From Actinocatenispora rupis (lineage in GTDB: Bacteria > Actinomycetota > Actinomycetes > Mycobacteriales > Micromonosporaceae), in NCBI RefSeq assembly GCF_016861975.1, contig NZ_BOMB01000008.1, forward strand, positions 124,001-188,000: 64,000 nt of DNA. The letters run 5' to 3'. Shown piece by piece: positions 1 through 64,000 of the stretch. Within the stretch, counting starts at the first letter, position 1. Each line of letters opens with the position of its first letter. Below the pieces are notes generated by a model, which was not told the origin of the DNA, ran no database searches, and worked only from the letters and a program-made list of their open reading frames with translations. The position numbers and the translations under genes were made by a program.

Positions 1-483
1 CTCGTGGTCAAGCAACTCGGCCTGCTCGACACGTACGCGGCACTCGTGTTGCCGACGCTGATCAGCGCGTTCAACCTGGTCGTGCTGCGGTCGTTCTTCA
101 TGAACCTGCCGACCGAGCTGTACGAGGCGGCGCGGATCGACGGCGCCGGCGACTTCCGTGTCCTGCTGCGGATCGTGCTGCCACTGTCGAAGAGCGTGCT
201 CGCCGTCGTCGCGCTGTTCTACGCCGTCGGTTACTGGAACGCGTTCTTCAACGCCATGCTGTACGTCAACGACGACAAGTGGCCGCTCGCGATGGTGCTG
301 CGGCAGTTCGTCCTACAAGGACAGTCGCTCAACGACACCGTCTCGTCCAGCGAGACTTCCGTTCCGGCGCAAGCGATCCAGATGGCGGTCGTGGTGGTCA
401 GCCTGGTGCCGATCCTCGTCGTCTACCCGTTCCTCCAGCGGTACTTCACCAAGGGCGTCCTGACCGGCGCGGTCAAGGGCTGA
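1..483 (+). CDS. carbohydrate ABC transporter permease, C-terminal part (5' end outside window)
   Basis: This is the C-terminal ~160 residues of an inner-membrane ABC permease of the MalG/LplC-like sugar type; the start lies upstream of the window. The diagnostic cytoplasmic EAA loop is visible (EAARIDGAGDFRVLLRIVLP), which contacts the ATPase subunit. It is followed by hydrophobic segments (SVLAVVALFYAVGYWNAFFNAM and QMAVVVVSLVPILVVYPFLQ) and a typical permease terminus (FTKGVLTGAVKG). It ends 32 bp before a solute-binding lipoprotein gene and is probably in the same operon. No ATPase gene is in the window; such systems often share a common ATPase (MsiK type). Confidence 0.9.
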   Translation, partial: LVVKQLGLLDTYAALVLPTLISAFNLVVLRSFFMNLPTELYEAARIDGAGDFRVLLRIVLPLSKSVLAVVALFYAVGYWNAFFNAMLYVNDDKWPLAMVLRQFVLQGQSLNDTVSSSETSVPAQAIQMAVVVVSLVPILVVYPFLQRYFTKGVLTGAVKG

Positions 484-515
484 GCGCCCACCCACGTGTT
501 CGGAAGGAGAAGCAC

Positions 516-2189
516 GTGCCAGAAAACGCTTCGGGCCTGAGCCGTCGTACCGTGCTGCGTGCCGGTACCGGTGTCGCGGTCGCGGGCACCATCGGCGCCG
601 GCGTACTGTCCACTGTGGCCGGTTGTGGTACGGACAGCGGCGCCGGCAAGGTGTCCAGCGCCGCCGACGTGACGCTGCCGAAGACCATCCCGTACGACGG
701 GCCCACGCCCGACGTGCCCGGTACCCCGGAGGGTGTGCCGGCCGGTTTCTACGCGTACCCCAAGCCGGTGAAGGCGTTCGCGTCGCCGCCGCTGTCGAAC
801 GAGCGGATCACGGCCATCACCAACGTGATCGGTGCCCCGCCGCCGGACCGTTCGGCGAACCCGGCGTGGCAGGCGGTCGAGAAGCGCCTCGGCGCCAGCG
901 TGGACATCACGTCGGTGTCCTCCGCGGACTACGAGACGAAGCTGAACACCGTCATCGCCGGCGGCAAGCTCCCCGACATCATGCTGTACGACGGTGGCGG
1001 GATGAGCGACCTGCCCGCGTTCCTGGCGGCCAAGTGTGCGGACCTGACGCCGCTGCTCCGCGGCGACAAGGTGAAGGACTTCCCGCATCTGGCGGCGATC
1101 CCGCAGCTCGTCTGGCAGACCTGCACCCAGGCCGGCAAGCTCTACCTGCTGCCCATCCCGCGCAACCTGGTGGGCGGAAGCGGTTTCTACAACAGCACCC
1201 TGTTCGGGCAGGCCGGCGTCAAGTCCACACAGGACATCAGGAACGCGGACGACTTCCTCGGCGTACTCAAGGAGCTGACCCGGCCCAAGCAGAACCGCTG
1301 GGCGCTGGGCAGCACCAACTTCGGCACCGTACCGTTCCACCACATCTTCGGCAGTCCGTTGAACTGGCGGCTGGACGGCGGCAAGCTCGTCCGCAGCTAC
1401 GAGACCCCGGAGTACCAGGCGGCGTTGGAGTTTCTGGTCAAGGTGCACAAGGCGGGCTGCTTCGTGCCGGGCTCCGAGGCGTGGACCAAGCAGCAGATGA
1501 TGGACGCTTTCCACACCGGCAAGGTCTCCATGGTGTACGACGGGTTGCCGGCCTTCGCCGGCCCAACCGGTTACTATGCGGCGCTTCCCGCCACGCACAA
1601 GGGATTCCAGGCACGGCCGTTCCTGCCGTTCGGGCACGACGGCGGCAAGCCGGTCACCTGGTTCGACAACAAGGCGTTCGGCTGGGTGATGCTGGCGAAG
1701 GCGGACGAGAAGCGGCTCCGCACCGTACTCAAGGCGTGCGACTTCTTCGCCGCACCGTTCGGCACCGAGGAGTACCTGCTGCTGAACTACGGGGTCGAGG
1801 GCACGGACTACCACCTCGACCCGCACGGCAATCCGGTCCTGACGGCCAAGGGGAACCAGGACACGCTCGTGCCGTGGAAGTACCTGAGCGCACCGACGCA
1901 GGTGGTGTACGACCCGACTTCCAAGGAGTACGTGGACATCCTGCACGACGCGTACGCCAAGCTGATCCCGACCGCGGTCGCCGATCCGACCGAGACGCTG
2001 TACTCGCCGACCAACGGTCGCAAGGGCGTCGCGCTCGGCCAGTTCATGAGCGACACGATCACGTCGGTGATCGCCGGCCGCAAGCCGTTCAGTGCGTTCA
2101 CCGACGCGGTGAAGCAGTGGCGGAGCAAGGGCGGCGACACCATCCGCGGCGAGTACCAGGAAGCGCTGTCCAAGCAGAAGAAGCACTGA
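516..2189 (+). CDS. extracellular solute-binding lipoprotein of a sugar ABC transporter (Tat-type)
   Basis: Encodes about 557 residues. The GTG at 516 is chosen because GGAAGGAGA lies 5-6 bases upstream (502-510) and the reading frame then opens with a twin-arginine signal (SRRTVLRAG) and a lipobox (LSTVAGC), so the protein should be a Tat-exported lipoprotein. The mature part has the size and look of family-1 binding proteins of the LplA/YtcQ group, with long insertions and several aromatic residues. It follows directly after the permease fragment, supporting an oligosaccharide import system. The neighbouring fucosidase, lyase and peptidase suggest the substrate is a product of glycan breakdown, but the ligand cannot be read from the sequence. 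Confidence 0.88.
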   Translation: MPENASGLSRRTVLRAGTGVAVAGTIGAGVLSTVAGCGTDSGAGKVSSAADVTLPKTIPYDGPTPDVPGTPEGVPAGFYAYPKPVKAFASPPLSNERITAITNVIGAPPPDRSANPAWQAVEKRLGASVDITSVSSADYETKLNTVIAGGKLPDIMLYDGGGMSDLPAFLAAKCADLTPLLRGDKVKDFPHLAAIPQLVWQTCTQAGKLYLLPIPRNLVGGSGFYNSTLFGQAGVKSTQDIRNADDFLGVLKELTRPKQNRWALGSTNFGTVPFHHIFGSPLNWRLDGGKLVRSYETPEYQAALEFLVKVHKAGCFVPGSEAWTKQQMMDAFHTGKVSMVYDGLPAFAGPTGYYAALPATHKGFQARPFLPFGHDGGKPVTWFDNKAFGWVMLAKADEKRLRTVLKACDFFAAPFGTEEYLLLNYGVEGTDYHLDPHGNPVLTAKGNQDTLVPWKYLSAPTQVVYDPTSKEYVDILHDAYAKLIPTAVADPTETLYSPTNGRKGVALGQFMSDTITSVIAGRKPFSAFTDAVKQWRSKGGDTIRGEYQEALSKQKKH

Positions 2190-2218
2190 GCCGGCCGACC
2201 CGACGGGAGGGAGGCGCG

Positions 2219-3651
2219 ATGCGTGGATGGTTGCGGTACGCGGTTGCTGTGGTGGTCGTGGCTGCGTCGCTGGCGTCGGGTGCGGCGGCGCACGCGGCAC
2301 CGGACCCGCACGTACCGTCGCCGGGCGCGCCGGGTGTGGGGGATCCGTTGTACCCCACGCTCGGCAACGGCGGTTACGACGTGCGGCACTACGACATCGG
2401 GTTCGACTTCGATCCGTCCACACAGGACTTCACCGCCCGGACGGTACTGCGGGCAACGGCGGTGCACGCGCTTTCCACGTTCGACCTGGATTTCGACGGG
2501 CACACGGTGGATGCGGTGACCGTGGACGGGCGGGCCGCCGCATGGTCGCGGTCCGGCCGTGAGATGACGGTGACGCCGGCGGATCCGGTCGGCTACCGGC
2601 ACCCGTTCACCACCGTCGTCACGTACCACGGGAACGTGCACGACAAGCTGGTCGGGCTGTCCGGCTGGGTGTACCCGTCGGACGGCGGCTTCGCCACCGC
2701 GGTGCAGGCGAGCCGCGCCGAGGGCGTGTACCCGTGCAACGACCATCCGTCGGACAAGGCGACGTTCACGTTCCGGCTGACCGCGCCGGAGGGCTGGACG
2801 GCCGCGGCGAACGGTGTCCGGACCGGACAGTCCACCGTGGACGGTCGGACGACGTCGACGTTTTCCATGCGGTACCCGATGGCGACGGAACTGACCGGGA
2901 TGTCGGTGACCCGCTCGACCGTGGTGACCGGCACCGGGCCGCACGGGATCCGGTTGCGCAGCTACGTTCCGGCCGGCACCGAGTCGGTGTACGGCCCCAT
3001 CGTGAACGAGAGCGGCGGCCAGATCGCCTGGCTGGAAAGCCAACTCGGGGCGCGGTACCCGTTCGACACCTACGGGCTGCAGATCGTGCGCAGCGGATAC
3101 GGCGACGCGCTGGAGAACCAGACCCTGTCGCTGTTCGGGCCGGGCTGGTTCACCAGGCCGACGTACCGAACACGATGGTGCACGAGCTGACGCACCAGTG
3201 GTTCGGCGATTCGGTGTCGCCGGCGATGTGGCGGGACGCGTGGCTGAACGAGGGGCCGGCCATGTTCTTCCAGTACCGGTGGGCGGAGCAGCACGGCGGC
3301 ACCCCGGTGACCGACGTGATGAAAGCCTTGTACGCCAAGGATTCCGGCTGGCGGCAGAAGCTCGGCCCGCCCGGTGCGACGCTCGGCCTCGGCGGCTCCA
3401 ACATCTACGACGGCGCCGCACTCCTGCTGTACGCGTTGCAGCAGCGGGTCGGTCCGGCGACGATGACGCGGATCCTCGGCGAGTGGGTCTCCACGTACCG
3501 GCAGGGGACGGGGAGTACGGAGGGGTTCGTGGCGCTGGCGACCCGGGTCAGCGGCGACCCGGACGTAAGCGGTTTCCTCCGGCACTGGCTGTTCGACCAG
3601 GCGACGCCGCCCATGCCCGGGCATCCGGACTGGGTGCCGGGGATCGCCTAG
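2219..3651 (+). pseudogene. secreted M1-family metallopeptidase, frameshifted near 3151-3155
   Basis: The ATG at 2219 follows GGGAGG and opens with a Sec signal (hydrophobic AVAVVVVAASLASG, then AHA-A). The first frame reads the M1 N-terminal beta domain and the exopeptidase-type GDALENQT segment, then runs into a stop at 3190. The zinc site (HELTHQWFG) and the third ligand region (WLNEGPAMFF) are in another frame that continues to 3651. Joining them needs one extra base in the ACC/CAGG stretch at about 3151-3155, giving ...WFTQADVPNTMVHELTHQW. This is either a real single-base deletion or a consensus error. With repair the product is about 478 residues, a normal size for the short actinobacterial M1 family. 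No slippery heptamer is visible, so programmed shifting is unlikely. Confidence 0.85.
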
Positions 3652-3765
3652 ACATCCGATGCTCGGCGGGTCACGTGGCGGCAGCCGCGGTACCCGTCGG
3701 GTCGGGCGTTCCCACGGATTGGGCGGACACGGTGAGGTGGAACGGGCGACAATCCTCGCGCGGAC

Positions 3766-3796
3766 TTGACGCGCGCCGGACCGCCCGTGGAAAGAT
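3766..3796 (+). promoter_or_regulatory. candidate sigma70-type promoter of the fucosidase gene
   Basis: TTGACG at 3766-3771 and AAAGAT at 3791-3796 are separated by 19 bases. Transcription from here would start near 3803, placing the GAGGAG ribosome site (3822-3827) in the leader. That favours the ATG at 3836 over the in-frame ATG at 3800. This is a motif match only. Confidence 0.3.
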
Positions 3797-3835
3797 CGGA
3801 TGAATCGACGGCGCGCTACCCGAGGAGTGATTGGC

Positions 3836-5113
3836 ATGGCCGACGGCGCCGGCACCGTGGCGGACCGCACCCGCTGGCTGGTCGAAGACCGGTTCGGGCT
3901 GTTCATCCACTGGGGCATCTACGCCGCGGCGGCTCGCCACGAGTGGGTGAAGTCCCGGGAGAAGCTGACGGACGAGCACTACCAGCGCTACTTCGACCAC
4001 TTCGACCCGGATCTCTACGATCCGGCCGAGTGGGCCGACGCCGCGTGGCAGGCCGGAATGCGGTACTTCGTCATCACGACGAAGCACCACGACGGTTTCT
4101 GCCTGTGGGACTCCGAACTCACCGACTACAAGGCGACGAACACCCCGTACGGCAGGGACCTGCTGCGCGCGATGGTAGACGCTTTCCGTGCTCGCGGCTT
4201 CAAGGTCGGTTTCTACCACTCGCTCCTCGACTGGCACCATCCCGAGTTTCCGGTCGACCTCTACCACCCGCAGCGCGACGACGGCGACGCGGGCGACCGC
4301 GACATCACGAAGTACGCCGAGTACCTGCACGGCCAGGTGCGCGAGCTGCTCACCAACTACGGCCGCATCGACGTCATGTGGTTCGACTTCTCGTACCCGG
4401 GGCGCGGCATGAACGCCAAGGGCCGCGACGACTGGCAGTCCGAGAAGCTGCTCGCGATGGTGCGCGAACTCCAGCCGCACATCATCGTCAACAACCGGCT
4501 CGACCTCGGCGCCGGCGACCTGGTCACTCCCGAGCAGGTGCAGCCGACCGGCGCCGTGGTCAACGCCGACGAGGCGCAGGTGCCGTGGGAGGCGTGCCAG
4601 ACGCTCAACGGTTCCTGGGGGTACGACCGGGACAACCTGGACTGGAAGCCCACGGATCTGTTGGTACGCATGCTGATCGACGGCGTGTCGAAGGGCGGCA
4701 ACCTGCTGCTCAACGTCGGTCCGACCGCCCGCGGCGAGTTCGAGCCGCGCGCGCTGGAACGGCTCGCCGGGATCGGTGAGTGGATGCGCCGGCACGAGCG
4801 GTCCATCCGCGGCGCCGGGCCGAGCGGGTTCGTCGCACCGCCCGACTGCCGGTACACCCAGGTCGGCAACCGGCTCTACCTCCACCTGTTCGCCTGGCCG
4901 ATGCGGCACGTACACCTGGCCGGACTCGCCGGCAAGGTCGCGTACGCGCAGCTGCTGCACGACGCATCCGAGATCCAGGTACTGAACCAGGAGGGCGCCG
5001 AGCACGGCCACATGCACGTGTCGGGTGGCGAGGGTTCGCTCACCCTGGAACTGCCGATCCAGCGTCCGGACGTCGCGATCCCCGTCGTAGAGCTGTTTCT
5101 CAAGGAGTCGTGA
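3836..5113 (+). CDS. alpha-L-fucosidase, GH29 family
   Basis: About 425 residues. The ATG at 3836 has a well-placed GAGGAG; an upstream in-frame ATG at 3800 lacks one. The GH29 signature is clear: RFGLFIHWGIY near the N-terminus, TTKHHDGFCLWDS for the sugar-binding strand, and DVMWFDFSYPG, where the Asp is the expected catalytic nucleophile of this retaining family. SKGGNLLLNVGPTARGEF closes the barrel. There is no signal peptide, so the enzyme is probably cytoplasmic and trims imported fucosylated oligosaccharides, which fits the solute-binding lipoprotein upstream. A strong hairpin terminator follows immediately. The acid/base residue is poorly conserved in GH29 and is not assigned. Confidence 0.93.
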   Translation: MADGAGTVADRTRWLVEDRFGLFIHWGIYAAAARHEWVKSREKLTDEHYQRYFDHFDPDLYDPAEWADAAWQAGMRYFVITTKHHDGFCLWDSELTDYKATNTPYGRDLLRAMVDAFRARGFKVGFYHSLLDWHHPEFPVDLYHPQRDDGDAGDRDITKYAEYLHGQVRELLTNYGRIDVMWFDFSYPGRGMNAKGRDDWQSEKLLAMVRELQPHIIVNNRLDLGAGDLVTPEQVQPTGAVVNADEAQVPWEACQTLNGSWGYDRDNLDWKPTDLLVRMLIDGVSKGGNLLLNVGPTARGEFEPRALERLAGIGEWMRRHERSIRGAGPSGFVAPPDCRYTQVGNRLYLHLFAWPMRHVHLAGLAGKVAYAQLLHDASEIQVLNQEGAEHGHMHVSGGEGSLTLELPIQRPDVAIPVVELFLKES

Positions 5114-5120
5114 CCGCTTG

Positions 5121-5158
5121 TCGTGGTGGATCGGCTCAGCCGAGCCGATCCACCACGA
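5121..5158 (+). terminator. perfect 17-bp hairpin after the fucosidase gene
   Basis: Positions 5121-5137 pair perfectly with 5142-5158 around an AGCC loop, 7 bp after the fucosidase stop. There is no T-run, as is common for actinobacterial terminators. It should end transcription of the sugar operon. Confidence 0.75.
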
Positions 5159-5468
5159 GGCACAGCGGCCGTCGTCGGCGATCGGCGGGCGGCACCGCAG
5201 GCGTTGTACCGACCTGGCCCGCGTCGTCCTGGACGGCGCCCTGTCCCCTCCAGGTCCTGGCCGCGGCCCAGCCCGCGTCGTCCTCCGACGGCGCCTCGCC
5301 TCGGCGGGTGTTGGCCCCAGTTCGCGTGATCCGGAACGGCGCTTGGCCAGAACGGGTGTGGGACCGGCCCGCAGCAATCTGGACGGCGGCCGACCCGGTA
5401 CGCAACGGACGGCCCGGATCGTGGAAAACGGTGACGGTCCCCGGTTTCCACGCACCGGCTGTCGGGTG
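5159..5468. repeat. intergenic region with four degenerate direct repeats of about 50 bp
   Basis: No convincing gene is seen in these 310 bases. Four related blocks begin near 5218, 5272, 5322 and 5368. Each resembles CCCGCGTCGTCCTGGACGGC followed by a GCC-rich tail. Spacing drops from 54 to 46 bases and similarity decays along the array, which looks like an old tandem duplication. The only antisense reading frames are low-complexity Arg/Pro/Gly. Confidence 0.45.
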
Positions 5469-5954
5469 TCAGCGGGTCGTGGTCGGCCGGCGGTCCGGAC
5501 CGTCCTCATCGGACAGTCGATCGATGATCTTGGCTAGCGCGGTACGCAGATGGCGACGTTCGGTCGCCGTGAGGGTCGCGGTGGCGTGCTCGGCCAGTTC
5601 CCGGCGGGCAGCCTGAACGGGTACCCGCGCGGCGCGACCGGCGTCGGTGAGTCGCAGCCGTACCAGCCGGGCGTCGTCCGGATCGGGTTCGCGGGTGATC
5701 AGCCCGGCGGCCTCCATCCGGCGCGCGGTGTTGACGATCGTCGGCGTACTCACCTGCCAGTGTGCGGCGATCTCGCCGGGGGTGCGGCCGTCGCGTTCCC
5801 AGAGGCGGGAGAGGATCAGGTTCTGCCCGACCCGTACGCCGTGCTCGCTCATCGCCGTGTCCGCGGCCGCGCCGAGCAGCTTGTGTACGCGGGTGAACAG
5901 GGTCAGCAGCTCGGTCGGATCCTCGGTCATGCCGCCGAGGGTAACCGTTTGCAT
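5469..5954 (-). CDS. MarR-family transcriptional regulator
   Basis: 161 residues, the normal MarR length. The winged helix-turn-helix is recognisable: RTPGEIAAHWQVSTPTIVNT (recognition helix) followed by RMEAAGLITREPDPDDARLVRLRLTDAG, the wing with its Asp-Arg signature. The ATG at 5954 has GGGAGG 9 bases upstream; an internal ATG at 5930 would shorten it by eight residues but lacks a ribosome site. The start codon lies inside one of two copies of a CATGCTAG-containing palindrome, so autoregulation is very likely. It is divergent from a broken NAD-dependent epimerase gene, the likely co-regulated target. The inducer is unknown. Confidence 0.9.
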   Translation of the reverse strand: MQTVTLGGMTEDPTELLTLFTRVHKLLGAAADTAMSEHGVRVGQNLILSRLWERDGRTPGEIAAHWQVSTPTIVNTARRMEAAGLITREPDPDDARLVRLRLTDAGRAARVPVQAARRELAEHATATLTATERRHLRTALAKIIDRLSDEDGPDRRPTTTR

Positions 5955-5998
5955 GCTAGCGAACCTCCCACTACGCTGATCGTTAGCATGCTAGTGAA
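5949..5998. promoter_or_regulatory. paired palindromic operators between marR and the epimerase gene
   Basis: Two copies of CATGCTAG(C/T)GAA occur at 5952-5963 and 5987-5998. The second sits in the perfect palindrome TAGCATGCTA and the first around the shared GCATGC core. The cores are 35 bp apart. One covers the MarR start codon and the other lies about 40 bp before the epimerase start, the usual arrangement for a MarR repressor controlling a divergon. Confidence 0.65.
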
Positions 5999-6038
5999 AT
6001 CCCGGGGTCCAGTTTCCTACCAACGCAAGGACCGCGCC

Positions 6039-6946
6039 GTGATACTCGTGACCGGCGGGCTCGGCTTCATCGGAAGCCACACCGCCCGCGCCCTGCTCGA
6101 CCTCGACCGCGAGTGCGTGCTGACCCGGCACCGCTCCGCCGACGTACCCGATTTCCTGGCCGGCGTCCCGGTCGAACCGCTCGACTGCACCGATCCGGCC
6201 GCGTTCCGCGCGATCGCCGCGAAGTACCCGGTCAGCGGGATCGTGCACCTGGCGTCGGCGGCGGCCCGGAGCGGTGACCCGCTCGCCGCGTTGCGGGCCA
6301 GTGCGGCCGCGGCGCTGAACGCGCTTACCGTCGCCGGCGAGCTCGGCGTCCGCGTCACCCTTGCCAGCACGATCGGCGTGTCGCGGGGCTGCCGGGTCCA
6401 CTGTGGTCGGAGGACGCGCCGCTGCCGATCGCCTCCCCGGGCTGGATTCCCGCGGCGAAGAAGGCCACCGAGGCGTACGCGGCGGCGTCGGGTGTCGACG
6501 CGGTGTCCGTGCGGCTCGCGGCGATCTGGGGTCCGCTGGGTCGGCCGGACTCGCCGTTCGTGGCGCTGCCCCGCCTGGTGCACGGCGCCGCCCGGGGCAC
6601 CGTGCCCGACCGCCCGGCGTACGCGGAGGACGGGATCGACCTGTGCCACGTCGAGGACTGCGCCCGCGGGATCGCCCTGGTGCAGACCGCCGAACGGCTC
6701 GCGCACCGGACGTACAACGTGGGCGGTGGACGGGTCGTGCGTGACGCGGAGGTGGCCGACGCGATCCGGGCGGCACGGCCCGATGCGGCGCTGCCGCTAC
6801 TCGCCGGGCGCACGCCGGGCGCACCGGACGCCGACGCCCACCTCGACCTTGGCCGCATCACCGCGGACACCGGATACCGGCCGGTACACGACATCCGGCC
6901 CCGGATCGCCGCGTACCTGGACTGGCTGGACGGGCATCCCCGGTAG
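6039..6946 (+). pseudogene. NAD-dependent epimerase/dehydratase, frameshifted near 6384-6389
   Basis: The GTG at 6039 follows AAGGA (6027-6031) and starts VILVTGGLGFIGSHTARALL, a complete NAD-binding glycine motif (GGLGFIG) of the extended SDR class. The first frame reads on to LGVRVTLASTIGV and then degenerates. The continuation GLPGPLWSEDAPLPIASPG..., with KKATEAYAAASG (a residual YxxxK-like position) and VRLAAIWGPLGRP, is in a frame that needs one added base in the GGGG run at 6385-6388. It continues normally to 6946. Total about 302 residues after repair. Substrate is unknown. A homopolymer indel could be real or a sequencing error. Confidence 0.82.
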
Positions 6947-7035
6947 TCGGCGCGTACCAGGGGAAGGCAGTATCACGGGGGAGTCAGAACACTGCTCGGC
7001 GGGCCGGCCGGGGCGGTCCGGATGGAGGACGAAAC

Positions 7036-8208
7036 GTGGAAGACGTACGGCTGGGCGTCATCGGGTTCGGGCTGCGGCGCAGCCTCGCCGTGGCAGCGCA
7101 CCGACCCGGCGAGGGGTCGCGGGTGGTCGCGGTCTGCGACCTGGATGAGGACATCCGGACAAAGGAGGCGGCGACCTTCGACGCCAAGCTCGTCACCGCC
7201 GACTACCGCGACCTGCTCACGTCGCCCGACGTGGACGCGGTCATCGTGAACACGCCCGACCACACGCACGAGGCGATCGCGCTCGACGTCCTGCGCGCCG
7301 GCAAGCCGGTGTACGTGGAGAAGCCGCTCGGCATCACCGTCGAGCAGTGCGACGCGATCCTCGGTACCGCAAGGGAAACCGGCACCCGGTTGTACGTCGG
7401 GCACAACATGCGGCACATGGGTGTCGTGCGACTGATGCGCGACATCATCGCCCGCGGTGACATCGGTACGCCGCAGACGGTGTGGGTGCGGCACTTCGTC
7501 GGCCACGGCGGCGACTTCTACTTCAAGGACTGGCACGCGGATCGCCGCAACACCACCGGTCTGCTGCTCCAGAAGGCCGCGCACGACATCGACGTGCTGC
7601 ACTGGCTGGCCGACGGGTACACGGCGCAGGTCCAGGCGTTCGGCGACCTCAAGGTGTACGGCGACCTGCCGCGCCGCGCGCCCGGCGAGCCGAAGACCGA
7701 CGACTGGCTCTCCCCGGCGACGAACTGGCCGCCCCGCTCCCAGCGCGGCTTCAACGACGTGGTCGACGTCGAGGACGTGTCGCTGGTGAACATGCGGCTC
7801 GACAACGGTGTGCTCGCCGCGTACCAGCAGTGCCACTTCACGCCGGACTACTGGCGCAACTACACGGTCATCGGCGACGCGGGCCGGCTGGAGAACTTCG
7901 GCGACGGGCCCGGCGACGTCGTGAAGGTGTGGAACGCCAAGCGATCCGGGTACCGGCCGGACGCCGACATCGAGTATCGGGTGCCGGACGCGGGCGGTTC
8001 GCACGGTGGTGCCGACCCGCAGATCATCGGCGAGTTCTGCCGTTTCGTGCGCGAGGGCGGCGTCACGGACACCTCGCCGGTGGCGGCGCGGATGAGCGTC
8101 GCGGCGGGCGTGCAGGCGACGAAGTCGCTGCGGGACAACGGAACCCCGTACGACGTGCCCGCGCTGGACGCCGACCTGCGCGCGTACTTCGAGCGCGGAC
8201 AGGTCTGA
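7036..8208 (+). CDS. Gfo/Idh/MocA-family NAD(P)-dependent oxidoreductase
   Basis: 390 residues. The GTG at 7036 has GGAGGA upstream. The N-terminal Rossmann domain begins VRLGVIGFGLRRSL, a slightly altered GxGxxG, and the family signature VYVEKPLGITVEQC contains the conserved EKP whose Lys is part of the active site. The C-terminal substrate domain includes HDIDVLHWLADG with the usual His/Asp pair. Such enzymes oxidise sugars, inositols or amino sugars. Its place between a fucosidase/epimerase and secreted lyases suggests a role in catabolism of the released sugars, but the substrate is not determinable. A T-tailed terminator follows. Confidence 0.9.
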   Translation: MEDVRLGVIGFGLRRSLAVAAHRPGEGSRVVAVCDLDEDIRTKEAATFDAKLVTADYRDLLTSPDVDAVIVNTPDHTHEAIALDVLRAGKPVYVEKPLGITVEQCDAILGTARETGTRLYVGHNMRHMGVVRLMRDIIARGDIGTPQTVWVRHFVGHGGDFYFKDWHADRRNTTGLLLQKAAHDIDVLHWLADGYTAQVQAFGDLKVYGDLPRRAPGEPKTDDWLSPATNWPPRSQRGFNDVVDVEDVSLVNMRLDNGVLAAYQQCHFTPDYWRNYTVIGDAGRLENFGDGPGDVVKVWNAKRSGYRPDADIEYRVPDAGGSHGGADPQIIGEFCRFVREGGVTDTSPVAARMSVAAGVQATKSLRDNGTPYDVPALDADLRAYFERGQV

Positions 8209-8223
8209 GCCACACCGTTCCGG

Positions 8224-8264
8224 GCCCGTGTCCAGGGGATCGTTTCCCCAGGGCACGGGCTTTT
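8224..8264 (+). terminator. rho-independent terminator after the Gfo/Idh/MocA gene
   Basis: GCCCGTGTCC (8224-8233) pairs with GGGCACGGGC (8251-8260). A smaller internal pairing of GGGGA with TCCCC extends the stem, and TTTT follows at 8261-8264. It lies 15 bp past the stop codon. Confidence 0.8.
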
Positions 8265-8402
8265 CCGTGGGTACGCACGGGTGAGCTACACGCCGACGGG
8301 ACGGCCTCCTCTCTCGATCTCGTACGACAATCGCTTACTACGGTGCGAAGCCAACGGCCCGGCGATCGAGCAAAACTGTGGACAGTACGTGGAACTTGGG
8401 GG

Positions 8403-8431
8403 TTGACGGGATAGAAAGCGTTTACCAAACT
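8403..8431 (+). promoter_or_regulatory. candidate promoter with LacI-like operator ahead of the DUF3472/PL8 genes
   Basis: The 8265-8521 stretch holds no gene. TTGACG (8403-8408) and CAAACT (8426-8431) form a -35/-10-like pair with 17-bp spacing. GAAAGCGTTT lies between them (8414-8423), resembling half of the GAAAGCGCTTTC operators used by LacI-family sugar regulators. No LacI gene is in the window, so the assignment is tentative. Confidence 0.3.
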
Positions 8432-8521
8432 GGGTGCGCACAGGATATGGGCGGCGCGACCGCGCCGCGGTACCGAGCGGAACCAACGCCGACCGTCGTC
8501 GAGGACGAAGGGGTGTCTGCC

Positions 8522-9265
8522 ATGTCCGGAACCCGTGCCGCACCGAGGATCGCCGCGATCGTGCTCGCCGTACTCGCGGCGGTCGTCGCGACCAGTCCGC
8601 CAGCCGCCGCAGCAGCCGCGGATCCGCACTACAACTGGCACTCCGGTGCCGCCGATCTGTGGAACGTCGACCAGACGGTGCGCATCACCGCGACCGCGAC
8701 CGACCGGTTCTACGCCCACCAGATCGCGCAGTCCGGCACCGGCGCCGCGCTGTACATCGGGCTGCAGGACAACCAGAACGCGCCGCAGCACCGCCTGGTG
8801 TTCTCGGTGTGGAACGCGACCGGTGCGACCGGGCCCGGCGCGTCGAGCTGCCACATGTTCGGGAACGAGGGCGTGGGATGAACGTGCGTCCGCGAGTTTG
8901 CGTGGCGGGTGGGTGTGACATACACGCTGCGGGTGTGGCAGACGGCGAAACAGGCCGACGGCACCGTCACCTGGCTCGGCGAGCTGTACGACCCGGACAC
9001 GGCGAGCTGGGTGGAGGCGGGCGAGATCACCAGCGCGGCCGGCGCCGACGGCCTCGGGTACTCGTCGAACTGGATCGAGAGCTTCGCCCGGCCGACCGGT
9101 TCGTGCGACACCGAACCCGCCGCCGCCGCGGTCGTCGGGTACCCGATCGGAAACGCGGGCGCGGCACCGGGGACACCGAACTACGGCGCGGACGGCACCT
9201 GCGGCACGCACCACAGCAGCGAGGTGCTCGATCCCACCGCGAGAACCGTGACGCTGACCCAGTGA
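8522..9265 (+). pseudogene. secreted DUF3472-type protein interrupted by an in-frame TGA at 8879-8881
   Basis: The ATG at 8522 is followed by a Sec signal (IVLAVLAAVVATSPPAAAAA). The mature region (PHYNWHSGAADLWNV..., VFSVWNATG..., CHMFGNEGVG) resembles DUF3472, a beta-sandwich domain found beside carbohydrate-active domains. The frame stops at codon 120, a TGA, but continues in the same frame with clear homology (TCVREFAWRVGVTYTLRVWQ) to 9265. A single TGG-to-TGA change would explain this. No selenocysteine context is evident. The repaired protein is about 247 residues. It lies 11 bp before the PL8 lyase gene, presumably the same transcript. Confidence 0.75.
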
Positions 9266-9276
9266 AGGAGACCGCG

Positions 9277-11722
9277 ATGACCGGCTTGAGCCGCAGACGG
9301 GCACTGTCGTGGGGAGCGGTCGCCGCGGGTGCGGTGGGGCTCGGATTCGGCCCCACGGCCGCGTTCGCCGCACCGCGGGCCGACGGCGCCGCGGATGCCG
9401 TGACGCCTGCCGACGACGCCGATCCGTACGAGACGTTGCGGTTGCGCTGGGCGGCGCTGCTGACGGGCGGCGACGCCGACGCGTCCGATCCCGACGTGGC
9501 CCGCGCACTGTCCACGGTGGACAGTGCCGCCGAGGACGTGTGGCGGACCATGGACACCGCGGCGGATGCGGCGACCCCGTGGCCGGACCTGCCGCTCACC
9601 GCGACCGACGGCGTCAACGCGAAGGCGTGCCTCAACCGGCTGCTGACCCTGGCGATCGCCTGGGCGACGCCCGGCGCCGCCCGCGCCGCCGATCCGGACG
9701 TGGCCAGGGCCGTCGTCACCGCGCTGGATCTGGTGTACCGCAAGCGGTACAACGAGAGCGCCCGCGAGGTCGGCAACTGGTGGAACTGGGAGATCGGCTG
9801 CCCGAAAACGCTTGCCCAAGGTGCTCGTGCTGCTGGCCGGTCAGGTACCGGCCGACCAGCTCGCCAACCACCTGCGGGTGATCGACCGGTTCGTACCGAA
9901 CGCCGACCGGCGCACCAACTACCCGACGCTCGCCGAGACCGGCGCGAACCGGATGGACAAGGCAGTCATCGTGGCGCTGCGCGGGATCGTCGGCCGGGAC
10001 GGCGATCGCATCGCCCTGGCCCGCGACGGCATCTCGGACGTCCGCGACAGCGGTCGCTACAGCATCTTCCAGTACGTCGCGAGTGGCGACGGTTTCTACC
10101 GGGACGGCTCGTTCATCCAGCACGACGCGGTCCCGTACGTCGGGTCGTACGGCACGGTGTTGCTGGACGACATCGCGCGGCTGTTCCTGCTGCTGGCCGG
10201 ATCCCCTTGGGCCATCACCGATCCCAGCCAGAACGTGCTGCTCGACGCGGTCGGCGCGAGCTTCGCGCCGTTCGTCACCGACGGCGCGATGATGGACTGC
10301 GTACGCGGCCGTGCCGTGTCCCGGGAGTACAGCAGCGATCACGTGACCGGGCACGGGGTGATCGCCAGCGTGCTGATGCTCGCCGCCGGCGCGCCCGCAC
10401 CGTACGCGGACCGGTTCAGGGCGCTGGCCAAGGGATGGATCGAGCGGGACACGGCGCTGCCCTATCTGGCGTCGGCGAGCGTGCCGCAGATCGTCGCGGC
10501 GAAGGTGGTGCTGGCCGACACGACCGTACCCGCCGAGCCGGAACCCTCGTACCACAAGCAGTTCCCGCACCAGGACCGGATCGTGCACCGCCGGCCGGAC
10601 TGGTCCTTCACCCTCGGCCTCTCCTCGTCCCGAATCTTCCGGTACGAGTGCGGCAACGGCGAGAACCTGCACGGCTGGTACACCGGCGACGGCATGACGT
10701 ACCTGTACACCGGGCGCGACCGGAACCAGTACGCGGACGGGTTCTGGCCGACGGTCGACCCGTACCGGTTGCCGGGCACGACGGTCGGCACCGAGCCGCG
10801 CAGCGACGCGGTCAGTACCGGGACCTCCGGGCCGATCGCGTTCGACCCGTGGGTCGGCGGCGCCGTGCTCGCCGACCGGTACGGTGCGGTCGGCGCGGCG
10901 TTCACCTCGTACGACCGGACCATCACCGCGCGCAAGTCGTGGTTCCTCACCGACGATGCGGTCATCGCGCTCGGCGCCGGGATCACCCGCACCGGCGACG
11001 ACCATCCCGTACTGACCGTCGTGGAGAACCGCAACCTGCACGCCGACGGTACGGCGGGACTGGTTGTCGACGGGCACGCGCAGCCGGTCGAGCCCGGCTG
11101 GCAGAAAGCGTTTCCTTCCGCTCGCTGGGCCCATCTCACCGGCGTCGGCGGGTACGTCTTCGGCGACGGCGCGGCGCTGCATGCCGAACGCGCCGAACGT
11201 ACCGGTCGCTGGTCGGACATCGACACGGGCGCCGACACCGGCGGCGGTGGCGAGGCGATCACCCGTCGGTACCTGACGCTCTGGTTCGACCACGGTGCCA
11301 CGCCGACCGATGCGACCTACCAGTACGTGTTGCTGCCGAACGCATCGCCGGACGCCACCGCGCGCTGGGCCGCCGACCCGCCCGTCCGCGTCCTGGCCAA
11401 CACCCCTGCGGTACAAGCGATCCAGGTGTCCCGGCCGTACCTGACCATGGCGACGTTCTTCGCCGCGGGCGAGGCCGGTCGGCTGTCCTGCGACGGTCCC
11501 GCCGCGGTACTCGTCCGCGTCGACGGCGACCGGATCACCGTCGCTGTCAGCGATCCAAGCCGTACCGCGGACACGATCCGGCTCACGCTGCCGTACCCGG
11601 TGCGCCGCGTCGCCACCGCCGACGACACGGTACGGCTGGAGTCGAGCCGGCCGCAGGCGGTGCTGTCGATCGCCGTCGGCGGTTCCGTCGGCGCCACTCA
11701 CACCGCCACCCTGCTCCGCTGA
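9277..11722 (+). pseudogene. Tat-secreted polysaccharide lyase family 8 (hyaluronate/chondroitin/xanthan-type), frameshifted near 9804-9815
   Basis: The ATG at 9277 follows GAAGGAG and a Tat signal (SRRRALSWGAVAAGAVGLG). The helical toroid domain reads to NWWNWEIGCPKTL, a hallmark PL8 stretch, at about residue 178, where an extra base in CGAAAACGCTTG shifts the frame. The second frame continues from about 9812 to 11722. It carries the other PL8 catalytic landmarks: TGANRMDK (Asn), GSFIQHDAVPYVGSYG (His and Tyr) and MDCVRGRAVSRE (Arg). Repaired length is about 814 residues, normal for PL8. The enzyme cleaves acidic polysaccharides by beta-elimination; the exact substrate cannot be told. As sequenced, the catalytic domain would not be made. 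Confidence 0.87.
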
Positions 11723-12253
11723 CCCGCCCGACCAGACCGACAGACGCGGGGCCGCATCGACCGTGGCACAACCGATCGCGATGCGGCTCGCGTCCACAAC
11801 CAGGTCGCCGACCGCGGCAGCAGTCCGACGTCGGCGGCGCGGGCGCACCCTGGTCGCCTCCGGCCACCGGTCGCGGCGCCGACGACTCCCGACCGACGAC
11901 TCCCGACCGACGACTCCCGACCGACGACCCCCGTCCGCCGACTCCCGCCCGACGACCCCCGTCCGCCGACTCCCGCCCGACAACCTCCGTCCGACCGCAC
12001 CAACCTGCCGTCCGTCGGGTCGGCGGCATCTCCTGCGCTTGCCCTGCCAGGCGTAGAGCTCATCTGGCAGCCACCACCGCCCGGCCATCGGGAGGCTCCG
12101 TCTACTCGGCGGCGCCACGGCCGTCGGGCGACCTGACGTCACGCCACTTTCGACCGCACCGCACCGCACAGCAGCGCCGTGACAGCCGGAACGGCACCGG
12201 GCTGGTGCCGTCGATACGTACCACGACCTTGTCCATCCACTGTGGAGGTTCAC
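11723..12253. other. 531-bp intergenic region between the PL8 and M60 genes
   Basis: No gene is supported here. Antisense reading frames exist but encode repetitive Gly/Arg/Ser strings that simply mirror the 14-bp tandem array at 11881-11992. The rest is C-rich and non-repetitive. A TCCACTGTGGA palindrome lies at 12236-12246, directly overlapping the Shine-Dalgarno region of the M60 gene. Confidence 0.6.
11881..11992. repeat. tandem array of eight 14-bp units
   Basis: Eight consecutive units fill 112 bases. The first three are identical (GACGACTCCCGACC). The next five alternate between GACGACCCCCGTCC and GCCGACTCCCGCCC types, then GACAACCTCCGTCC. The alternation means a 28-bp higher-order unit arose after the 14-bp one. 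There are no spacers, so it is not a CRISPR array. 14 is not a multiple of three and no gene covers the array. Confidence 0.9.
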
Positions 12254-13579
12254 ATGACACCGTCCAGACGGGCATTCCTCGGTACGGCCACCGTCGCCGC
12301 CGCCGTCGCCGTGACCGGATCCGGTACGCGCCGGGCAGCGGCGGCGCCCGGTCCGGTCGACGACCGTACGGTGACGCTCACGGCGAAGCCGGATGCGGAG
12401 TCGGAACGGCTGCGGCTGGCGCAGGCGCTGCGGGCCACCGATGTCGAGTCGACGGGCTGGTACCTGCCGCCGAACACGCCGGTGACGGTGCGCGTGCCGC
12501 ACGGGCCGGTGGTACCGACCGTCCACATCGGAGCGCCGGACGCCGACGACGCCGCGAAGACACCGCGGCAGTACGCGCTTGCCGTGGGGGACACCACGGT
12601 GCGCGATCCGTACGGCGGGATGATCTATCTCAGCGCGGTCGGCGACGGCGAGCCGGTGGCCGCGCGGATCGGTGCAGGCGCGGTCCGGGCGCCGTACTTC
12701 CGGCTCGGTGCAACGGATCCGGCGGAGTTCCGGGCGGCACTGTCCACCGTGGACACCCCGTACGCGGAGCTGACGGCGGACCACGTCATCCTCACGGTGA
12801 AGCGCGAGTCGGCGCTGGCGTACGCGGGGGAGGACCAGGCGGCGCTGCTGGCGCTGTTCGCGCGAATCGTGCGGATCGAGGACGAGGCGAGCGGGCTGGA
12901 CGGCCGCAACCCGCGCGACCGGCGCAACGCGCACCCGTACCACTTCGTGAACATCACGGCGACGAAGCCGGGCGTCGGCGCGTACACCTCGCACGGCTAC
13001 ATGGCGTTCCCGAACGCGTACCTGAACCGGCTGCTCGCGGTGGCCGGGCTGCACGACAACGGCTGGGGCATGTGGCACGAGCTGGGCCACGAGCACCAGC
13101 AGTTCGCGTACAAGCCGGCGGTGCTCACCGAGGTCACCGTCAACCTGTACGCGCTGGCGGTGAACCGCGCGCTCGGCACCACGCCGCGGCTGACGGTGCC
13201 GGACGCGACGACCGGGCGCACGCCGTACGAAAGCGCTCTCACCAAGCTTTCGCAGTCCACTGTGGACTACGACACGACGTTCGACGGGTACGAGAAGCTC
13301 GTGATGCTCAACCAGCTGACGCTGGCGTACGGCGAGGGGTTCTGGCCGCGGCTGCACCGGCTGATCCGGCAGGAGAACCCGCCGACGCAGTGGGACGCGC
13401 CGGGTGCGGACGGGATCCGGTGGGGCTACCTCGCGGCGTACACCAGCCGGATCGCGCGGCACGACCTGACCGGCTTCTACGACCGCTGGGGCGTACGGCT
13501 GACCGACGACGCGCGCGCCACCGTCGCCGGCCTCGCCCTGCCCGCCCCGCCGGTGGACCCGAGCACGCTGCACGAGTGA
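12254..13579 (+). CDS. secreted M60-family (enhancin/mucinase-like) metallopeptidase
   Basis: 441 residues from the ATG at 12254, with GGAGG 5-6 bases upstream. It opens with a Tat signal ([19 protein letters not shown]). The M60 zinc signature HELGHEHQQ is present at about residue 275, followed at the right distance by the conserved [12 protein letters not shown] segment that supplies the further Glu. The preceding GMWHE and the acidic loop fit gluzincins of this family. Characterised M60 enzymes cut O-glycosylated mucin-like proteins. With a fucosidase and a PL8 lyase nearby, this suggests attack on animal- or plant-derived glycoconjugates. No carbohydrate-binding domain is attached. Intact, unlike several of its neighbours. 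Confidence 0.85.
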
Positions 13580-13718
13580 CCCCACGACGCCCGGGTACGC
13601 GCCGTTCGTACCGGGTGCGTACCCGGGCCGTCACGCAGTGATCGTCATCGTTCCCTCTCCCAGGCGATTCCCAGGGTTGGCTCAGGCCCGGCGCAGCCTA
13701 ACGGGACAATCTGGGGCC

Positions 13719-15734
13719 ATGAGTGAAGAGGACCGCGACACCAGCCGTGCCGACGAGCCGGCCGCGGCGGAGTCGACCAAGCCCGCGCAGCCGGACGCCG
13801 GCGCGGCCCCCGCGGCCCCGGCAACGCCCCGGCCCGCGGCCGCGAACACGCCCGCCGCGCCGTCGGAGGCCCCGTCCCCGGCGGACGCCGGCCCGGCGCG
13901 CCCCGACGAGCCGACCGAGACCCTGCCCGCCGCGGCGACGACCGGGCCGACCAGCGCCACGCCGGCCACGCCGACGGCTGCCGACACGCCCGCAACGCCG
14001 GCCGCTGCCACGCCGGCCGCCGACGGCACGCCCGCCGTACCCGCAGCCGACACCACGCCCGCCGCGGCGGACGCGACGCCGAGCGGCGACGAGTCCACCG
14101 AGATCCTGCCCTCGGCGTACGCGACGGACGACCTGGGCGCGCAGCCCACGGCGGCCGCTCCCCACCAGCCGGCGCCCGGCGCGGGATGGCCGCAGCCCGG
14201 ACAGCCCGGCGGTGAGCCGCAGCCCGGCGTACCGGCGCAGCCCAGTGGCGAGGCGCAGCCCGGCGTGCCGGGGCAGCCCGGTGGCGAGGCGCAGTGGCCG
14301 CAGCCGGCCGGCGACCAGCCCGGGTGGGGCGCGCAGTCCGACCCGACCGGCTCCTACCCGCAGCCCGGCACCGAGGCCGCGTTCGCCCAGCCCGGCCAGC
14401 CCGGCCGGGCCGGTCAGCCGGGGCAGCCCGGTGGCGAGGCCGCGTTCGGTCACCCCGGACAGCCGGGACCGACCGGGGAGTACCCGACGCAGCAGGTGCC
14501 GCCGATGGGTCCGGGCGGGTGGCAGCAGCCGGGACCGTACGGGCAGCAGCCGCCGAAGCGTCCGGCGCGGCGCTGGCTGGCGGCGGGCGCCGCGGCGCTC
14601 GTACTCGTGCTGGGTGGGGGTGTGGTCGGTGGGGTGACCGTGCACGCGCTCGGCGGCAACGGGGTGACCGAGAGCCCGGTCGTGTCGAGCCCGGTGTCGA
14701 GCAAGGGCGGCTCGCTGGCCGACATGGTCGCGCAGGTACAGCCGAGTGTCGTGTCGTTGAAGGTGCAGCCGGACGGCAGCCAGTCCGGTGACGAGGGTTC
14801 GGGTGTCGTGATCCGTTCCGACGGCATGATCCTGACGAACAACCACGTGGTGTCGTCGGTGGCCGACGGCGGCGGCACGATCACCGTGACGTTCTCGGAC
14901 GGCAAGCAGGCGTCCGCGAAGGTCGTCGGTACCGACCCGGCCGGTGACCTGGCGGTGGTGCAGGCGCAGCGGCAGTCCGGGCTGAAGCCGGCGACGCTGG
15001 GCGACAGTTCGAAGATGCGGGTCGGGGACGGTGTGGTCGCGATCGGCAGCCCGCTCGGCCTGGAGGGTTCGGTCACCGAGGGCATCGTCTCGGCGCTGAA
15101 CCGCAGCTACAGCGTGGCGGCCGAGGACCAGCAGCCGCAGCAGCAGAACCAGAACCCGTTCAACTTCGGCCAGCCGAAGAAGAACCAGCAGAACCAGCAG
15201 AACCAGGGCGGCGGCAGCACCGTCACCATCCCGAACGCGATCCAGACCGACGCCGCGATCAACCCCGGCAACTCGGGCGGTCCGCTGCTGAACATGGCGG
15301 GCCAGGTCATCGGCATCAACTCGGCGATCCGCGGCTCGGACAGCAGCAGCGGCCAGGCCGGCAACATCGGCATCGGCTTCGCCATCCCGATCAACACCGC
15401 GCACGCGACGGCCAACCAGCTGATCCAGGGCAAGAAGGTGCAGCACGCGCTGTTCGGCGTGAAGGTCGGCGACGCGGTGAGCGACGGCCAGGGTGCCAGC
15501 GGTACGCCGCAGGGAGCGCTCGTCGCCGACGTCACCAAGGGCGGCCCCGCCGCGAAGGCCGGCCTCAAGAAGGGCGACGTGATCACCTCGATCGACGGTA
15601 CGAAGGTGACCGACTCGGCGTCGCTGGTGTCGATCATCAGCGAGCACAAGCCGGGCGACAAGGTCAAGGTCACGTACACCCGGAACGGGTCGTCGAAGAC
15701 CACCACGGCGACGCTCACCAAGTCGCCGAACTGA
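13719..15734 (+). CDS. membrane-anchored HtrA/DegP-type serine protease with PDZ domain
   Basis: 671 residues from the ATG at 13719. The first ~280 residues are a low-complexity Ala/Pro then Gly/Gln/Pro (QPGGE-like) cytoplasmic region. One membrane helix follows ([20 protein letters not shown]), then a trypsin-like domain with the triad His (ILTNNHVVS), Asp (DPAGDLAVV) and Ser (NPGNSGGPL). A Gln/Asn-rich insertion (~residues 470-500) splits the protease domain. A single PDZ domain ([24 protein letters not shown]) ends the protein. It should act outside the membrane in envelope protein quality control. A perfect hairpin terminator follows, so it is probably monocistronic. Confidence 0.93.
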
Positions 15735-15749
15735 CCCACCCGCACCAGC

Positions 15750-15786
15750 ACGACGGCCCGCCGGTCCCGCACCGGCGGGCCGTCGT
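15750..15786 (+). terminator. perfect 16-bp hairpin after the HtrA gene
   Basis: ACGACGGCCCGCCGGT (15750-15765) pairs perfectly with 15771-15786 around a CCCGC loop. There is no T-run. It separates the protease gene from the polymerase gene. Confidence 0.8.
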
Positions 15787-15831
15787 CGTACCTGCGCCGG
15801 ACTGTCGGTGGGTGGGTGCAGGATCTGGGGT

Positions 15832-17526
15832 GTGTGGTGGGCGGTGCACCCCGACCGGGAGTCCGGCGGTGACCTGACCGAGCTGGATGCCGCGGGCGTA
15901 CCGGCCGGTCCGGTCGCCGTGCCCGACCTCGCCGCCGCCGTCGCCGACCGGGAGCCGGCCGGTGGCCGCTGGATCTGGCCCGACACCCCCGACTGTTACG
16001 GGCCGCTGCACCGGCGCGGCGTCCGGGTGGCGCGCTGCCACGACCTGGCGCTGACCGAGACCCTCCTCCTCGGGTACGACGGGCGGTGGGGTGAGCCGCG
16101 TTCGCTCGCCGCCGCCTGGGCCCGGCTGCACGACCTGCCGGTACCGGACGACGCGCCGGTCACCGTGGCCCCGCAGCCCGGCCGGCCGACGCAACCCGCG
16201 CTGTTCGAGCCGGTCGCCGACGAGCTGCCGGGCGCCGCGTCACCCCTGGACGCCGTCGTCGCCGTGTACGCGGACCAGCGGCGTCGCATCGCCGCGCTGC
16301 CCGCGCCGGAGCGGTTCCGGCTGCTGGTGGCGGCCGAGTCGGCCGGCGCGCTGGCGGCGACGGAGCTGGGCGCGGTCGGCCTGCCGTGGCGGGCCGACGT
16401 GCACGACCGGCTGTTGACCGAGCTGCTCGGGCCCCGTCCGGTCGGTGGCGGCCGGCCGCCGGTGCTCGCCGGGCTGGCCGCCGAGATCGAGGCGGGTTTC
16501 GGCTTCCGCGTCAACCCGGACTCGCCGGCCGACCTGGTCCGCGCGTTCCGCCGGGCCGGTGTCCCCGTCACCTCCACCCGGGCGTACGTGGTGCGGCAGG
16601 TGGACCATCCCGCGGTGCCGCCGCTGCTGCGGTACAAGGAGTTGGCGCGGCTGCACAGCGCGAACGGGTGGCAGTTCCTGGCCGACTGGGTGATCGGCGG
16701 CCGCTTCCGCGCGGAGTACGTGGCGGGTGCGGTCGTCTCCGGTCGCTGGGGTACCCGGGGCGGCGGGGCGCTGCAGATCCCGAAGGCGGTGCGCCGCGCG
16801 GTGGTCGCCGACCCGGGCTGGGCGCTGGTCGTGGCGGACGCCGGCCAGCTGGAGCCGCGGGTACTGGCCGCGGTGTCCGGTGACCGCGGCATGTCGGCGG
16901 CGGCGGGCATCCCCGCGGACGCCGCCGCGCCCGGCGCCGGCGACATGTACGGTGCGCTCGCCGCGGACGCGTTCGGCGGGGACCGGCAGAAGGCGAAGAT
17001 CGCGCTGCTCGCCGCGATGTACGGCGGGACCAGCGGGGACGGTGGCGCGCTGCTCGGCACGCTGCGCCGCCGGTTCCCGGACGCGGTGGAGTACGTGGAG
17101 TCGGCGGCGCGGGTCGGCGAGCAGGGCGGCCTGGTCCGTTCCGTACTGGGGCGCACGTGTCCGCCGGCATCGGCGGCCTGGTCGGGTACGGGTGAGCCCG
17201 GGGAGGCGGTGTCGACGTCGGCGGCGTCGGCGCGCGCCCGCGGCCGGTTCACCCGCAACTTCGTCATCCAGGCGACGGCGGCGGAGTGGGCGTTGCTGCT
17301 GCTGGCCGATCTGCGCGGCCGGCTGCACCGCCTGGGTGCGGGCGCGGAACTGGTGTTCTTCCAGCACGACGAGGTGGTGGTGCACTGCCGGCGGGAGTTG
17401 GCGGGCGAGGTGACGGCGGCGGTGTCGGCGTCGGCGGAGGAGGCGACGCGGCTGCTGTTCGGGTCGACGCCGGTACTGTTCCCGCTCGACATCGCCACCG
17501 TCGACTGTTATGCCGATGCGAAGTAA
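15832..17526 (+). CDS. PolA-like bifunctional 3'-5' exonuclease/DNA polymerase
   Basis: About 564 residues from the GTG at 15832; a GTG at 15808 is also in frame and the start is not certain. This is the short actinobacterial family-A polymerase homologue without the 5' nuclease domain. Motif A appears as VVADAGQLEPRVLAAVSGD, motif B as RQKAKIALLAAMYGG, and motif C as FFQHDEVVVHC, so the metal-binding Asp residues and finger Lys are retained. The N-terminal exonuclease-like half is divergent. The role is presumably accessory repair synthesis; the main PolI must be elsewhere. A hairpin terminator upstream separates it from the htrA-like gene. Confidence 0.85.
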   Translation: MWWAVHPDRESGGDLTELDAAGVPAGPVAVPDLAAAVADREPAGGRWIWPDTPDCYGPLHRRGVRVARCHDLALTETLLLGYDGRWGEPRSLAAAWARLHDLPVPDDAPVTVAPQPGRPTQPALFEPVADELPGAASPLDAVVAVYADQRRRIAALPAPERFRLLVAAESAGALAATELGAVGLPWRADVHDRLLTELLGPRPVGGGRPPVLAGLAAEIEAGFGFRVNPDSPADLVRAFRRAGVPVTSTRAYVVRQVDHPAVPPLLRYKELARLHSANGWQFLADWVIGGRFRAEYVAGAVVSGRWGTRGGGALQIPKAVRRAVVADPGWALVVADAGQLEPRVLAAVSGDRGMSAAAGIPADAAAPGAGDMYGALAADAFGGDRQKAKIALLAAMYGGTSGDGGALLGTLRRRFPDAVEYVESAARVGEQGGLVRSVLGRTCPPASAAWSGTGEPGEAVSTSAASARARGRFTRNFVIQATAAEWALLLLADLRGRLHRLGAGAELVFFQHDEVVVHCRRELAGEVTAAVSASAEEATRLLFGSTPVLFPLDIATVDCYADAK

Positions 17527-17584
17527 GCGCCACCTGATGGGATGAACAGCAGAAGATCACGGGATGAAGGTCTAACCTGGTCTG

Positions 17585-17613
17585 CCTCGCCCCCGATGCG
17601 AGAGGAAGCGAGG
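17585..17613 (+). other. leader segment with two alternative hairpins ahead of the mgtC-like gene
   Basis: CCTCGC (17585-17590) can pair with GCGAGG (17608-17613), or its CTCGC part with GCGAG (17598-17602). Two mutually exclusive stems end just before the start codon and involve the probable ribosome-binding GAGG. It could be a small regulatory leader, but it does not match a riboswitch class I can recognise. Confidence 0.25.
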
Positions 17614-17626
17614 ACCCTCTACCGGT

Positions 17627-18349
17627 ATGACCCATCTGTTGGCTTTCGGCGAACCCACCGGCCAGGGCTGGACGCAGGTCGGCGAGCTGGCACTGGCGCT
17701 GCTGCTCTGCAGCGCCATCGGCCTCGAACGCGAGCTCGCCCAGAAGAGCGCCGGCCTCCGTACGCACACCCTGGTCGGCGTCGGCGCCGCCCTCATCATG
17801 CTGATCTCCAAGTACGGGTTCACCACCGTGCTCGGTCCGCACGTCTCCCTCGACCCGTCCCGGGTCGCCGCGCAGATCGTGTCGGGCATCGGCTTCATCG
17901 GCGGCGGGCTCATCTTCGTCCGCCGCGACGCGGTCCGCGGCCTCACCACGGCGGCCGTGATCTGGATGTCCGCCGCGGTCGGCATGGCCTGCGGCGCCGG
18001 CCTGTGGCTGCTCGCGCTCGTGGTGACCGCCGGCCACTTCCTCGTCCTGTACGGGTACCCCGCGATCGGTCGTCGGCTGCCGCGGTCGAAGTGGGCGCCG
18101 TCCACGCTGACCATGACGTACCGCGGGGGGCAGGGGGTGTTGCGGACGGCCCTCGCCGCGTGCACCGACCGGGGGTTCGCGGTCAGCGAGATCTCCACCG
18201 ACCAGGTCGACCACGGCGACGACGGCCTGGTTCGCGTCGCCCTGACCCTCCAGGGTGTACGGATGCTCGCGGACCTCGCCGCCGCCCTCACCGAGATCGA
18301 CGGGGTGGTCGCGGTCCGCGCGGGTGACGTGAACGTCGAGTCCGACTAG
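17627..18349 (+). CDS. MgtC/SapB-family membrane protein with C-terminal ACT-like domain
   Basis: 240 residues. Four to five membrane helices with the family's conserved stretches: ALALLLCSAIGLERELAQKSAGLRTH, VGVGAALIMLISKYG, and IVSGIGFIGGGLIFVRRDAVRGLTTAAVIWMSAAVGM, ending VTAGHFLVL. A soluble ACT-like domain (about residues 160-235) follows. MgtC proteins help bacteria cope with low Mg2+ and modulate F-ATPase or phosphate uptake in species where they have been studied; they do not transport Mg2+ themselves. A short leader with competing hairpins precedes it. Convergent with the Lrp regulator, with only 15 bp between stops. Confidence 0.9.
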   Translation: MTHLLAFGEPTGQGWTQVGELALALLLCSAIGLERELAQKSAGLRTHTLVGVGAALIMLISKYGFTTVLGPHVSLDPSRVAAQIVSGIGFIGGGLIFVRRDAVRGLTTAAVIWMSAAVGMACGAGLWLLALVVTAGHFLVLYGYPAIGRRLPRSKWAPSTLTMTYRGGQGVLRTALAACTDRGFAVSEISTDQVDHGDDGLVRVALTLQGVRMLADLAAALTEIDGVVAVRAGDVNVESD

Positions 18350-18364
18350 GTGGCGCCGGCCGGG

Positions 18365-18865
18365 TCACCAGCCGTCGGCGGGGGTGACCCGGTCCGGCTC
18401 GTCCGGCGGCGGCTCGATCTCGTGCCGCTCGTACTGGGTGGACAGCACGATGTGGGAGCGGAGCTCGCCGTGCCGTTCGCCCATGCGTTCGAGGAAGCCT
18501 TCGAGGTGGGCCATGGACGTGACGCGCACCTTGAGCAGGGCGCACGAGTCGCTGCCGAGCTTGTGTACCTCGGTGATCTCCGGGTAGTCGGCGGCCCGAC
18601 CGGTCCGCAGCAGGCAGCGGCCGGACGCGCACCGCAGCATCAGGAACGCGCTGAGCGGCAGCCCGGCCCGCGCCGGGTCGACGCGCGCCTGGTAGCCGGT
18701 GATGACGCCGGTGTCGCGCAGCCGCCGCACCCGGTCGGCGACCGCCGGCGCCGACAGGTTCACCCGACCCGCGAGCTGCTTGTACGACAGGCGTCCGTCC
18801 TGTTGCAGCTCGTGCAGGATGCGCCAGTCGATCTCGTCGAGCGGTACGTCCGACCGGAAGGTCAT
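18365..18865 (-). CDS. Lrp/AsnC-family transcriptional regulator
   Basis: 166 residues starting at the ATG at 18865. The N-terminal helix-turn-helix reads LDEIDWRILHELQQDGRLSYKQLA followed by NLSAPAVADRVRRLRDTGVITGY, the classic AsnC pattern. The C-terminal RAM (effector) domain follows, with EITEVHKLGSDSCALLKVRV. These bind amino acids and control transport or metabolism. It is divergent from an MFS exporter (94 bp between starts), the most likely target. Confidence 0.92.
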   Translation of the reverse strand: MTFRSDVPLDEIDWRILHELQQDGRLSYKQLAGRVNLSAPAVADRVRRLRDTGVITGYQARVDPARAGLPLSAFLMLRCASGRCLLRTGRAADYPEITEVHKLGSDSCALLKVRVTSMAHLEGFLERMGERHGELRSHIVLSTQYERHEIEPPPDEPDRVTPADGW

Positions 18866-18959
18866 CGGCCGATCATTCCTTCCGTACGACAGGTGATGGC
18901 GCCCGAACGCCTGCCACAGGCCATTCAGATCGGGCCCCGACTTTTCTAACCTGCCCGAC

Positions 18960-20249
18960 ATGGAACTGTCCAGGACACGGTCGCTGGTGGCGCTGTTCGC
19001 CGGGGCCGCGGCGGTGAACGCGGCGACGGTGACCGCGAGTACGGCGTCGGCGTTGCTCACCGCGGACACGCTCGGCGCCGGCTGGAGCGGACTGCCCGGC
19101 GCCGCGAGCGTCGCCGGTACCGCGGCCGGGGTGGCGGTGCTGTCGCGGCTGATGGCGCGGTGGGGCCGGCGTACCGGGCTGCTCGCGGGCGCCGCCACCG
19201 GTACGGTCGGCGCCGCGGTGGCCACGGTCGCGGCGGCGACCGCGACGGTGCCGCTGCTCGTGGTCGGCATGGTGCTGCTCGGATCCGGCAACGCCGCCGC
19301 CCAACTCGCCCGGTACGCCGGCGCGGACCTGTACCCGCCGGCCCGGCGCGGGTTCGCGCTCGGCGCCGTGGTCTGGGCCGGTACGGTCGGTGCGGCCGGC
19401 GGCCCGCTGCTGCTCGCCCCGGTGACCCGGCTCGCGGGCGCCACCGGCTGGCCGCCGCTGGCGGGCGCGTTCGGGTTCGCGTTGCTGTGCGTCGGCGCCG
19501 CCGCCGCGACCCTGACCCTCGTCGTACGCCGGCCGGCGCCGGAGCCGGAAACCGGTGTGCGGCAACCGATCCGGCCGCTGCTGGGGCACCCGACCGTACG
19601 CCTGGCGCTGGCCGCGATGGCGACCGCGCAGGTCGTGATGGTGGCGATCATGACGGCGGCCCCGGTCGACATGCACGAGCACGGCCAGCCGATGAGCATG
19701 GTCGGGCTGGTCCTGTCGACGCACACGCTCGGCATGTTCGCGCTGGCGCCGCTGTCCGGGAAGCTGGCCGACCTGATCGGCGGCCGCTCGGTGATCGCGC
19801 TCGGGCTCGGCGTCCTCGCGCTGTCCGCCGTCCTCGTCGTCACGACCGTACGCACCGGCGTGCCCGGCCTGCCCGTCGCCCTGTTCGCCCTCGGGTACGG
19901 CTGGAACCTGGCGTTCGTCGGCGGCAGCACCCTGCTGGTACGCGGGTTGCCGGCCGCGGCGGAGGCCCGCGTACAGGGTGTGGTGGAGACGATCTCGTGG
20001 TCCGCCGGGGCCGCCGCGACCCTCGCCTCCACCGCGGTGCTCAGCGTCACCGGGTACCCGCCGCTCGCGGCAGCGGCCGGTGCCCTCGTCCTGCTCCCCG
20101 CCGTACTGCTCGTCGTCCCGCCGCGCGGGCCGGGGCACCCCGACCGGCGGGACGCGGACGAGCAGGTGACCGACCCCGCACCGGACCCGGAGGTACCGGC
20201 GGTCGACCGGGCCGGCCACCGTGGCGGCCGGCCCGGACCGTCGACCTAG
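18960..20249 (+). CDS. major facilitator superfamily transporter
   Basis: 429 residues with about 12 hydrophobic helices. The loop-2/3 signature is seen as SRLMARWGRRTGLLAGAATG, with a looser copy in the second half (GKLADLIGGRSVIALGLGVL). The N-terminal helix begins directly (TRSLVALFAGAAAVNAATVTA). No clear Shine-Dalgarno precedes the ATG at 18960, so it may be translated from a leaderless or nearly leaderless mRNA. Divergent from an Lrp-type gene. It is probably an efflux carrier for an amino acid or drug; substrate unknown. The stop codon lies within a 12-bp direct repeat that flanks an inverted-repeat element. Confidence 0.88.
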   Translation: MELSRTRSLVALFAGAAAVNAATVTASTASALLTADTLGAGWSGLPGAASVAGTAAGVAVLSRLMARWGRRTGLLAGAATGTVGAAVATVAAATATVPLLVVGMVLLGSGNAAAQLARYAGADLYPPARRGFALGAVVWAGTVGAAGGPLLLAPVTRLAGATGWPPLAGAFGFALLCVGAAAATLTLVVRRPAPEPETGVRQPIRPLLGHPTVRLALAAMATAQVVMVAIMTAAPVDMHEHGQPMSMVGLVLSTHTLGMFALAPLSGKLADLIGGRSVIALGLGVLALSAVLVVTTVRTGVPGLPVALFALGYGWNLAFVGGSTLLVRGLPAAAEARVQGVVETISWSAGAAATLASTAVLSVTGYPPLAAAAGALVLLPAVLLVVPPRGPGHPDRRDADEQVTDPAPDPEVPAVDRAGHRGGRPGPST

Positions 20250-20255
20250 AGCGTG

Positions 20256-20382
20256 CCTGCACAGGTTGCTGGCCGGCTGCGCCGGGCCCGTTCGTCGTCT
20301 CGCCGCGTTGTCGGCACGAGCAGACAACGCACTCGCGCCTCCGGCTTGCGAGACGACGAATCGCTCGACCGAACCTGTGAGG
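20256..20382. mobile_element. MITE-like inverted-repeat element with flanking 12-bp direct repeat
   Basis: The ends read CCTGCACAGGTT (20256-20267) and AACCTGTGAGG (20372-20382), which are inverted repeats with one base of slack. Inside, TTCGTCGTCTCGC and GCGAGACGACGAA form a second inverted repeat around GCGTTGTC/GACAACGC. The element is flanked by GACCTAGAGCGT at 20243-20254 and again at 20382-20393, like a target duplication. The two copies supply the stop codons of the convergent MFS and glyA genes. It has no coding capacity. A structured bidirectional terminator is the alternative reading. Confidence 0.6.
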
Positions 20383-20384
20383 AC

Positions 20385-21659
20385 CTAGAGCGTCGGGTAG
20401 AGCGGGTACTTGCCGGCGAGCGCGGCGACCCGGTCGCGCAGCGCGGCGGCGCGGGCGTCGTCGAACCCGGGCAGCAGCGCCTGCGCGATCACGTCGGAGA
20501 CCTCGGCGAACGCGTCGGCGTCGAAGCCGCGGGTGGCGAGCGCGGGCGTACCGATGCGCAGGCCGGAGGTGACCATCGGCGGGCGCGGGTCGAACGGTAC
20601 GGCGTTGCGGTTGACGGTGATGCCGAGGTCGTGCAGCCGGTCCTCGGCCTGCCGCCCGTCCAGTTCCGAGTCGCGCAGGTCGACGAGTACGAGGTGCACG
20701 TCGGTGCCGCCGGTCAGCACGCGTACGCCGGCGGCGGCCAGCTCGGGCTGGCTGAGCCGGTCGGCGAGGACCGACGCGCCGGCCAACGTACGCCGCTGGC
20801 GGTCGGCGAAGTCGTCGGACGCCGCGACCTTGAACGACACCGCCTTCGCGGCGATGACGTGCTCCAGCGGCCCGCCCTGCTGTCCCGGGAACACCGCCGA
20901 GTTGATCTTCTTGGCCAGCTCCGGCGTGTTCGTCAGGATGACGCCGCCGCGCGGGCCGCCGAGGGTCTTGTGCGTGGTGGTGGTGACGATGTCGGCGTGC
21001 GGCACCGGGTTCGGGTGCAGGCCGGCGGCGACCAGCCCGGCGAAGTGCGCCATGTCGACCAGGAGCAGCGCGCCGACCTCGTCGGCGATCTCCCGGAACG
21101 CCGCGAAGTCCAGGTGCCGCGGGTACGCCGACCAGCCGGCGACGATCATCTTCGGCCGGTGCTCCACCGCGAGCCGGCGTACCTCCGCCATGTCGACGCG
21201 GTGGTCGGACTCGCTGACGTGGTAGGCGACCACGTTGTACAGCTTGCCGGAGAAGTTGATCTTCATGCCGTGGGTCAGGTGGCCGCCGTGCGCCAGGTCG
21301 AGGCCGAGGATCGTGTCACCCGGCGTCAGCGTGGCGAACATGGCGGCGGCGTTGGCCTGCGCCCCGGAGTGCGGCTGCACGTTCGCGAAACCGGCGCCGA
21401 ACAGGCCCTTCACCCGTTCGATCGCCAACTTCTCGATCACGTCCACGTACTCGCAGCCGCCGTAGTAGCGACGGCCGGGATACCCCTCGGCGTACTTGTT
21501 GGTGAGCACGGAACCCTGCGCGGACAGTACCGAGACGGGCGCGAAGTTCTCCGAGGCGATCATCTCCAGCGTCGACTGCTGGCGGTGCAACTCGGCGCCG
21601 ATGGCCTCCGCGACCTCCGGGTCGGTGTCGGCGAGGGAACGGTTGAGCAGATCGGTCAT
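20385..21659 (-). CDS. glyA: serine hydroxymethyltransferase
   Basis: 424 residues, the normal length, from the ATG at 21659 with a GGGAGGA-type site upstream. It is a PLP enzyme that interconverts serine and glycine with tetrahydrofolate. The PLP-lysine motif is [14 protein letters not shown]. Further family blocks are [38 protein letters not shown] and [19 protein letters not shown]. It is complete, but its stop codon lies in the 12-bp direct repeat that flanks the inverted-repeat element, so the last codons may be where the element entered. Confidence 0.97.
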
Positions 21660-21820
21660 GCCCCCATCCTCCCCGCTCCGGCCCGCGCCGACCGGACGGG
21701 GTCCGGGCCGTCCACCGTGCGGCACCGCGACCGGGTCGGTACCGGCGGCCCCGCCCCGGGATCAGGGCAGCATCGTACGAACCGGGCACCGTCCGCGCGG
21801 TGCCCGGGAGTACGCGGGGG

Positions 21821-22114
21821 TCAGGCTTCGATCTCGGCGGGTTCGTGCTCGTGACCGGGGGGTTCGTTGCCGGTCAGGGACCGCCAGACGACCGCGGCGC
21901 CGCGCGCGGCGACCAGCTCGGCCGCGGCGATGGCGACCCCGGACACGGCGGCCCAGACCAGGGTCTCGCCCCAGCCCGCCTCGAAGTCGTTGTGGTGCTC
22001 CGGCGGGTCCTCGTGCCGCACCGCACGCCAGCCGGCCGCGACCGCCTTGCGCGCCGCGAACCCGAGCGGCAGCGCGAAGGCCAGCGCCGTCACCTTCCAG
22101 CCCAGCTTGCTCAT
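21821..22114 (-). CDS. small DUF4235 membrane protein
   Basis: 97 residues. Two hydrophobic segments are seen, one near the start (WKVTALAFALPLGFAARKAVAAGW) and one in the middle (TLVWAAVSGVAIAAAELVAARG), with an acidic/His-rich tail (PPGHEHEPAEIEA). This matches the DUF4235 family, small actinobacterial inner-membrane proteins without a known function. It stands alone upstream of glyA on the same strand with a 161-bp gap, so co-transcription with glyA is possible but not evident. Confidence 0.8.
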   Translation of the reverse strand: MSKLGWKVTALAFALPLGFAARKAVAAGWRAVRHEDPPEHHNDFEAGWGETLVWAAVSGVAIAAAELVAARGAAVVWRSLTGNEPPGHEHEPAEIEA

Positions 22115-22280
22115 GGCCGCCACGGTACGGCCCACCCCCTCGCCAGTTCCTGATGTGCATCGTGCCACGCCGGTACGGTTCGGGTGACGCCGCACGGGGC
22201 GTTCTCTTCGCACGACGCTCCGCGGGACCAGCAACCCCGCTAACCTGGACATGCACCTCTGAAGGGGGAGGTCGGGGCGG

Positions 22281-22991
22281 TTGGTGGACTGGCGTGCTGT
22301 TCCGGGCGATCCGTTGCGGGGGATCGCCCTGTTCGCCGGGCTGGATCAGCGGATCCGGCGCCGGCTGGCCGCCAGTGCCGAGACCCGGGCGTACCGGGAG
22401 GGGCAGATCATCTTCGCCGAGGGCGACCCGGGCGACGCGCTGCTGGTGGTGAAGCGGGGCGCGGTCGCGGTGTTCCGGTCCGGGCCGTCGGGCGACCGCG
22501 CGGTGCTGACGCTGGTCCGCGCCCCCGGCGTACTCGGGGAGCTGTCGTTGTTGGACGGTGCGCCCCGGTCGGCGTCGGTGGAGGCGGTCGGGGCGACGGA
22601 GGTGCTGGCGCTGCCGCGTACCGCGTTCCTCGACCTGGTGCACTCGGACCACCGGCTGCTGGAGGAGGTGTTCCGGGCGCTCGGCGAGATGGTGCGGCGG
22701 CTGACCGAGCAGAAGACCGACCACATCTTCCTGGACCTGCCCGGGCGGGTGGCGAAGACGCTGGTCCGGTTGCTGTCGCCGACCGAGGACGAGCTGGAGC
22801 CGATGCACCTGAGCCAGGGCCGGGTGGCGGAGCTGGTCGGTGGTTCCCGGCAGAGCGTGAACCAGGTGATCCGGACGTTCGCGCACCGCGGGTGGCTGCG
22901 TACCGAGGGGCGGGCGATCGTGCTGACCGACCTGGCCGCGCTGCGGCACCGCGCCGGTCTGCCGACCCAGCCGCCCGATTCCGGCGGGTGA
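22281..22991 (+). CDS. Crp/Fnr-family transcriptional regulator
   Basis: About 236 residues; TTG at 22281 and GTG at 22284 are adjacent possible starts. The cyclic-nucleotide-binding domain comes first (IIFAEGDPGDALLVVKRGAVAVF ... VLGELSLLDGAPRSASVEA, with the usual GE..LLDG..R phosphate-binding cassette). A Crp-type HTH follows: LSQGRVAELVGGSRQSVNQVIRTFAHRGWL. No Cys cluster for an Fe-S centre is present, so it is Crp-like rather than Fnr-like. It lies 196 bp upstream of the globin operon on the same strand. A link is suggested only by position. Confidence 0.9.
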   Translation: MVDWRAVPGDPLRGIALFAGLDQRIRRRLAASAETRAYREGQIIFAEGDPGDALLVVKRGAVAVFRSGPSGDRAVLTLVRAPGVLGELSLLDGAPRSASVEAVGATEVLALPRTAFLDLVHSDHRLLEEVFRALGEMVRRLTEQKTDHIFLDLPGRVAKTLVRLLSPTEDELEPMHLSQGRVAELVGGSRQSVNQVIRTFAHRGWLRTEGRAIVLTDLAALRHRAGLPTQPPDSGG

Positions 22992-23135
22992 CCGTCCGCC
23001 AGCTCCGCGCGTCCGCCGCGCACCGTCCGGTGCCGGCTCGTACCGGGCTGTGCACCGCGGCCCCGTCCGTACCGTGACGGGTCGCTTTCCGCGGGGTTCC
23101 GGGGTGTTGCCCGGACCGTACCGTCACTAAACTCC

Positions 23136-23151
23136 ATCGACCGTCGTCGAT
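23136..23151. promoter_or_regulatory. 16-bp dyad upstream of the globin operon
   Basis: ATCGAC-CGTC-GTCGAT is a 6-bp perfect inverted repeat with a 4-base spacer, 36 bp before the truncated haemoglobin start. A -10-like TAAACT lies just upstream at 23128-23133. It is not a Crp-type TGTGA site, so the binding protein is unknown. Confidence 0.35.
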
Positions 23152-23187
23152 CTCTCTGGTCGGCGGGACGGATTCGATGGAGGAAAC

Positions 23188-23556
23188 GTGGCGGACGAGG
23201 CGACAACCGACTACGCGCGGATCGGCGGCGGGGACGCCGTCCGGCAGGTCGTCGGCCGGTTCTACGAGATGGTCCTGGCCGACCCCGAACTGGCCGGCTA
23301 CTTCACCGGCGTCGACCTGCCGAAACTCAAGCGGCACCAGGCACTCCTCATCTCCCAGGTACTCGGCGGGCCCGCCGAGTACGACGGGCGGGACCTGAAG
23401 GCGGCGCACCGTGGCATGGCCATCAGCAAGGACCACTTCGGGCGGGTCGTGGTGCACCTGGTCGCGGCGCTGCGCGAGGCGGGCGTACCGGAGGACGTGA
23501 TCGGCCGCGTCGGCCAGGCGCTGGGCGGCACCGAGGCGGACATCGTCGAGGGCTGA
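23188..23556 (+). CDS. group I truncated haemoglobin
   Basis: 122 residues from the GTG at 23188 with a strong GGAGGAAAC site. The 2-on-2 globin fold is seen: Phe-Tyr pair in VVGRFYEMVLADPELAGYF, then LPKLKRHQALLISQVLGGPAEYDGRDL, and the proximal His in KAAHRGMAISKDHF. This corresponds to trHbN, which in mycobacteria dioxygenates nitric oxide to nitrate. Its stop overlaps the start of the flavohaemoglobin-like gene by one base (TGATG), so the two proteins are translationally coupled. Confidence 0.94.
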   Translation: MADEATTDYARIGGGDAVRQVVGRFYEMVLADPELAGYFTGVDLPKLKRHQALLISQVLGGPAEYDGRDLKAAHRGMAISKDHFGRVVVHLVAALREAGVPEDVIGRVGQALGGTEADIVEG

Positions 23557-24731
23557 TGGACCCGCGGGCGCTCAAGGAGAGCTGGGCCGCGCTGGCCCGG
23601 CACGGCGACGAGGTGCCGCTGTTCTTCTACTCGCACCTGTTCCTGGCGTGCCCGGAGACGCGGGGCATGTTCCCGATGTCGATGGCGGGCCAGCGGGACA
23701 AGCTGGTCGGCGCGCTCGGCCGGATCGTCAGCAACGTGGACCAGCTCGACGAGGTGGTCCCGTTCGTCCAGCAGCTCGGCCGGGACCACCGGCGCTTTGC
23801 GGTGGTCGCCGAGCACTACCCGGCGGTCGGTGCCTCGCTGCTGGCCACGCTGGCGCACTTCCTCGGCCGGGCGTGGACCGACGACCTGGCCGCGCAGTGG
23901 GCCGAGGCGTACGGGCTGGTCGCGAAGGTGATGACGGACGCGGCGGAGGAGGCGGCGGCAACCAGGCCCGCCTGGTGGAACGGCGAGATCACCGCGGTGG
24001 ACCGGCGCGGCATCGACGTCGCGGTGCTCCAGGTACGCACGGACGTGCCGTACCCGTTCGCGCCGGGACAGTCGGCGGCGGTCGAGTTCGCCCGGCGGCC
24101 GCGGCTGTGGCGCTGGCTCACCCCGGCGAACGCGCCGCGCTCGGACGGCAGCCTCGAACTGCACGTGAAGATCGTCGACGGCGGCCAGGTCAGTCCGGCG
24201 CTGGTGCAGTCGGCGGCGGTCGGCGACACGCTGCGGATCGGGGCCCCGGTCGGCGACCGGCTGGTACTCCCGGCCGACGAGCGGGACCTGTTGATGGTGG
24301 CCGGCGCGACCGGCCTGGCGCCGCTGCGCGCGGTGCTGGAGCAGATCGACCGGGACTGGCAGTCGAACCGCGCGCAGCGTCGGGTGCACCTGTTCCACGG
24401 CGCGCGTACCGGGTGGGACCTGTACGAGAACGACCTGCTCAGCGAGCTGGCCGCGGCGCGCGCGTGGTTCGAGTACACGCCGGTGGTGTCGGACGATCCG
24501 TTCTTCCGTGGGGAGCGCGGACTGGTCGGCGAGACCGCGGTACGCGCGGGCCGGTGGACGGACCGGGACTGCCTGGTCTGCGGTCCGCCGGCGATGGTGG
24601 AGCACACGGTGGCGCAGCTGGCCACCGCCGGCGTACCCGACGAGCGGGTGCGGTTCGACGAGTTCACGCCCGGCGCCGCCGCCGAACCGGTGCCGGTCGC
24701 TCCGGACGGTGGGGAGAGGTGGGGCCGATGA
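23556..24731 (+). CDS. flavohaemoglobin-like protein: globin fused to FAD/NAD(P) reductase
   Basis: 391 residues. An N-terminal globin domain (~1-140) has a His in VVAEHYPAVG where the proximal ligand sits in flavohaemoglobins. A ferredoxin-NADP reductase-like module follows: PFAPGQSAAVEFARR, a divergent FAD motif (RWLTPANAP), GAPVGDRLVLP, and the NAD-binding MVAGATGLAPLRAVL and CLVCGPPAMVEHTV. It is expected to reduce O2/NO chemistry at haem using NAD(P)H. It may also reduce the neighbouring truncated haemoglobin. It is coupled upstream (TGATG) and downstream (ATGA). The RxYS motif is not canonical, so the flavin mode may differ from E. coli Hmp. Confidence 0.92.
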   Translation: MDPRALKESWAALARHGDEVPLFFYSHLFLACPETRGMFPMSMAGQRDKLVGALGRIVSNVDQLDEVVPFVQQLGRDHRRFAVVAEHYPAVGASLLATLAHFLGRAWTDDLAAQWAEAYGLVAKVMTDAAEEAAATRPAWWNGEITAVDRRGIDVAVLQVRTDVPYPFAPGQSAAVEFARRPRLWRWLTPANAPRSDGSLELHVKIVDGGQVSPALVQSAAVGDTLRIGAPVGDRLVLPADERDLLMVAGATGLAPLRAVLEQIDRDWQSNRAQRRVHLFHGARTGWDLYENDLLSELAAARAWFEYTPVVSDDPFFRGERGLVGETAVRAGRWTDRDCLVCGPPAMVEHTVAQLATAGVPDERVRFDEFTPGAAAEPVPVAPDGGERWGR

Positions 24732-25327
24732 CCGGTGAGAGCAGCGGGACGCCCGGACGGGCCCCGCTCAGCGCGGACAAGGTCCGTACGACCACGTTCT
24801 CCCGGCCGCCGTTCGGTCGCCGCGGGTACCACGAGGACGAGGTGCGGATGTTCCTGTCCCGGGTGGCGGACGACATCACCGCGGCGGACGCGGAGAAGGC
24901 GGCACTGCGGGCGGAGATCTCCCGGCTGGTGAACTACTACCGGGAGCACGGGCAGGATCCGAACGCGGAGTCGATGCGCGAGCGGATCAGCGTGGACGCG
25001 GTGAACCTGATGAGTCAGGCGCAGCAGGCCGCGGACAGCCAGGTCGCCCAGGCCGAGGAGTACTCGCGGAGGTTGGTGGGGCAGGCCCGCCAGCGGTACG
25101 AGGAGCTGTTGCGGCACGCGCAGGAGCAGGCGCGGCAGGCGGCGGACGAGGCGAGCCGGGCGTCGGCGGAGCTGGACACCGGCGCCAGCCCGCTGGAACG
25201 GCAGGCGCTCGAACAGAAGATCGCGTACCTGCGGACGTTCGCCGAGGTCACCGAGGTCCAGCTGCGGTCGGTACTGACCGCGCTGACCCGGGAGGTGGAC
25301 AAGCTGGGCGACGTGTCCAAGCCCTGA
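24728..25327 (+). CDS. DivIVA-domain coiled-coil protein, third gene of the globin operon
   Basis: 199 residues. The N-terminal DivIVA membrane-targeting segment is clear: TTTFSRPPFGRRGYHEDEVRMFLSRVADDI, with the family's FxxxxxGYxxxEVdxFL pattern. A coiled coil follows (~50-175), rich in Ala, Glu and Gln heptads. It starts within the last codon of the flavohaemoglobin gene (ATGA), so its output is tied to the globins. DivIVA proteins collect at negatively curved membrane and hyphal tips and recruit partners. This one is shorter than the essential Wag31/DivIVA and is likely a paralogue with a special client. Its stop abuts the inverted-repeat element at 25327. Confidence 0.9.
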   Translation: MTGESSGTPGRAPLSADKVRTTTFSRPPFGRRGYHEDEVRMFLSRVADDITAADAEKAALRAEISRLVNYYREHGQDPNAESMRERISVDAVNLMSQAQQAADSQVAQAEEYSRRLVGQARQRYEELLRHAQEQARQAADEASRASAELDTGASPLERQALEQKIAYLRTFAEVTEVQLRSVLTALTREVDKLGDVSKP

Positions 25328-25493
25328 GAGGTCCTGGCAGAGAGGCGTCGGATGGCTGGCGAGGCTCAGGGCGGGGCTGCCAAGGCGGAGGTGCGGTTGC
25401 ATACCGGTGTTGTATGCGTCTGTGCCGACAACGTCGGCAGCGTCGTCCTGAGTCCGCCAGGCGCCGACAGTCCTTACTGTCAGGACCTCTGAG
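25327..25493. repeat. imperfect palindromic intergenic element with AGAGGTCCTG ends
   Basis: The ends AGAGGTCCTG (25327-25336) and CAGGACCTCT (25481-25490) are perfect inverted repeats, extending to 16 bp with two mismatches. The inner part read on the minus strand includes CGTTGTCGGCAC and CGCACCTCCGCCTTGGC. These resemble CGTTGTCGGCAC and CGCGCCTCCGGCTTGC in the element at 20256-20382. Both elements fill the space between convergent genes. No protein is encoded. The first base is the last base of the DivIVA stop codon. Confidence 0.6.
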
Positions 25494-25532
25494 GTGGTGC
25501 GGCGGCGGGCGGGCCCGTCGCCGCACCAGCGG

Positions 25533-26315
25533 TCAGGACAGCAGCCCGTCGACCGTGCCGAAGTCGAGCGCGCCGTCCAGCGCCGTCCAGGTGCCCGTGG
25601 CGTACGCCTCGGTGGCGGCGCGGCGGGCCACCGTGTACGCGGCCTGCGCGACGGCCGAGCCGACGCTGACCCGGGCGACACCCAGCTTCGCCAGTTCGCC
25701 CACGGCGGGGGCGCCGGGCCCGGCCATCACGTTGACCGGCGCGGCGATCCGCTCGACGAGTACGGCGATCACGTCCGGCGCGGTGACCCCGGGCACGAAG
25801 ACGCCGTCGGCGCCGGCCGCCAGGTACGCGGTGGCCCGCTCGACGGTCTCGGCGACCCCGCCCAGCCCCCGCAGGTACGTGTCGATGCGGGCGTTGAGGA
25901 AGACGGTGTCGTCGGCGGACCGGGCGGCGGTGAGCCGGGCGCACTGGTCGGCGGTGTCGCGCAGGCCGCCGGTCGCCGGGTCGACGTCCTCGATGTTCAC
26001 GCCGGCGGCGCCGGCGGCGACCACCTCGCGCACGGTGGCGGCCACGTCGGCCGGCGCCGCGCCGTACCCGGTCTCGATGTCGGCGGTGACGGGGACGGAG
26101 ACCGCACCGGCGACCCGGCGTACGAGGGCGAGGGCGGCCGCGCGGTCGAGGTGGTCGCCGTCGGCGGTGCCGAGGCTCCAGGAGACGCCGGCGCTGGTGG
26201 TGGCGACGGCGGGGGCGCCGGCCGCGGCGACGATCCGGGCGGACGCCGCGTCCCAGGCGTTGACCAGGACGAGCGGGGAGCCGGGGACGTGCAGGGAACG
26301 GAAGGCATCGGTCAT
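25533..26315 (-). CDS. isocitrate lyase/PEP mutase superfamily protein
   Basis: 260 residues from the ATG at 26315. The superfamily pattern is complete: LVNAWDAASARIVAAAGAPAVATTSAGVSWSLG, PVTADIETGYGAAP (metal-binding Asp/Glu strand), GVNIEDVDPATGGLRD and FLNARIDTYL. Members cleave or rearrange C-C or P-C bonds in 2-oxo acid chemistry (methylisocitrate lyase, PEP mutase, oxaloacetate hydrolase). No lyase-type KKCGH loop is seen, so it is not an isocitrate lyase proper. It is divergent from an ArsR-type regulator over a 66-bp gap with a dyad, which suggests control by that protein. Substrate unknown. Confidence 0.88.
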   Translation of the reverse strand: MTDAFRSLHVPGSPLVLVNAWDAASARIVAAAGAPAVATTSAGVSWSLGTADGDHLDRAAALALVRRVAGAVSVPVTADIETGYGAAPADVAATVREVVAAGAAGVNIEDVDPATGGLRDTADQCARLTAARSADDTVFLNARIDTYLRGLGGVAETVERATAYLAAGADGVFVPGVTAPDVIAVLVERIAAPVNVMAGPGAPAVGELAKLGVARVSVGSAVAQAAYTVARRAATEAYATGTWTALDGALDFGTVDGLLS

Positions 26316-26351
26316 GCGGCCAGTCTCGGTTCTGTCGGTGCGGCCACCTAA

Positions 26352-26373
26352 CCTTTCGAACTGAGCTGAAAGG
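26352..26373. promoter_or_regulatory. candidate operator between the PEP-mutase-like and ArsR-type genes
   Basis: CCTTTC (26352-26357) and GAAAGG (26368-26373) form an inverted repeat with a 10-base spacer that is itself partly symmetrical. The right arm overlaps the Shine-Dalgarno (AAAGGA) of the ArsR-type gene, so binding could block its own expression. Confidence 0.45.
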
Positions 26374-26381
26374 AACGGGTG

Positions 26382-27341
26382 ATGGTCTCGATCGGGCTGT
26401 CCGGCGACGCCGTGTCCCGGCTGCGGTTCGCGCTGTCCTGCCTGTGGGAGGTCGTCGCGAGCGTCCGCGTACTGCGCGAGCCGGGCGCGCACGCGGTGCA
26501 CCTGCCGTGGGTGGCGGCCGTACGGAACCGGCTCGATCCCGACCTCGCCGACGGCCTGCTGTGGCGCCTCGTGCCCGCCGGCCGGCGGTACCTGCCGGAC
26601 TTCCTCACGCCGCCGCCGCAGGGCCTCACCCCCGACCTCGACGCCGAACTGGCCGCGCTGTGTGCCACGCCCCCGGCCACCGTCCGCGCCGAACTCGACC
26701 TGTACGGCGGCGCCGGGCTCACCGACCTGTACGACGATCCGGTCGGCGGGCTGCACCGCCTCGCCACCGAGATCCGCCGGTACTGGGCGGTCGCGCTGGC
26801 GCCGGACTGGCCGCGCATCCTCGTCCTGCTGGAGGCGGAGGTGTTCCGGCAGGCGCGGCGGCAGGCCACGACCGGCGCCGCGGACCTGCTGAACGACCTG
26901 CACGAGTGGGTGCACTGGTCGGACGACACGCTGTCGATCGCGCAGCGGCACTGCGCCGCGCCGGACGTACCGGGTGGGACGGGGCTGGTGCTCGTCCCGT
27001 CGGTGTTCGTCTGGCCCACGGTGCTCAGCGTCGCGGCGGGCACCGTGCCGCAGCTGGCGTACCCGGCGCGCGGGGTGGCGACGCTGTGGGAGCCGACGGG
27101 TGACGTGTCCGGCGCGCTCGGCCGGCTGCTCGGGCAGGGCCGCGCGGCGCTGCTCGGCGCGCTGTCCGCGCCGCTGTCCACGAGCGAGCTGGCCCGGCGT
27201 ACCGGGATGTCGGTGGGCGGGGTGTCGCAGCAGCTCGACACGCTGTCCGCGACCGGGCTGGTCCGTCGTACGCGGCAGGGCAAGGCGGTGCTGAACAGCC
27301 GGACGGCGCTGGCCGACGCGTTGCTGTCCGCGGCGCGCTGA
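26382..27341 (+). CDS. ArsR-type winged-helix regulator with N-terminal DUF5937-like domain
   Basis: About 319 residues from the ATG at 26382 (the preceding GTG at 26379 is equally possible), with AAAGGA upstream. Most of the protein is an actinobacterial N-terminal domain of the DUF5937 type (SRLRFALSCLWEVVASVRVLREPGAH). The final ~75 residues are an ArsR/MarR-like winged helix: GALSAPLSTSELARRTGMSVGGVSQQLDTLSATGLVRRTRQGKAV. The ligand is unknown; no metal-binding Cys pair is in the recognition helix. It is divergent from the PEP-mutase-like gene and lies 129 bp upstream of an ABC exporter operon on the same strand. Confidence 0.85.
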   Translation: MVSIGLSGDAVSRLRFALSCLWEVVASVRVLREPGAHAVHLPWVAAVRNRLDPDLADGLLWRLVPAGRRYLPDFLTPPPQGLTPDLDAELAALCATPPATVRAELDLYGGAGLTDLYDDPVGGLHRLATEIRRYWAVALAPDWPRILVLLEAEVFRQARRQATTGAADLLNDLHEWVHWSDDTLSIAQRHCAAPDVPGGTGLVLVPSVFVWPTVLSVAAGTVPQLAYPARGVATLWEPTGDVSGALGRLLGQGRAALLGALSAPLSTSELARRTGMSVGGVSQQLDTLSATGLVRRTRQGKAVLNSRTALADALLSAAR

Positions 27342-27470
27342 GCATCAACCGATCGGTGGACCGGCCGGATCAACCGGGGTTCGGTGCGCCGGCCGTACGC
27401 GCGGTCGATCCGTTGCGGCGGCCCGGAAAATAGCGTCGGTCCCGACGGTGGACGTCGGGAGGAGCCGGGC

Positions 27471-28391
27471 ATGCCGGTCATCGAGGTACGCGGACTGCAC
27501 AAGCGGTACGGCGAGAAGGTCGCCGTGGCGGACGTGTCGTTCGCGGTGGAACGGGGCGAGATCTTCGGCATCCTCGGCCCGAACGGGGCGGGGAAGACCA
27601 CCACGGTCGAGTGCGTGGCGGGGCTGCGCGCGCCGGACGGCGGCGGGATCGACGTACTGGGGCTGGATCCGCGGCGAGAGCGGGACGAGCTGCGCCGGGT
27701 ACTCGGCGTGCAGTTGCAGGAGAGCGCGCTGCCGGACAAGATCACCGTGACCGAGGCGCTGGAGCTGTACGCGTCGTTCCACCCGGATCCGGCGGACTGG
27801 CGGGCGCTGGTCGAGCGGCTCGGGCTGGGCGACCGGCTGCGGGCGCAGTACCGGCGGCTGTCGGGTGGGCAGAAGCAGCGGCTGTCGGTGGCGCTGGCGC
27901 TGATCGGGAAGCCGCGGATCGCGGTGCTCGACGAGCTGACGACGGGGCTGGATCCGCAGGCGCGGCACGACATCTGGGACCTGATCGAGGAGATCCGGGC
28001 GGGCGGCGTGACGGTGCTGCTGGTCACGCACTTCATGGCCGAGGCGGAACGGTTGTGCGACCGGGTCGCGGTGATCGACGCGGGCCGCGTCGCCGCGCTG
28101 GACACCCCGGCCGCGTTGACGTCCACTGTGGACAGTGAGCAGCGGATCACGTTCCGGCCGTCCCGTCCCGTCGACGACGCGGTACTCGCGGCCCTGCCCG
28201 ACGTCACCGCCGTCACCCGTACGCGGGGCGGCGACGAGCTTCTGGTGACCGGTACCGGGAACGTGCTCGCGTCGGTGGTCGGCGCGCTCGCCTCCGCCGG
28301 CATCGTCGCCGAACACCTGCGTGTCGAGCAGGCCAGCCTGGACGACGCGTACCTGGCCCTGACCCACCGCGGCGAAGGAGAGCAGCGATGA
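27471..28391 (+). CDS. DrrA-like ABC transporter ATP-binding protein
   Basis: 306 residues from the ATG at 27471 with GGGAGGAG upstream. All nucleotide-binding motifs are present: Walker A GPNGAGKTTTVE, Q-loop in LGVQLQESALPD, signature LSGGQKQRLSVALAL, Walker B AVLDELTTGLDPQ and the switch His in VLLVTHFMAEAE. The C-terminal ~75 residues form the extra domain of drug-export ATPases. The Walker B glutamate (ELT rather than EPT) is intact. Its stop overlaps the permease start (ATGA). A TCCACTGTGGA palindrome lies inside the gene at 28122. Confidence 0.93.
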   Translation: MPVIEVRGLHKRYGEKVAVADVSFAVERGEIFGILGPNGAGKTTTVECVAGLRAPDGGGIDVLGLDPRRERDELRRVLGVQLQESALPDKITVTEALELYASFHPDPADWRALVERLGLGDRLRAQYRRLSGGQKQRLSVALALIGKPRIAVLDELTTGLDPQARHDIWDLIEEIRAGGVTVLLVTHFMAEAERLCDRVAVIDAGRVAALDTPAALTSTVDSEQRITFRPSRPVDDAVLAALPDVTAVTRTRGGDELLVTGTGNVLASVVGALASAGIVAEHLRVEQASLDDAYLALTHRGEGEQR

Positions 28392-29179
28392 CCGCAGTCG
28401 ACGGTACGACGACCGCGCGGGGACGGCGCGGACCACGGGCCGCACCGTTCGTCCGGCTGGTACGTACCGAGGCGCGGTTGTTCCTGCGGGAGCCGATGGC
28501 CGTGCTGTGGGCGCTGGTGTTTCCCCCGGTGCTCCTGGTGATCCTGGGCTGCGTGCCGTCGTTCCGGGAACGCAGCGCCGATCTGCACGGCCTGCGCGTG
28601 ATCGACCTGTACGTGCCGATCATGGTGATCTTCGTGGTGGCCATGACGGCGGTGAACGTGCTCCCGGCGACGATCACCTCGTACCGGGAGAAAGGGATCC
28701 TGCGGCGGTTGTCCACGACGCCGCTGCCACCGTCCCGGCTGCTGCTCGCCCAGGTCGTCCTCAACGTCGTACTCGAAACCCTGGTACTGGTGCTCGTCGT
28801 GGCGGTCGGCCGGATCGGGTTCGGCGTCGCGCTGCCGAAGCAGCCCGTGGCGTACGCGATCGTGTTCGCGTGCGCGGTGCTCGCGTTGCTGGCGCTCGGC
28901 ATGGTCATCGCCGCGGTGTCGCCCAACGCCAAGGTGGGCAACGCGCTCGGCATGATCCTGTTCTTCCCGCTGATGTTCTTCGCCGGGCTGTGGCTGCCGG
29001 TCGCCGCGATGCCCGCGGTCCTGCGCCGGATCGCCGAGTACACGCCGGTCGGTGCGGCCACGCAGGCGCTCGGGCAGGCCGCCGCCGGCGACTGGCCGAA
29101 CCCGGTGCACCTGCTCGTGCTCGTCGGGTACGCGGTGGTGTTCAGCCTGGTCGCGATCCGCTTCTTCCGGTGGGAGTGA
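28388..29179 (+). CDS. ABC-2 type transporter permease (DrrB-like)
   Basis: 263 residues with six predicted membrane helices (for example LWALVFPPVLLVILGCVP, IMVIFVVAMTAVNVLPATI, PVAYAIVFACAVLALLALGMVIAAV and ALGMILFFPLMFFAGLWLP). The conserved loop ITSYREKGILRRLSTTPLPPSRLLLAQ is typical of ABC-2 drug or lipid exporters. It starts within the end of the ATPase gene (ATGA), so the pair is made together. Likely cargo is an antibiotic or envelope lipid. A histidine kinase/response regulator follows 47 bp downstream and probably senses the same stress. Confidence 0.92.
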   Translation: MTAVDGTTTARGRRGPRAAPFVRLVRTEARLFLREPMAVLWALVFPPVLLVILGCVPSFRERSADLHGLRVIDLYVPIMVIFVVAMTAVNVLPATITSYREKGILRRLSTTPLPPSRLLLAQVVLNVVLETLVLVLVVAVGRIGFGVALPKQPVAYAIVFACAVLALLALGMVIAAVSPNAKVGNALGMILFFPLMFFAGLWLPVAAMPAVLRRIAEYTPVGAATQALGQAAAGDWPNPVHLLVLVGYAVVFSLVAIRFFRWE

Positions 29180-29226
29180 GAGAATCCCGCCGGGCGGCGC
29201 CACTCGGAACGGAACGGGGGATCGCG

Positions 29227-30519
29227 ATGACGTGCCAGACCGCGTACCCGACGCCGCGGGCCGTCGACGGGCCGGACTGGGAACGCCGGGCGGTGCTGTT
29301 CTACCGGATCCTGCCGTACCCGCTGCTCGCCGCGTCGCTCGGGCTGGCCGCCCTCAGCGTCGGCCAGGGCTGGTCCGACTGGAACCGGTTCGCCCTGGTC
29401 GCCGCCGTGTCCCTCGTCGCCGGCGGCGTCGTGCTGTGGTTCTCCACCCTGCACCCCGACTGGGAACGGCACCGCGGCCGGATGACCGGGTACCTGGCGC
29501 TCCGGCTCGCCCTCACCGCCGTACTGGTGGTGCTGAACCCGTGGTTCGGCATCTTCGCCTGGATCGGGTACGTGGACGCGATGCGGCTGCCGGCGTACGG
29601 CGGGCGCGCCGCCTCGGTGGTCGTCGTCCTGGTCACCGCCGGGCTGATGGCCGGCACCGAGATCGGCGGCTTCTTCGCGCCCACCCCCGCCCGGATCGCC
29701 GCGTTCGTCGTGGCCTTCCTGCTGAACATGCTGCTGGCCGGCACGATGGGCGCCATCTTCGCCTTCGTACAGGCGCGGAACGAGCAGCGCCGGATCGCGC
29801 TCGACGAGCTGGCCGCGGCCAACGAGAAGCTGTCCGCCACCCTCCGGGAGAACGCCGGGCTGCACGCGCAACTGCTGTCCGCCGCCCGCGAGGCCGGCGT
29901 ACTCGACGAGCGGGCGCGGCTGGCGCGCGAGATCCACGACACCATCGCGCAGGGACTCACCGGCATCATCACCCAGTTGCAGGCGGCCAAGGGAGTACCC
30001 GAGAAGGAGCGGTACCTGGAGACCTCGCTCGGGCTTGCGCGGCAGAGCCTCGGTGAGGCGCGCCGTTCGGTACAGGCGCTGCGGCCGGCGCCGCTGGAGG
30101 ACGCGCACCTGCCCGAGGCGGTGACGCAGGTCGTCGCCGACTGGTCCGCGCTGCACGGGGTGCCCGCCACCGCCGACACCACCGGTACGCCCCGGCGGAT
30201 GCACCCGGAGGTCGAGGTGACCCTGCTGCGCGCCTGTCAGGAGTCGCTCGCCAACGTGGCCCGGCACGCGCGGGCCGGCCGCGTCGGCGTCACACTGTCG
30301 TACATGGAGGACGTGATCACGCTGGACGTGCGGGACGACGGGGTCGGCTTCGACCCGGACGACCGGCCGGAGGCCGGCGCCGACGGCGGTTTCGGCCTGA
30401 CCGGGATGCGCCAGCGCGTCACCCGGCTCGGCGGCTCGCTGAGCGTCGAGTCCGAACCGGGCGCCGGTACCGCGATCTCCGCCATCGTCCCGGCCGAACC
30501 CGCGGCGGGGTCGGCGTGA
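29227..30519 (+). CDS. sensor histidine kinase (NarL-partner type, HisKA_3)
   Basis: 430 residues from the ATG at 29227. The N-terminal half has about five or six membrane helices (PLLAASLGLAALSV, FALVAAVSLVAGGVVLWF, LRLALTAVLVVL, AASVVVVLVTAGLMAG, IAAFVVAFLLNMLLAGTMGAI). A coiled linker (NEQRRIALDELAAANEKL) leads to the dimerisation helix with phospho-acceptor His in ERARLAREIHDTIAQGL. The ATP lid and N/G boxes are ACQESLANVARHA, LDVRDDGVGF and GFGLTGMRQRV. Its stop overlaps the response-regulator start (GTGA). Together they follow a drug-type ABC exporter, suggesting a detoxification sensor. Confidence 0.93.
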   Translation: MTCQTAYPTPRAVDGPDWERRAVLFYRILPYPLLAASLGLAALSVGQGWSDWNRFALVAAVSLVAGGVVLWFSTLHPDWERHRGRMTGYLALRLALTAVLVVLNPWFGIFAWIGYVDAMRLPAYGGRAASVVVVLVTAGLMAGTEIGGFFAPTPARIAAFVVAFLLNMLLAGTMGAIFAFVQARNEQRRIALDELAAANEKLSATLRENAGLHAQLLSAAREAGVLDERARLAREIHDTIAQGLTGIITQLQAAKGVPEKERYLETSLGLARQSLGEARRSVQALRPAPLEDAHLPEAVTQVVADWSALHGVPATADTTGTPRRMHPEVEVTLLRACQESLANVARHARAGRVGVTLSYMEDVITLDVRDDGVGFDPDDRPEAGADGGFGLTGMRQRVTRLGGSLSVESEPGAGTAISAIVPAEPAAGSA

Positions 30520-31163
30520 GCGCCCCGGCGGCGACGATCCGGGTGCTGCTCGTCGACGACCACCCGGTCGTACGGGACGGGTTGCGCGGGATGCTGTCCG
30601 GTGCGGCCGACATCGAGGTCGTCGGGGAGGCGTCGGACGGCGCCGAGGCGGTCGACCGGGCCGCGGTGGACCGGCCCGACGTCGTACTGATGGACCTGCG
30701 GATGCCGAACGTGGACGGCGTCACCGCGATCCGCCGGCTGCGCGAACGCGGCCTGCCCTGCCGCGTCCTCGTCCTCACCACGTACGACACCGACCAGGAC
30801 GTGCTGCCCGCGATCGAGGCCGGCGCCACCGGGTACCTGTTGAAGGACGCGCCGCGCGAGGACCTGTTCCGCGCCGTACGGTCGGCGGCGCGCGGCGAGG
30901 CGGTGCTCGCCCCGTCGGTCGCCACCCGGCTGATGGGCCGGGTGCGTACCCCGGTGGCGGAGCCGTTGAGCCAGCGCGAGCTGGAGGTGCTGTCGCTCAT
31001 CGCCGCCGGGAGTACGAACCGGGACGCGGCGTCCCGGCTGTTCATCTCCGAGGCGACGGTCAAGACGCACCTGCTGCACATCTACGCGAAGCTCGGCGTG
31101 AACGACCGGGCCGCCGCGGTGGCCGCCGCGTTCCACCGGGGGCTGCTCCGCCCCGACACCTGA
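30516..31163 (+). CDS. NarL/FixJ-type response regulator
   Basis: 215 residues starting at the GTG at 30516 overlapping the kinase stop. The receiver domain has the acidic pocket (LLVDDHPVV), phospho-Asp in DVVLMDLRMPNVDG, and Lys in TGYLLKDAPRED. The LuxR-type HTH is complete (PLSQRELEVLSLIAAGSTNRDAASRLFISEATVKTHLLHIYAKLG). It should control the upstream DrrAB-like exporter. The stop codon lies within the bidirectional hairpin terminator. Confidence 0.95.
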   Translation: MSAPAATIRVLLVDDHPVVRDGLRGMLSGAADIEVVGEASDGAEAVDRAAVDRPDVVLMDLRMPNVDGVTAIRRLRERGLPCRVLVLTTYDTDQDVLPAIEAGATGYLLKDAPREDLFRAVRSAARGEAVLAPSVATRLMGRVRTPVAEPLSQRELEVLSLIAAGSTNRDAASRLFISEATVKTHLLHIYAKLGVNDRAAAVAAAFHRGLLRPDT

Positions 31164-31193
31164 TCCCCTTGGTACGCAAGGGGATCAGGTGTC
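31155..31193. terminator. bidirectional hairpin between the response regulator and hutH
   Basis: Positions 31155-31170 pair perfectly (16 bp) with 31178-31193 around a GGTACGC loop. The stem contains the regulator's TGA and ends 7 bp before the hutH stop codon, so it serves both converging transcripts. The loop region contains CCCTTGGTACGCAAGGG, a 17-mer that occurs again at 59164-59180. Confidence 0.85.
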
Positions 31194-31200
31194 GGCGCGG

Positions 31201-32739
31201 TCAGGCGAGCGGGCCGACCGCGGCCTCGATCTCGGTGCGCAGACCGGGCTCGGTGACCAGGGTCCGGGTGTGTTCCAGGATCGGCGCGAGGAAGGCGTCC
31301 GGTCCCGGTTCGCCGGCGTACGCGGCGAAGTGGCGGACGGCGATGGCGCCTGCCGGGCTCGGCGTGAGCGGCGCGCGCAGCTGGAGTCCGCGGCAGGCGG
31401 CGAGCAGCTCGACGCTCAGCAGGTGCGACAGGTTGGTCAGCACCGTACGCAGCTTGCGCGCGGCGGACCAGCCCATCGACACGTGGTCCTCCTGCATGCC
31501 GGAGGTCGGGATCGAGTCCGTCGACGCCGGTACGGCCAGGCGCCGGTTCTCCGCGACGATGCCGGCCGCCGTGTACTGCGCGATCATCAGGCCGGAGTTG
31601 ACGCCCGGGTCCGGCGACAGGAACGCGGGCAGCTCGCGCGAGCGCGTCACGTCGAGCAGCCGGTCGACCCGCCGCTCGGAGATCGAACCGACCTCGGCGG
31701 CGGCGATCGCCAGGTAGTCGCAGGCGAAGCCGAGCGGCGCGCCGTGGAAGTTGCCGGTGGACTCGACGCGCCCGTCCGGGAGTACGACGGGGTTGTCGAC
31801 GACGGACACCAGTTCGCGGTCGGCGACCTGTGCGGCGAAGTCGAGCGTGTCCCGCGCGGCACCGGCCACCTGGGGCGCGCACCGCATCGAGTACGCGTCC
31901 TGGACGGCGTGGGTCAGGTCGTCGCGGTGCGAGTCCATCACGCCGGACCGTTCGAGCAGGCGGTGGATGTTCGCGGCGGACGCGGCCTGGCCGGGGTGCG
32001 GCCGGATCGCGTGCAGTTCGGGCAGGAACGGGCGGTCCGAGCCGAGCATCGCCTCGACCGCCAGCGCGGCCGTCACGTCGGCCATCGTGAACAGGTGCCG
32101 GGCGTCGGCGATCGCCAGCAGCAGCATGCCGAGCATGCCGTCGGTACCGTTGATCAGCGCCAGACCCTCCTTGCTGGCCAACGTGATCGGGCTCAACCCG
32201 GCCCGCCGCAACGCATCCGCGGCCGGGACGCGGCTGCCGTCGTCCGCGCGTACCCAGCCCTCGCCGAGGAGTACGAGGGCGCAGTGCGCGAGCGGGGCCA
32301 GGTCCCCGGATGCGCCCAGCGACCCGTGCTCCGGTACCCACGGCGTGACGTCCGCGTTCAGCAGGTCCACCAGCGCCTGCGCGACGAGCGGTCGTACGCC
32401 GGAGCGGCCCATCGCCAGCGAACGGACCCGCAGCAGCATCATGGCGCGGACGACCTCGGCCGGCATCGGCTCGCCCATCCCGGACGAGTGCGAGCGGATC
32501 AGCGCGTGCTGCAACTCGGTCCGGCGCTCCGGCGCGATGAACGTGTTGGCCAGCGCGCCGAACCCGGTGGACACGCCGTACACGGCGCGGGCGTCCCGCT
32601 CGATACCGTCCACAATGGACCGACTGGTACCCATCGCGGACAGCGCGGCCTCGGACAGCTCGACGCGCGCACCGTGCCGGGCCACCGCGACCACGTGTTC
32701 CGGCCGTACCCCGTCGGGGCCGACGGTCACCGTCTTCAT
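31201..32739 (-). CDS. hutH: histidine ammonia-lyase
   Basis: 512 residues, the normal length, from the ATG at 32739. It deaminates L-histidine to urocanate, the first step of histidine breakdown. The MIO prosthetic-group triad Ala-Ser-Gly is in GSLGASGDLAPLAH. Further conserved blocks are YGVSTGFGALAN and QDAYSMRCAPQVAG, with the substrate-binding region near ENRRLAVPAS. It is the last gene of the hut operon, 4 bp after the hutI stop, and a strong hairpin ends the transcript. Confidence 0.97.
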   Translation of the reverse strand: MKTVTVGPDGVRPEHVVAVARHGARVELSEAALSAMGTSRSIVDGIERDARAVYGVSTGFGALANTFIAPERRTELQHALIRSHSSGMGEPMPAEVVRAMMLLRVRSLAMGRSGVRPLVAQALVDLLNADVTPWVPEHGSLGASGDLAPLAHCALVLLGEGWVRADDGSRVPAADALRRAGLSPITLASKEGLALINGTDGMLGMLLLAIADARHLFTMADVTAALAVEAMLGSDRPFLPELHAIRPHPGQAASAANIHRLLERSGVMDSHRDDLTHAVQDAYSMRCAPQVAGAARDTLDFAAQVADRELVSVVDNPVVLPDGRVESTGNFHGAPLGFACDYLAIAAAEVGSISERRVDRLLDVTRSRELPAFLSPDPGVNSGLMIAQYTAAGIVAENRRLAVPASTDSIPTSGMQEDHVSMGWSAARKLRTVLTNLSHLLSVELLAACRGLQLRAPLTPSPAGAIAVRHFAAYAGEPGPDAFLAPILEHTRTLVTEPGLRTEIEAAVGPLA

Positions 32740-32743
32740 CGTT

Positions 32744-33922
32744 CTACATCTCCTGCCGGTAAGCGATTTCGCCGCCCGACACCACGGTGTGCACGAGCGG
32801 GACACCCGGCCGGTACGCCAGGTGGAGGTACGTGGGTGCGTCCAGTACGACCAGGTCGGCGCGGGCGCCGGTGGTCAGCGTGCCGACGTCGTCGCGACGC
32901 AGTGCCGCGGCACCGCCGGCCGTCGCCGACCACAGCGCCTCGGCGGGCGTCAGCCGCATCTCGCGTACGGCGAGGGCCAGGCAGAACGCCATCGACGAGG
33001 TGAACGACGAGCCCGGGTTGCAGTCGGTCGCGATCGCGACGGTGGCGCCGGCGTCGAGCAGCCGCCGCGCCGGCGGGTACGGGGAGCGGGTGGAGAACTC
33101 GACGCCGGGCAGCAGCGTCGCCACGGTGTCCGATGTGGACAGTCCGTCGACGTCCGCGTCGGACAGGTACGTGCAGTGGTCGACGCTGGCGGCACCGAGT
33201 TCCAGGGCCAGCGCCACACCGGGGCCGGGGCCGAGCTGGTTGCCGTGCAGCCGCGGCAGCAGTCCGCGCCGCGCGCCGGCGGTGAGGACCGCGCGGCACT
33301 GGTCGGCGTCGAACGCGCCGCGCTCGCAGAACGCGTCGACCCACCGCGCGTGCGGCGCGCAGGCGTCCAGCATCGGCCCGCACACCAGCTCGACGTACTC
33401 GTCCGCGCGCCCCTCGTACTCCGCGGGCACCACGTGCGCGCCGAGGAACGTGGTCTCCGGCGTCACCGTACGGGCGGCCCGGAGCTGGCGCGCCTCCTGC
33501 TCGACGTCCAGCCCGTACCCGGACTTGCACTCGAACGTCGTGGTGCCCTGCCGGACCAGTTCCCGTTGCAGGTAAGCGAGATTCGCGGCCAGCTCGGTGT
33601 CCGGCGCCGCCCGCGTCGTCGCGACGGTACGCCGGATGCCGCCGCCGGTGTAGGGTTCTCCGGCCATCCGGGCGGCGAACTCGCCGGACCGGTCGCCCGC
33701 GAACACCAGATGCGTGTGGCTGTCGACGAATCCGGGGATCACGGCCCGTCCGCCAGCGTCGACGTGCGTGTCGCAGGCGGGCGCCGAGCCGGCCGGACCG
33801 ATCCACGCGACCCTGCCGTCGACGGCCACCAGCGCGACGTCGCGCCGGATCCCCAGCGGTTCGGCGCCGCCGGGCTCGTTGGTGACCAGCTCGCCGATGC
33901 GGTCCACGAGCGTCGCGGTCAT
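32744..33922 (-). CDS. hutI: imidazolonepropionase
   Basis: 392 residues from the ATG at 33922 with GGGAGGA upstream. An amidohydrolase-superfamily enzyme that opens 4-imidazolone-5-propionate to N-formimino-L-glutamate. The metal-binding HxH is in [14 protein letters not shown]; later ligand regions are [18 protein letters not shown] and [10 protein letters not shown]. The family's [14 protein letters not shown] is exact. It is the fifth gene of the operon, separated by 34 bp from hutF and by 4 bp from hutH. Confidence 0.96.
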
Positions 33923-33956
33923 CGGTGGTCCTCCCGGATCCGTCCACAGTGGAATG

Positions 33957-35330
33957 TCATGACGCGGCCTCCGCCCAGACGGCCCGGACCGCCCGGTCCA
34001 GCCGCCCCGGTACGTCCTCGACCAGCTGGTGCACGCCGTCCCGGACCACCTCGCGGCCGGCGACCACGACGTGCCGTACGTCGGCGGCGGTGGCCGCGAA
34101 GACCACCGCACCGAGCGCGTCGGCGTCCGTGCCGAGGTCCGCGCCCGCCAACCGGACCGTGTCGGTACGCACCGTCGTCAGGTCGGCGTCCGCCCCCGGT
34201 ACGAGGACCGGCGTGCGGCCCAGTGCGCCACGCCCCGCCGGACCGGCCGCGTACAGCAGGTCCGCGGCGGCGAAGTGGCCGCGGCGTTCGCTGCGCAGCC
34301 GCTCGTTCAGCTCCACCGCGCGCGCCTCCTCGAACGGGTCGACCACCGCGTGGCTGTCGCTGCCGAGGCTGAGCGAACCCGGCCGCGCGGCGTGCAGGTC
34401 CGGCGCGGGGCCGATGCCGTCGCCCAGGTCCCGTTCCGTGGTGGGGCACAGGCAGACGCCGGCGCCGAGGTCCGCGATCAGGTCGCGGTCGGCGGGCGAC
34501 AGGTGCGTCGCGTGCACCAGCAGGCTGCGCGGGCCGAGCGCGCCGGCCTCGCCGAGCAGCTGCGTCGGGCTCAGCCCGTACGCCGCCTGGCAGGCCGCGT
34601 TCTCCGCGCGCTGCTCGGACAGGTGCACGTGCAGGTCGGTCGCGAACGGGGCGCCGGCCACCACCCGCATCGCGTCCGGCGGCATCGCCCGTACCGAGTG
34701 GATCGCCTTGGCCACGGTGACATCCGGGTGCGGCGGCCGGAACGCGGCGGCGCGCTCCGCCCACGCCTCCGCCGTACCGTCGCCGAAGCGGAGTTGCGCA
34801 CCCTGCAAGGGAAGCAGCGCGCCGCGCTCGTCCAGCCCGCCGTTCAGGTAGCAGGTGTCGGCGAGGACCAGCCGGATCCCGGCGTCGGCGGCGGCCTGCG
34901 CGAGCGCGGCACCCATCACGTTCGGCTCGTCGTACGGCTTGCCGCCGGGCGCGTGGTGCAGGTAGTGGAACTCGCCGACCACGGTGATCCCGGCCAGCGC
35001 CATCTCCGCGTACGCCGCCCGCGCCAGCGCCAGGTACGTGTCCGGCGTGAGTACGGCGGCGATCCGGTACATCTGCTCGCGCCAGGTCCAGAACGAGCCC
35101 CGGTCCGCGTGCGTACGCCCGCGGAGCGCCCGGTGGAACGCGTGCGAGTGCGCGTTCGCCAGGCCGGGCAGGGTGATCCCGGCCAGCCGTACCGCGTCGG
35201 GTGGTGCGGGCCGGTCCCGTTCGATCGCCGCGATCGTCCCGTCCCGCACGGTGACGAGCGCGTCCCGCAGCAGCGAGCCGGGACCGGGCTCACCGGTCCA
35301 CAGCATGGGGCACCAGTACCGGGCGGTCAC
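33957..35330 (-). CDS. hutF: formimidoylglutamate deiminase
   Basis: 457 residues. The GTG at 35330 is chosen because it overlaps the stop of the preceding gene (GTGA). An amidohydrolase with HAHSHAFHR metal site (seen as [12 protein letters not shown]), [25 protein letters not shown] and [16 protein letters not shown]. HutF converts N-formimino-L-glutamate to N-formyl-L-glutamate and ammonia, so this organism uses the two-step branch that needs a deformylase. No HutG is present in the operon; the M20 hydrolase upstream occupies that place. Confidence 0.95.
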
Positions 35331-36549
35331 GACAGCTCCCGGAGGGCGTCGGCGAGGGCGGTCACGCCGGCGACGCAGTCGTCGTCGGCGGTGGTCTCGG
35401 CGGGGGAGTGGGACACGCCGGTCGGGTTGCGGACGAACAGCATCGCGGTCGGGATCCCTGCCGTGGCAAGGATCCCGGCGTCGTGCCCGGCACCGGTCGG
35501 CAGCGCCGGCACCGGCTTCCCCGTACCGATGCCGCGGGCGAGGCGTCCGGCGAGCGCCCGGTCGAACTCGACCACGCCGCTCACCGACTCGGCGGTGACC
35601 GTCAGCCCGGTACCGTCCCGGTCGACCCGGTCCCGCGCCTGCCGTTCCAGGTCCGCCAGCATGGCGTCCAATGTGGACTGTTCGGCCGCGCGGGCGTCCA
35701 GCCACGCGGTCACCCGCGACGGGATCGCGTTGGTACCGTTGGGTTCCACCTGGATCCGGCCGAACGTGGCGCGCGCCTCGTGCAGCCGCGCCTGCTTGTT
35801 CGCGGCCAGCGCGGTCATCGCGTAGCTGAGCATCGGGTCGTGCCGGTCGGCCATCAACGTGGTGCCGGCGTGGTTCGCCTCGCCGGTGAAGTCGAAGCGC
35901 CAGCGCCCGTGCGGCCAGATCGCCGTACCGACGCCGACCGCGGCGTCCAGCTCGGCGAGCCCGCGGCCCTGCTCGATGTGCAGCTCGACGTAGTGGCCGA
36001 TCCGGCTCAACCGCACCGGATCCGCGCCCAGCCCGGACGGGTCCGCGCCCGCCGCGGCCATCGCGTCGACCAGCGTCGTACCGGTGGGGTCGGTCAGCTC
36101 GGCGCCGCGTTCGGCGTCCAGCGCGCCGGTGAGCAGCCGCGAGCCGAGGCAGGCCACGCCGAACCGGGAGCCCTCCTCCTCGCAGAACGCCACCACGCCG
36201 ATCGGCCGGGACGGCTGGAATCCCTGCTCCCGCAACAGATCCACCGCGAGGAACGCGGACACCACGCCGAGCGGCCCGTCGTACGCGCCACCGTTCGGTA
36301 CCGAGTCGAGGTGGCTGCCGGTGACCAGCGCGTTCCCGGCGGCCGGGTCACCCCACCACGCCCACAGGTTACCGTTGCCGTCCGGGTCGACGGTCATGCC
36401 GCGGGCCGTGGCCTGCGCGGTGAACCACTCGCGGCACGCCTGGTCCGCGTCGGAGAAACCGTGCCGCGCGTACCCGCCGCCGCTCGCGCGGCCGATCGGC
36501 AGCAACTCCTCCCACAGCGTACGGAAGCGGTCCCGACCGTCCACAGTGC

Positions 36550-36553
<4 letters not shown>
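35327..36553 (-). CDS. M20-family amidohydrolase (allantoate amidohydrolase-like) in the hut operon
   Basis: 408 residues from the GTG at 36553, overlapping the hutU stop (GTGA). Its own stop overlaps hutF the same way. Zn-dependent M20 features: [20 protein letters not shown] (bridging Asp), [10 protein letters not shown] (catalytic Glu pair), [12 protein letters not shown] and [10 protein letters not shown]. The family cleaves N-carbamoyl or N-formyl amino acids and allantoate. Sitting between hutU and hutF with coupled translation, it may hydrolyse N-formyl-L-glutamate in place of HutG. The activity is inferred from context; a true allantoate or ureidoglycine role is the alternative. Confidence 0.9.
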
Positions 36554-38267
<1,714 letters not shown>

Positions 38268-38271
<4 letters not shown>

Positions 38272-39116
38272 CCGGCGAACAGGCCACGCCGGTTCGCGGA
38301 GCGTTCGAAGGATTCGAGCCGGGCCTGGGTCTCGGTCGGCCGGGCGTCGCAGATCGCCTGCAACAGCACCATCGCCAGTACCATCGGCGCGCTGTGCAGG
38401 TCGAACACCAGCTGCGCGCCGACCGGGGCCGGGAGTACGAGGTCGGACTCCTCGGCGGCCGGGCTCATCGGACCGTCCGTGATCGTCACGACCCGCAGCC
38501 CGCCCGCGCGCGCCGCCCGCAGCGCCGCCAACGCCTCCACCGGGTACCGCGGCAGTACGAACGTCAGCAGCGCGGTCGCGCCCGCCGCCTGCGCCTGCTC
38601 CAGCCGGTCGGCCAGGACGCTGCCGCCCGCCGTACAGACCCGGACATCCGGCAGCACCTTGGCCGCGAAGTACCCGAAGTACTCGGCGATCGGGCCGCCG
38701 GCGCGCAGGCCCACGACGGGCAGCGGGCGGCTGTCCGCGAGTACCCGGGCGGCGGCGAGCACCGGCTCCGGATCGGCCAGGAAGCCGGACAGGCTGGTCA
38801 GGTTGTCGTGCTCGGCGGCGACGGCGCGCTGCCACTCGTTGCGCCGCGCCTCGTCCGGCGTCTCCGCCCGCCCGTCGGTACGGATCAGCTCGCGGATGCG
38901 GTCCCGCAGCGCCGGATACCCGTCGTACCCGACGGCGGTGGCGAAGCGGGTCACCGACGGCTGGCTCACCCCGGCCAACTCGGCGATCTCGCCGCTGGAC
39001 AAGTAGCCGGCGCGCGGCGCGTGCTCGACGAGCGACTGCGCGATGCGCCGCTGGGTCGGGGTCAGCCGCTGCCCGGCGAACAGCCCGAGCAGCCGCGACG
39101 ACGGGCTCTCCTCCAC
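38268..39116 (-). CDS. MurR/RpiR-family regulator heading the hut operon
   Basis: 282 residues from a GTG at 39116. An N-terminal HTH_6 domain ([54 protein letters not shown]) precedes a SIS sugar-isomerase-like effector domain ([26 protein letters not shown] ... [18 protein letters not shown]). Most MurR/RpiR proteins bind phosphosugars. This one begins the hut operon and overlaps hutU by ATGA, so it is probably the histidine-pathway regulator, with urocanate or a similar compound as ligand. Its start is 13 bp from a perfect 17-bp inverted repeat, implying autoregulation. Confidence 0.9.
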
Positions 39117-39128
39117 GGCCGCAGCCTA

Positions 39129-39173
39129 TGCATGGATGCTTTCACGAGTCAAGACGGTGAAAGCATCCATGCA
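39129..39173. promoter_or_regulatory. hut operator: perfect 17-bp inverted repeat
   Basis: TGCATGGATGCTTTCAC (39129-39145) is repeated exactly in inverted orientation at 39157-39173 with an 11-base spacer. Each arm also contains GCATggATGC, itself near-symmetrical. It lies between the regulator/hut operon (minus strand) and a divergent oxidoreductase gene, so the regulator probably controls both. The size and layout match MurR/RpiR operators, which bind as tetramers. Confidence 0.8.
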
Positions 39174-39247
39174 GGACGGCCGCCATCCGCCCGACGACCG
39201 GCGCGGACCAGTAGATTCGCCCTCGACGTCGGACGCAGGAGGACACC

Positions 39248-40093
39248 GTGCGGGTGGGCATCGTCGGTACCGAGAACTCGCATGTCGACCACGCGGTCGA
39301 GTACCTGAACACGGCGCGGCGGCAGGGCGACGGGGCGCGGGTCGTCGCGCTGTCCGGCGGCGCCACCGACCGCAACCGGCAGCTCGCCGACGCCGGCGGC
39401 ATCGACATCGTCGTCGACGACCCCGCCGACCTGCTCGGCCACGTCGACGCCGTCCTCGTCAGCGACCGCGACGGCCGGCTGCACCGCGCGCACGCCGTCC
39501 CGTTCCTGTCCGCCGGCCTCCCGGTACTCGTGGACAAGCCGCTCGCCACCACCGTCGCCGACGCCGAGGCGATGCTCGCCGTCGCGCGCGCCCACGGCGC
39601 CCTGCTCACCTCGTACTCCACGCTCCGGTACGGGCCGGACGCCCAGTCCCTGCGCGACGCCGCCGGCGGGATCGGCGCGCTGCAGAGCGTCGTGGCCACC
39701 GGGCCCGCCGACGAGACCAGCGAGTACGGCGGGATCCACTACTACGGCATCCATCCCGTCGACATCGCGCTCAGCCTGGTACCCGGCCCCGTCGGGCCGG
39801 TACGGGTCGACCGGGCCGGCGACACGGTCGTCGCGCACGCCCGCGTCGGCGCCACCCACGTCACCATCAACCTGGTACGCCCCGGCGACCGGCCGGTGCC
39901 GTTCCACGCCCTCGCCGTCGGGCGTACCGGGATCGCGGAGCGGACGCTCGGGGTCGGCCCGCACTACGTGTGGCCCGGCCTCGACGAGTTCTTCCGGATG
40001 ATCGCGACCGGACGGCCGCCGATCGCGCCGGACGACCTGCTCCGGCCGGTGCGGTTCCTCGCCGCGCTCGACGAGGCCCTCGGCGCGTCCTGA
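39248..40093 (+). CDS. short Gfo/Idh/MocA-family oxidoreductase divergent from the hut operon
   Basis: 281 residues from the GTG at 39248, shorter than the 330-390 typical of the family. The Rossmann part has VGIVGTENSHVDHAVEY (an altered nucleotide-binding loop without the usual GxGxxG) and LPVLVDKPLATTVADAE, where VDKP stands for the usual EKP. HYYGIHPVDIALSLVPG carries the His/Asp pair. The altered loop makes classical NAD(P) binding uncertain. It shares its intergenic region and operator with the hut regulator, so it may act on a related metabolite, though no step in histidine breakdown needs it. Confidence 0.82.
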   Translation: MRVGIVGTENSHVDHAVEYLNTARRQGDGARVVALSGGATDRNRQLADAGGIDIVVDDPADLLGHVDAVLVSDRDGRLHRAHAVPFLSAGLPVLVDKPLATTVADAEAMLAVARAHGALLTSYSTLRYGPDAQSLRDAAGGIGALQSVVATGPADETSEYGGIHYYGIHPVDIALSLVPGPVGPVRVDRAGDTVVAHARVGATHVTINLVRPGDRPVPFHALAVGRTGIAERTLGVGPHYVWPGLDEFFRMIATGRPPIAPDDLLRPVRFLAALDEALGAS

Positions 40094-40200
40094 CGGCGGG
40101 TCAGGCGCGCGGTCGGGCCGCAGCGCGACGCCGTCCAGCCGGCGGGTCAGGCGGTCGGCCGGGCGGCGCGGGACGCCTCCAGCCGGCGGGTCACGCCCTC
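40094..40200. repeat. 45-bp tandem duplication at the end of the TIGR03089 gene
   Basis: CGGCGGGTCAGGCG begins at 40094 and again at 40140, each followed by a similar GGTCGG...GACGCC...TCCAGC tail. A third partial copy starts at 40184. The copies differ by small indels. The second copy encodes the C-terminal residues and stop of the minus-strand gene, while the first lies just beyond it. It looks like recent slippage at the gene end. Confidence 0.6.
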
Positions 40201-40926
40201 GGCCGCCGACCGGGCCGCCAGGACCGTACGGTCCAGGTTCGCGCAGAGCACCACCGTCGCCCCCACCGCCAGCGGCGCGAGCAGCCAGTACGCCGGGTGC
40301 TCGTACTCCTCGACCTCGACCAGTACGCGGTCGCCGGGGTGCAGGCCGACCATCGCGGCGATCTCCCGACCCAGCGAACCCCACTGCCGGTAGCTGGTGC
40401 CGTCGACGCTCGCCGCACCGTCCGCCGGCAGCGGCGCCGGATCGACGGCCGGCGCGTACCGGGCGAGCTCGGTGGCGTAGTCGCGGTAGCCGGGCGGCGG
40501 CGCACGGTGCCCGGCCGGTACGCGGGGATCGGTGTCGGCGTCCAGTACGAACCGGTGCGGCGCCTCCGGTACGTCGTCCAGCCAGTCGTCGATCCGCCGC
40601 CGGTCCGCGAACGTCACGTCGATCGGGTCGTCGGCGCCCGCCCCGAGCACCGGCAGCCCCGCCGTCGCCGCCAGCCGTACCGAGACCAGCAGGCCGGCCG
40701 ACCAGGCGCCCAGGAGTACCGCGGCGGTCTGCCAGTGCGGCGGCAACATGACCGCCGCACGGTCGCCCGGCCCCAGCCCGCAGCCGTCCCGCAGCAGCCG
40801 CGCCGTCCGCGCCGCCCGGTCGGCGACCTCCGCCGCGGACAGCTCCACCCGCAGCCCGCACGCGTCGTCGTAGTACGTGACGAGCGGCCGGTCCGCGGGA
40901 CGTCCGGGTACGGGGAGTTCGGACAT
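40147..40926 (-). CDS. TIGR03089-family protein (AMP-binding-like N-terminal fragment)
   Basis: 259 residues from the ATG at 40926. It resembles the first part of an adenylate-forming enzyme: RPLVTYYDDACGLRVELSAAEVADRAARTARLLRDGCGLGPGDRAAVMLPPHWQ, then LLGAWSAGLLVSV. The ATP-binding P-loop and core of the superfamily are missing, so it should not adenylate by itself. This truncated form is a recognised actinobacterial family often found near cell-wall or sugar genes; its role is unknown. The last ~15 residues lie in a tandem duplication. Confidence 0.8.
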   Translation of the reverse strand: MSELPVPGRPADRPLVTYYDDACGLRVELSAAEVADRAARTARLLRDGCGLGPGDRAAVMLPPHWQTAAVLLGAWSAGLLVSVRLAATAGLPVLGAGADDPIDVTFADRRRIDDWLDDVPEAPHRFVLDADTDPRVPAGHRAPPPGYRDYATELARYAPAVDPAPLPADGAASVDGTSYRQWGSLGREIAAMVGLHPGDRVLVEVEEYEHPAYWLLAPLAVGATVVLCANLDRTVLAARSAAEGVTRRLEASRAARPTA

Positions 40927-41017
40927 GGGAGCGCCTCCCGGGGCGGAACGGCAGTCGGTGCCGAGACTATCGAAGACGAGGAATGAAACCGGCCGCCACC
41001 GGGTATTCCCGGGTGCG

Positions 41018-41437
41018 ATGGACATGGAGCGGGAGCTGCGCATCGAACCGTACGGCGGGGCCGTACGGGCGGCCCGTGGCTTCGTGGCCGACGCGCTGCA
41101 CGACTGGCGGCTCGGCACCCGGGCCCGGGACATCACCCTCGCCTGCCACGAACTCGTCGCCAACGCCGTCCTGCACGCCGCCACCCCCGTCCTCGTCCGG
41201 CTGCGCCGCGATCCGGACGGCGTCCTCGTGGAGGTCGCCGACTCGGACCCGCACCCCCCGTGCCCGCGCCTCGCCGACGACCCCCTGAGTACGTCCGGGC
41301 GGGGGCTGCTGATCGTCGAACGGCTGTCGCGGCGGTGGGGGGTGCGGGCGCTCCCGGTGGGCAAGGTCGTCTGGGCCGAACTGCCCGGCGACGACCCGGT
41401 CAGCGCATCACCATTCCGCCTGCGACATCCAGGGTGA
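41018..41437 (+). CDS. HATPase_c anti-sigma-factor-like protein (RsbW/SpoIIAB type)
   Basis: 139 residues from the ATG at 41018. A lone GHKL ATPase domain: N-box LACHELVANAVLHA, G1 region VEVADSDPHPPCPR, and GRGLLIVERLSRRWGVRA (G2). This is the common Streptomyces-type regulatory kinase that phosphorylates anti-anti-sigma proteins or binds sigma factors. It overlaps the convergent SDR gene by 38 bp at the 3' end. No partner anti-sigma antagonist is nearby. Confidence 0.85.
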   Translation: MDMERELRIEPYGGAVRAARGFVADALHDWRLGTRARDITLACHELVANAVLHAATPVLVRLRRDPDGVLVEVADSDPHPPCPRLADDPLSTSGRGLLIVERLSRRWGVRALPVGKVVWAELPGDDPVSASPFRLRHPG

Positions 41438-42161
41438 CCCCGGTCAGGAACGCCGACGCGTCGGACGCCAGGTAGAGCGCCGCGTTCGCGACGTCCGCCG
41501 GAGTACCGATGCGGCCCACCGGGTGCGCGCGCTCGGCCTGCGCCAGGATCTCCGGCGACATCGCGCCGAGCACCCGGTCGGTACCGATCGACGCCGGTGC
41601 GACCGCGTTGACCCGTACCCCGGAGGCGGCGACGTCCCGCGCCACCTGCCGGGTCATCGTGAGTACGCCGGCCTTGGCCGCCGCGTACGCGATGGGGCCG
41701 CGGGACACGTACCGCGCCGCCGCCGACGCCATCGTGACCACCGAACCGCTGCCGCGGTCCAGCATCGGCGGCAGGAACACCTTGAGGCAGAAGAACGTCG
41801 ACAGCAGGTTGCCGTCCACCGCGGACCGGAAGTCCGCCTCCGTCATGTCCACCAGCGGCGCTGGCGGTGCCGTACTCCCGCCGGCGAACGCCAGCAGCAC
41901 GTCAGCCGGGCCGTACTCCCGCTCCACGCCGGCGCGCAGGGCCCGCACCGACTCCAGCGAGGTCACGTCCGCCGCGACACCGACCGCCGTACCGCCGTCG
42001 GCGCGGATGTCGGCGACGACCGCGTCGATCGCCGCACCGTCCCGCCCCGACACCACCACGCGCGCGCCGTTCGCCGCGAACGCCCGGCAGGTCTCCGCGC
42101 CGATCCCGCGTGACCCGCCCGTCACCACCGCCACCCTGCCCGCCAGATCCGGACACCTCAC
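41400..42161 (-). CDS. SDR-family oxidoreductase
   Basis: 253 residues from the GTG at 42161, which overlaps the SHOCT gene's stop (GTGA). Classical short-chain dehydrogenase: TGGSRGIGAETCR (NAD(P) binding), DVLLAFAGG (in place of NNAG), Ser in VVTMASAAARYVSR, and YAAAKAGVL with the YxxxK pair. The end reads TGVTLDVAGGMVM as usual. The Arg after the glycine motif suggests NADPH. Substrate unknown. The 3' end overlaps the convergent ATPase gene by 38 bp. Confidence 0.93.
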   Translation of the reverse strand: MRCPDLAGRVAVVTGGSRGIGAETCRAFAANGARVVVSGRDGAAIDAVVADIRADGGTAVGVAADVTSLESVRALRAGVEREYGPADVLLAFAGGSTAPPAPLVDMTEADFRSAVDGNLLSTFFCLKVFLPPMLDRGSGSVVTMASAAARYVSRGPIAYAAAKAGVLTMTRQVARDVAASGVRVNAVAPASIGTDRVLGAMSPEILAQAERAHPVGRIGTPADVANAALYLASDASAFLTGVTLDVAGGMVMR

Positions 42162-42379
42162 GGCTTCCCCTTACGCAGCACCGACATCCGCTCCAGGTAC
42201 TCGTCCTCGCCGATCTCGCCGCGGGCGAACCGGTCCGCCAGCGTCTGCTCCGCCGGCGCCGTACGCAGCGCCGCCGGCCAGCCGCGCCGCCGGCGCAGTA
42301 CGCCGAACACCAGGACCGCCACGCCCAGCCACATCAGCGGGAAGATCGGCCAGAAGAACACCGGGCCATGCCACCACAT
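42158..42379 (-). CDS. small SHOCT-domain membrane protein
   Basis: About 73 residues from the ATG at 42379 (a GTG at 42382 is adjacent). An N-terminal membrane helix (GPVFFWPIFPLMWLGVAVLVFGVL) is followed by an Arg-rich turn and a C-terminal SHOCT motif, LADRFARGEIGEDEYLERMSVL. SHOCT is a short oligomerisation helix found at protein ends. It is coupled to the SDR gene by GTGA. Function unknown. Confidence 0.82.
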   Translation of the reverse strand: MWWHGPVFFWPIFPLMWLGVAVLVFGVLRRRRGWPAALRTAPAEQTLADRFARGEIGEDEYLERMSVLRKGKP

Positions 42380-42524
42380 CACCGGTCACCACCCTCGTCT
42401 CGTCGTTCCGGTACCGCCAAGACTGGCCCCGCCCGCCGCGCCGCGACATCTGCCGGCGGGCGACACCTCCGCTACCACCGCCGGCGTACCGGTGGCCCCG
42501 GACGCGACTACGGGGAAACCCCGG

Positions 42525-43190
42525 TCAGCCCAGCCAACCCGGCCGCACCAGCCCCGACTCGTACGCGATGACGACGAGCTGCGCCCGGTCCCGCGCGGCC
42601 AGCTTCACCATCGCGCGCGACACGTGCGTCTTCGCGGTCGCCGGGCTGACCACCAGCGTGTCGGCGATCTCCTCGTTCGACAGGCCCTGCCCGACGAGCG
42701 CCATCACCTCCCGTTCCCGGTCCGTCAACGACGACAGCCGCGGGTACGCCTTCGGCTGACGTGCGCGTACGGCGAACTCGGCGATCAGCCGCCGCGTCAC
42801 GCTCGGGGACAGCAACGCGTCGCCCCGGGCGACCGCCCGTACCGCCTGCACCAGCTCCGCCGGCTCGGTGTCCTTCACCAGGAAACCGCTTGCGCCGCAA
42901 CGGATCGCCTCGAACACGTACTCGTCCAGCTCGAACGTGGTGAGGATGACGACCCGCACCCCGGACAGGCGCTCGTCCGCGGCGATCCGCCGGGTCGCCT
43001 CCAGCCCGTCCGTGCCCGGCATCCGGATGTCCATCAGCACCAGATCCGGTACCAGCCGGCGGACCAGCGTCACCGCCTCGTCCCCGTCGCCCGCCTCGCC
43101 GACCACCTCCACGTCGGCCTCGGCGTCCAGCAACGCCCGGAAGCCCGCGCGTACCAGGCCCTGGTCGTCGGCCAACAGCACCCGGATCAC
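42525..43190 (-). CDS. NarL/FixJ-type response regulator
   Basis: 221 residues from the GTG at 43190. Receiver domain: VLLADDQGLV, phospho-Asp in DLVLMDIRMPGTDG, Lys in SGFLVKDTEPAE. LuxR HTH: LTDREREVMALVGQGLSNEEIADTLVVSPATAKTHVSRAMVKL. It follows its sensor kinase by 34 bp on the same strand. No obvious target operon is attached. Confidence 0.95.
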   Translation of the reverse strand: MIRVLLADDQGLVRAGFRALLDAEADVEVVGEAGDGDEAVTLVRRLVPDLVLMDIRMPGTDGLEATRRIAADERLSGVRVVILTTFELDEYVFEAIRCGASGFLVKDTEPAELVQAVRAVARGDALLSPSVTRRLIAEFAVRARQPKAYPRLSSLTDREREVMALVGQGLSNEEIADTLVVSPATAKTHVSRAMVKLAARDRAQLVVIAYESGLVRPGWLG

Positions 43191-43224
43191 GTGTCCCCCT
43201 CCCGCGGCACCGGCCCGTCCGCCG

Positions 43225-44391
43225 TCACCCCGCCGGTACCCCCGCCAGCGGCAGCCGCGCCGTCACCCGGAACCCGCCGCCCGGCGCCGGACCGGCCGTC
43301 AGGCTACCGCCGAGCGCCGTCGCCCGCTGCCGCATGCCCGGGATCCCGTTGCCGCCGCCGTCCGGGTCGTCCGTCGGCATCGGCGCCCCCGTACCGTCGT
43401 CGGTCACCGTCACCGTCAACGTGTCCTCCCCGTACGCCAGCTTCACGACCGCCTCCGCCGCGTTCGCGTGCCGGTACACGTTCGTCAACGCCTCCTGCAC
43501 GATCCGGTACGCGGCCAGGTCCACCTCCACCGGCAGATCCCGCCGCCGCCCCGACACCGCCGTACGCACCGGCAGACCCGACGCGTCCAGCCGCGCCGTC
43601 AACTCGCCCAGCCGGTCCAACCCCGGCGTGGGGGAACGCGGCGCGATCCCGTCACCCCGCAGTACCGCGAGGGCCGAACGCATCTCGCCCAGCGCCTCCT
43701 TGCTGGCGTGCTTGATCGTCGTCAACGCCGTACGCGCCTGCTCCGGCCGCTGGTCCATCAGGTGCAGCGCCACCCCCGCCTGCACGTTGATCAACGAGAT
43801 GTTGTGCGCCAGCACGTCGTGCAGCTCCTGCGCGATCCGCAGCCGCTCCTCGTTCGCCTGCCGCCGCTCCTGCTCCGCCCGACTCCGCCGCCTCGCCAGG
43901 TACTCCCGGCGCCGGTACCGGATCAGCTCGGCCAGCGCCACGATCACCGTCACCGCCGCCAGATGCCCGACGATCGACGCCCAACTCGGCGCCCGGTCGC
44001 CCGCCACCACCACGCTGAGCAGGAAGTACATCCCCAGGCCGGCGACCACCGCCACCCACGCCAGCACCCGGTGCCCCGCCCCGACCGCCGCCAGCGCCGC
44101 CACCACCAACGACAGGAACGCCGGCCCGTACGGGAAGCCCAGCCCGTAGTACACGACCAGGCCCGCCACCGTCACCACCAGCGTCGCCGCCGGCCACCGC
44201 AACCGGCCCAGCAACGCCACCGGCCCGACCAGCAGCAACAGCACACCCCACAACCCCAGGTGCTGCCCGCCCCGGTACGCCGCCGCGTACGACCCCGCGA
44301 TCTGGAGCGCCGCCACCACCCCGCTGACCAGCGGCAGCGACCACGGCCGCTGCCACCACACGCCCCGATCGTCACCGCCGCCCCACGTCAC
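43225..44391 (-). CDS. sensor histidine kinase (NarL-partner type)
   Basis: About 388 residues if begun at the GTG at 44391; earlier starts in the same frame are possible. Multiple membrane helices cover the first ~160 residues (LPLVSGVVAALQIAGSYAAA, LWGVLLLLVGPVALLG, AATLVVTVAGLVVYYGLG, VLAWVAVVAGLGMYFLL, AAVTVIVALAELI). The HisKA_3 helix ERLRIAQELHDVLAHNISLINVQAG carries the phospho-His. The ATPase domain shows VQEALTNVYRHA, VTDDGTGAP and GIPGMRQRATALGG. This is a LiaS/DesK-like cell-surface sensor. The signal is unknown. Confidence 0.92.
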   Translation of the reverse strand: MTWGGGDDRGVWWQRPWSLPLVSGVVAALQIAGSYAAAYRGGQHLGLWGVLLLLVGPVALLGRLRWPAATLVVTVAGLVVYYGLGFPYGPAFLSLVVAALAAVGAGHRVLAWVAVVAGLGMYFLLSVVVAGDRAPSWASIVGHLAAVTVIVALAELIRYRRREYLARRRSRAEQERRQANEERLRIAQELHDVLAHNISLINVQAGVALHLMDQRPEQARTALTTIKHASKEALGEMRSALAVLRGDGIAPRSPTPGLDRLGELTARLDASGLPVRTAVSGRRRDLPVEVDLAAYRIVQEALTNVYRHANAAEAVVKLAYGEDTLTVTVTDDGTGAPMPTDDPDGGGNGIPGMRQRATALGGSLTAGPAPGGGFRVTARLPLAGVPAG

Positions 44392-44543
44392 GCGCCCACC
44401 GTAGGCCGGCCCACCACCCCCCGTCATCAGCCCACACCGACACCCGCCTGCTCCTCTGGCAGTACCCCCGGCTGCGCCCTCCGCGGTACCCCGGCCCCCC
44501 GCCGCCCGTCCACCCCCACCTGCTACGCTTCTCGACGTCCCTG

Positions 44544-44615
44544 GCCCCCGTAGCTCAGGGGATAGAGCATCGGCCTCCGGAGCCGTGTGCGCAGGTTCGA
44601 ATCCTGCCGGGGGCA
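44544..44615 (+). tRNA. tRNA-Arg (anticodon CCG)
   Basis: A complete cloverleaf: acceptor GCCCCCG (44544-44550) pairs with CGGGGGC (44608-44614) and A is the discriminator. The D arm is GCTC...GAGC, the anticodon loop is CTCCGGA (anticodon CCG, reading CGG), and the T arm is GCAGG-TTCGAAT-CCTGC. CCA is not encoded. It is followed by a T-tailed hairpin and then an integrase fragment, so this tRNA is an integration site. Confidence 0.95.
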
Positions 44616-44632
44616 CCCAGCAAGGCCAGGCA

Positions 44633-44673
44633 AAACCCCGGTTGACCAGCAGAAACGCTGAGTCCCGGGGTTT
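44633..44673 (+). terminator. terminator of the tRNA-Arg transcript
   Basis: AAACCCCGG (44633-44641) pairs with CCGGGGTTT (44665-44673) across a 23-base loop, followed by TCTTC. It lies 17 bp past the tRNA and is the likely terminator of its transcript. Confidence 0.6.
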
Positions 44674-44822
44674 CTTCATGTGCAGCCGGATGCCGCCGGA
44701 AGCGGCCGTCTGCCAGGGCTCGTGCAAGATACGTGCAATGGATCTTGGGGCGTTTTCCCAGGTCATCCCGGCTGCGGCGGAGGGGCTGTGCAAGGCGCTG
44801 CGGTCCGAGGAGGCTCCCGGCG

Positions 44823-45278
44823 TCACGCGACATCGCTCAGGGCGTCCTCGATGCGCTTGTTGATCACGTCACGCTGCCCGTCGATGCACTTCGCGTACAC
44901 CTTCAACAGCACATCGACGGTATGTCCGGCTCGTTCCGCGACCTCCGTCGCCGGTACCCCGGCGTTGAGCCAGAGCGACACCGCCGCATGGCGCAGGTCG
45001 TACGGCCTGGCGGCGACCGGCGACTCCACCTGGTCCGGACGGAGCGCGATCGGCCGGGCGGTCTGCCACACCCGGAAGTAGTTCGAGCCGCTGACCACGT
45101 TGCCCCGCTCGCTCCGGAACAGCCGGCCGTCGTCCGCCAGGCCGAAGTCGGCGATGTGTTCCCGGAGGATCCGCACCAGCTCCGGCGGGATCGGCACCTC
45201 CCGGGTGTCACCGTCCCCACGGTGCTTGAATCCGCGATCGTCGGGTGTCGGCAAGGTATCCGTTGTTGTGAGCCGCAT
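44823..45278 (-). pseudogene. C-terminal fragment of a tyrosine-recombinase integrase
   Basis: About 151 residues remain. They match the catalytic end of actinomycete phage/AICE integrases: RGDGDTREVPIPPELVRILREHI, then the Arg of the triad in ARPYDLRHAAVSLWLNAG, the His in AERAGHTVDV, and the nucleophile Tyr in VLLKVYAKCIDG. The arm-binding, core-binding and first catalytic Arg regions are missing, because the frame has an upstream stop before the ATG at 45278. Its 3' end points at the tRNA-Arg, the usual orientation next to attL. This is a relic of an integrated element. Confidence 0.88.
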
Positions 45279-45434
45279 TCGAGCGTTTCACGGAGTGCTG
45301 CCGAGCGCTGTGTTGGGTCCATGTCGTCGATGGCGTCGCACCAGTCGGCCGCGGTGTCGTCATCGAAGGGACCGTCGCCCCACGTGCCCGTCGAGCCTCC
45401 TGCTGGTCGGACGTGTCAGCTGGATCATCGGCAC

Positions 45435-46025
45435 TCAGAACAGCGTGTCCATGTTGGATGGCGTTTCGATGTGCCTGGACGGGCGGCGCGTGATGGGAGT
45501 GCCGGGTGGGCCGGTCAGGACGGCGTCAAGATCCGCGGCGGATGCTTCGGACAGGCGGTAGATGCCCTGGACGCTGATCGGATGGACGAGGCGCCCGTCT
45601 TCGCTGACATGCTTGACCGGTCTTGGTCCCCGCCGTGGGCGGTACGTCAGCCGTTTGAGCACCTCAGCGGGTACGGCCCGATCAAGCACGATGCCCGTCC
45701 CCTCCTCGCCGAGAACCACCTCGTCGGTGCAGGTCGGCGCAAGGAAGCGCCAGGCCCGAAACTGCGCGAAGTACTCCAACAGTGGGCCGTCATCGTCGGT
45801 GCCAACGACGCGGATCTGCCGGACCCGCATCCGTCCGAACACGTAGAGAGCCTGATCGCAGACGCCGATCGGGTAGAGCACGTCACCGGTCCGCACCGCG
45901 GCACGCCGGAAGCTTGGTTCGGAGCTGTGGGGGCCGCCGAAGAGCACAGCCAACGGGCTTGGCCCCACCGCCACCGCTTGACGCCATCGCTCTTGTGGCC
46001 AGTAGACCGTGTACGCGTCGCTCAT
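45435..46025 (-). CDS. hypothetical protein in the integrated-element remnant
   Basis: 196 residues from the ATG at 46025 (a TTG at 46034 is an alternative). The sequence is a plausible globular protein with aromatic and charged residues: AYTVYWPQERWRQAV, SPLAVLFGGPHSSEPSFRRAAVRTGDVLYPIGV, and FGRMRVRQIRVVG. I do not recognise a catalytic motif. The pattern of a short beta-rich domain followed by a long C-terminal half is known to me only from uncharacterised actinobacterial proteins. It lies between the integrase remnant and a PIN fragment, so it is probably cargo of the lost element. Confidence 0.65.
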   Translation of the reverse strand: MSDAYTVYWPQERWRQAVAVGPSPLAVLFGGPHSSEPSFRRAAVRTGDVLYPIGVCDQALYVFGRMRVRQIRVVGTDDDGPLLEYFAQFRAWRFLAPTCTDEVVLGEEGTGIVLDRAVPAEVLKRLTYRPRRGPRPVKHVSEDGRLVHPISVQGIYRLSEASAADLDAVLTGPPGTPITRRPSRHIETPSNMDTLF

Positions 46026-46142
46026 GGCGGGCAAACGTAGACGACACCACCGACAGCTAACCAGGCGGAGGATGTTGCGGCCGACGTCGCACGCCCGGAC
46101 CTCGCCGCCAGCGGATCGACCTCGGCCGACGTTGACACACGA

Positions 46143-46226
46143 TCAGCGCGGGCTCGGCACGGCTGAGGGCCCGATGCGGAAGCTCTGCGACGACACGTCG
46201 GTGTCGAGGACGACGTAGCGGGCCAT
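46143..46226 (-). pseudogene. N-terminal scrap of a PIN-domain (VapC-like) toxin
   Basis: A 27-codon frame begins MARYVVLDTDVSSQSFR, which resembles the first strand of PIN-domain nucleases, where the Asp is a metal ligand (VVLDTDV). It ends at a TGA after 27 codons, and none of the other acidic residues is present downstream in any frame. PIN toxins are common passengers of integrative elements. The rest of 46035-46287 holds nothing else I can support. Confidence 0.4.
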
Positions 46227-46287
46227 GGGCTACGCGACGGCTGGCGTACAGGCCGGTCAGGAACTCCTCGTCCGAGCCGTGCGGCGG

Positions 46288-46698
46288 TCAGCGGACGTCG
46301 GGTTGCGGTCGGGTACGGGTGCGGGCGCGGAGGTACCAGTGCACGGCGAACAACGCGATCACGCCGACTGGGTACCAGGCGACGTCGACGAGGTCGAACT
46401 GTGCGCCGACCAGTTGCCGCGCGAACCAACTGTGCCCGGACAGCGCCGCGGGTACGGGGGTGAGCTGCGCGAACTCGATGAGCCAGCAGTACGCGACGGA
46501 GACGGGGCCGGCGATCAGCGGGGAGATCCGCGGCCGGATGAAGATCACGATCGTGTAGACGATGGCTCCGGACAGGGCGGCGCCCGAGTACTGCTCGATC
46601 GGTCCGTCCAGGACGGCGCGGATCGTGTAGGCCGCGGCGGCGAAGACGACCGCCAGCAGTACCGTCAGCAGCCGGATCCAGCGCACTGGGAGCGACAT
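46288..46698 (-). CDS. DUF2809 membrane protein
   Basis: 136 residues with four membrane helices (RLLTVLLAVVFAAAAYTI, SGAALSGAIVYTIVIFI, PLIAGPVSVAYCWLIEFAQL, VDVAWYPVGVIALFAVHWYL). The stretch LIEFAQLTPVPAALSGHSWFARQLVGAQFDLVDVAWYPVGV is typical of DUF2809, small membrane proteins of unknown function. It lies at the far edge of the tRNA-Arg island and may be either cargo or core chromosome. Confidence 0.85.
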   Translation of the reverse strand: MSLPVRWIRLLTVLLAVVFAAAAYTIRAVLDGPIEQYSGAALSGAIVYTIVIFIRPRISPLIAGPVSVAYCWLIEFAQLTPVPAALSGHSWFARQLVGAQFDLVDVAWYPVGVIALFAVHWYLRARTRTRPQPDVR

Positions 46699-46961
46699 CG
46701 CGCCATCATAGGTGGCACCGCCGCCGAGCCGCCGCCGCAGGACGCCTGGCGCGTCATCGCCTGGTACTGAGCCGAACTGGCCGTCACGCGGGGTTCACCG
46801 CACCCGGGCGATGGGGGCCGCCAGGCAGTAGCGGGAGTACAGGAGCATGAAGCGGCTCAGGGCGCGAACAGCGGCCCACCGCTTCGCCCAGGCGCTTGTA
46901 CCGGCCTGCCGTCGCTGGGCAATCTTCCGTTGCGGCGCAAGGTATCCGGACGGCAGGAGCG

Positions 46962-47852
46962 TCAGGTCATGGTCCAGGTGGGGGACTCCAGGGTGGCGCG
47001 TACGGCGGCGATGCGGTCGTCGTCCCAGGTGACGGCGGGGTCCGGTTCGACGAAGGTCATGACGACGGCGGCCATGCCGAGGGCCGGCTGGGACCAGTCG
47101 GCGGCGTCCGGCGCGGCGAACGGGTTGGCGTGCACGTGCCGGGTGGTGATGTCCGGGTTGGCGGGGGCCATGACGACGAGGCCGCGGATGATGGCGGTGG
47201 CGAGGGTCGCGATGTCGTGGAAGCTGGTGTCGAGTTCGGGTCGGAGCCGCAGCCCGATCAGTTCGGTGACCCGTTGGTACGCGGCGGCGACGCGGGTGTT
47301 GAGGGCGGCGTCGGACGCGGCGAGCGCCTGTTCCACCTCGGTACGCAGGTCGCCGGCGGGCAGGCTGAGAAACGTTGCCTGGAGCGCGAAGTAGGTGCGC
47401 CATTCGGCGGAGCGGTGGAACGTCTCGAACTCGCTGCGGGCGCCCTGGCGGAGGACTTCGGCGGCGAGGGCGCGCCGGGTGTCGGGGGTACGCAGCCAGT
47501 CGAGGTGGTCGAGCATGATCTGCCGGACGTTCTCGACGGCGTCGGCGTTTCCGCCGCCGATGGCGGGGCTGGCGCCGCGGGCGAGTGCCTTGAGCAGGTC
47601 GCTGAAGAACAGGTCCTTGTACGGCCAGCGCCGGTAGACGGCGCTGCGGGAGACGCCGGCGTCGCGGATGACGTCCTCGAAGCTGATGTGGTCCAGGCTG
47701 ACGGTCAGTCCGGCGCTGTTGACCATGTCCAGCGCGGCGCTCAGCATGCGCTGTTCGGTCTGCTCGTCCGACAGTCGCCGCCGTCGCCGGGCCGCACCGG
47801 TGGGAGCTGGTGTGTCCGACCCCACCTTGCCCGCCTCCTCTCGTTGAGACAT
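46962..47852 (-). CDS. TetR-family transcriptional regulator
   Basis: 296 residues, longer than usual (~200) because of an Arg-rich N-terminal extension and a C-terminal tail. The HTH is LSDEQTEQRMLSAALDMVNSAG followed by SFEDVIRDAGVSRSAVYRRWPYKDLFFSDLL. The ligand domain is helical without recognisable specificity. Divergent from a small membrane protein gene over 88 bp that include an AT-rich dyad at 47861-47880, which is the probable operator for both. Confidence 0.9.
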   Translation of the reverse strand: MSQREEAGKVGSDTPAPTGAARRRRRLSDEQTEQRMLSAALDMVNSAGLTVSLDHISFEDVIRDAGVSRSAVYRRWPYKDLFFSDLLKALARGASPAIGGGNADAVENVRQIMLDHLDWLRTPDTRRALAAEVLRQGARSEFETFHRSAEWRTYFALQATFLSLPAGDLRTEVEQALAASDAALNTRVAAAYQRVTELIGLRLRPELDTSFHDIATLATAIIRGLVVMAPANPDITTRHVHANPFAAPDAADWSQPALGMAAVVMTFVEPDPAVTWDDDRIAAVRATLESPTWTMT

Positions 47853-47860
47853 GATGTTTC

Positions 47861-47880
47861 AAGTTCTGAATTTCAAACTT
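47861..47880. promoter_or_regulatory. TetR operator candidate
   Basis: AAGTTCTGAA/TTTCAAACTT is a 20-bp dyad (8 of 10 positions symmetrical) in a markedly AT-rich patch, 8 bp upstream of the TetR start. The AT content is unusual for this genome and consistent with a promoter under TetR control. Confidence 0.5.
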
Positions 47881-47940
47881 CAGACTCGGAACGAACTCTA
47901 GCGCACCGTACGCCGGAGCGGACCGACGAAGGGGAGCAGC

Positions 47941-48609
47941 ATGAACACCAGTCCGAACCGCCGCCCGCGCCGCCGCGCCCTGCCCGTACTCGGTGGGGTC
48001 GCGCTCGGGATCGTGGCGCTGATCGTCCTCGCGGTCGGTGGCTTCGCCGCCACCCTCACCGGCCGCGGCGGGTACATGGACCTCGGGCACGCCGAGTTCC
48101 GCGGCGACGGCCACGCGGTCGTGAGCGACCCGTACGACTGGGGGCGCGGCACGTTCGTCGGCGCGCACTACGGCACGGTCAGGGTGCATCTGACCGTGCA
48201 CGGGGGAAAACCGGCGTTCCTGGGCCTGGCGCCCGCATCCGCGGTGCGCGACTACCTCCACGGCGTCGCGTACTCGACGGGCCACGGGCGGTCGAACTAC
48301 CAGGTCGCGTACACGAAGCACGCGGGTGGAGCGCCCGCCACGGCGCCGACCGGGGCGGACGTGTGGAGCGCGCACGCCTCCGGTACGGGGACGCTCACGG
48401 TGACGTTCCCGGCGGACAGGTACGACGGCGGGTTGGTGCTCGTCGCGATGAACGCCGACGGGTCGCCGGTCGTCAACGGCCGGGTCGCCACCGAGGCCAC
48501 CGTACCGTCGCTGGGCGGCATCGTGGCCGGGGTCGTCGCGGTCGGTGTGGTGCTGCTGCTCGGTTCGGTCGCGCTGATCGTGCTGCCGTTCCGCCGCCGC
48601 CGCGCCTGA
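47941..48609 (+). CDS. membrane protein of unknown function divergent from the TetR gene
   Basis: 222 residues. A membrane helix near each end (LPVLGGVALGIVALIVLAVGGF and LGGIVAGVVAVGVVLLLGSVALIVLPF) brackets an extracytoplasmic beta-rich domain of about 140 residues (GHAEFRGDGHAVVSDPYDW, HLTVHGGKPAFLGLAPA, SGTGTLTVTFPADRYDGGLVLVAMNADGS). This layout resembles small actinobacterial surface proteins that are controlled by a divergent TetR. No enzyme motif is seen. Likely target of the neighbouring regulator. Confidence 0.75.
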   Translation: MNTSPNRRPRRRALPVLGGVALGIVALIVLAVGGFAATLTGRGGYMDLGHAEFRGDGHAVVSDPYDWGRGTFVGAHYGTVRVHLTVHGGKPAFLGLAPASAVRDYLHGVAYSTGHGRSNYQVAYTKHAGGAPATAPTGADVWSAHASGTGTLTVTFPADRYDGGLVLVAMNADGSPVVNGRVATEATVPSLGGIVAGVVAVGVVLLLGSVALIVLPFRRRRA

Positions 48610-48704
48610 CGTACCAGGGGTCCGGCGTCGTGCGCGGCGCCGGACCGGCACGCCTCCGCCGACCGGCGACGCGCTGTCGGTGGGGGCGGCTAGCGTCTGC
48701 AGCC

Positions 48705-49343
48705 ATGACCGAACACGCAGACGTCACCGCCACCCGCACCGCGTACGACACGGTCGCCGCGGACTACGCCGACCTGCTCCGTACCGAGTTGGCGGGCAAG
48801 CCGCTGGAGCGGGGACTGCTCGGCACGTTCGCCGAACTGGTCGGCCCGGACGGCGAGGTCGGCGACCTGGGGTGCGGGCCCGGCCGGGTCACGGCGTACC
48901 TGGATTCGTTGGGGTTGCGCGCTTTCGGCGTCGACCTGTCGCCGGGGATGGTCGAGGTGGCGCGGCGGGACCACCCGACCCTGCGCTTCGAGGTCGGTAC
49001 GATCGCCGACCTGGACCTGCCGGACGGCGCCCTCGCCGGCATCGTCGCCTGGTACTCGATCATCCACACGCCGCGGGAGCGGCTGCCCGGGGTCTTCGCC
49101 GAGTTCCACCGGGTGCTCGCGCCCGGCGGGCGGCTGCTGCTGGCGTTCCAGCTGGGCGACGAGATCCGGCACATCGAGCACGGGTACGGGCACGACATCG
49201 TGCTCGACGCGTACCGGTTGTCGCCCGACCGGGTCACGGACCTGCTCGCCGACGCCGGCCTGACCGTCGACACCCGCGTCGTACGCCAGCCCGAGGGGTG
49301 GGAGCCCACGCCGCAGGCGTACCTGTTGGGGCACAAGGGGTGA
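48705..49343 (+). CDS. class I SAM-dependent methyltransferase
   Basis: 212 residues from the ATG at 48705. Motif I is VGDLGCGPGRVTAYL, motif II acidic end in AFGVDLSPGMVEVA, post-I region FEVGTIADLDLPDGALAGIVAWYSIIH, and motif III LAPGGRLLLAFQ. Small-molecule type (UbiE/ArsM-like fold). The substrate is unknown. The transglutaminase-like gene begins 37 bp later on the same strand. Confidence 0.9.
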   Translation: MTEHADVTATRTAYDTVAADYADLLRTELAGKPLERGLLGTFAELVGPDGEVGDLGCGPGRVTAYLDSLGLRAFGVDLSPGMVEVARRDHPTLRFEVGTIADLDLPDGALAGIVAWYSIIHTPRERLPGVFAEFHRVLAPGGRLLLAFQLGDEIRHIEHGYGHDIVLDAYRLSPDRVTDLLADAGLTVDTRVVRQPEGWEPTPQAYLLGHKG

Positions 49344-49379
49344 CCGGAGCTGTCAGGGGTCGAGTGCAGCATCGTCGGC

Positions 49380-50192
49380 ATGACGAACGACGGGTACCGG
49401 CGCGCTGGGAAGTACACGGGGCTGGGTGACGGGGCGCGGCTGGCCGTGGGGCTGCCGACGGACCCGGTCGGGATCTGCGCGGTGGTGCGCGGGCTGGTGA
49501 TCCAGCCGGACGACGCCGCGGCGGCCGGGATCGGGCCGGATCGCTTGCGGGAGAAGGACATCCGGCCCGTCGCGCGGCTGCTGGACGTACTCGCCGGGCT
49601 CGACCCCGCGCCGCTGACCGTGGCGCGCGGACCGGCGACCCGGGTCGTCGGCACCTGCCGGCACTTCGCCGTCCTCGCGTGCGCACTCCTGCGGTACCAG
49701 GGGATCCCGGCGCGCGCCCGCTGCGGCTTCGCCACGTACTTCCGGGCCGGACGCTACCTCGACCACTGGATCACCGAGTACCGGGCGGACGGGCGCTGGG
49801 TGCGGGTGGACAGCGAGGTGCTCGGCCTCGACGTGGTGGACCGGCCGGACGACCTGGCCGACGGCGCGTTCCTGACCGGCGGCGAGGCGTGGCACCGGTA
49901 CCGGCGGGACGGCGCGGACCCGATGCTGTTCGGCGTCGCCGGCACCGACCACGCCTGGGGCGCCGCCGAGATCCGCGGCAACGCGATCCGCGACCTGGCC
50001 GCGCTGTGCGACCGGGAGATGCTGCCGTGGGACGAGTGGGGCCGGATGACCGCGTCGTACGCCGGGCGTACGGGTGCCGACTACGACGCGCTCCTCGACG
50101 CCGTGGCCGCCACCTGCGCCGCCGACGACCCGACCGAACTGGCCCGGCTGTACGCCAGCGCCGACCTCGCCGTCCCCGACACGCTGCACTGA
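49380..50192 (+). CDS. transglutaminase-like domain protein
   Basis: 270 residues. The papain-like triad is recognisable: Cys in VVGTCRHFAVLACALLRYQGIPARARCGF, His in LDHWITEYRADGRW, and Asp in VRVDSEVLG. There is no signal peptide, so it is cytoplasmic. Such proteins may act as peptidases or amidases rather than crosslinkers. It ends just before a 42-bp tandem repeat, convergent with the kinase gene. Function is inferred from fold only. Confidence 0.85.
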   Translation: MTNDGYRRAGKYTGLGDGARLAVGLPTDPVGICAVVRGLVIQPDDAAAAGIGPDRLREKDIRPVARLLDVLAGLDPAPLTVARGPATRVVGTCRHFAVLACALLRYQGIPARARCGFATYFRAGRYLDHWITEYRADGRWVRVDSEVLGLDVVDRPDDLADGAFLTGGEAWHRYRRDGADPMLFGVAGTDHAWGAAEIRGNAIRDLAALCDREMLPWDEWGRMTASYAGRTGADYDALLDAVAATCAADDPTELARLYASADLAVPDTLH

Positions 50193-50207
50193 CCCGCGCG
50201 CCGGATA

Positions 50208-50316
50208 CGGCTCAACCGCAAGCATTTCCCGGCCCGGGGCCGTCGGGAACGGCTGAACCGCAGGCACTCCCGGCCCGGTGCCGCCGGGAACGGCTCAACC
50301 GCAAGGGGTTGCGGGG
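50208..50316. repeat. about 2.5 copies of a 42-bp tandem repeat between convergent genes
   Basis: CGGCTCAACCGCAAGC... at 50208-50249, CGGCTGAACCGCAGGC... at 50250-50290, and a partial copy from 50291. Each unit includes CCCGGCCCGG...CGGGAA, so hairpins can form within and across units. It may act as terminator for the transglutaminase gene and the kinase gene. Confidence 0.7.
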
Positions 50317-51726
50317 TCAGGCGCGGTCGGTGAGGGGGAGGCTCACGGTGAACCGGGTGTCGCCCGGTACGGACGTGACGCGCAGGTCGCCGCCGTGCCG
50401 TTTGACGATGATGCGCCAGGAGACGTCGAGGCCGAGGCCGGTGCCGTGCCCGATCGGCTTCGTGGTGAAGAACGGTTCGAAGATCCGGTCCTGGTTCTCG
50501 GCGGGGATGCCCGATCCGGTGTCGGCGATCTCGACGACCGCCTGGTTGTCGTCCCGCGCCGTACGCACGGTCAGCGTGCCGTCGCCGCCCATCGCGTCCA
50601 CCGCGTTGTCGATGATGTTCGTCCACACCTGGTTCAGCTCCGCCGGGTACGCCGGCACCGGCGGCAACGTCCGGTCGTACTGCTTGACGACGTGGACGCC
50701 GCCGAGCTTCGCGGTGAGCATCACCAGCGTCGAGTCCAGCCCCTCGTGCAGGTCCACGAACTGGTGCGGCGCGCGGTCGAGCTGCGAGTACTGCTTGGCG
50801 GATCCGACCAGGGCGGAGATCCGTTCCACCGCCTGCTGGATCTCGTTCATCAGCGTCTCGGTCTCCACCGTGTACCCGAGCCAGCGCAGCGCCGGTTCGA
50901 GGAACTCGTCCCGGGTGTTCGCGGCGAACAGGTCGAGGTCGTCGACGGTGATGCCGCCGCCGACGAGGACCGGCGCGATGTCCCACCCGTTGGCCACACC
51001 GTGGTCGTCGAGCCAGTCGGCGACCGCGTCCTCCCGGTCGCTCGTCTCCAGCGCGGTCAGCGTCGGCGCCTTCGCCACCCGCGCGACGTACTCCTCCTGC
51101 ACGTCGGTGAGGTGCTTGAGCTGCAACACCTTCGGGTCGCCGGCGGCGAGCATGGCGAGCTTGTGCCGCATCCCGGCGACGCGCTCGCGCAGCGCACCGG
51201 TCGCGCGTACCGCGGCGGCGGCCGGGTTGTTCAGCTCGTGCGTCAGGCCGGCGGTCAGCTTGCCCAGCGCCAGCAGCCGCTCCCGCTGGCTCACCAGCGC
51301 GTCGGTGTTCCGCGAGCCGGTCAGCATGCCCTGCAACAGATGCACGGCCATCGGGTACCACCGGGAGAACGCGGTGCCGAACTCGTCCGCCGGCAGCGCC
51401 AGTACCACCGTGTCGGTCACCGCCCGCACCGACGCCTTGTACTTCTGGTCGATCTGGTCGCCGAGGTAGAACGTGACCGCCCCGAAGTACGCGCCGACCT
51501 GGTCACTGCGGTTGATCTCCATGTCGCCGCCGGTGACCGCGCGGTGCATCGTGATCGTGCCGGAACGCAGTACGTAGAAGCAGCGCGCCTCCTCGCCCTC
51601 GGTGACGATGGTCGTCCCGGCGGGAACCCGTACCTCGTCGGCGTGCTTGCCCACCCACGCCAGCTGCTCGTCGTCCAGGTGCTCGAACAGGAACAGCTCA
51701 CGCAACCCGTCCGTACTCACACTCAT
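50317..51726 (-). CDS. cyclic-nucleotide-domain sensor histidine kinase
   Basis: 469 residues from the ATG at 51726 with AAGGAGGA upstream. A Crp-like cNMP-binding domain comes first (LFLFEHLDDEQLAWVGKHADEVRVPAGTTIVTEGEEARCFYVLRSGTITM). A dimerisation helix with phospho-His follows (LGKLTAGLTHELNNPAAAAVR), and a HATPase with VWTNIIDNAVDAMGG, VEIADTGSGIP and GHGTGLGLDVSWRI. It has no membrane segment and should be cytoplasmic. It is coupled through two tiny ORFs to the receiver/thioredoxin-reductase-like gene, which is presumably its phosphorylation target. The effector may be a cyclic nucleotide or another small ligand. Confidence 0.93.
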   Translation of the reverse strand: MSVSTDGLRELFLFEHLDDEQLAWVGKHADEVRVPAGTTIVTEGEEARCFYVLRSGTITMHRAVTGGDMEINRSDQVGAYFGAVTFYLGDQIDQKYKASVRAVTDTVVLALPADEFGTAFSRWYPMAVHLLQGMLTGSRNTDALVSQRERLLALGKLTAGLTHELNNPAAAAVRATGALRERVAGMRHKLAMLAAGDPKVLQLKHLTDVQEEYVARVAKAPTLTALETSDREDAVADWLDDHGVANGWDIAPVLVGGGITVDDLDLFAANTRDEFLEPALRWLGYTVETETLMNEIQQAVERISALVGSAKQYSQLDRAPHQFVDLHEGLDSTLVMLTAKLGGVHVVKQYDRTLPPVPAYPAELNQVWTNIIDNAVDAMGGDGTLTVRTARDDNQAVVEIADTGSGIPAENQDRIFEPFFTTKPIGHGTGLGLDVSWRIIVKRHGGDLRVTSVPGDTRFTVSLPLTDRA

Positions 51727-51803
51727 TGGTGTTCCTCCTTCGTCGGAGCACCGATGAGGCACGGCGCGCAGTGTTCATGATTCGCTCGCTGACGCTCGCT
51801 CAT
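51723..51803 (-). CDS. 26-residue coupling ORF between the reductase-like gene and the kinase
   Basis: The ATG at 51803 has an excellent AAGGAGGAG site. The frame encodes MSERQRANHEHCAPCLIGAP followed by TKEEHQ and stops within the ATGA that starts the kinase. The ACGAAGGAGGA encoding TKEE is the Shine-Dalgarno of the kinase gene. It contains a CxxC (CAPC). It may be a real micropeptide, or simply a relay that keeps ribosomes on the mRNA. It is similar at the end to the preceding 20-residue ORF. Confidence 0.45.
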   Translation of the reverse strand: MSERQRANHEHCAPCLIGAPTKEEHQ

Positions 51804-51862
51804 GGCTGCTCCTCCTTCGTGGGAACGCCAACGAAGCGCTGAGGGTTCCCGCGGCCGGTCAC
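51800..51862 (-). CDS. 20-residue coupling ORF overlapping the reductase-like stop
   Basis: A GTG at 51862 overlaps the reductase-like TGA (GTGA). The frame reads VTGRGNPQRFVGVPTKEEQP and ends in the ATGA that starts the next tiny ORF. Its (V)GVPTKEEQ resembles the IGAPTKEEH of the next one; both encode the downstream Shine-Dalgarno within PTKEE. Probably a translational relay rather than a functional peptide. Confidence 0.4.
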   Translation of the reverse strand: MTGRGNPQRFVGVPTKEEQP

Positions 51863-53529
51863 TGGTCCTCCAGGTACCGGTGGACCAGGGTGACGGCCAT
51901 CGCGCCCTCGCCGACAGCGGAGGCGACGCGCTTCACCGACTCGGCCCGTACGTCGCCGGCGACGAACACGCCGGCCTGGCTCGACTCCAGGTAGTACGGG
52001 TCGCGGTCGAGGAGCCAGCCGGCAGGTCGTTCGCCACCGACCAGCAGGTCCGGCCCGGTACGGACGAAGCCGAGTTCGTCGCGCTCGACGACGCCGCCCA
52101 GCCAGTCGGTGTGCGGCGCCGCGCCGATGAACACGAACAGGTGGCTGGTCGGCAGCTCCTCGACGGTGTCGGTGACCCCGTCGCGCAGCCGTACGCCGGT
52201 GAGGTGGTCGTCGCCGAGCGCCGCGTCGACCGTCGTGTTGGCCCGTACGCAGATGTTCTCGGTGGCCTCGATCTGCTCGATCAGGTAGTGCGACATGGAG
52301 TCCTTCAGCGACTCGCCGCGGACCAGGATGGTGACCGAGGCGGCGTGCCGGGAGAAGAACATGGCGGCCTGGCCGGCGGAGTTGGCGCCGCCCACCACGT
52401 ACACCGGCTGGCCGGCGCAGGCGGGCGCCTCGGTGTTGGCCGAGCCGTAGTAGACGCCACGGCCGGTCAGCTCGTCGATCCCCGGCGCCGTCAGCTTCCG
52501 GTACGACACGCCGGTGGCGAGGATGACGGCGTGCGCGGCGATCTCCGTACCGTCGCCGAAGCGGACGACGCGGGCGGAACCGCGTGCCTCCAGGCCGACG
52601 ACGTCGCGGGCGGACAGCACCTCGGTGCCGAACTTGACGGCCTGCCGCCGCGCCCGGTCGGTGAGCTGGGCGCCGGACACCCCGTCCGGGAAGCCCAGAT
52701 AGTTCTCGATCCGGGAGCTCTGCCCGGCCTGCCCGCCCGTCGCCTGCCGCTCCACCAGCACGGTACGAAGCCCCTCGGACGCCCCGTACACGGCGGCGCC
52801 GAGGCCGGCGGGTCCGGCGCCGACGACGACCAGGTCGTAGAACTCGGCGGAGGGCGCGGTGGACAGGCCGACCGCGCGCGCCAGGTCGACCTCCGCCGGC
52901 TGCCGCAGCACCTCGCCGGTCGGGGTGATCACGACCGGGATGTCCTCGGCCGTCACGCCCGCCGCGTCGAGGAGCCGCCCGCCCTCCGGCTCCTCCACGC
53001 TGAACCACCGGTACGGCACGGTGTTGCGCGCCAGGAACTCCCGGGTCTTGTGCGACGGCGCCGACCACCGGTGCCCGACGACCTTCACCTCCGGTACGGG
53101 GGAGTCGCCGGTGCTGCGCCACATCTCGATGAGCGCGTCGACCACCGGGTAGAGCTTCTCCTCGGGCGGATCCCACGGCTTGAGCAGGTAGTGGTCGACG
53201 TCGACGATGTTGATCGCCTGGATCGCCGCGTCGGTGTCCGCGTACGCGGTGAGCAGCGCCCGGCGGGCCCGCGGGAACAGGTCCATCGCCCGTTCGAGGA
53301 ACTCGATGCCGTTCATCTCCGGCATCCGGTAGTCGGCGAGCATCGCCGCGACCGGCTCACCGCGCAGCTTGAGCTCCTTGAGCGCGGCGAGCGCGTCCTG
53401 GCCCGAGTCGGCGCGCACCACCCGGTAGTCCTGCCCGTACCGCCGGCGCAGGTCGCGCGCCACGGCACGGGACACCCCCGGGTCGTCGTCCACCGTGAGC
53501 AGTACCGGTTTGACCTCGCGGCCCGTCAT
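51859..53529 (-). CDS. receiver domain fused to a thioredoxin-reductase-like flavoenzyme
   Basis: 556 residues from the ATG at 53529 (a GTG at 53535 is also possible). A CheY-like receiver domain (LLTVDDDPGVSRAVARDL, Asp in AMLADYRMPEMNG, Lys in HYLLKPWDPP) comes first. A thioredoxin-fold segment follows (VKVVGHRWSAPSHKTREFL), lacking CxxC. Then come a two-dinucleotide-domain flavoprotein with FAD motif VVGAGPAGLGAAVY, NADPH motif VVGGANSAGQAAMFF and FAD-closing GVFVAGDVR. The usual CxxC of thioredoxin reductase is reduced to one Cys (EAPACAG), so it should not reduce thioredoxin. It may be a redox enzyme whose activity is set by phosphorylation from the neighbouring kinase. Confidence 0.9.
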   Translation of the reverse strand: MTGREVKPVLLTVDDDPGVSRAVARDLRRRYGQDYRVVRADSGQDALAALKELKLRGEPVAAMLADYRMPEMNGIEFLERAMDLFPRARRALLTAYADTDAAIQAINIVDVDHYLLKPWDPPEEKLYPVVDALIEMWRSTGDSPVPEVKVVGHRWSAPSHKTREFLARNTVPYRWFSVEEPEGGRLLDAAGVTAEDIPVVITPTGEVLRQPAEVDLARAVGLSTAPSAEFYDLVVVGAGPAGLGAAVYGASEGLRTVLVERQATGGQAGQSSRIENYLGFPDGVSGAQLTDRARRQAVKFGTEVLSARDVVGLEARGSARVVRFGDGTEIAAHAVILATGVSYRKLTAPGIDELTGRGVYYGSANTEAPACAGQPVYVVGGANSAGQAAMFFSRHAASVTILVRGESLKDSMSHYLIEQIEATENICVRANTTVDAALGDDHLTGVRLRDGVTDTVEELPTSHLFVFIGAAPHTDWLGGVVERDELGFVRTGPDLLVGGERPAGWLLDRDPYYLESSQAGVFVAGDVRAESVKRVASAVGEGAMAVTLVHRYLEDQ

Positions 53530-53692
53530 CGTCACCCTCCCCGATCCGTACCGGGCAACGATACGTCCGCGTCGGGCCGTCGTCCGCCGGGGCGCCGCAC
53601 GTCCGGTTCGTGGTGCGCTGACGGATCCGCCCGCGTCCGCGGCGTTCGGCCGGACCGCGGATCCGGCTCAGCCGACCGGATCCGCCGCCGGC

Positions 53693-54913
53693 TCAGCTCC
53701 CCGGGTACGGGTTGTACGCCGGGGCGTCGGCCACGTCGCGCGGCACCGGCAGCGCGCTGCCCCGCACGTACGCGGACCAGTTCATGTCCCAGCCGGTCCA
53801 GCCGTTGCCGGGGACGAGGCGGGTGCCGGTGCCGGTGACGGTGACCGGGTCGCCGACGTGGGTCTGCCCGAACAGCCAGTCGGCGTTGCCGGGCCCGACG
53901 TTCACGCAGCCGTGCGAGACGTTGCGGTGGCCCTGGTCGCCGACCGACCACGGCGCCGAGTGGATGAACTCGCCGCCCCAGGTGAGGCGCTGCGCGTCGT
54001 CGACCGGCGCGACGTAGTTCTCGCCGGGGATGCCGAGCGTGTTGAACACGGTGTGCGCTGCCTTGGCCATGACGACCATGTGGCCGCTGGAGGACGGCGC
54101 GTCCGGCTTGCCGAGGCTGACCGGGAACGTACGGGTGAGCTTTCCGTTCTCGTACACCTGCATGCGCTTGGGCCAGTTGGTCACGCGCATCTCGACCCGG
54201 GTCCTCGTGATCGTGGCGGTCGCGGTGCGGTCCTGGTCGCCGTACCAGCCGCCGCCGAGCGGCAACCCGCCCAGCGCGATCCGTACGGTGAGCTTGGTGC
54301 CGGGCCGCCACCACGTCGCCGGCCGGTACTCGACGCGCTGCGGGCTGAACCAGTGCCACGCGCCCGGCTGCGGCGGGCTGCTCTCGACGAACAGGCGCCG
54401 CTGCACCGACGCGCGCAGCTTCGCCGGCACGTCCCGCAGGATCTCCACCGCCACCGGCATGCCGACGCCGTACGTCTCGCCGTCCTGGACGTACATGCCG
54501 GTGCCGACGCGCTTCGCCGGGTCGGACATGGTGGTGAACGTCGTGGTGCGCGTGACCTGCTGGCGGCGCGCGCCCACCGCCGTCACCGTCGCCGTGTACT
54601 TCCGGTGGTACGCAAGGGGTTCCGCCGGCACCCAGCTCGACCGGTCGGCGCGCATCGCGCCGGACACGCGGTGCCCCTTGGCATCGACCAGCCGTACGGT
54701 GTCGACCGAGCCGCCACCGACGCGTACCCCGATCTCGGTGGTGACCGGGAGGTTCGTCGCCGCCGCGGCCGGCGTGACGGCCAGCGTGACCGGATCCCGG
54801 TCGCCGGCCGGCGTGGGCGCAGCGTCCATCGTGGTCGACTTCGTGCCGGTACAGCCGGCCAACAGCGTGACCGTCGCCCCGACGGCCACCGTCATCGCCA
54901 GGACCCGCTTCAC
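53693..54913 (-). CDS. lipoprotein L,D-transpeptidase (YkuD, Ig-like domains)
   Basis: 406 residues from the GTG at 54913. A lipoprotein signal with lipobox (VTLLAGC) anchors it outside. Two Ig-like domains (~50-250) precede a YkuD domain with the nucleophile in RNVSHGCVNVGPGNADWLF and the catalytic His in GEFIHSAPWSVG. Such enzymes make 3-3 crosslinks in peptidoglycan, bypassing penicillin-binding proteins, and are common in actinobacteria. It appears monocistronic. The tail (WTGWDMNWSAYVRGSAL) is the usual C-terminal extension of this subgroup. Confidence 0.94.
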   Translation of the reverse strand: MKRVLAMTVAVGATVTLLAGCTGTKSTTMDAAPTPAGDRDPVTLAVTPAAAATNLPVTTEIGVRVGGGSVDTVRLVDAKGHRVSGAMRADRSSWVPAEPLAYHRKYTATVTAVGARRQQVTRTTTFTTMSDPAKRVGTGMYVQDGETYGVGMPVAVEILRDVPAKLRASVQRRLFVESSPPQPGAWHWFSPQRVEYRPATWWRPGTKLTVRIALGGLPLGGGWYGDQDRTATATITRTRVEMRVTNWPKRMQVYENGKLTRTFPVSLGKPDAPSSSGHMVVMAKAAHTVFNTLGIPGENYVAPVDDAQRLTWGGEFIHSAPWSVGDQGHRNVSHGCVNVGPGNADWLFGQTHVGDPVTVTGTGTRLVPGNGWTGWDMNWSAYVRGSALPVPRDVADAPAYNPYPGS

Positions 54914-55027
54914 CGCTTTCCCCCGTCCCCGCCGTACATGTCTCCCTCATCGTGCATCGGCAGGTACGCGGGGCGCGCCGGATCGGCGTTACCTGCCCGG
55001 ATGTCGGGTCGGGGAGCGGGGACGCGG

Positions 55028-55061
55028 GCGGGCCGCCCGGAGTGTCGTCCGGACGGCCCGC
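55028..55061 (-). terminator. hairpin terminator after the first beta-helix gene
   Basis: GCGGGCCGCCCGG (55028-55040) pairs with 55049-55061 (13 bp, one G-U type mismatch) over an 8-base loop. It lies 5 bp past the stop codon of the Tat-secreted beta-helix gene on the minus strand. No T-run. Confidence 0.7.
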
Positions 55062-55066
55062 ACGGC

Positions 55067-57214
55067 TCAGACGCGGAGGTTTCCGCCGGTCTGCACGGAC
55101 TTGCCGTCCGCCGGGACCGAGCGGTCCACGCCGGCCTCCACGTTGCTCGTGTGCAGCAGGTACGACCCGGGGCCGAAACCCTTGTCGGACAAGGCGATCC
55201 GGCCGCCGCTGAACCGGGCGCCGACCGCGCGGTACCGGTTGGTGCCGGCGTCCACGCTGACGTGCGCGGTACCGTCCGGCGCGGTGCTCGCGTAGTCACC
55301 GAGATCCCACGTCACCGTACGGTCGCCACCGGTACGGGACAGCAGCGCCTTCGCCGTGTTCGTACCGGAAACCGTTGCGCCGCCGCCGATCCGCAGCCGC
55401 TGGTCCTTCGCGCCGGCCAGCGAGATGCCCACATTGGACAGTGCGCCGCCCTCGACGAGTACCGCACCCGCGGCGAACGTGGCCGGGTCCGCGTCGTCCG
55501 GCCCGGTGACGACGCAGTCGGTGAACCGCAGTTCGCCCGTACCGCTGAAGGCGTTGCCGGACAGGCCGACCACGCGGCACCGGTCGAAGTGCACCGGGCT
55601 GGTGACGTTCGCCTGGACGATCTCGTTGGCCTTCTGCCCCGGGTAGATGACCTGCGTGGTCGGCGTCGCCGGGATCACGCAGCCGGAGATGACGTTCGGC
55701 CGGGCGGACCGGTTCGACGTCTGCGACACGATGAACGTGTCGCTCGCCTCGCAGCCGCGCATCTGCACGCCGTCCGCGTTCACCCAGATCATGCCGGAGC
55801 CGTCCAGCCCGGCCTTGCCGATGACCTTCACGTCCTCCAGCGTCAGGTCGGTGACCTTCACCCGCGCCACGAACCACGAGCACACGTGCCGGCGTACGGT
55901 GATGCGCTTGGCGGACGAGCCCCACGGGGCGCCGCTGTTCGCGAACGTCATCAGCCCCGAGCACCCGGTGTACACCAGATCGTGCTCGTACTGGCCGTGC
56001 GTGACGAACGGTCCCTGGTCGTCGCCGTCGCCGTGGCAGTTCGTCACGTAGCAGTACGCGCTTGCGGTCCAGTCGTTGAGGTGCCGCGCGTTCGAGGTGT
56101 GGCAGTCCTCGACGTGCCCGTACAGGCAGTAGATCTGCTGGGTCAGGTAGCCGGCGCCGCCGTAGTCGACGGCCGGCGGGTTGGTCAGCGAGCACTGCGA
56201 CGTACGGAAGTGCGTGCACCAGCGTCGCATCACGACCGGCCAGAACGTTGCGGTGCCGTGGATCTGCGACACGTCGCAGCGCACCGCGTACTCGTAGGCG
56301 ACCGGGTGCGAGCCGGACAGCTCGTCGCCGCCCACCCCGACGAACACCATGTTGCGGACGCTGGCGTTCACGACCGGCTCGACCTTGCGCCACGTGAACG
56401 TGCGCCCCGCCGCGAACGCCCAGCCGTTCTGGTAGTTGACGCGCACGTGGGTCTTGTCGACGAGTTCGGTGATCTGCACGAGCTTCTGGAGCTCGCGCTC
56501 CCACGTGGTGTTGAGCAGGTTCACCTCCAGCGCGTACCAGTCGCCGACGGTGAAGGCGCCGGAGTCGGCGACCTGGAACACGTCGGACAGCTCGGCGATC
56601 GCCTCGGTGGTGGTGAAGTCGGTGCCCTTCTCTGCGACCTTCCCGCGGAAGTAGAGCACCGCGCCGAACGGGTTGTCGTGCGTGTTCGGCTCGATTCCCT
56701 TGCTGTGCACGGTGTTGCCGCCGAAGTCCAGCTCGATGTCGCTGCGCGCGAACGTGTGCCGCTTGGCGAAGTTGAGGTCGGTGTGCGCCTCGATCCGGGC
56801 GACCGCAGGGTCGTGCACCATCGCGTCCAGCGCCGCATCCGCGTTCCGGTCCGTACCGAAGATGCCGAAGCGCCGGAAGTCCACGGTACCGTCGTGCAGC
56901 GCCAGCCAGCGTCCCTTGCCGTTGCTCGGCTTCAGCACGGTGCCGCCGTTGTCGTCCACTGTGGACTTCGCCGACCACCGGTACCCGCCGCCGCCACCGT
57001 CGCCGCCCTTGGCGTACCCGCCGACGAGGGCGAGCGTGCCGTCCGCCTCCGGGCCGTACGCCAGCAGGTCGGCCACCGTGTCGAAGCCGTGCACCGCCGC
57101 GCCACCGTCCGGCGCCGCCTGCGCGGTACCGGTGGCCGTCGCGGCGAGCAGCAGCCCGCCGACGCCGGCCGCCCCGGCGAGTACGGCGCGCCGACTCGGT
57201 CTGACCTTCTCCAT
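55067..57214 (-). CDS. Tat-secreted right-handed beta-helix protein (paralogue A)
   Basis: 715 residues from the ATG at 57214. The Tat signal is RPSRRAVLAGAAGVGGLLLA. An N-terminal segment (VADLLAYGPEADGTLALVGGYAKGGDGGGGGYRW) resembles the head domain of phage tailspikes and pectate-lyase-3 proteins. About 450 residues of beta-helix coils follow (VNADGVQMRGCEASDTFIV, RPNVISGCVIPAT, VHFDRCRVVGLSGNAF). A C-terminal beta-rich part resembles a capping or carbohydrate-binding region. The function may be a glycan hydrolase or lyase or an adhesin; no catalytic residues can be assigned. It lies 81 bp after a close paralogue. Confidence 0.85.
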   Translation of the reverse strand: MEKVRPSRRAVLAGAAGVGGLLLAATATGTAQAAPDGGAAVHGFDTVADLLAYGPEADGTLALVGGYAKGGDGGGGGYRWSAKSTVDDNGGTVLKPSNGKGRWLALHDGTVDFRRFGIFGTDRNADAALDAMVHDPAVARIEAHTDLNFAKRHTFARSDIELDFGGNTVHSKGIEPNTHDNPFGAVLYFRGKVAEKGTDFTTTEAIAELSDVFQVADSGAFTVGDWYALEVNLLNTTWERELQKLVQITELVDKTHVRVNYQNGWAFAAGRTFTWRKVEPVVNASVRNMVFVGVGGDELSGSHPVAYEYAVRCDVSQIHGTATFWPVVMRRWCTHFRTSQCSLTNPPAVDYGGAGYLTQQIYCLYGHVEDCHTSNARHLNDWTASAYCYVTNCHGDGDDQGPFVTHGQYEHDLVYTGCSGLMTFANSGAPWGSSAKRITVRRHVCSWFVARVKVTDLTLEDVKVIGKAGLDGSGMIWVNADGVQMRGCEASDTFIVSQTSNRSARPNVISGCVIPATPTTQVIYPGQKANEIVQANVTSPVHFDRCRVVGLSGNAFSGTGELRFTDCVVTGPDDADPATFAAGAVLVEGGALSNVGISLAGAKDQRLRIGGGATVSGTNTAKALLSRTGGDRTVTWDLGDYASTAPDGTAHVSVDAGTNRYRAVGARFSGGRIALSDKGFGPGSYLLHTSNVEAGVDRSVPADGKSVQTGGNLRV

Positions 57215-57295
57215 CTCCGAGATCCCTTCTGTGATCTCACGACGAACCCGACACGGGCGCCCGCGCGGCCCCGGGGCGCCCGCTCGAAACGGAAC

Positions 57296-59392
57296 TCAGG
57301 GCGTCAGCGTCGTGCCGGTGTGCACCCGCTCGCCGTCCGGCGGGAAAGCGTGCCGCGCGACGTCGTCCTCCACGCACCCGGCGTGCAGCAGGTACGATCC
57401 GGCGCCGAACGCGGCGGGCGCCAGCGCGAGCGATCCGCCGCTGAACCGCGCTCCGACCGCCGTGTACCGGTTGGTTCCGGCGGACAGCGCGACGTGTGCC
57501 GTGCCGGCCACCGTACGACTGTCGTATGTGGACAGTGCGACGCTCACGGTGCCCGAGCCGGTGCCCCGGGAGACCAGCGCGCCGGTCGCGTTCGTACCGG
57601 AAAGCGTTGCGCCGCCACCGATCGAGAGCCGCTGGTCCCGTGCGGCGGTGAGCACGAACCCGGTGTCGGTGTACGTTCCGCCGCGCACCACCACGTCCCC
57701 CGCGAACGACATCGGCGCGCCCTTCGCCGTCCCCGTCACGGTGCAGTCCGTCAGGTACACGGTGCCGGTGCCGTGGAACTCGAAGCCGCTCGCATCCGGG
57801 AACACGCACCGGTCGAAGTGCACCGGTACGTTCACCGGCGTCTGTACGACCACGTTCGCCGAGGCGGTGTCGAACGTGCAGCCGCTGATGACGTTCGGCC
57901 GGGACGAGCGCGACGACGTCTTCGCCACCGCCAGCGTCCGCCCGACGCAGCCGCGCATCTGGAGCCCGTCCGCGTTCACCACGAACGTGCCGCGCGGGTC
58001 GAACGTGTCGCGCGCGACGACCCGCACGTCCTCCAGCGTCAGGTCGGTGATCCTCGTACTCACGGTCAACCAGGACAGGACGTGCCGCCGGATCGTGAAC
58101 CGCTTCGCCGACTGCCCCCAGTCCGCGCCGCTGTTCGCGATGTCCATCAGCCCCGAACATCCCGTGTACACGATGTCGTGCTCGTACTGGCCGTGCGTGG
58201 TGAACGGGTTCCCGCCGGCGTCGTCGCCGTCCCCGTGGCAGTTCGTCACGTAGCAGTAGCCGGCGTTGACGAAGTCGCACAGGTGCCGCGCGTTCGAGGT
58301 GTGGCAGTCCTCGACGTGCCCGTACAGGCAGTAGATGTTCTGCGTCAGGTAGCCGGCGCCGCCGTAGAAGACGGTCGGCGGGTTCTTCAGGCTGCACCGC
58401 GCGGTGCGGAAGAACGTGCACCAGCGCCGCATCACGACCGGCCAGAACGTCCCCGTCGCCTGGATGTCCGCCACGTCCGCCCGCACCGCGTACTCGAACG
58501 CGACCGGGTGCGATCCCGTGTACTCGTCCGGATCCGGCTTCGGCCAGTCCGACTCCCCGTACTCCGTGAACGGTCCCGAACCGACGAACACCATGTTCCG
58601 TACGGTCACGTCCTGCACCGGCGCGACCCGGGTCCACGTGAACGTCCGGCCCGCCGCGAACCCCCACCCGTTCTGGTAGTTCACGCGGATGTGCGTGCCG
58701 TCCACGATCTCGGTCACCCGCACGAGCTTCTGCAGCTCCCGCTCGTACGTCCCGGCGAGCCGGTTCACCTCCACCGTGTACCAGTCGCCGACGGTGAAGG
58801 CGCCGGAGTCGGCGACCGGGAACACGTCGGACAGCTCGGCGATCGGCTCGGTGGTGGTGACGTCGGTGCCCTTCGCGGCGACGGTGCCGCGGAAGTAGAG
58901 CACCGCGCCGAACGGGTTGTCGTGCGTGTTGCGCTCGATCCCCTCGGTGGTGACGCGGTGCCCGCCGAAGTCCAGGTCGATCCCGCTGCGCCCGAACGTG
59001 TGCCGCCGCGTGAAGTTCAGCGCGGTCCGCGCCACCACCCGGGCCACCGCCGGATCGCGTACCAGGGCGTCGAGCGCGTCGTCCGCCGCCGTGTCCGCGC
59101 CGAACACCCCGAACCGCCGGAAGTCCACGGTCCCGTCGTGCAGCGCGACCCACCGACCCTTTCCCTTGGTACGCAAGGGCTCCAGTACGGTGCCGCCGTT
59201 GCCGTCCGCGCCCGATCCGGCGTCCCACCGGTACGCCCCGCCGCCGCCGTCACCGACCTTCCGGTACCCGCCGACGAGCGCCACCACGCCGTCCGGCGGC
59301 GCCGCGGCGCCGCGAAGTTCCGCCACCGTTCCGTACCGCCGGACCACCTGTCCCACGGCCGCCACCTTCCCCACGCCAGTCCCGCCGACCAC
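57296..59392 (-). CDS. right-handed beta-helix protein without signal peptide (paralogue B)
   Basis: 698 residues from the GTG at 59392. It aligns with paralogue A over nearly its whole length: VALVGGYRKVGDGGGGAYRW, GKGRWVALHDGTVDFRRFGVFG, NTHDNPFGAVLYFRG, FAAGRTFTWTRV and NVISGCTFDTA all have counterparts. Identity looks well above half. It begins at the head domain and has no Tat or Sec signal in this or an adjacent frame, since a stop lies 13 codons upstream in frame. Its C-terminus matches the paralogue's lectin-like end. It is either exported by another route, dependent on a partner, or cytoplasmic. Confidence 0.82.
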   Translation of the reverse strand: MVGGTGVGKVAAVGQVVRRYGTVAELRGAAAPPDGVVALVGGYRKVGDGGGGAYRWDAGSGADGNGGTVLEPLRTKGKGRWVALHDGTVDFRRFGVFGADTAADDALDALVRDPAVARVVARTALNFTRRHTFGRSGIDLDFGGHRVTTEGIERNTHDNPFGAVLYFRGTVAAKGTDVTTTEPIAELSDVFPVADSGAFTVGDWYTVEVNRLAGTYERELQKLVRVTEIVDGTHIRVNYQNGWGFAAGRTFTWTRVAPVQDVTVRNMVFVGSGPFTEYGESDWPKPDPDEYTGSHPVAFEYAVRADVADIQATGTFWPVVMRRWCTFFRTARCSLKNPPTVFYGGAGYLTQNIYCLYGHVEDCHTSNARHLCDFVNAGYCYVTNCHGDGDDAGGNPFTTHGQYEHDIVYTGCSGLMDIANSGADWGQSAKRFTIRRHVLSWLTVSTRITDLTLEDVRVVARDTFDPRGTFVVNADGLQMRGCVGRTLAVAKTSSRSSRPNVISGCTFDTASANVVVQTPVNVPVHFDRCVFPDASGFEFHGTGTVYLTDCTVTGTAKGAPMSFAGDVVVRGGTYTDTGFVLTAARDQRLSIGGGATLSGTNATGALVSRGTGSGTVSVALSTYDSRTVAGTAHVALSAGTNRYTAVGARFSGGSLALAPAAFGAGSYLLHAGCVEDDVARHAFPPDGERVHTGTTLTP

Positions 59393-59438
59393 GGTGCGGA
59401 CCCCAGCGACCCGCCAGCTGGTCGCTCATAGAAAACTC

Positions 59439-59457
59439 TGTTCGCCAAAGCCGAACA
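59439..59457. promoter_or_regulatory. 19-bp dyad upstream of the beta-helix paralogue B
   Basis: TGTTCG-N7-CGAACA is a perfect 6-bp inverted repeat, 47 bp upstream of the minus-strand start, next to an AT-richer CGAAACGTAAACC. This fits a repressor site or promoter for the beta-helix pair. The regulator is unknown. Confidence 0.45.
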
Positions 59458-59720
59458 ACGAAACGTAAACCTAGGCCACGCCCCCACCCACGTCAACACC
59501 CGACCCCGCACCTCCCGGACCCCCGTTCCCGCCCGCAGAACCCCCGGTCCGCCGCAGGTACCGAAGCCTCCGCCGGCGCCCAGGGGAACGATCACCCGGA
59601 ACGGCGCCGCCGGTGCCCCGGGGCGACCGAGGTGCCGGGTGGATGGAGCCGAGTTCGGTTGGCGCACAAGGGATGTGGAGCGTACGGGAGGGCGCGTCCC
59701 GCTCCCTCCACGAACCGCAA

Positions 59721-59766
59721 AGGGCGTGGCCCGGCCGGCTAAACCGGGACTCAACCGCCACGCCCT
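59721..59766 (+). promoter_or_regulatory. nested hairpin in the lanA leader region
   Basis: AGGGCGTGG (59721-59729) pairs with CCACGCCCT (59758-59766) and the inside pairs CCCGG with CCGGG (59730-59734 and 59744-59748). The structure ends 57 bp before the lanA start. It could be a terminator-like attenuator or a processing/stability element for the precursor mRNA. Confidence 0.4.
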
Positions 59767-59823
59767 ACCGTGACCCCGGCCCGACACACAGTGGGGCACC
59801 GGTACCGGAAAGGGGACACACCC

Positions 59824-60030
59824 ATGCCCGTCACCGAGATCGTCCGTGCCTGGACGGACACCGACTTCCGCGCGACGCTCGCGTCGCACGAGCGGGAGTA
59901 CGCCCTCGACCACCCGTCCGGCTCCATCGGCGCCGAGCTGGACCAGATCCTCGGCATCTTCGACCCGGACAGTACGAGCACGAGCAGCGCCGGGTGCAGC
60001 CAGTGGAGCGGCGGCCTCTGCTGCTGCTGA
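59824..60030 (+). CDS. lanA: class II lanthipeptide precursor, mersacidin/lichenicidin-type leader
   Basis: 68 residues from the ATG at 59824 with AAAGGGGAC upstream. The leader (VTEIVRAWTDTDFRATLASH, then HPSGSIGAELDQILG) is close to the mersacidin/lichenicidin leader pattern: E-I-(I/V)-R-A-W-x-D near the start, a (N/H)P-(A/S)-G motif in the middle, and E-L-x-x-(I/V)-x-G at the end. The core would be within FDPDSTSTSSAGCSQWSGG followed by LCCC. It has up to eight Ser/Thr and four Cys, three of them consecutive at the C-terminus. The cleavage site is not a clear GG, so it is uncertain. LanM follows 53 bp later. The product should be a ring-rich antimicrobial or signalling peptide. Confidence 0.88.
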   Translation: MPVTEIVRAWTDTDFRATLASHEREYALDHPSGSIGAELDQILGIFDPDSTSTSSAGCSQWSGGLCCC

Positions 60031-60083
60031 CCGAGAGGGTGCCGGGCGGATCCGTCCGGCACCCGAGCCGAGGAGGACCGCGC

Positions 60084-63000
60084 ATGCCCGCTGCCCCGAC
60101 CCGCGCCGCGTCCCTCGCGGAGCGCCGCCGTACGCCCGGCCCGGACCGTGCCACCGCCAGCGCCGACAACGCCGCCCCGGGGATCGCCGTAGCCGCAACG
60201 GATTCCCGGTCGGAGAAGGCCGCGCGCCGGCTGGACCGGTGGCGCGCGCAACCCCCGTTCGACACGTACTGGGCGGAACGGTTGCGCGCCGACGCCCTCA
60301 CCGAGGAGGAGCTGCGCGCGCTGCTCGCCGAACCGGACGAGGCGCTCGCCGCCCGGCTCGGCGACCCCGGGTGGGTGCGGGACCTGGCCGCCGCGTACGA
60401 GGAGGAGCCGCCGCCGCAGTCGGACGAGCCGCTCACTCCGATCCTCGATCCGGTACTCGCCCGGGCACGCGCCCGGCTGGCGACCGAACTGTCCGATGTG
60501 GACGGTGCCGGGAGGTACGTGGAGCTGCTGTACCCGCCGCTGCCGCACCAGCTCAACCACGTGGTGACGCGCTGCCTGGTACTGGAGCTGAACATCGCGC
60601 GGCTGCTCGACGACCTGCCGGGGGAGACACCGGAGGAACGCTTCGCCGCGTTCCGGGTACGGCTGCGCGACCCGGCGTACCGGCGGCACCTGCTGGGAGA
60701 GTACCCGGTGCTGTTCCGGCTGGCGGCGACGATCGCGGACCAGTGGGTGACGACGAGCGCCACGTTCGTGCGGCGGCTGCTGGCGGACCGCGCCGACCTG
60801 ACCCGCACGTTCGGCGAACTCGGTGCCGTGACGGCGATCCGGACCGGGCTGGGCGACGCGCACCGCGGCGGGCAGACGGTGTCCACAGTGGACTTCGCGG
60901 GCGGGGTGACGCTGGTGTACAAGCCGCGGCCGGTCGCCGTGGACGTGCACTTCCAGGACCTGCTGCGCTGGCTGGACCGTACCGGCGCCACGCCGGGCTT
61001 CCGCACGCTGACCTACCTGGACCGCGGCACGTACGGCTGGTCGGAGTTCGTCCGGCCGGCGCCGGCGAGCGGACCCGACGGGCTGCACCGCTTCTACCAC
61101 CGGCAGGGTGGGCTGCTCGCGCTGCTACATGTGTTGTGCGCCAACGACTTCCACGCCGAGAACCTGATCGCCGCCGGCGAGCACCCCGTCCTCATCGACC
61201 TGGAGTCGCTGATCCAACCCGACCTCCTGGTACGCGCGGACGGCGCGCCCGAGGCCGAACTCCTCGCCGTCAACGCCGCGGCCGCCTCCGTACTCCGGAT
61301 CGGGTTGCTGCCGTTCCAGGCGTGGCAGACCGCGTCCGGCAGCAGCGTCGACGTGAGCGGGTTGGGCGGCGGCGCCGGGGACCGCCTCACCCCGATCGCC
61401 CTGCCGTACCTGGCGGAGGAGGGCACCGACCGGATGAGCGTGCGGCTCCGCCGGCAGACGATGGGCCGCCCCGCCAACCGCCCCGTCGACGACGGAACCA
61501 CACTCCGGGTACTCGACTACGCCGACGACATCGTCGCCGGCTTCACCGAGGTGTACCAGGTGTGCGCGGAGCGGCGGGACGACCTTCTCGCGCCCGGCGG
61601 CCCGGTCACCGCGTTCACCGGCGACGAGGTGCGCGTCATCCTGCGCGCCACCATGCAGTACGAGATGCTGCGGCACACCGCGTACCACCCGGACGTGCTG
61701 CGCGACGGGCTGGAACTCGACCGGCACCTCGACCGGTTGTGGAAGGACGTGGCGCGGCGGCCCGCGCTCGCCGCGGCCGTCGAGCACGAGCGCGCCGACC
61801 TGTGGCGGCACGACATCCCCGTGTTCACCGCCCGTACCGACGAGACGGACCTGCGCGCGTCCACCGGCGCGCCGCTGCCCGGCCTCGTCGGCGCCAGCGG
61901 CCTCGCGAACGTCACCGCACGGCTGCGCGGACTCGGCCCCGACGACCTCGCCCGGCAACGCTGGCTCATCCGCGGCGCGCTCGCCACCACCGCCGTCGAC
62001 GTCCGCGGCGTCGAGTACCCCGGGTACCGGCCGCCGCCGCTGCGGGCCGACGCCGCACCCGACCGGCTCGTGGCGCACGCCGACCGGATCGGCCGGTACC
62101 TCGCCGGCATCGCGTACCGGAGCGACGGGGCGGCGGAATGGCTTGGCGTGCAGTCGAACCAGGGCGAGAACTGGTCGCTCAGCCCGCTCGGCGCCGACCT
62201 CTTCCACGGGCTGTCCGGCATCGCGCTGTTCCTCGCCCACCTCGGCGCCACCACCGGCGAGCGCGCGCACACCGCGCTCGCCCGCGACGCGTTCGCCACC
62301 GCACGCTCCCAGGTCGCGCGGGACATGGTCGGCAAGGTCGGCGGCATGGCCGGGCTCGGCGGCCTCGTGTACGCCGCCACCCACCTCGGCGTCCTCTGGG
62401 ACGACCCCGGCCTGCTCGACTACGCCGCCTCGCTCGTACCGGCGATCGCCGCCGACGCCGCCCGCGACACCCGGTACGACTTCGTCGCCGGATCGGCCGG
62501 CTCCATCGCCGGACTCGCCGCCCTCGCCGCCGTACGCCCCGGCGGTGCGCTCACGGACGCGCTCGCCGCCTGCGCCGACGCGCTCGTCCGCGGCGCCCGG
62601 CCCGCGGGCTCGGGCGCCGCCTGGCTCGGCACCGTCATGGTCGAGGAACGCGTCGCCGACGTACCGATGGCGGGCGTCTCGCACGGCGCCGCCGGCATCG
62701 TCTGGCCCCTCCTGCTCGCCGCCGGCACCCTCGGCGACACCCGCTGCACCGACACCGCGCGCGCCGGCCTCGCGTACGAGCGGGACCTGTTCCTGCCCGC
62801 CGCCGGCAACTGGCAGGACGTCCGCCGCGGCGGCAGCGGACCGGGCGGCACCCTCGTCGCGTGGTGCGCCGGCGCCGCCGGGATCGGCATCTCGCGGCTG
62901 CTCTCCCTGCCCCACCTCGACACCCCCGACGTACGCGCGGACCTCGACACCGCCCTCGACACCACCCGCCGCCGCGGCTTCGGCATGAACCACTCCCTCT

Positions 63001-63269
63001 GCCACGGCGACCTCGGCAACCTCGACCTGCTGCTCCTCGCCGCCGACCGGCTCCACCGCGCGGACCTCGCCGCCGAAGTACGGCTGCGGGCCGGATCCGT
63101 CCTCGACTCCATCGACGCGGACGGCTGGATCTGCGGCGTACCAACGGGAGTGGAGGCACCCGGGCTGATGACCGGGCTCGCCGGCACCGGGCTGCAACTG
63201 CTGCGCCTCGCCGACCCGACCCGGATCCCTTCCGTGCTCGCCTTCGAACCCCCGCGCCTCGCTCCATAG
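60084..63269 (+). CDS. lanM: class II lanthipeptide synthetase LanM
   Basis: 1061 residues, the normal size, from the ATG at 60084 with GAGGAGGA upstream. The N-terminal dehydratase (kinase-like) region shows LVYKPRPVAVDVHFQDLL, CANDFHAENLIAAGEHPVLIDLES and the LanM motif LPYLAEEGTD. The C-terminal LanC-like cyclase carries the Zn ligands in VAWCAGAAGIGISR and SLCHGDLGNLDLL. It should phosphorylate then eliminate Ser/Thr of the precursor and join Cys to form lanthionine rings. The N-terminal 55 residues are an unusual Ala/Arg extension. A small hairpin follows at 63281. No LanT transporter/protease lies within the window. Confidence 0.97.
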   Translation: MPAAPTRAASLAERRRTPGPDRATASADNAAPGIAVAATDSRSEKAARRLDRWRAQPPFDTYWAERLRADALTEEELRALLAEPDEALAARLGDPGWVRDLAAAYEEEPPPQSDEPLTPILDPVLARARARLATELSDVDGAGRYVELLYPPLPHQLNHVVTRCLVLELNIARLLDDLPGETPEERFAAFRVRLRDPAYRRHLLGEYPVLFRLAATIADQWVTTSATFVRRLLADRADLTRTFGELGAVTAIRTGLGDAHRGGQTVSTVDFAGGVTLVYKPRPVAVDVHFQDLLRWLDRTGATPGFRTLTYLDRGTYGWSEFVRPAPASGPDGLHRFYHRQGGLLALLHVLCANDFHAENLIAAGEHPVLIDLESLIQPDLLVRADGAPEAELLAVNAAAASVLRIGLLPFQAWQTASGSSVDVSGLGGGAGDRLTPIALPYLAEEGTDRMSVRLRRQTMGRPANRPVDDGTTLRVLDYADDIVAGFTEVYQVCAERRDDLLAPGGPVTAFTGDEVRVILRATMQYEMLRHTAYHPDVLRDGLELDRHLDRLWKDVARRPALAAAVEHERADLWRHDIPVFTARTDETDLRASTGAPLPGLVGASGLANVTARLRGLGPDDLARQRWLIRGALATTAVDVRGVEYPGYRPPPLRADAAPDRLVAHADRIGRYLAGIAYRSDGAAEWLGVQSNQGENWSLSPLGADLFHGLSGIALFLAHLGATTGERAHTALARDAFATARSQVARDMVGKVGGMAGLGGLVYAATHLGVLWDDPGLLDYAASLVPAIAADAARDTRYDFVAGSAGSIAGLAALAAVRPGGALTDALAACADALVRGARPAGSGAAWLGTVMVEERVADVPMAGVSHGAAGIVWPLLLAAGTLGDTRCTDTARAGLAYERDLFLPAAGNWQDVRRGGSGPGGTLVAWCAGAAGIGISRLLSLPHLDTPDVRADLDTALDTTRRRGFGMNHSLCHGDLGNLDLLLLAADRLHRADLAAEVRLRAGSVLDSIDADGWICGVPTGVEAPGLMTGLAGTGLQLLRLADPTRIPSVLAFEPPRLAP

Positions 63270-63280
63270 TGGACGGACAT

Positions 63281-63296
63281 CCGGGTGGTCACCCGG
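63281..63296. terminator. short hairpin after lanM
   Basis: CCGGGT (63281-63286) and ACCCGG (63291-63296) form a 6-bp stem with a GGTC loop, 11 bp after the lanM stop and before the convergent TPR gene. Weak but well placed. Confidence 0.45.
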
Positions 63297-63324
63297 AGGG
63301 CCAGTGTGATTCGCGGGAGCGACG

Positions 63325-64000
63325 TCAGCCGTCGGCGAGGGCCGTCGCCCGCTCCCGGCGGCGTGCCGCGGCGGCCGGATGCCCTGCGGCGTCGAGGATG
63401 TCGGCGAGCCGGCGCAGCGCCTCGGCCTCGCCGAGCCGGTGCCCGACGTCGCGACAGGTGACGACGGCGCGGCGGAGCCAGCCGACCGCGGGGCCGGTGT
63501 CGCCGGCGCGGTACCGCGCCCAGCCGAGGTTGATCATGACGAGTCCGGCGAGGTGGTGCCGGTCGAGCCGGCGCGCCAGGTCGAGCGCCTCCTCGTGGCA
63601 GCGCACGGCCCGCTTGGTGTCACCCAGATCCAGGTACACCAGGCCGATGTTGTCGAGCGTCGAGCTGGCCTTCACCTCGTCGCCCAGCCGGCGCCGGATG
63701 GCCAGGCTGGTACGCAGGCAGGTGAGCGCCGCCGTCGGCCGTCCGGTACGGCGGTGCGCCAGCCCGAGGTTGTTCCACGCGCCGGCGGCACCGCCCTCGT
63801 CGTCGAGCGTCCGGTACAGGTCGAGGCTGCGGCGCAGGCAGTCGACGGCCGAGGCGTCGTCGCCCTGCCGCAGGTACGCGGCGCCCAGCCGGCTCAGCGC
63901 CGTCGCCTCCGCACCCCGGTCCCCGGTACGCCGGGCCGCGTCGAGCACGAGGTGGCCGACGGCTTCGGCTTCCCCGTCGTACCCCCAGACGGTGAGGTAG
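63325..64000 (-). CDS. tetratricopeptide-repeat protein, C-terminal part (AfsR/SARP-like regulator; 5' end outside window)
   Basis: At least 225 residues; the frame is open to the window edge. Five to six TPR units of about 40 residues are visible (ALSRLGAAYLRQGDDASAVDCLRRSLDLYR, AWNNLGLAHRRTGRPTAALTCLRTSLAIRR, TLDNIGLVYLDLGDTKRAVRCHEEALDLAR). This repeat type ends AfsR/SARP regulators with NB-ARC ATPases in actinobacteria. It converges on the lanthipeptide genes, so it may be the pathway regulator. The DNA-binding end cannot be seen. Confidence 0.75.
   Translation of the reverse strand, partial: YLTVWGYDGEAEAVGHLVLDAARRTGDRGAEATALSRLGAAYLRQGDDASAVDCLRRSLDLYRTLDDEGGAAGAWNNLGLAHRRTGRPTAALTCLRTSLAIRRRLGDEVKASSTLDNIGLVYLDLGDTKRAVRCHEEALDLARRLDRHHLAGLVMINLGWARYRAGDTGPAVGWLRRAVVTCRDVGHRLGEAEALRRLADILDAAGHPAAAARRRERATALADG

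Follow-up and report, generated by a model that had tools for sequence, protein, structure and literature searches.

A putative class II lanthipeptide locus with a precursor core ending in three adjacent cysteines

Gene content of the locus

Analysis of the window (the whole stretch of DNA that was analysed, 64,000 nucleotides) identified a class II lanthipeptide gene pair at 59824–63269. The first-pass annotation had proposed a LanA–LanM pair for this range; the matches to LanA and LanM family models bear this out, and the range corresponds to lanA and lanM. The precursor gene lanA (59824–60030, plus strand) encodes 68 amino acids, with the leader covering approximately positions 1–48 and the core region, DSTSTSSAGCSQWSGGLCCC, approximately positions 49–68. 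The second gene, lanM (60084–63269, plus strand), encodes a class II lanthipeptide synthetase of 1061 amino acids. Apart from these, the locus in the window included only a convergent gene for a SARP-type regulator of 915 amino acids (63325–66072, minus strand, the 3' part up to position 64000 within the window), which may also be part of the locus. An inverted repeat is located between lanA and lanM (60037–60064, plus strand). Its arms of 14 nt are 93% complementary, and in the RNA fold it forms a 12-bp stem with a 4-nt loop.

Precursor and synthetase

The lanA product ends with CSQWSGGLCCC, the three terminal Cys residues being here called the CCC end. The mersacidin/lichenicidin leader model TIGR03898 gave the precursor 26.0 bits against a cut-off of 23.5, in agreement with the leader type suggested earlier. 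The GC content of lanA by codon position was 0.57/0.57/0.97, and among the 618 stop-to-stop frames of at least 40 amino acids in the window lanA was the only one with a CCC end. Homologues in other genomes are in-frame and have the same CCC terminus, which rules out a chance or mis-called frame. A resemblance of the leader to nitrile hydratase (E 0.2–0.3) was discarded; it fits the NHLP-type likeness known for such leaders.

A single LanM combining a DUF4135-type dehydratase with a LANC cyclase, the combination that defines class II, was found adjoining a precursor with a leader and a Ser/Thr/Cys core. Its profile scores were 862 bits for TIGR03897, 401 bits for DUF4135 and 197 bits for LANC_like, while the class III and class IV models stayed far below their cut-offs (42.5 bits versus 575 and 77.2 versus 650, respectively). 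The reading frame is open over 1061 codons with a strong third position (GC by position 0.79/0.55/0.90). The catalytic roles of the residues considered were presumed from work on CylM and NisC. Residues K280, D355, H357, N360 and D372 align with the dehydratase positions of CylM (5dzt), and C928, C973 and H974 with the zinc ligands of LicM2 (6st5). The dehydratase residues and the Cys/Cys/His ligands thus appear intact in the alignments, and the complete cyclase zinc site noted in the first-pass annotation was recovered. Directly after the first zinc Cys the window LanM has Ala (WCAG), the corresponding residue being His (WCHG) in LicM2 and at least two relatives; this may reduce cyclase activity.

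Related loci in other genomes

At least eight distinct CCC-ending precursors were found in six genomes (that of the window, four of the Stackebrandtia group and Nonomuraea deserti); such counts are lower bounds, as the short-profile searches considered the best 15–17 candidates per genome, and the order and class searches were even draws with partial coverage. The named strains are Stackebrandtia albiflava DSM 45044 and N. deserti KC310, and the NCBI labels of the genomes include Glycomycetaceae and Streptosporangiaceae. Every one of the eight precursors adjoins a LanM and has four Cys in its core. Seven have C[ST]xx[ST] ahead of the CCC tail, and six have an [ST][ST]xC spacing that is lacking from the window core. 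The locus of Candidatus Stackebrandtia excrementipullorum includes three precursors, with four or five Ser/Thr per four Cys. Genome G038 has a precursor ending in CCAC. At an E-value of 0.1, TIGR03898 matched all nine members of the precursor set A4, the member from G007 scoring under the cut-off with 21.4 bits.

The precursor profile searches also matched precursors with the same leader type and other cores, for example in G901 (E 8.8e-12, GG leader). A scan of genome contigs (275 stretches) with the single precursor found no relative, and the plasmid search with the G007 precursor gave no match. A match from Zoogloea looked spurious and was set aside. The conservation of the CCC core in other species had been missed by the first-pass annotation; it makes the window peptide a member of a family, not one odd peptide.

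In the LanM tree the six CCC-associated enzymes grouped together with a support of 85/58. The five other than that of the window were supported by 100/100, and the window LanM joined them with only the former support. The grouping of six was recovered in 83% of 200 bootstrap trees, and none of 500 label shuffles was as low. The tree was built from 43 LanM rows, the full 45 minus two that duplicated enzymes of the window genome, and split or short LanMs were left out; rows where the motif detected no precursor were labelled 'other', and CCC precursors lacking that motif would be missed. With its C-terminal CCC, four core Cys and a LanM of the CCC group, the window locus has the features by which the subfamily is here defined. 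We consider it likely that the locus makes a class II lanthipeptide and that this belongs to a subfamily, as yet uncharacterised, with a core ending in Cys-Cys-Cys.

Leader removal and export

The first-pass annotation had seen no clear GG cleavage site and no LanT, and both observations hold. GG is absent from the leader–core border, the sole GG of the precursor being at positions 63–64 inside the core, and GS (33–34) and GA (36–37) both lie within the leader. Extended to the whole source assembly (one genome, 96.8% complete), the search did not detect a C39 (LanT) peptidase; the control search was positive in eight of 14 named genomes. The window locus is in this way set apart from C39-processed lanthipeptides, having neither GG, GA nor GS at the border nor a detected C39 domain. 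Also the ABC exporters of G007 and S. albiflava, the two checked among the four of the Stackebrandtia group, had no C39 domain by Pfam. Because no border GG and no C39 transporter were detected, the leader would probably be removed by an unlinked host protease and the product probably exported by an unlinked exporter. With the CCC loci there are more examples for studying how, when no GG site is present, class II leaders are cleaved off.

Comparison with known lanthipeptides

The window locus has the leader type of the mersacidin/lichenicidin family (TIGR03898), and its LanM shares with that family the DUF4135 and LANC domains and CHG at the second zinc site. It differs in the C-terminal CCC, in lacking GG or GA at the leader–core border and a detected C39 LanT, and in the core motif of the mersacidin-type lipid II binders, CTxTxEC, which none of the eight CCC precursors includes. 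Geobacillin I and other nisin-type peptides are made by class I enzymes and are not known to have three consecutive Cys. Crossing thioether rings near the C-terminus are the common feature, according to the bridging code of geobacillin I given in a section of PMC11251773. The roseocin family (Streptomyces, RosM) is likewise actinobacterial and class II, with NHLP/TIGR03898-type leaders and a CHG-type LanM (PMC10027976), but it is a two-peptide system with one promiscuous LanM. The string CCC is absent from the main text of that paper; the comparison with roseocin covers these features.

The core was unfamiliar also in the first-pass annotation. Titles and abstract starts gave no description of a CCC family, which may be listed under a number among the precursor families in the supplement of PMC7268733, and none for these class II loci among the literature on Stackebrandtia with lanthipeptide or lantibiotic. 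No paper was found for the letters of the peptide, for three consecutive Cys in lanthipeptides or for SARP together with LanM.

Predicted rings and alternative explanations

The LanM would bind the mersacidin-type leader and then phosphorylate and dehydrate Ser and Thr of the core, after which the dehydro-residues would take up the four Cys thiols at the zinc site of the enzyme, so that at most four (methyl)lanthionine rings form. The ring of the first Cys would reach three or four residues upstream to a Ser/Thr, and the CCC tail would close three rings back to upstream Ser/Thr, with the tail rings crossing. A published ring rule, applied without its labionin step to cores cut by eye, predicted four thioether rings with 3–4 crossings for the eight CCC cores, and each Cys has an eligible upstream Ser/Thr. 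The first-pass annotation had stated that the topology must be unusual. With all four Cys in thioethers, overlap or nesting would indeed be forced; the statement is nevertheless too strong, since overlapping rings are already known in lanthipeptides (passages of PMC11251773) and disulfide-linked or free Cys are possible.

It is rather unlikely that only some of the Cys form thioethers and two of the three tail Cys are disulfide-linked or free, where they could act as a redox switch or bind metal. Three thioethers from adjacent thiols would be sterically awkward, and roseocin alpha, itself a class II peptide from actinobacteria, is reported in the abstract of PMC10027976 to have an indispensable disulfide besides four rings. 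The eligible Ser/Thr for every Cys in all eight cores speak against such partial bridging, as does the G391b core: from the EA segment onward it includes four Ser/Thr, exactly as many as its four Cys. Also no thiol-disulfide enzyme was noticed by eye in the frame lists close to the genes; in N. deserti a presumably TlpA-like frame lies some 7 kb away from the precursor. Very improbable is a labionin-like triple link, in which the tail would close a carbacycle: we know of no case of labionin formation by a LanM, and the synthetase here is a LanM falling far short of the class III model. The labionin pattern of class III, Sx2Sx3C (described in parts of PMC7268733 and PMC11251773), is nonetheless fitted by SQWSGGLC of the window core, and the strict motif occurs at two places in the window precursor. 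A looser form, [ST]xx[ST]x(3-8)CC, is present in all eight CCC cores and absent in G038, but the strict Ser-Ser form was found in the window alone (one of nine precursors).

Two further explanations concern the locus as a whole. The window copy might be decaying, having lost its exporter and making no product despite an intact LanM, which we regard as improbable. All four Stackebrandtia-group loci encode an ABC exporter besides a SARP regulator, and three of them also a BBE-type oxidase; the window lacks both the exporter and the oxidase, and the five best-scoring homologues of that exporter in the rest of the window's genome reach only 33–36% identity. No CCC precursor was found among the best 15–17 candidates per genome in three same-genus genomes, and the WCAG zinc-site neighbour points in the same direction. 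On the other hand, a linked exporter of the Stackebrandtia type was likewise not seen in N. deserti and G038, the precursor retains its four Cys and the CCC end, and the long open lanM frame, its third-position GC and its catalytic residues argue against decay. That the peptide is half of a two-peptide lantibiotic whose partner comes from another locus, such as that of the second LanM of the genome, appears more improbable still. TIGR03898 covers two-peptide systems and the second LanM has its own short precursor, but each precursor adjoins its own LanM, the two LanMs fall into different clades, and a motif scan of approximately 42000–79000 (window numbering) found no second precursor near lanA.

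The CCC end kept in six genomes suggests a selected topology, one that we know from no characterised peptide. We suggest only tentatively, as conceivable rather than probable, that the CCC peptides represent a new scaffold: three rings from consecutive Cys crossing one another in a knotted globular peptide of undescribed topology, with a new target and no C39 protease in its maturation. By the rule, the N-terminal ring would also be crossed in four of the eight cores. Ring patterns determine the target and stability of lanthipeptides; from the class one may guess at an antibacterial role, which may equally well hold or fail. One peptide and one enzyme make a small system, and together with the named strains and the natural variants they render the ring assignment directly testable.

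Putative regulation

The SARP-type regulator may control the expression of the locus. It matched Pfam BTAD with 117.6 bits and included TPR, with AAA/NB-ARC at or just under the cut-off. It is 31–32% identical to the SARPs encoded next to lanA at the four loci of the Stackebrandtia group, and 37–43%, over shorter stretches, to SARPs at loci with other cores; by these comparisons a functional link to lanA and lanM is weakly indicated at most. The RNA fold of 60028–60083, including the inverted repeat, had an energy of −29.0 kcal/mol (z −2.36), seven of 200 shuffles being at least as stable, and the repeat could possibly damp read-through into lanM.

The lanA precursor and its synthetase

The assembly containing the window comprises 7.8 Mb in 81 contigs, the window being positions G000:C8:124001-188000 (contig C8 of genome G000). 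The first-pass annotation had placed a class II lanthipeptide locus near the end of the window, and both the feature and its class assignment held. The precursor gene lanA (59824-60030, + strand; 68 aa, MPVTEIVRAWTDTDFRATLASHEREYALDHPSGSIGAELDQILGIFDPDSTSTSSAGCSQWSGGLCCC) lies upstream of the synthetase gene lanM (60084-63269, + strand), with a spacing of 53 bases. The precursor scored 26.0 bits (cut-off 23.5) against TIGR03898, which models type 2 lantibiotic leaders of the mersacidin/lichenicidin kind, while the adjoining LanM passed TIGR03897 with 862 bits, above cut-off, and included the DUF4135 and LANC_like domains. Judged by the sequences of enzyme and leader, the system is a class II lanthipeptide.

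Among solved structures LanM matched LicM2 (6st5, 380 bits) and CylM (5dzt, 136 bits). The alignments to these showed the dehydratase residues K280, D355, H357, N360 and D372 as well as the cyclase residues C928, C973 and H974, so the zinc site is complete, as first annotated; the catalytic roles of all these residues we take to be those from CylM and NisC work. An oddity is the WCAG of the window LanM, with Ala after the first zinc Cys, whereas His occupies this position in LicM2 as well as in at least two relatives (Candidatus Stackebrandtia excrementipullorum and Actinomadura).

Conservation of the CCC core

The search with the single precursor in 101 genomes identified relatives in four other genomes, including one with a different core (G017). 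A profile run against 354 genomes from the window's family brought in Stackebrandtia albiflava DSM 45044 (G390) and Candidatus S. excrementipullorum (G391); at least 32 of the genomes matched at E 0.01, most with the leader type alone in common. The Nonomuraea deserti precursor came from a contig scan with alignment, in which five loci were accepted from 19 stretches: three with CCC, one with CC (Actinomadura) and one Zoogloea row that looks spurious.

Reading the frames gave eight distinct CCC-ending precursors: one each in the window, G007, G048, S. albiflava and N. deserti, and three in tandem in G391. G007 and G048 belong to the same genus group (g5) as G390 and G391. The core regions are PTTGCTKWSGSPNCCC, QSTNCTKWTGSPNCCC, VSSDCTKWSGPQPGGRCCC, DTTHCTQWSYVPQRVCCC, VSTQCTQQSIANVRMCCC and VSTACTKWSGLTPPRRCCC, the Nonomuraea core being SLTTCGTGATLYSGGGPACCC. 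All but the Nonomuraea precursor have C[ST]xx[ST] (7/8), and all but the window and Nonomuraea precursors have [ST][ST]xC[ST] (6/8). In the motif search beside the collected LanMs, eight of the 31 distinct precursors ended in CCC, and the other 23 had no CCC string anywhere. The precursor of G038, of the same family, ends in CCAC. The CCC core is thus a conserved subfamily, a result added to the initial observation of a single core.

In G391 (L046 from 8252 on) the three tandem precursors differ from one another in their CCC cores but hardly at all in their leaders, and are followed by one LanM. The precursor of Actinomadura sp. HBU206391 (L052:7806-8132) has the NPAGDLDAELREL half of the leader without the RAWTD half; its core ends in RICCFKVGS, and the adjoining LanM is close to the CCC group.

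LanM phylogeny

In the maximum-likelihood tree of 43 LanMs, the six CCC LanMs formed one cluster (support 85/58; 83% of 200 bootstrap trees; one change, with none of 500 shuffles as low), and the five other than the window's were grouped with 100/100. Their neighbours were the LanMs of G038 (CCAC) and Actinomadura (CC), the eight together receiving 95/91. The next group out, with different cores at its loci, included the second LanM of the window's genome, the LanMs of two strains from its genus, and a LanM of G064, which belongs to the same order. On the enzyme sequence alone the window LanM likely, not firmly, belongs to the CCC group; the peptide adds support to the placement of the locus in the subfamily.

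The second LanM locus (G000:C10:74198-77221 and L016:13314-13502, both on the − strand) has its own short precursor ending NTCESYSSCYHLCSAW. In one same-genus genome (G003:C1:915247-918533, + strand) the LanM looks disrupted or mis-assembled, because the matches fall in several overlapping frames.

Predicted rings

According to PMC11251773, a rule that pairs each Cys, starting C-terminally, with the closest Ser/Thr still free and three or more residues upstream reproduced 92 of 100 known patterns. Applied by script without the labionin step, it predicted four rings in all eight CCC cores: SSCSSCCC with four crossings in the window and the three G391 precursors, and SCSSSCCC with three crossings in G007, G048, S. 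albiflava and N. deserti. The rings predicted for the window are S54-C58, S55-C66, S59-C67 and S62-C68. The pattern serves as a guide only, because nested rings are beyond the rule's prediction and its authors warn of possible weakening for complex peptides.

The main rival to four rings is a disulfide between Cys of the tail; PMC10027976 reports a disulfide in roseocin, an actinobacterial class II peptide. However, the G391b core has, from its EA segment on, exactly four Ser/Thr for its four Cys, which favours full use of these residues in rings. A labionin-like link in the tail is a weaker rival: SQWSGGLC of the window fits Sx2Sx3C, and [ST]xx[ST]x(3-8)CC is found in all eight CCC cores, but the enzyme is a LanM.

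Leader removal

The mersacidin/lichenicidin type is characterized by the CTxTxEC motif and the C39 peptidase route, whereas the window's system lacks both. The absence of a GG site and of a LanT, noted at first for the window, was borne out: GS (33-34) and GA (36-37) are inside the leader and GG (63-64) inside the core, with no GS, GA or GG at the leader-core border, and a search of the whole genome assembly detected no C39 peptidase. Neither did the two Stackebrandtia-group exporters scanned against Pfam, those of G007 and S. albiflava, include a C39 domain. With no C39 detected and no border GG, leader removal would have to rely on a protease other than C39. Unlinked proteases are described for class III and IV peptides in PMC10885120. 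The spacer separating lanA from lanM contains a strong hairpin (60037-60064, z −2.36); it is not common to all CCC loci, because the 21-base gap in G048 is too short.

Distribution and relation to described families

The best 15–17 candidates per genome were scored, and the counts are therefore lower bounds. The CCC precursor was present in at least five of the 354 family genomes and the CCAC variant in at least one more. In the even draw of 397 genomes from the order at least nine matched at E 1e-4, and full-length strong matches among the best 15–17 candidates per genome were limited to the window's genome and G007. At least four matched in the class draw (394 genomes), of which the window's genome and G793, with a peptide identical to that of N. 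deserti, had CCC ends, and G901 and G706 other cores. Among the best 15–17 candidates of each of three same-genus genomes no CCC precursor was found. With so few genomes at each level and none of these three, the locus is rare and accessory.

No mention of the core letters was found in the literature searched, which covered few subscription journals, nor did titles or abstract openings on Stackebrandtia lanthipeptides or lantibiotics describe CCC loci. The family is likely listed, unnamed, among the supplementary precursor families of PMC7268733. The novelty of the subfamily is modest and testable, in a crowded field.

Neighbouring genes

Each of the four Stackebrandtia-group loci includes a divergent SARP-type regulator, one to three lanA copies, lanM and an ABC exporter, the exporters being 71–73% identical to that of G007. 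Downstream of the exporter, three of the four (L047, L046 and L014) have a BBE-type FAD oxidoreductase, which could tailor the lanthipeptide. No exporter or oxidase lies beside the window lanAM; the best-scoring five homologues of the Stackebrandtia-group exporter elsewhere in the genome are 33–36% identical to it. The SARP gene behind lanM (63325-66072, − strand, convergent) is 31–32% identical to those of the four loci, and its link to lanAM is weak because SARPs from loci whose cores are of other types show identities of 37–43%, over shorter stretches. In the stretches searched from N. deserti, G038 and Actinomadura, neither a SARP nor an exporter was matched at E 1e-15. On the opposite strand, adjoining lanA, the window has two tandem paralogues (55067-57214 and 57296-59392, both −) of 715 and 698 aa, the latter without a Pfam match at E 0.001, which are 63% identical to each other.
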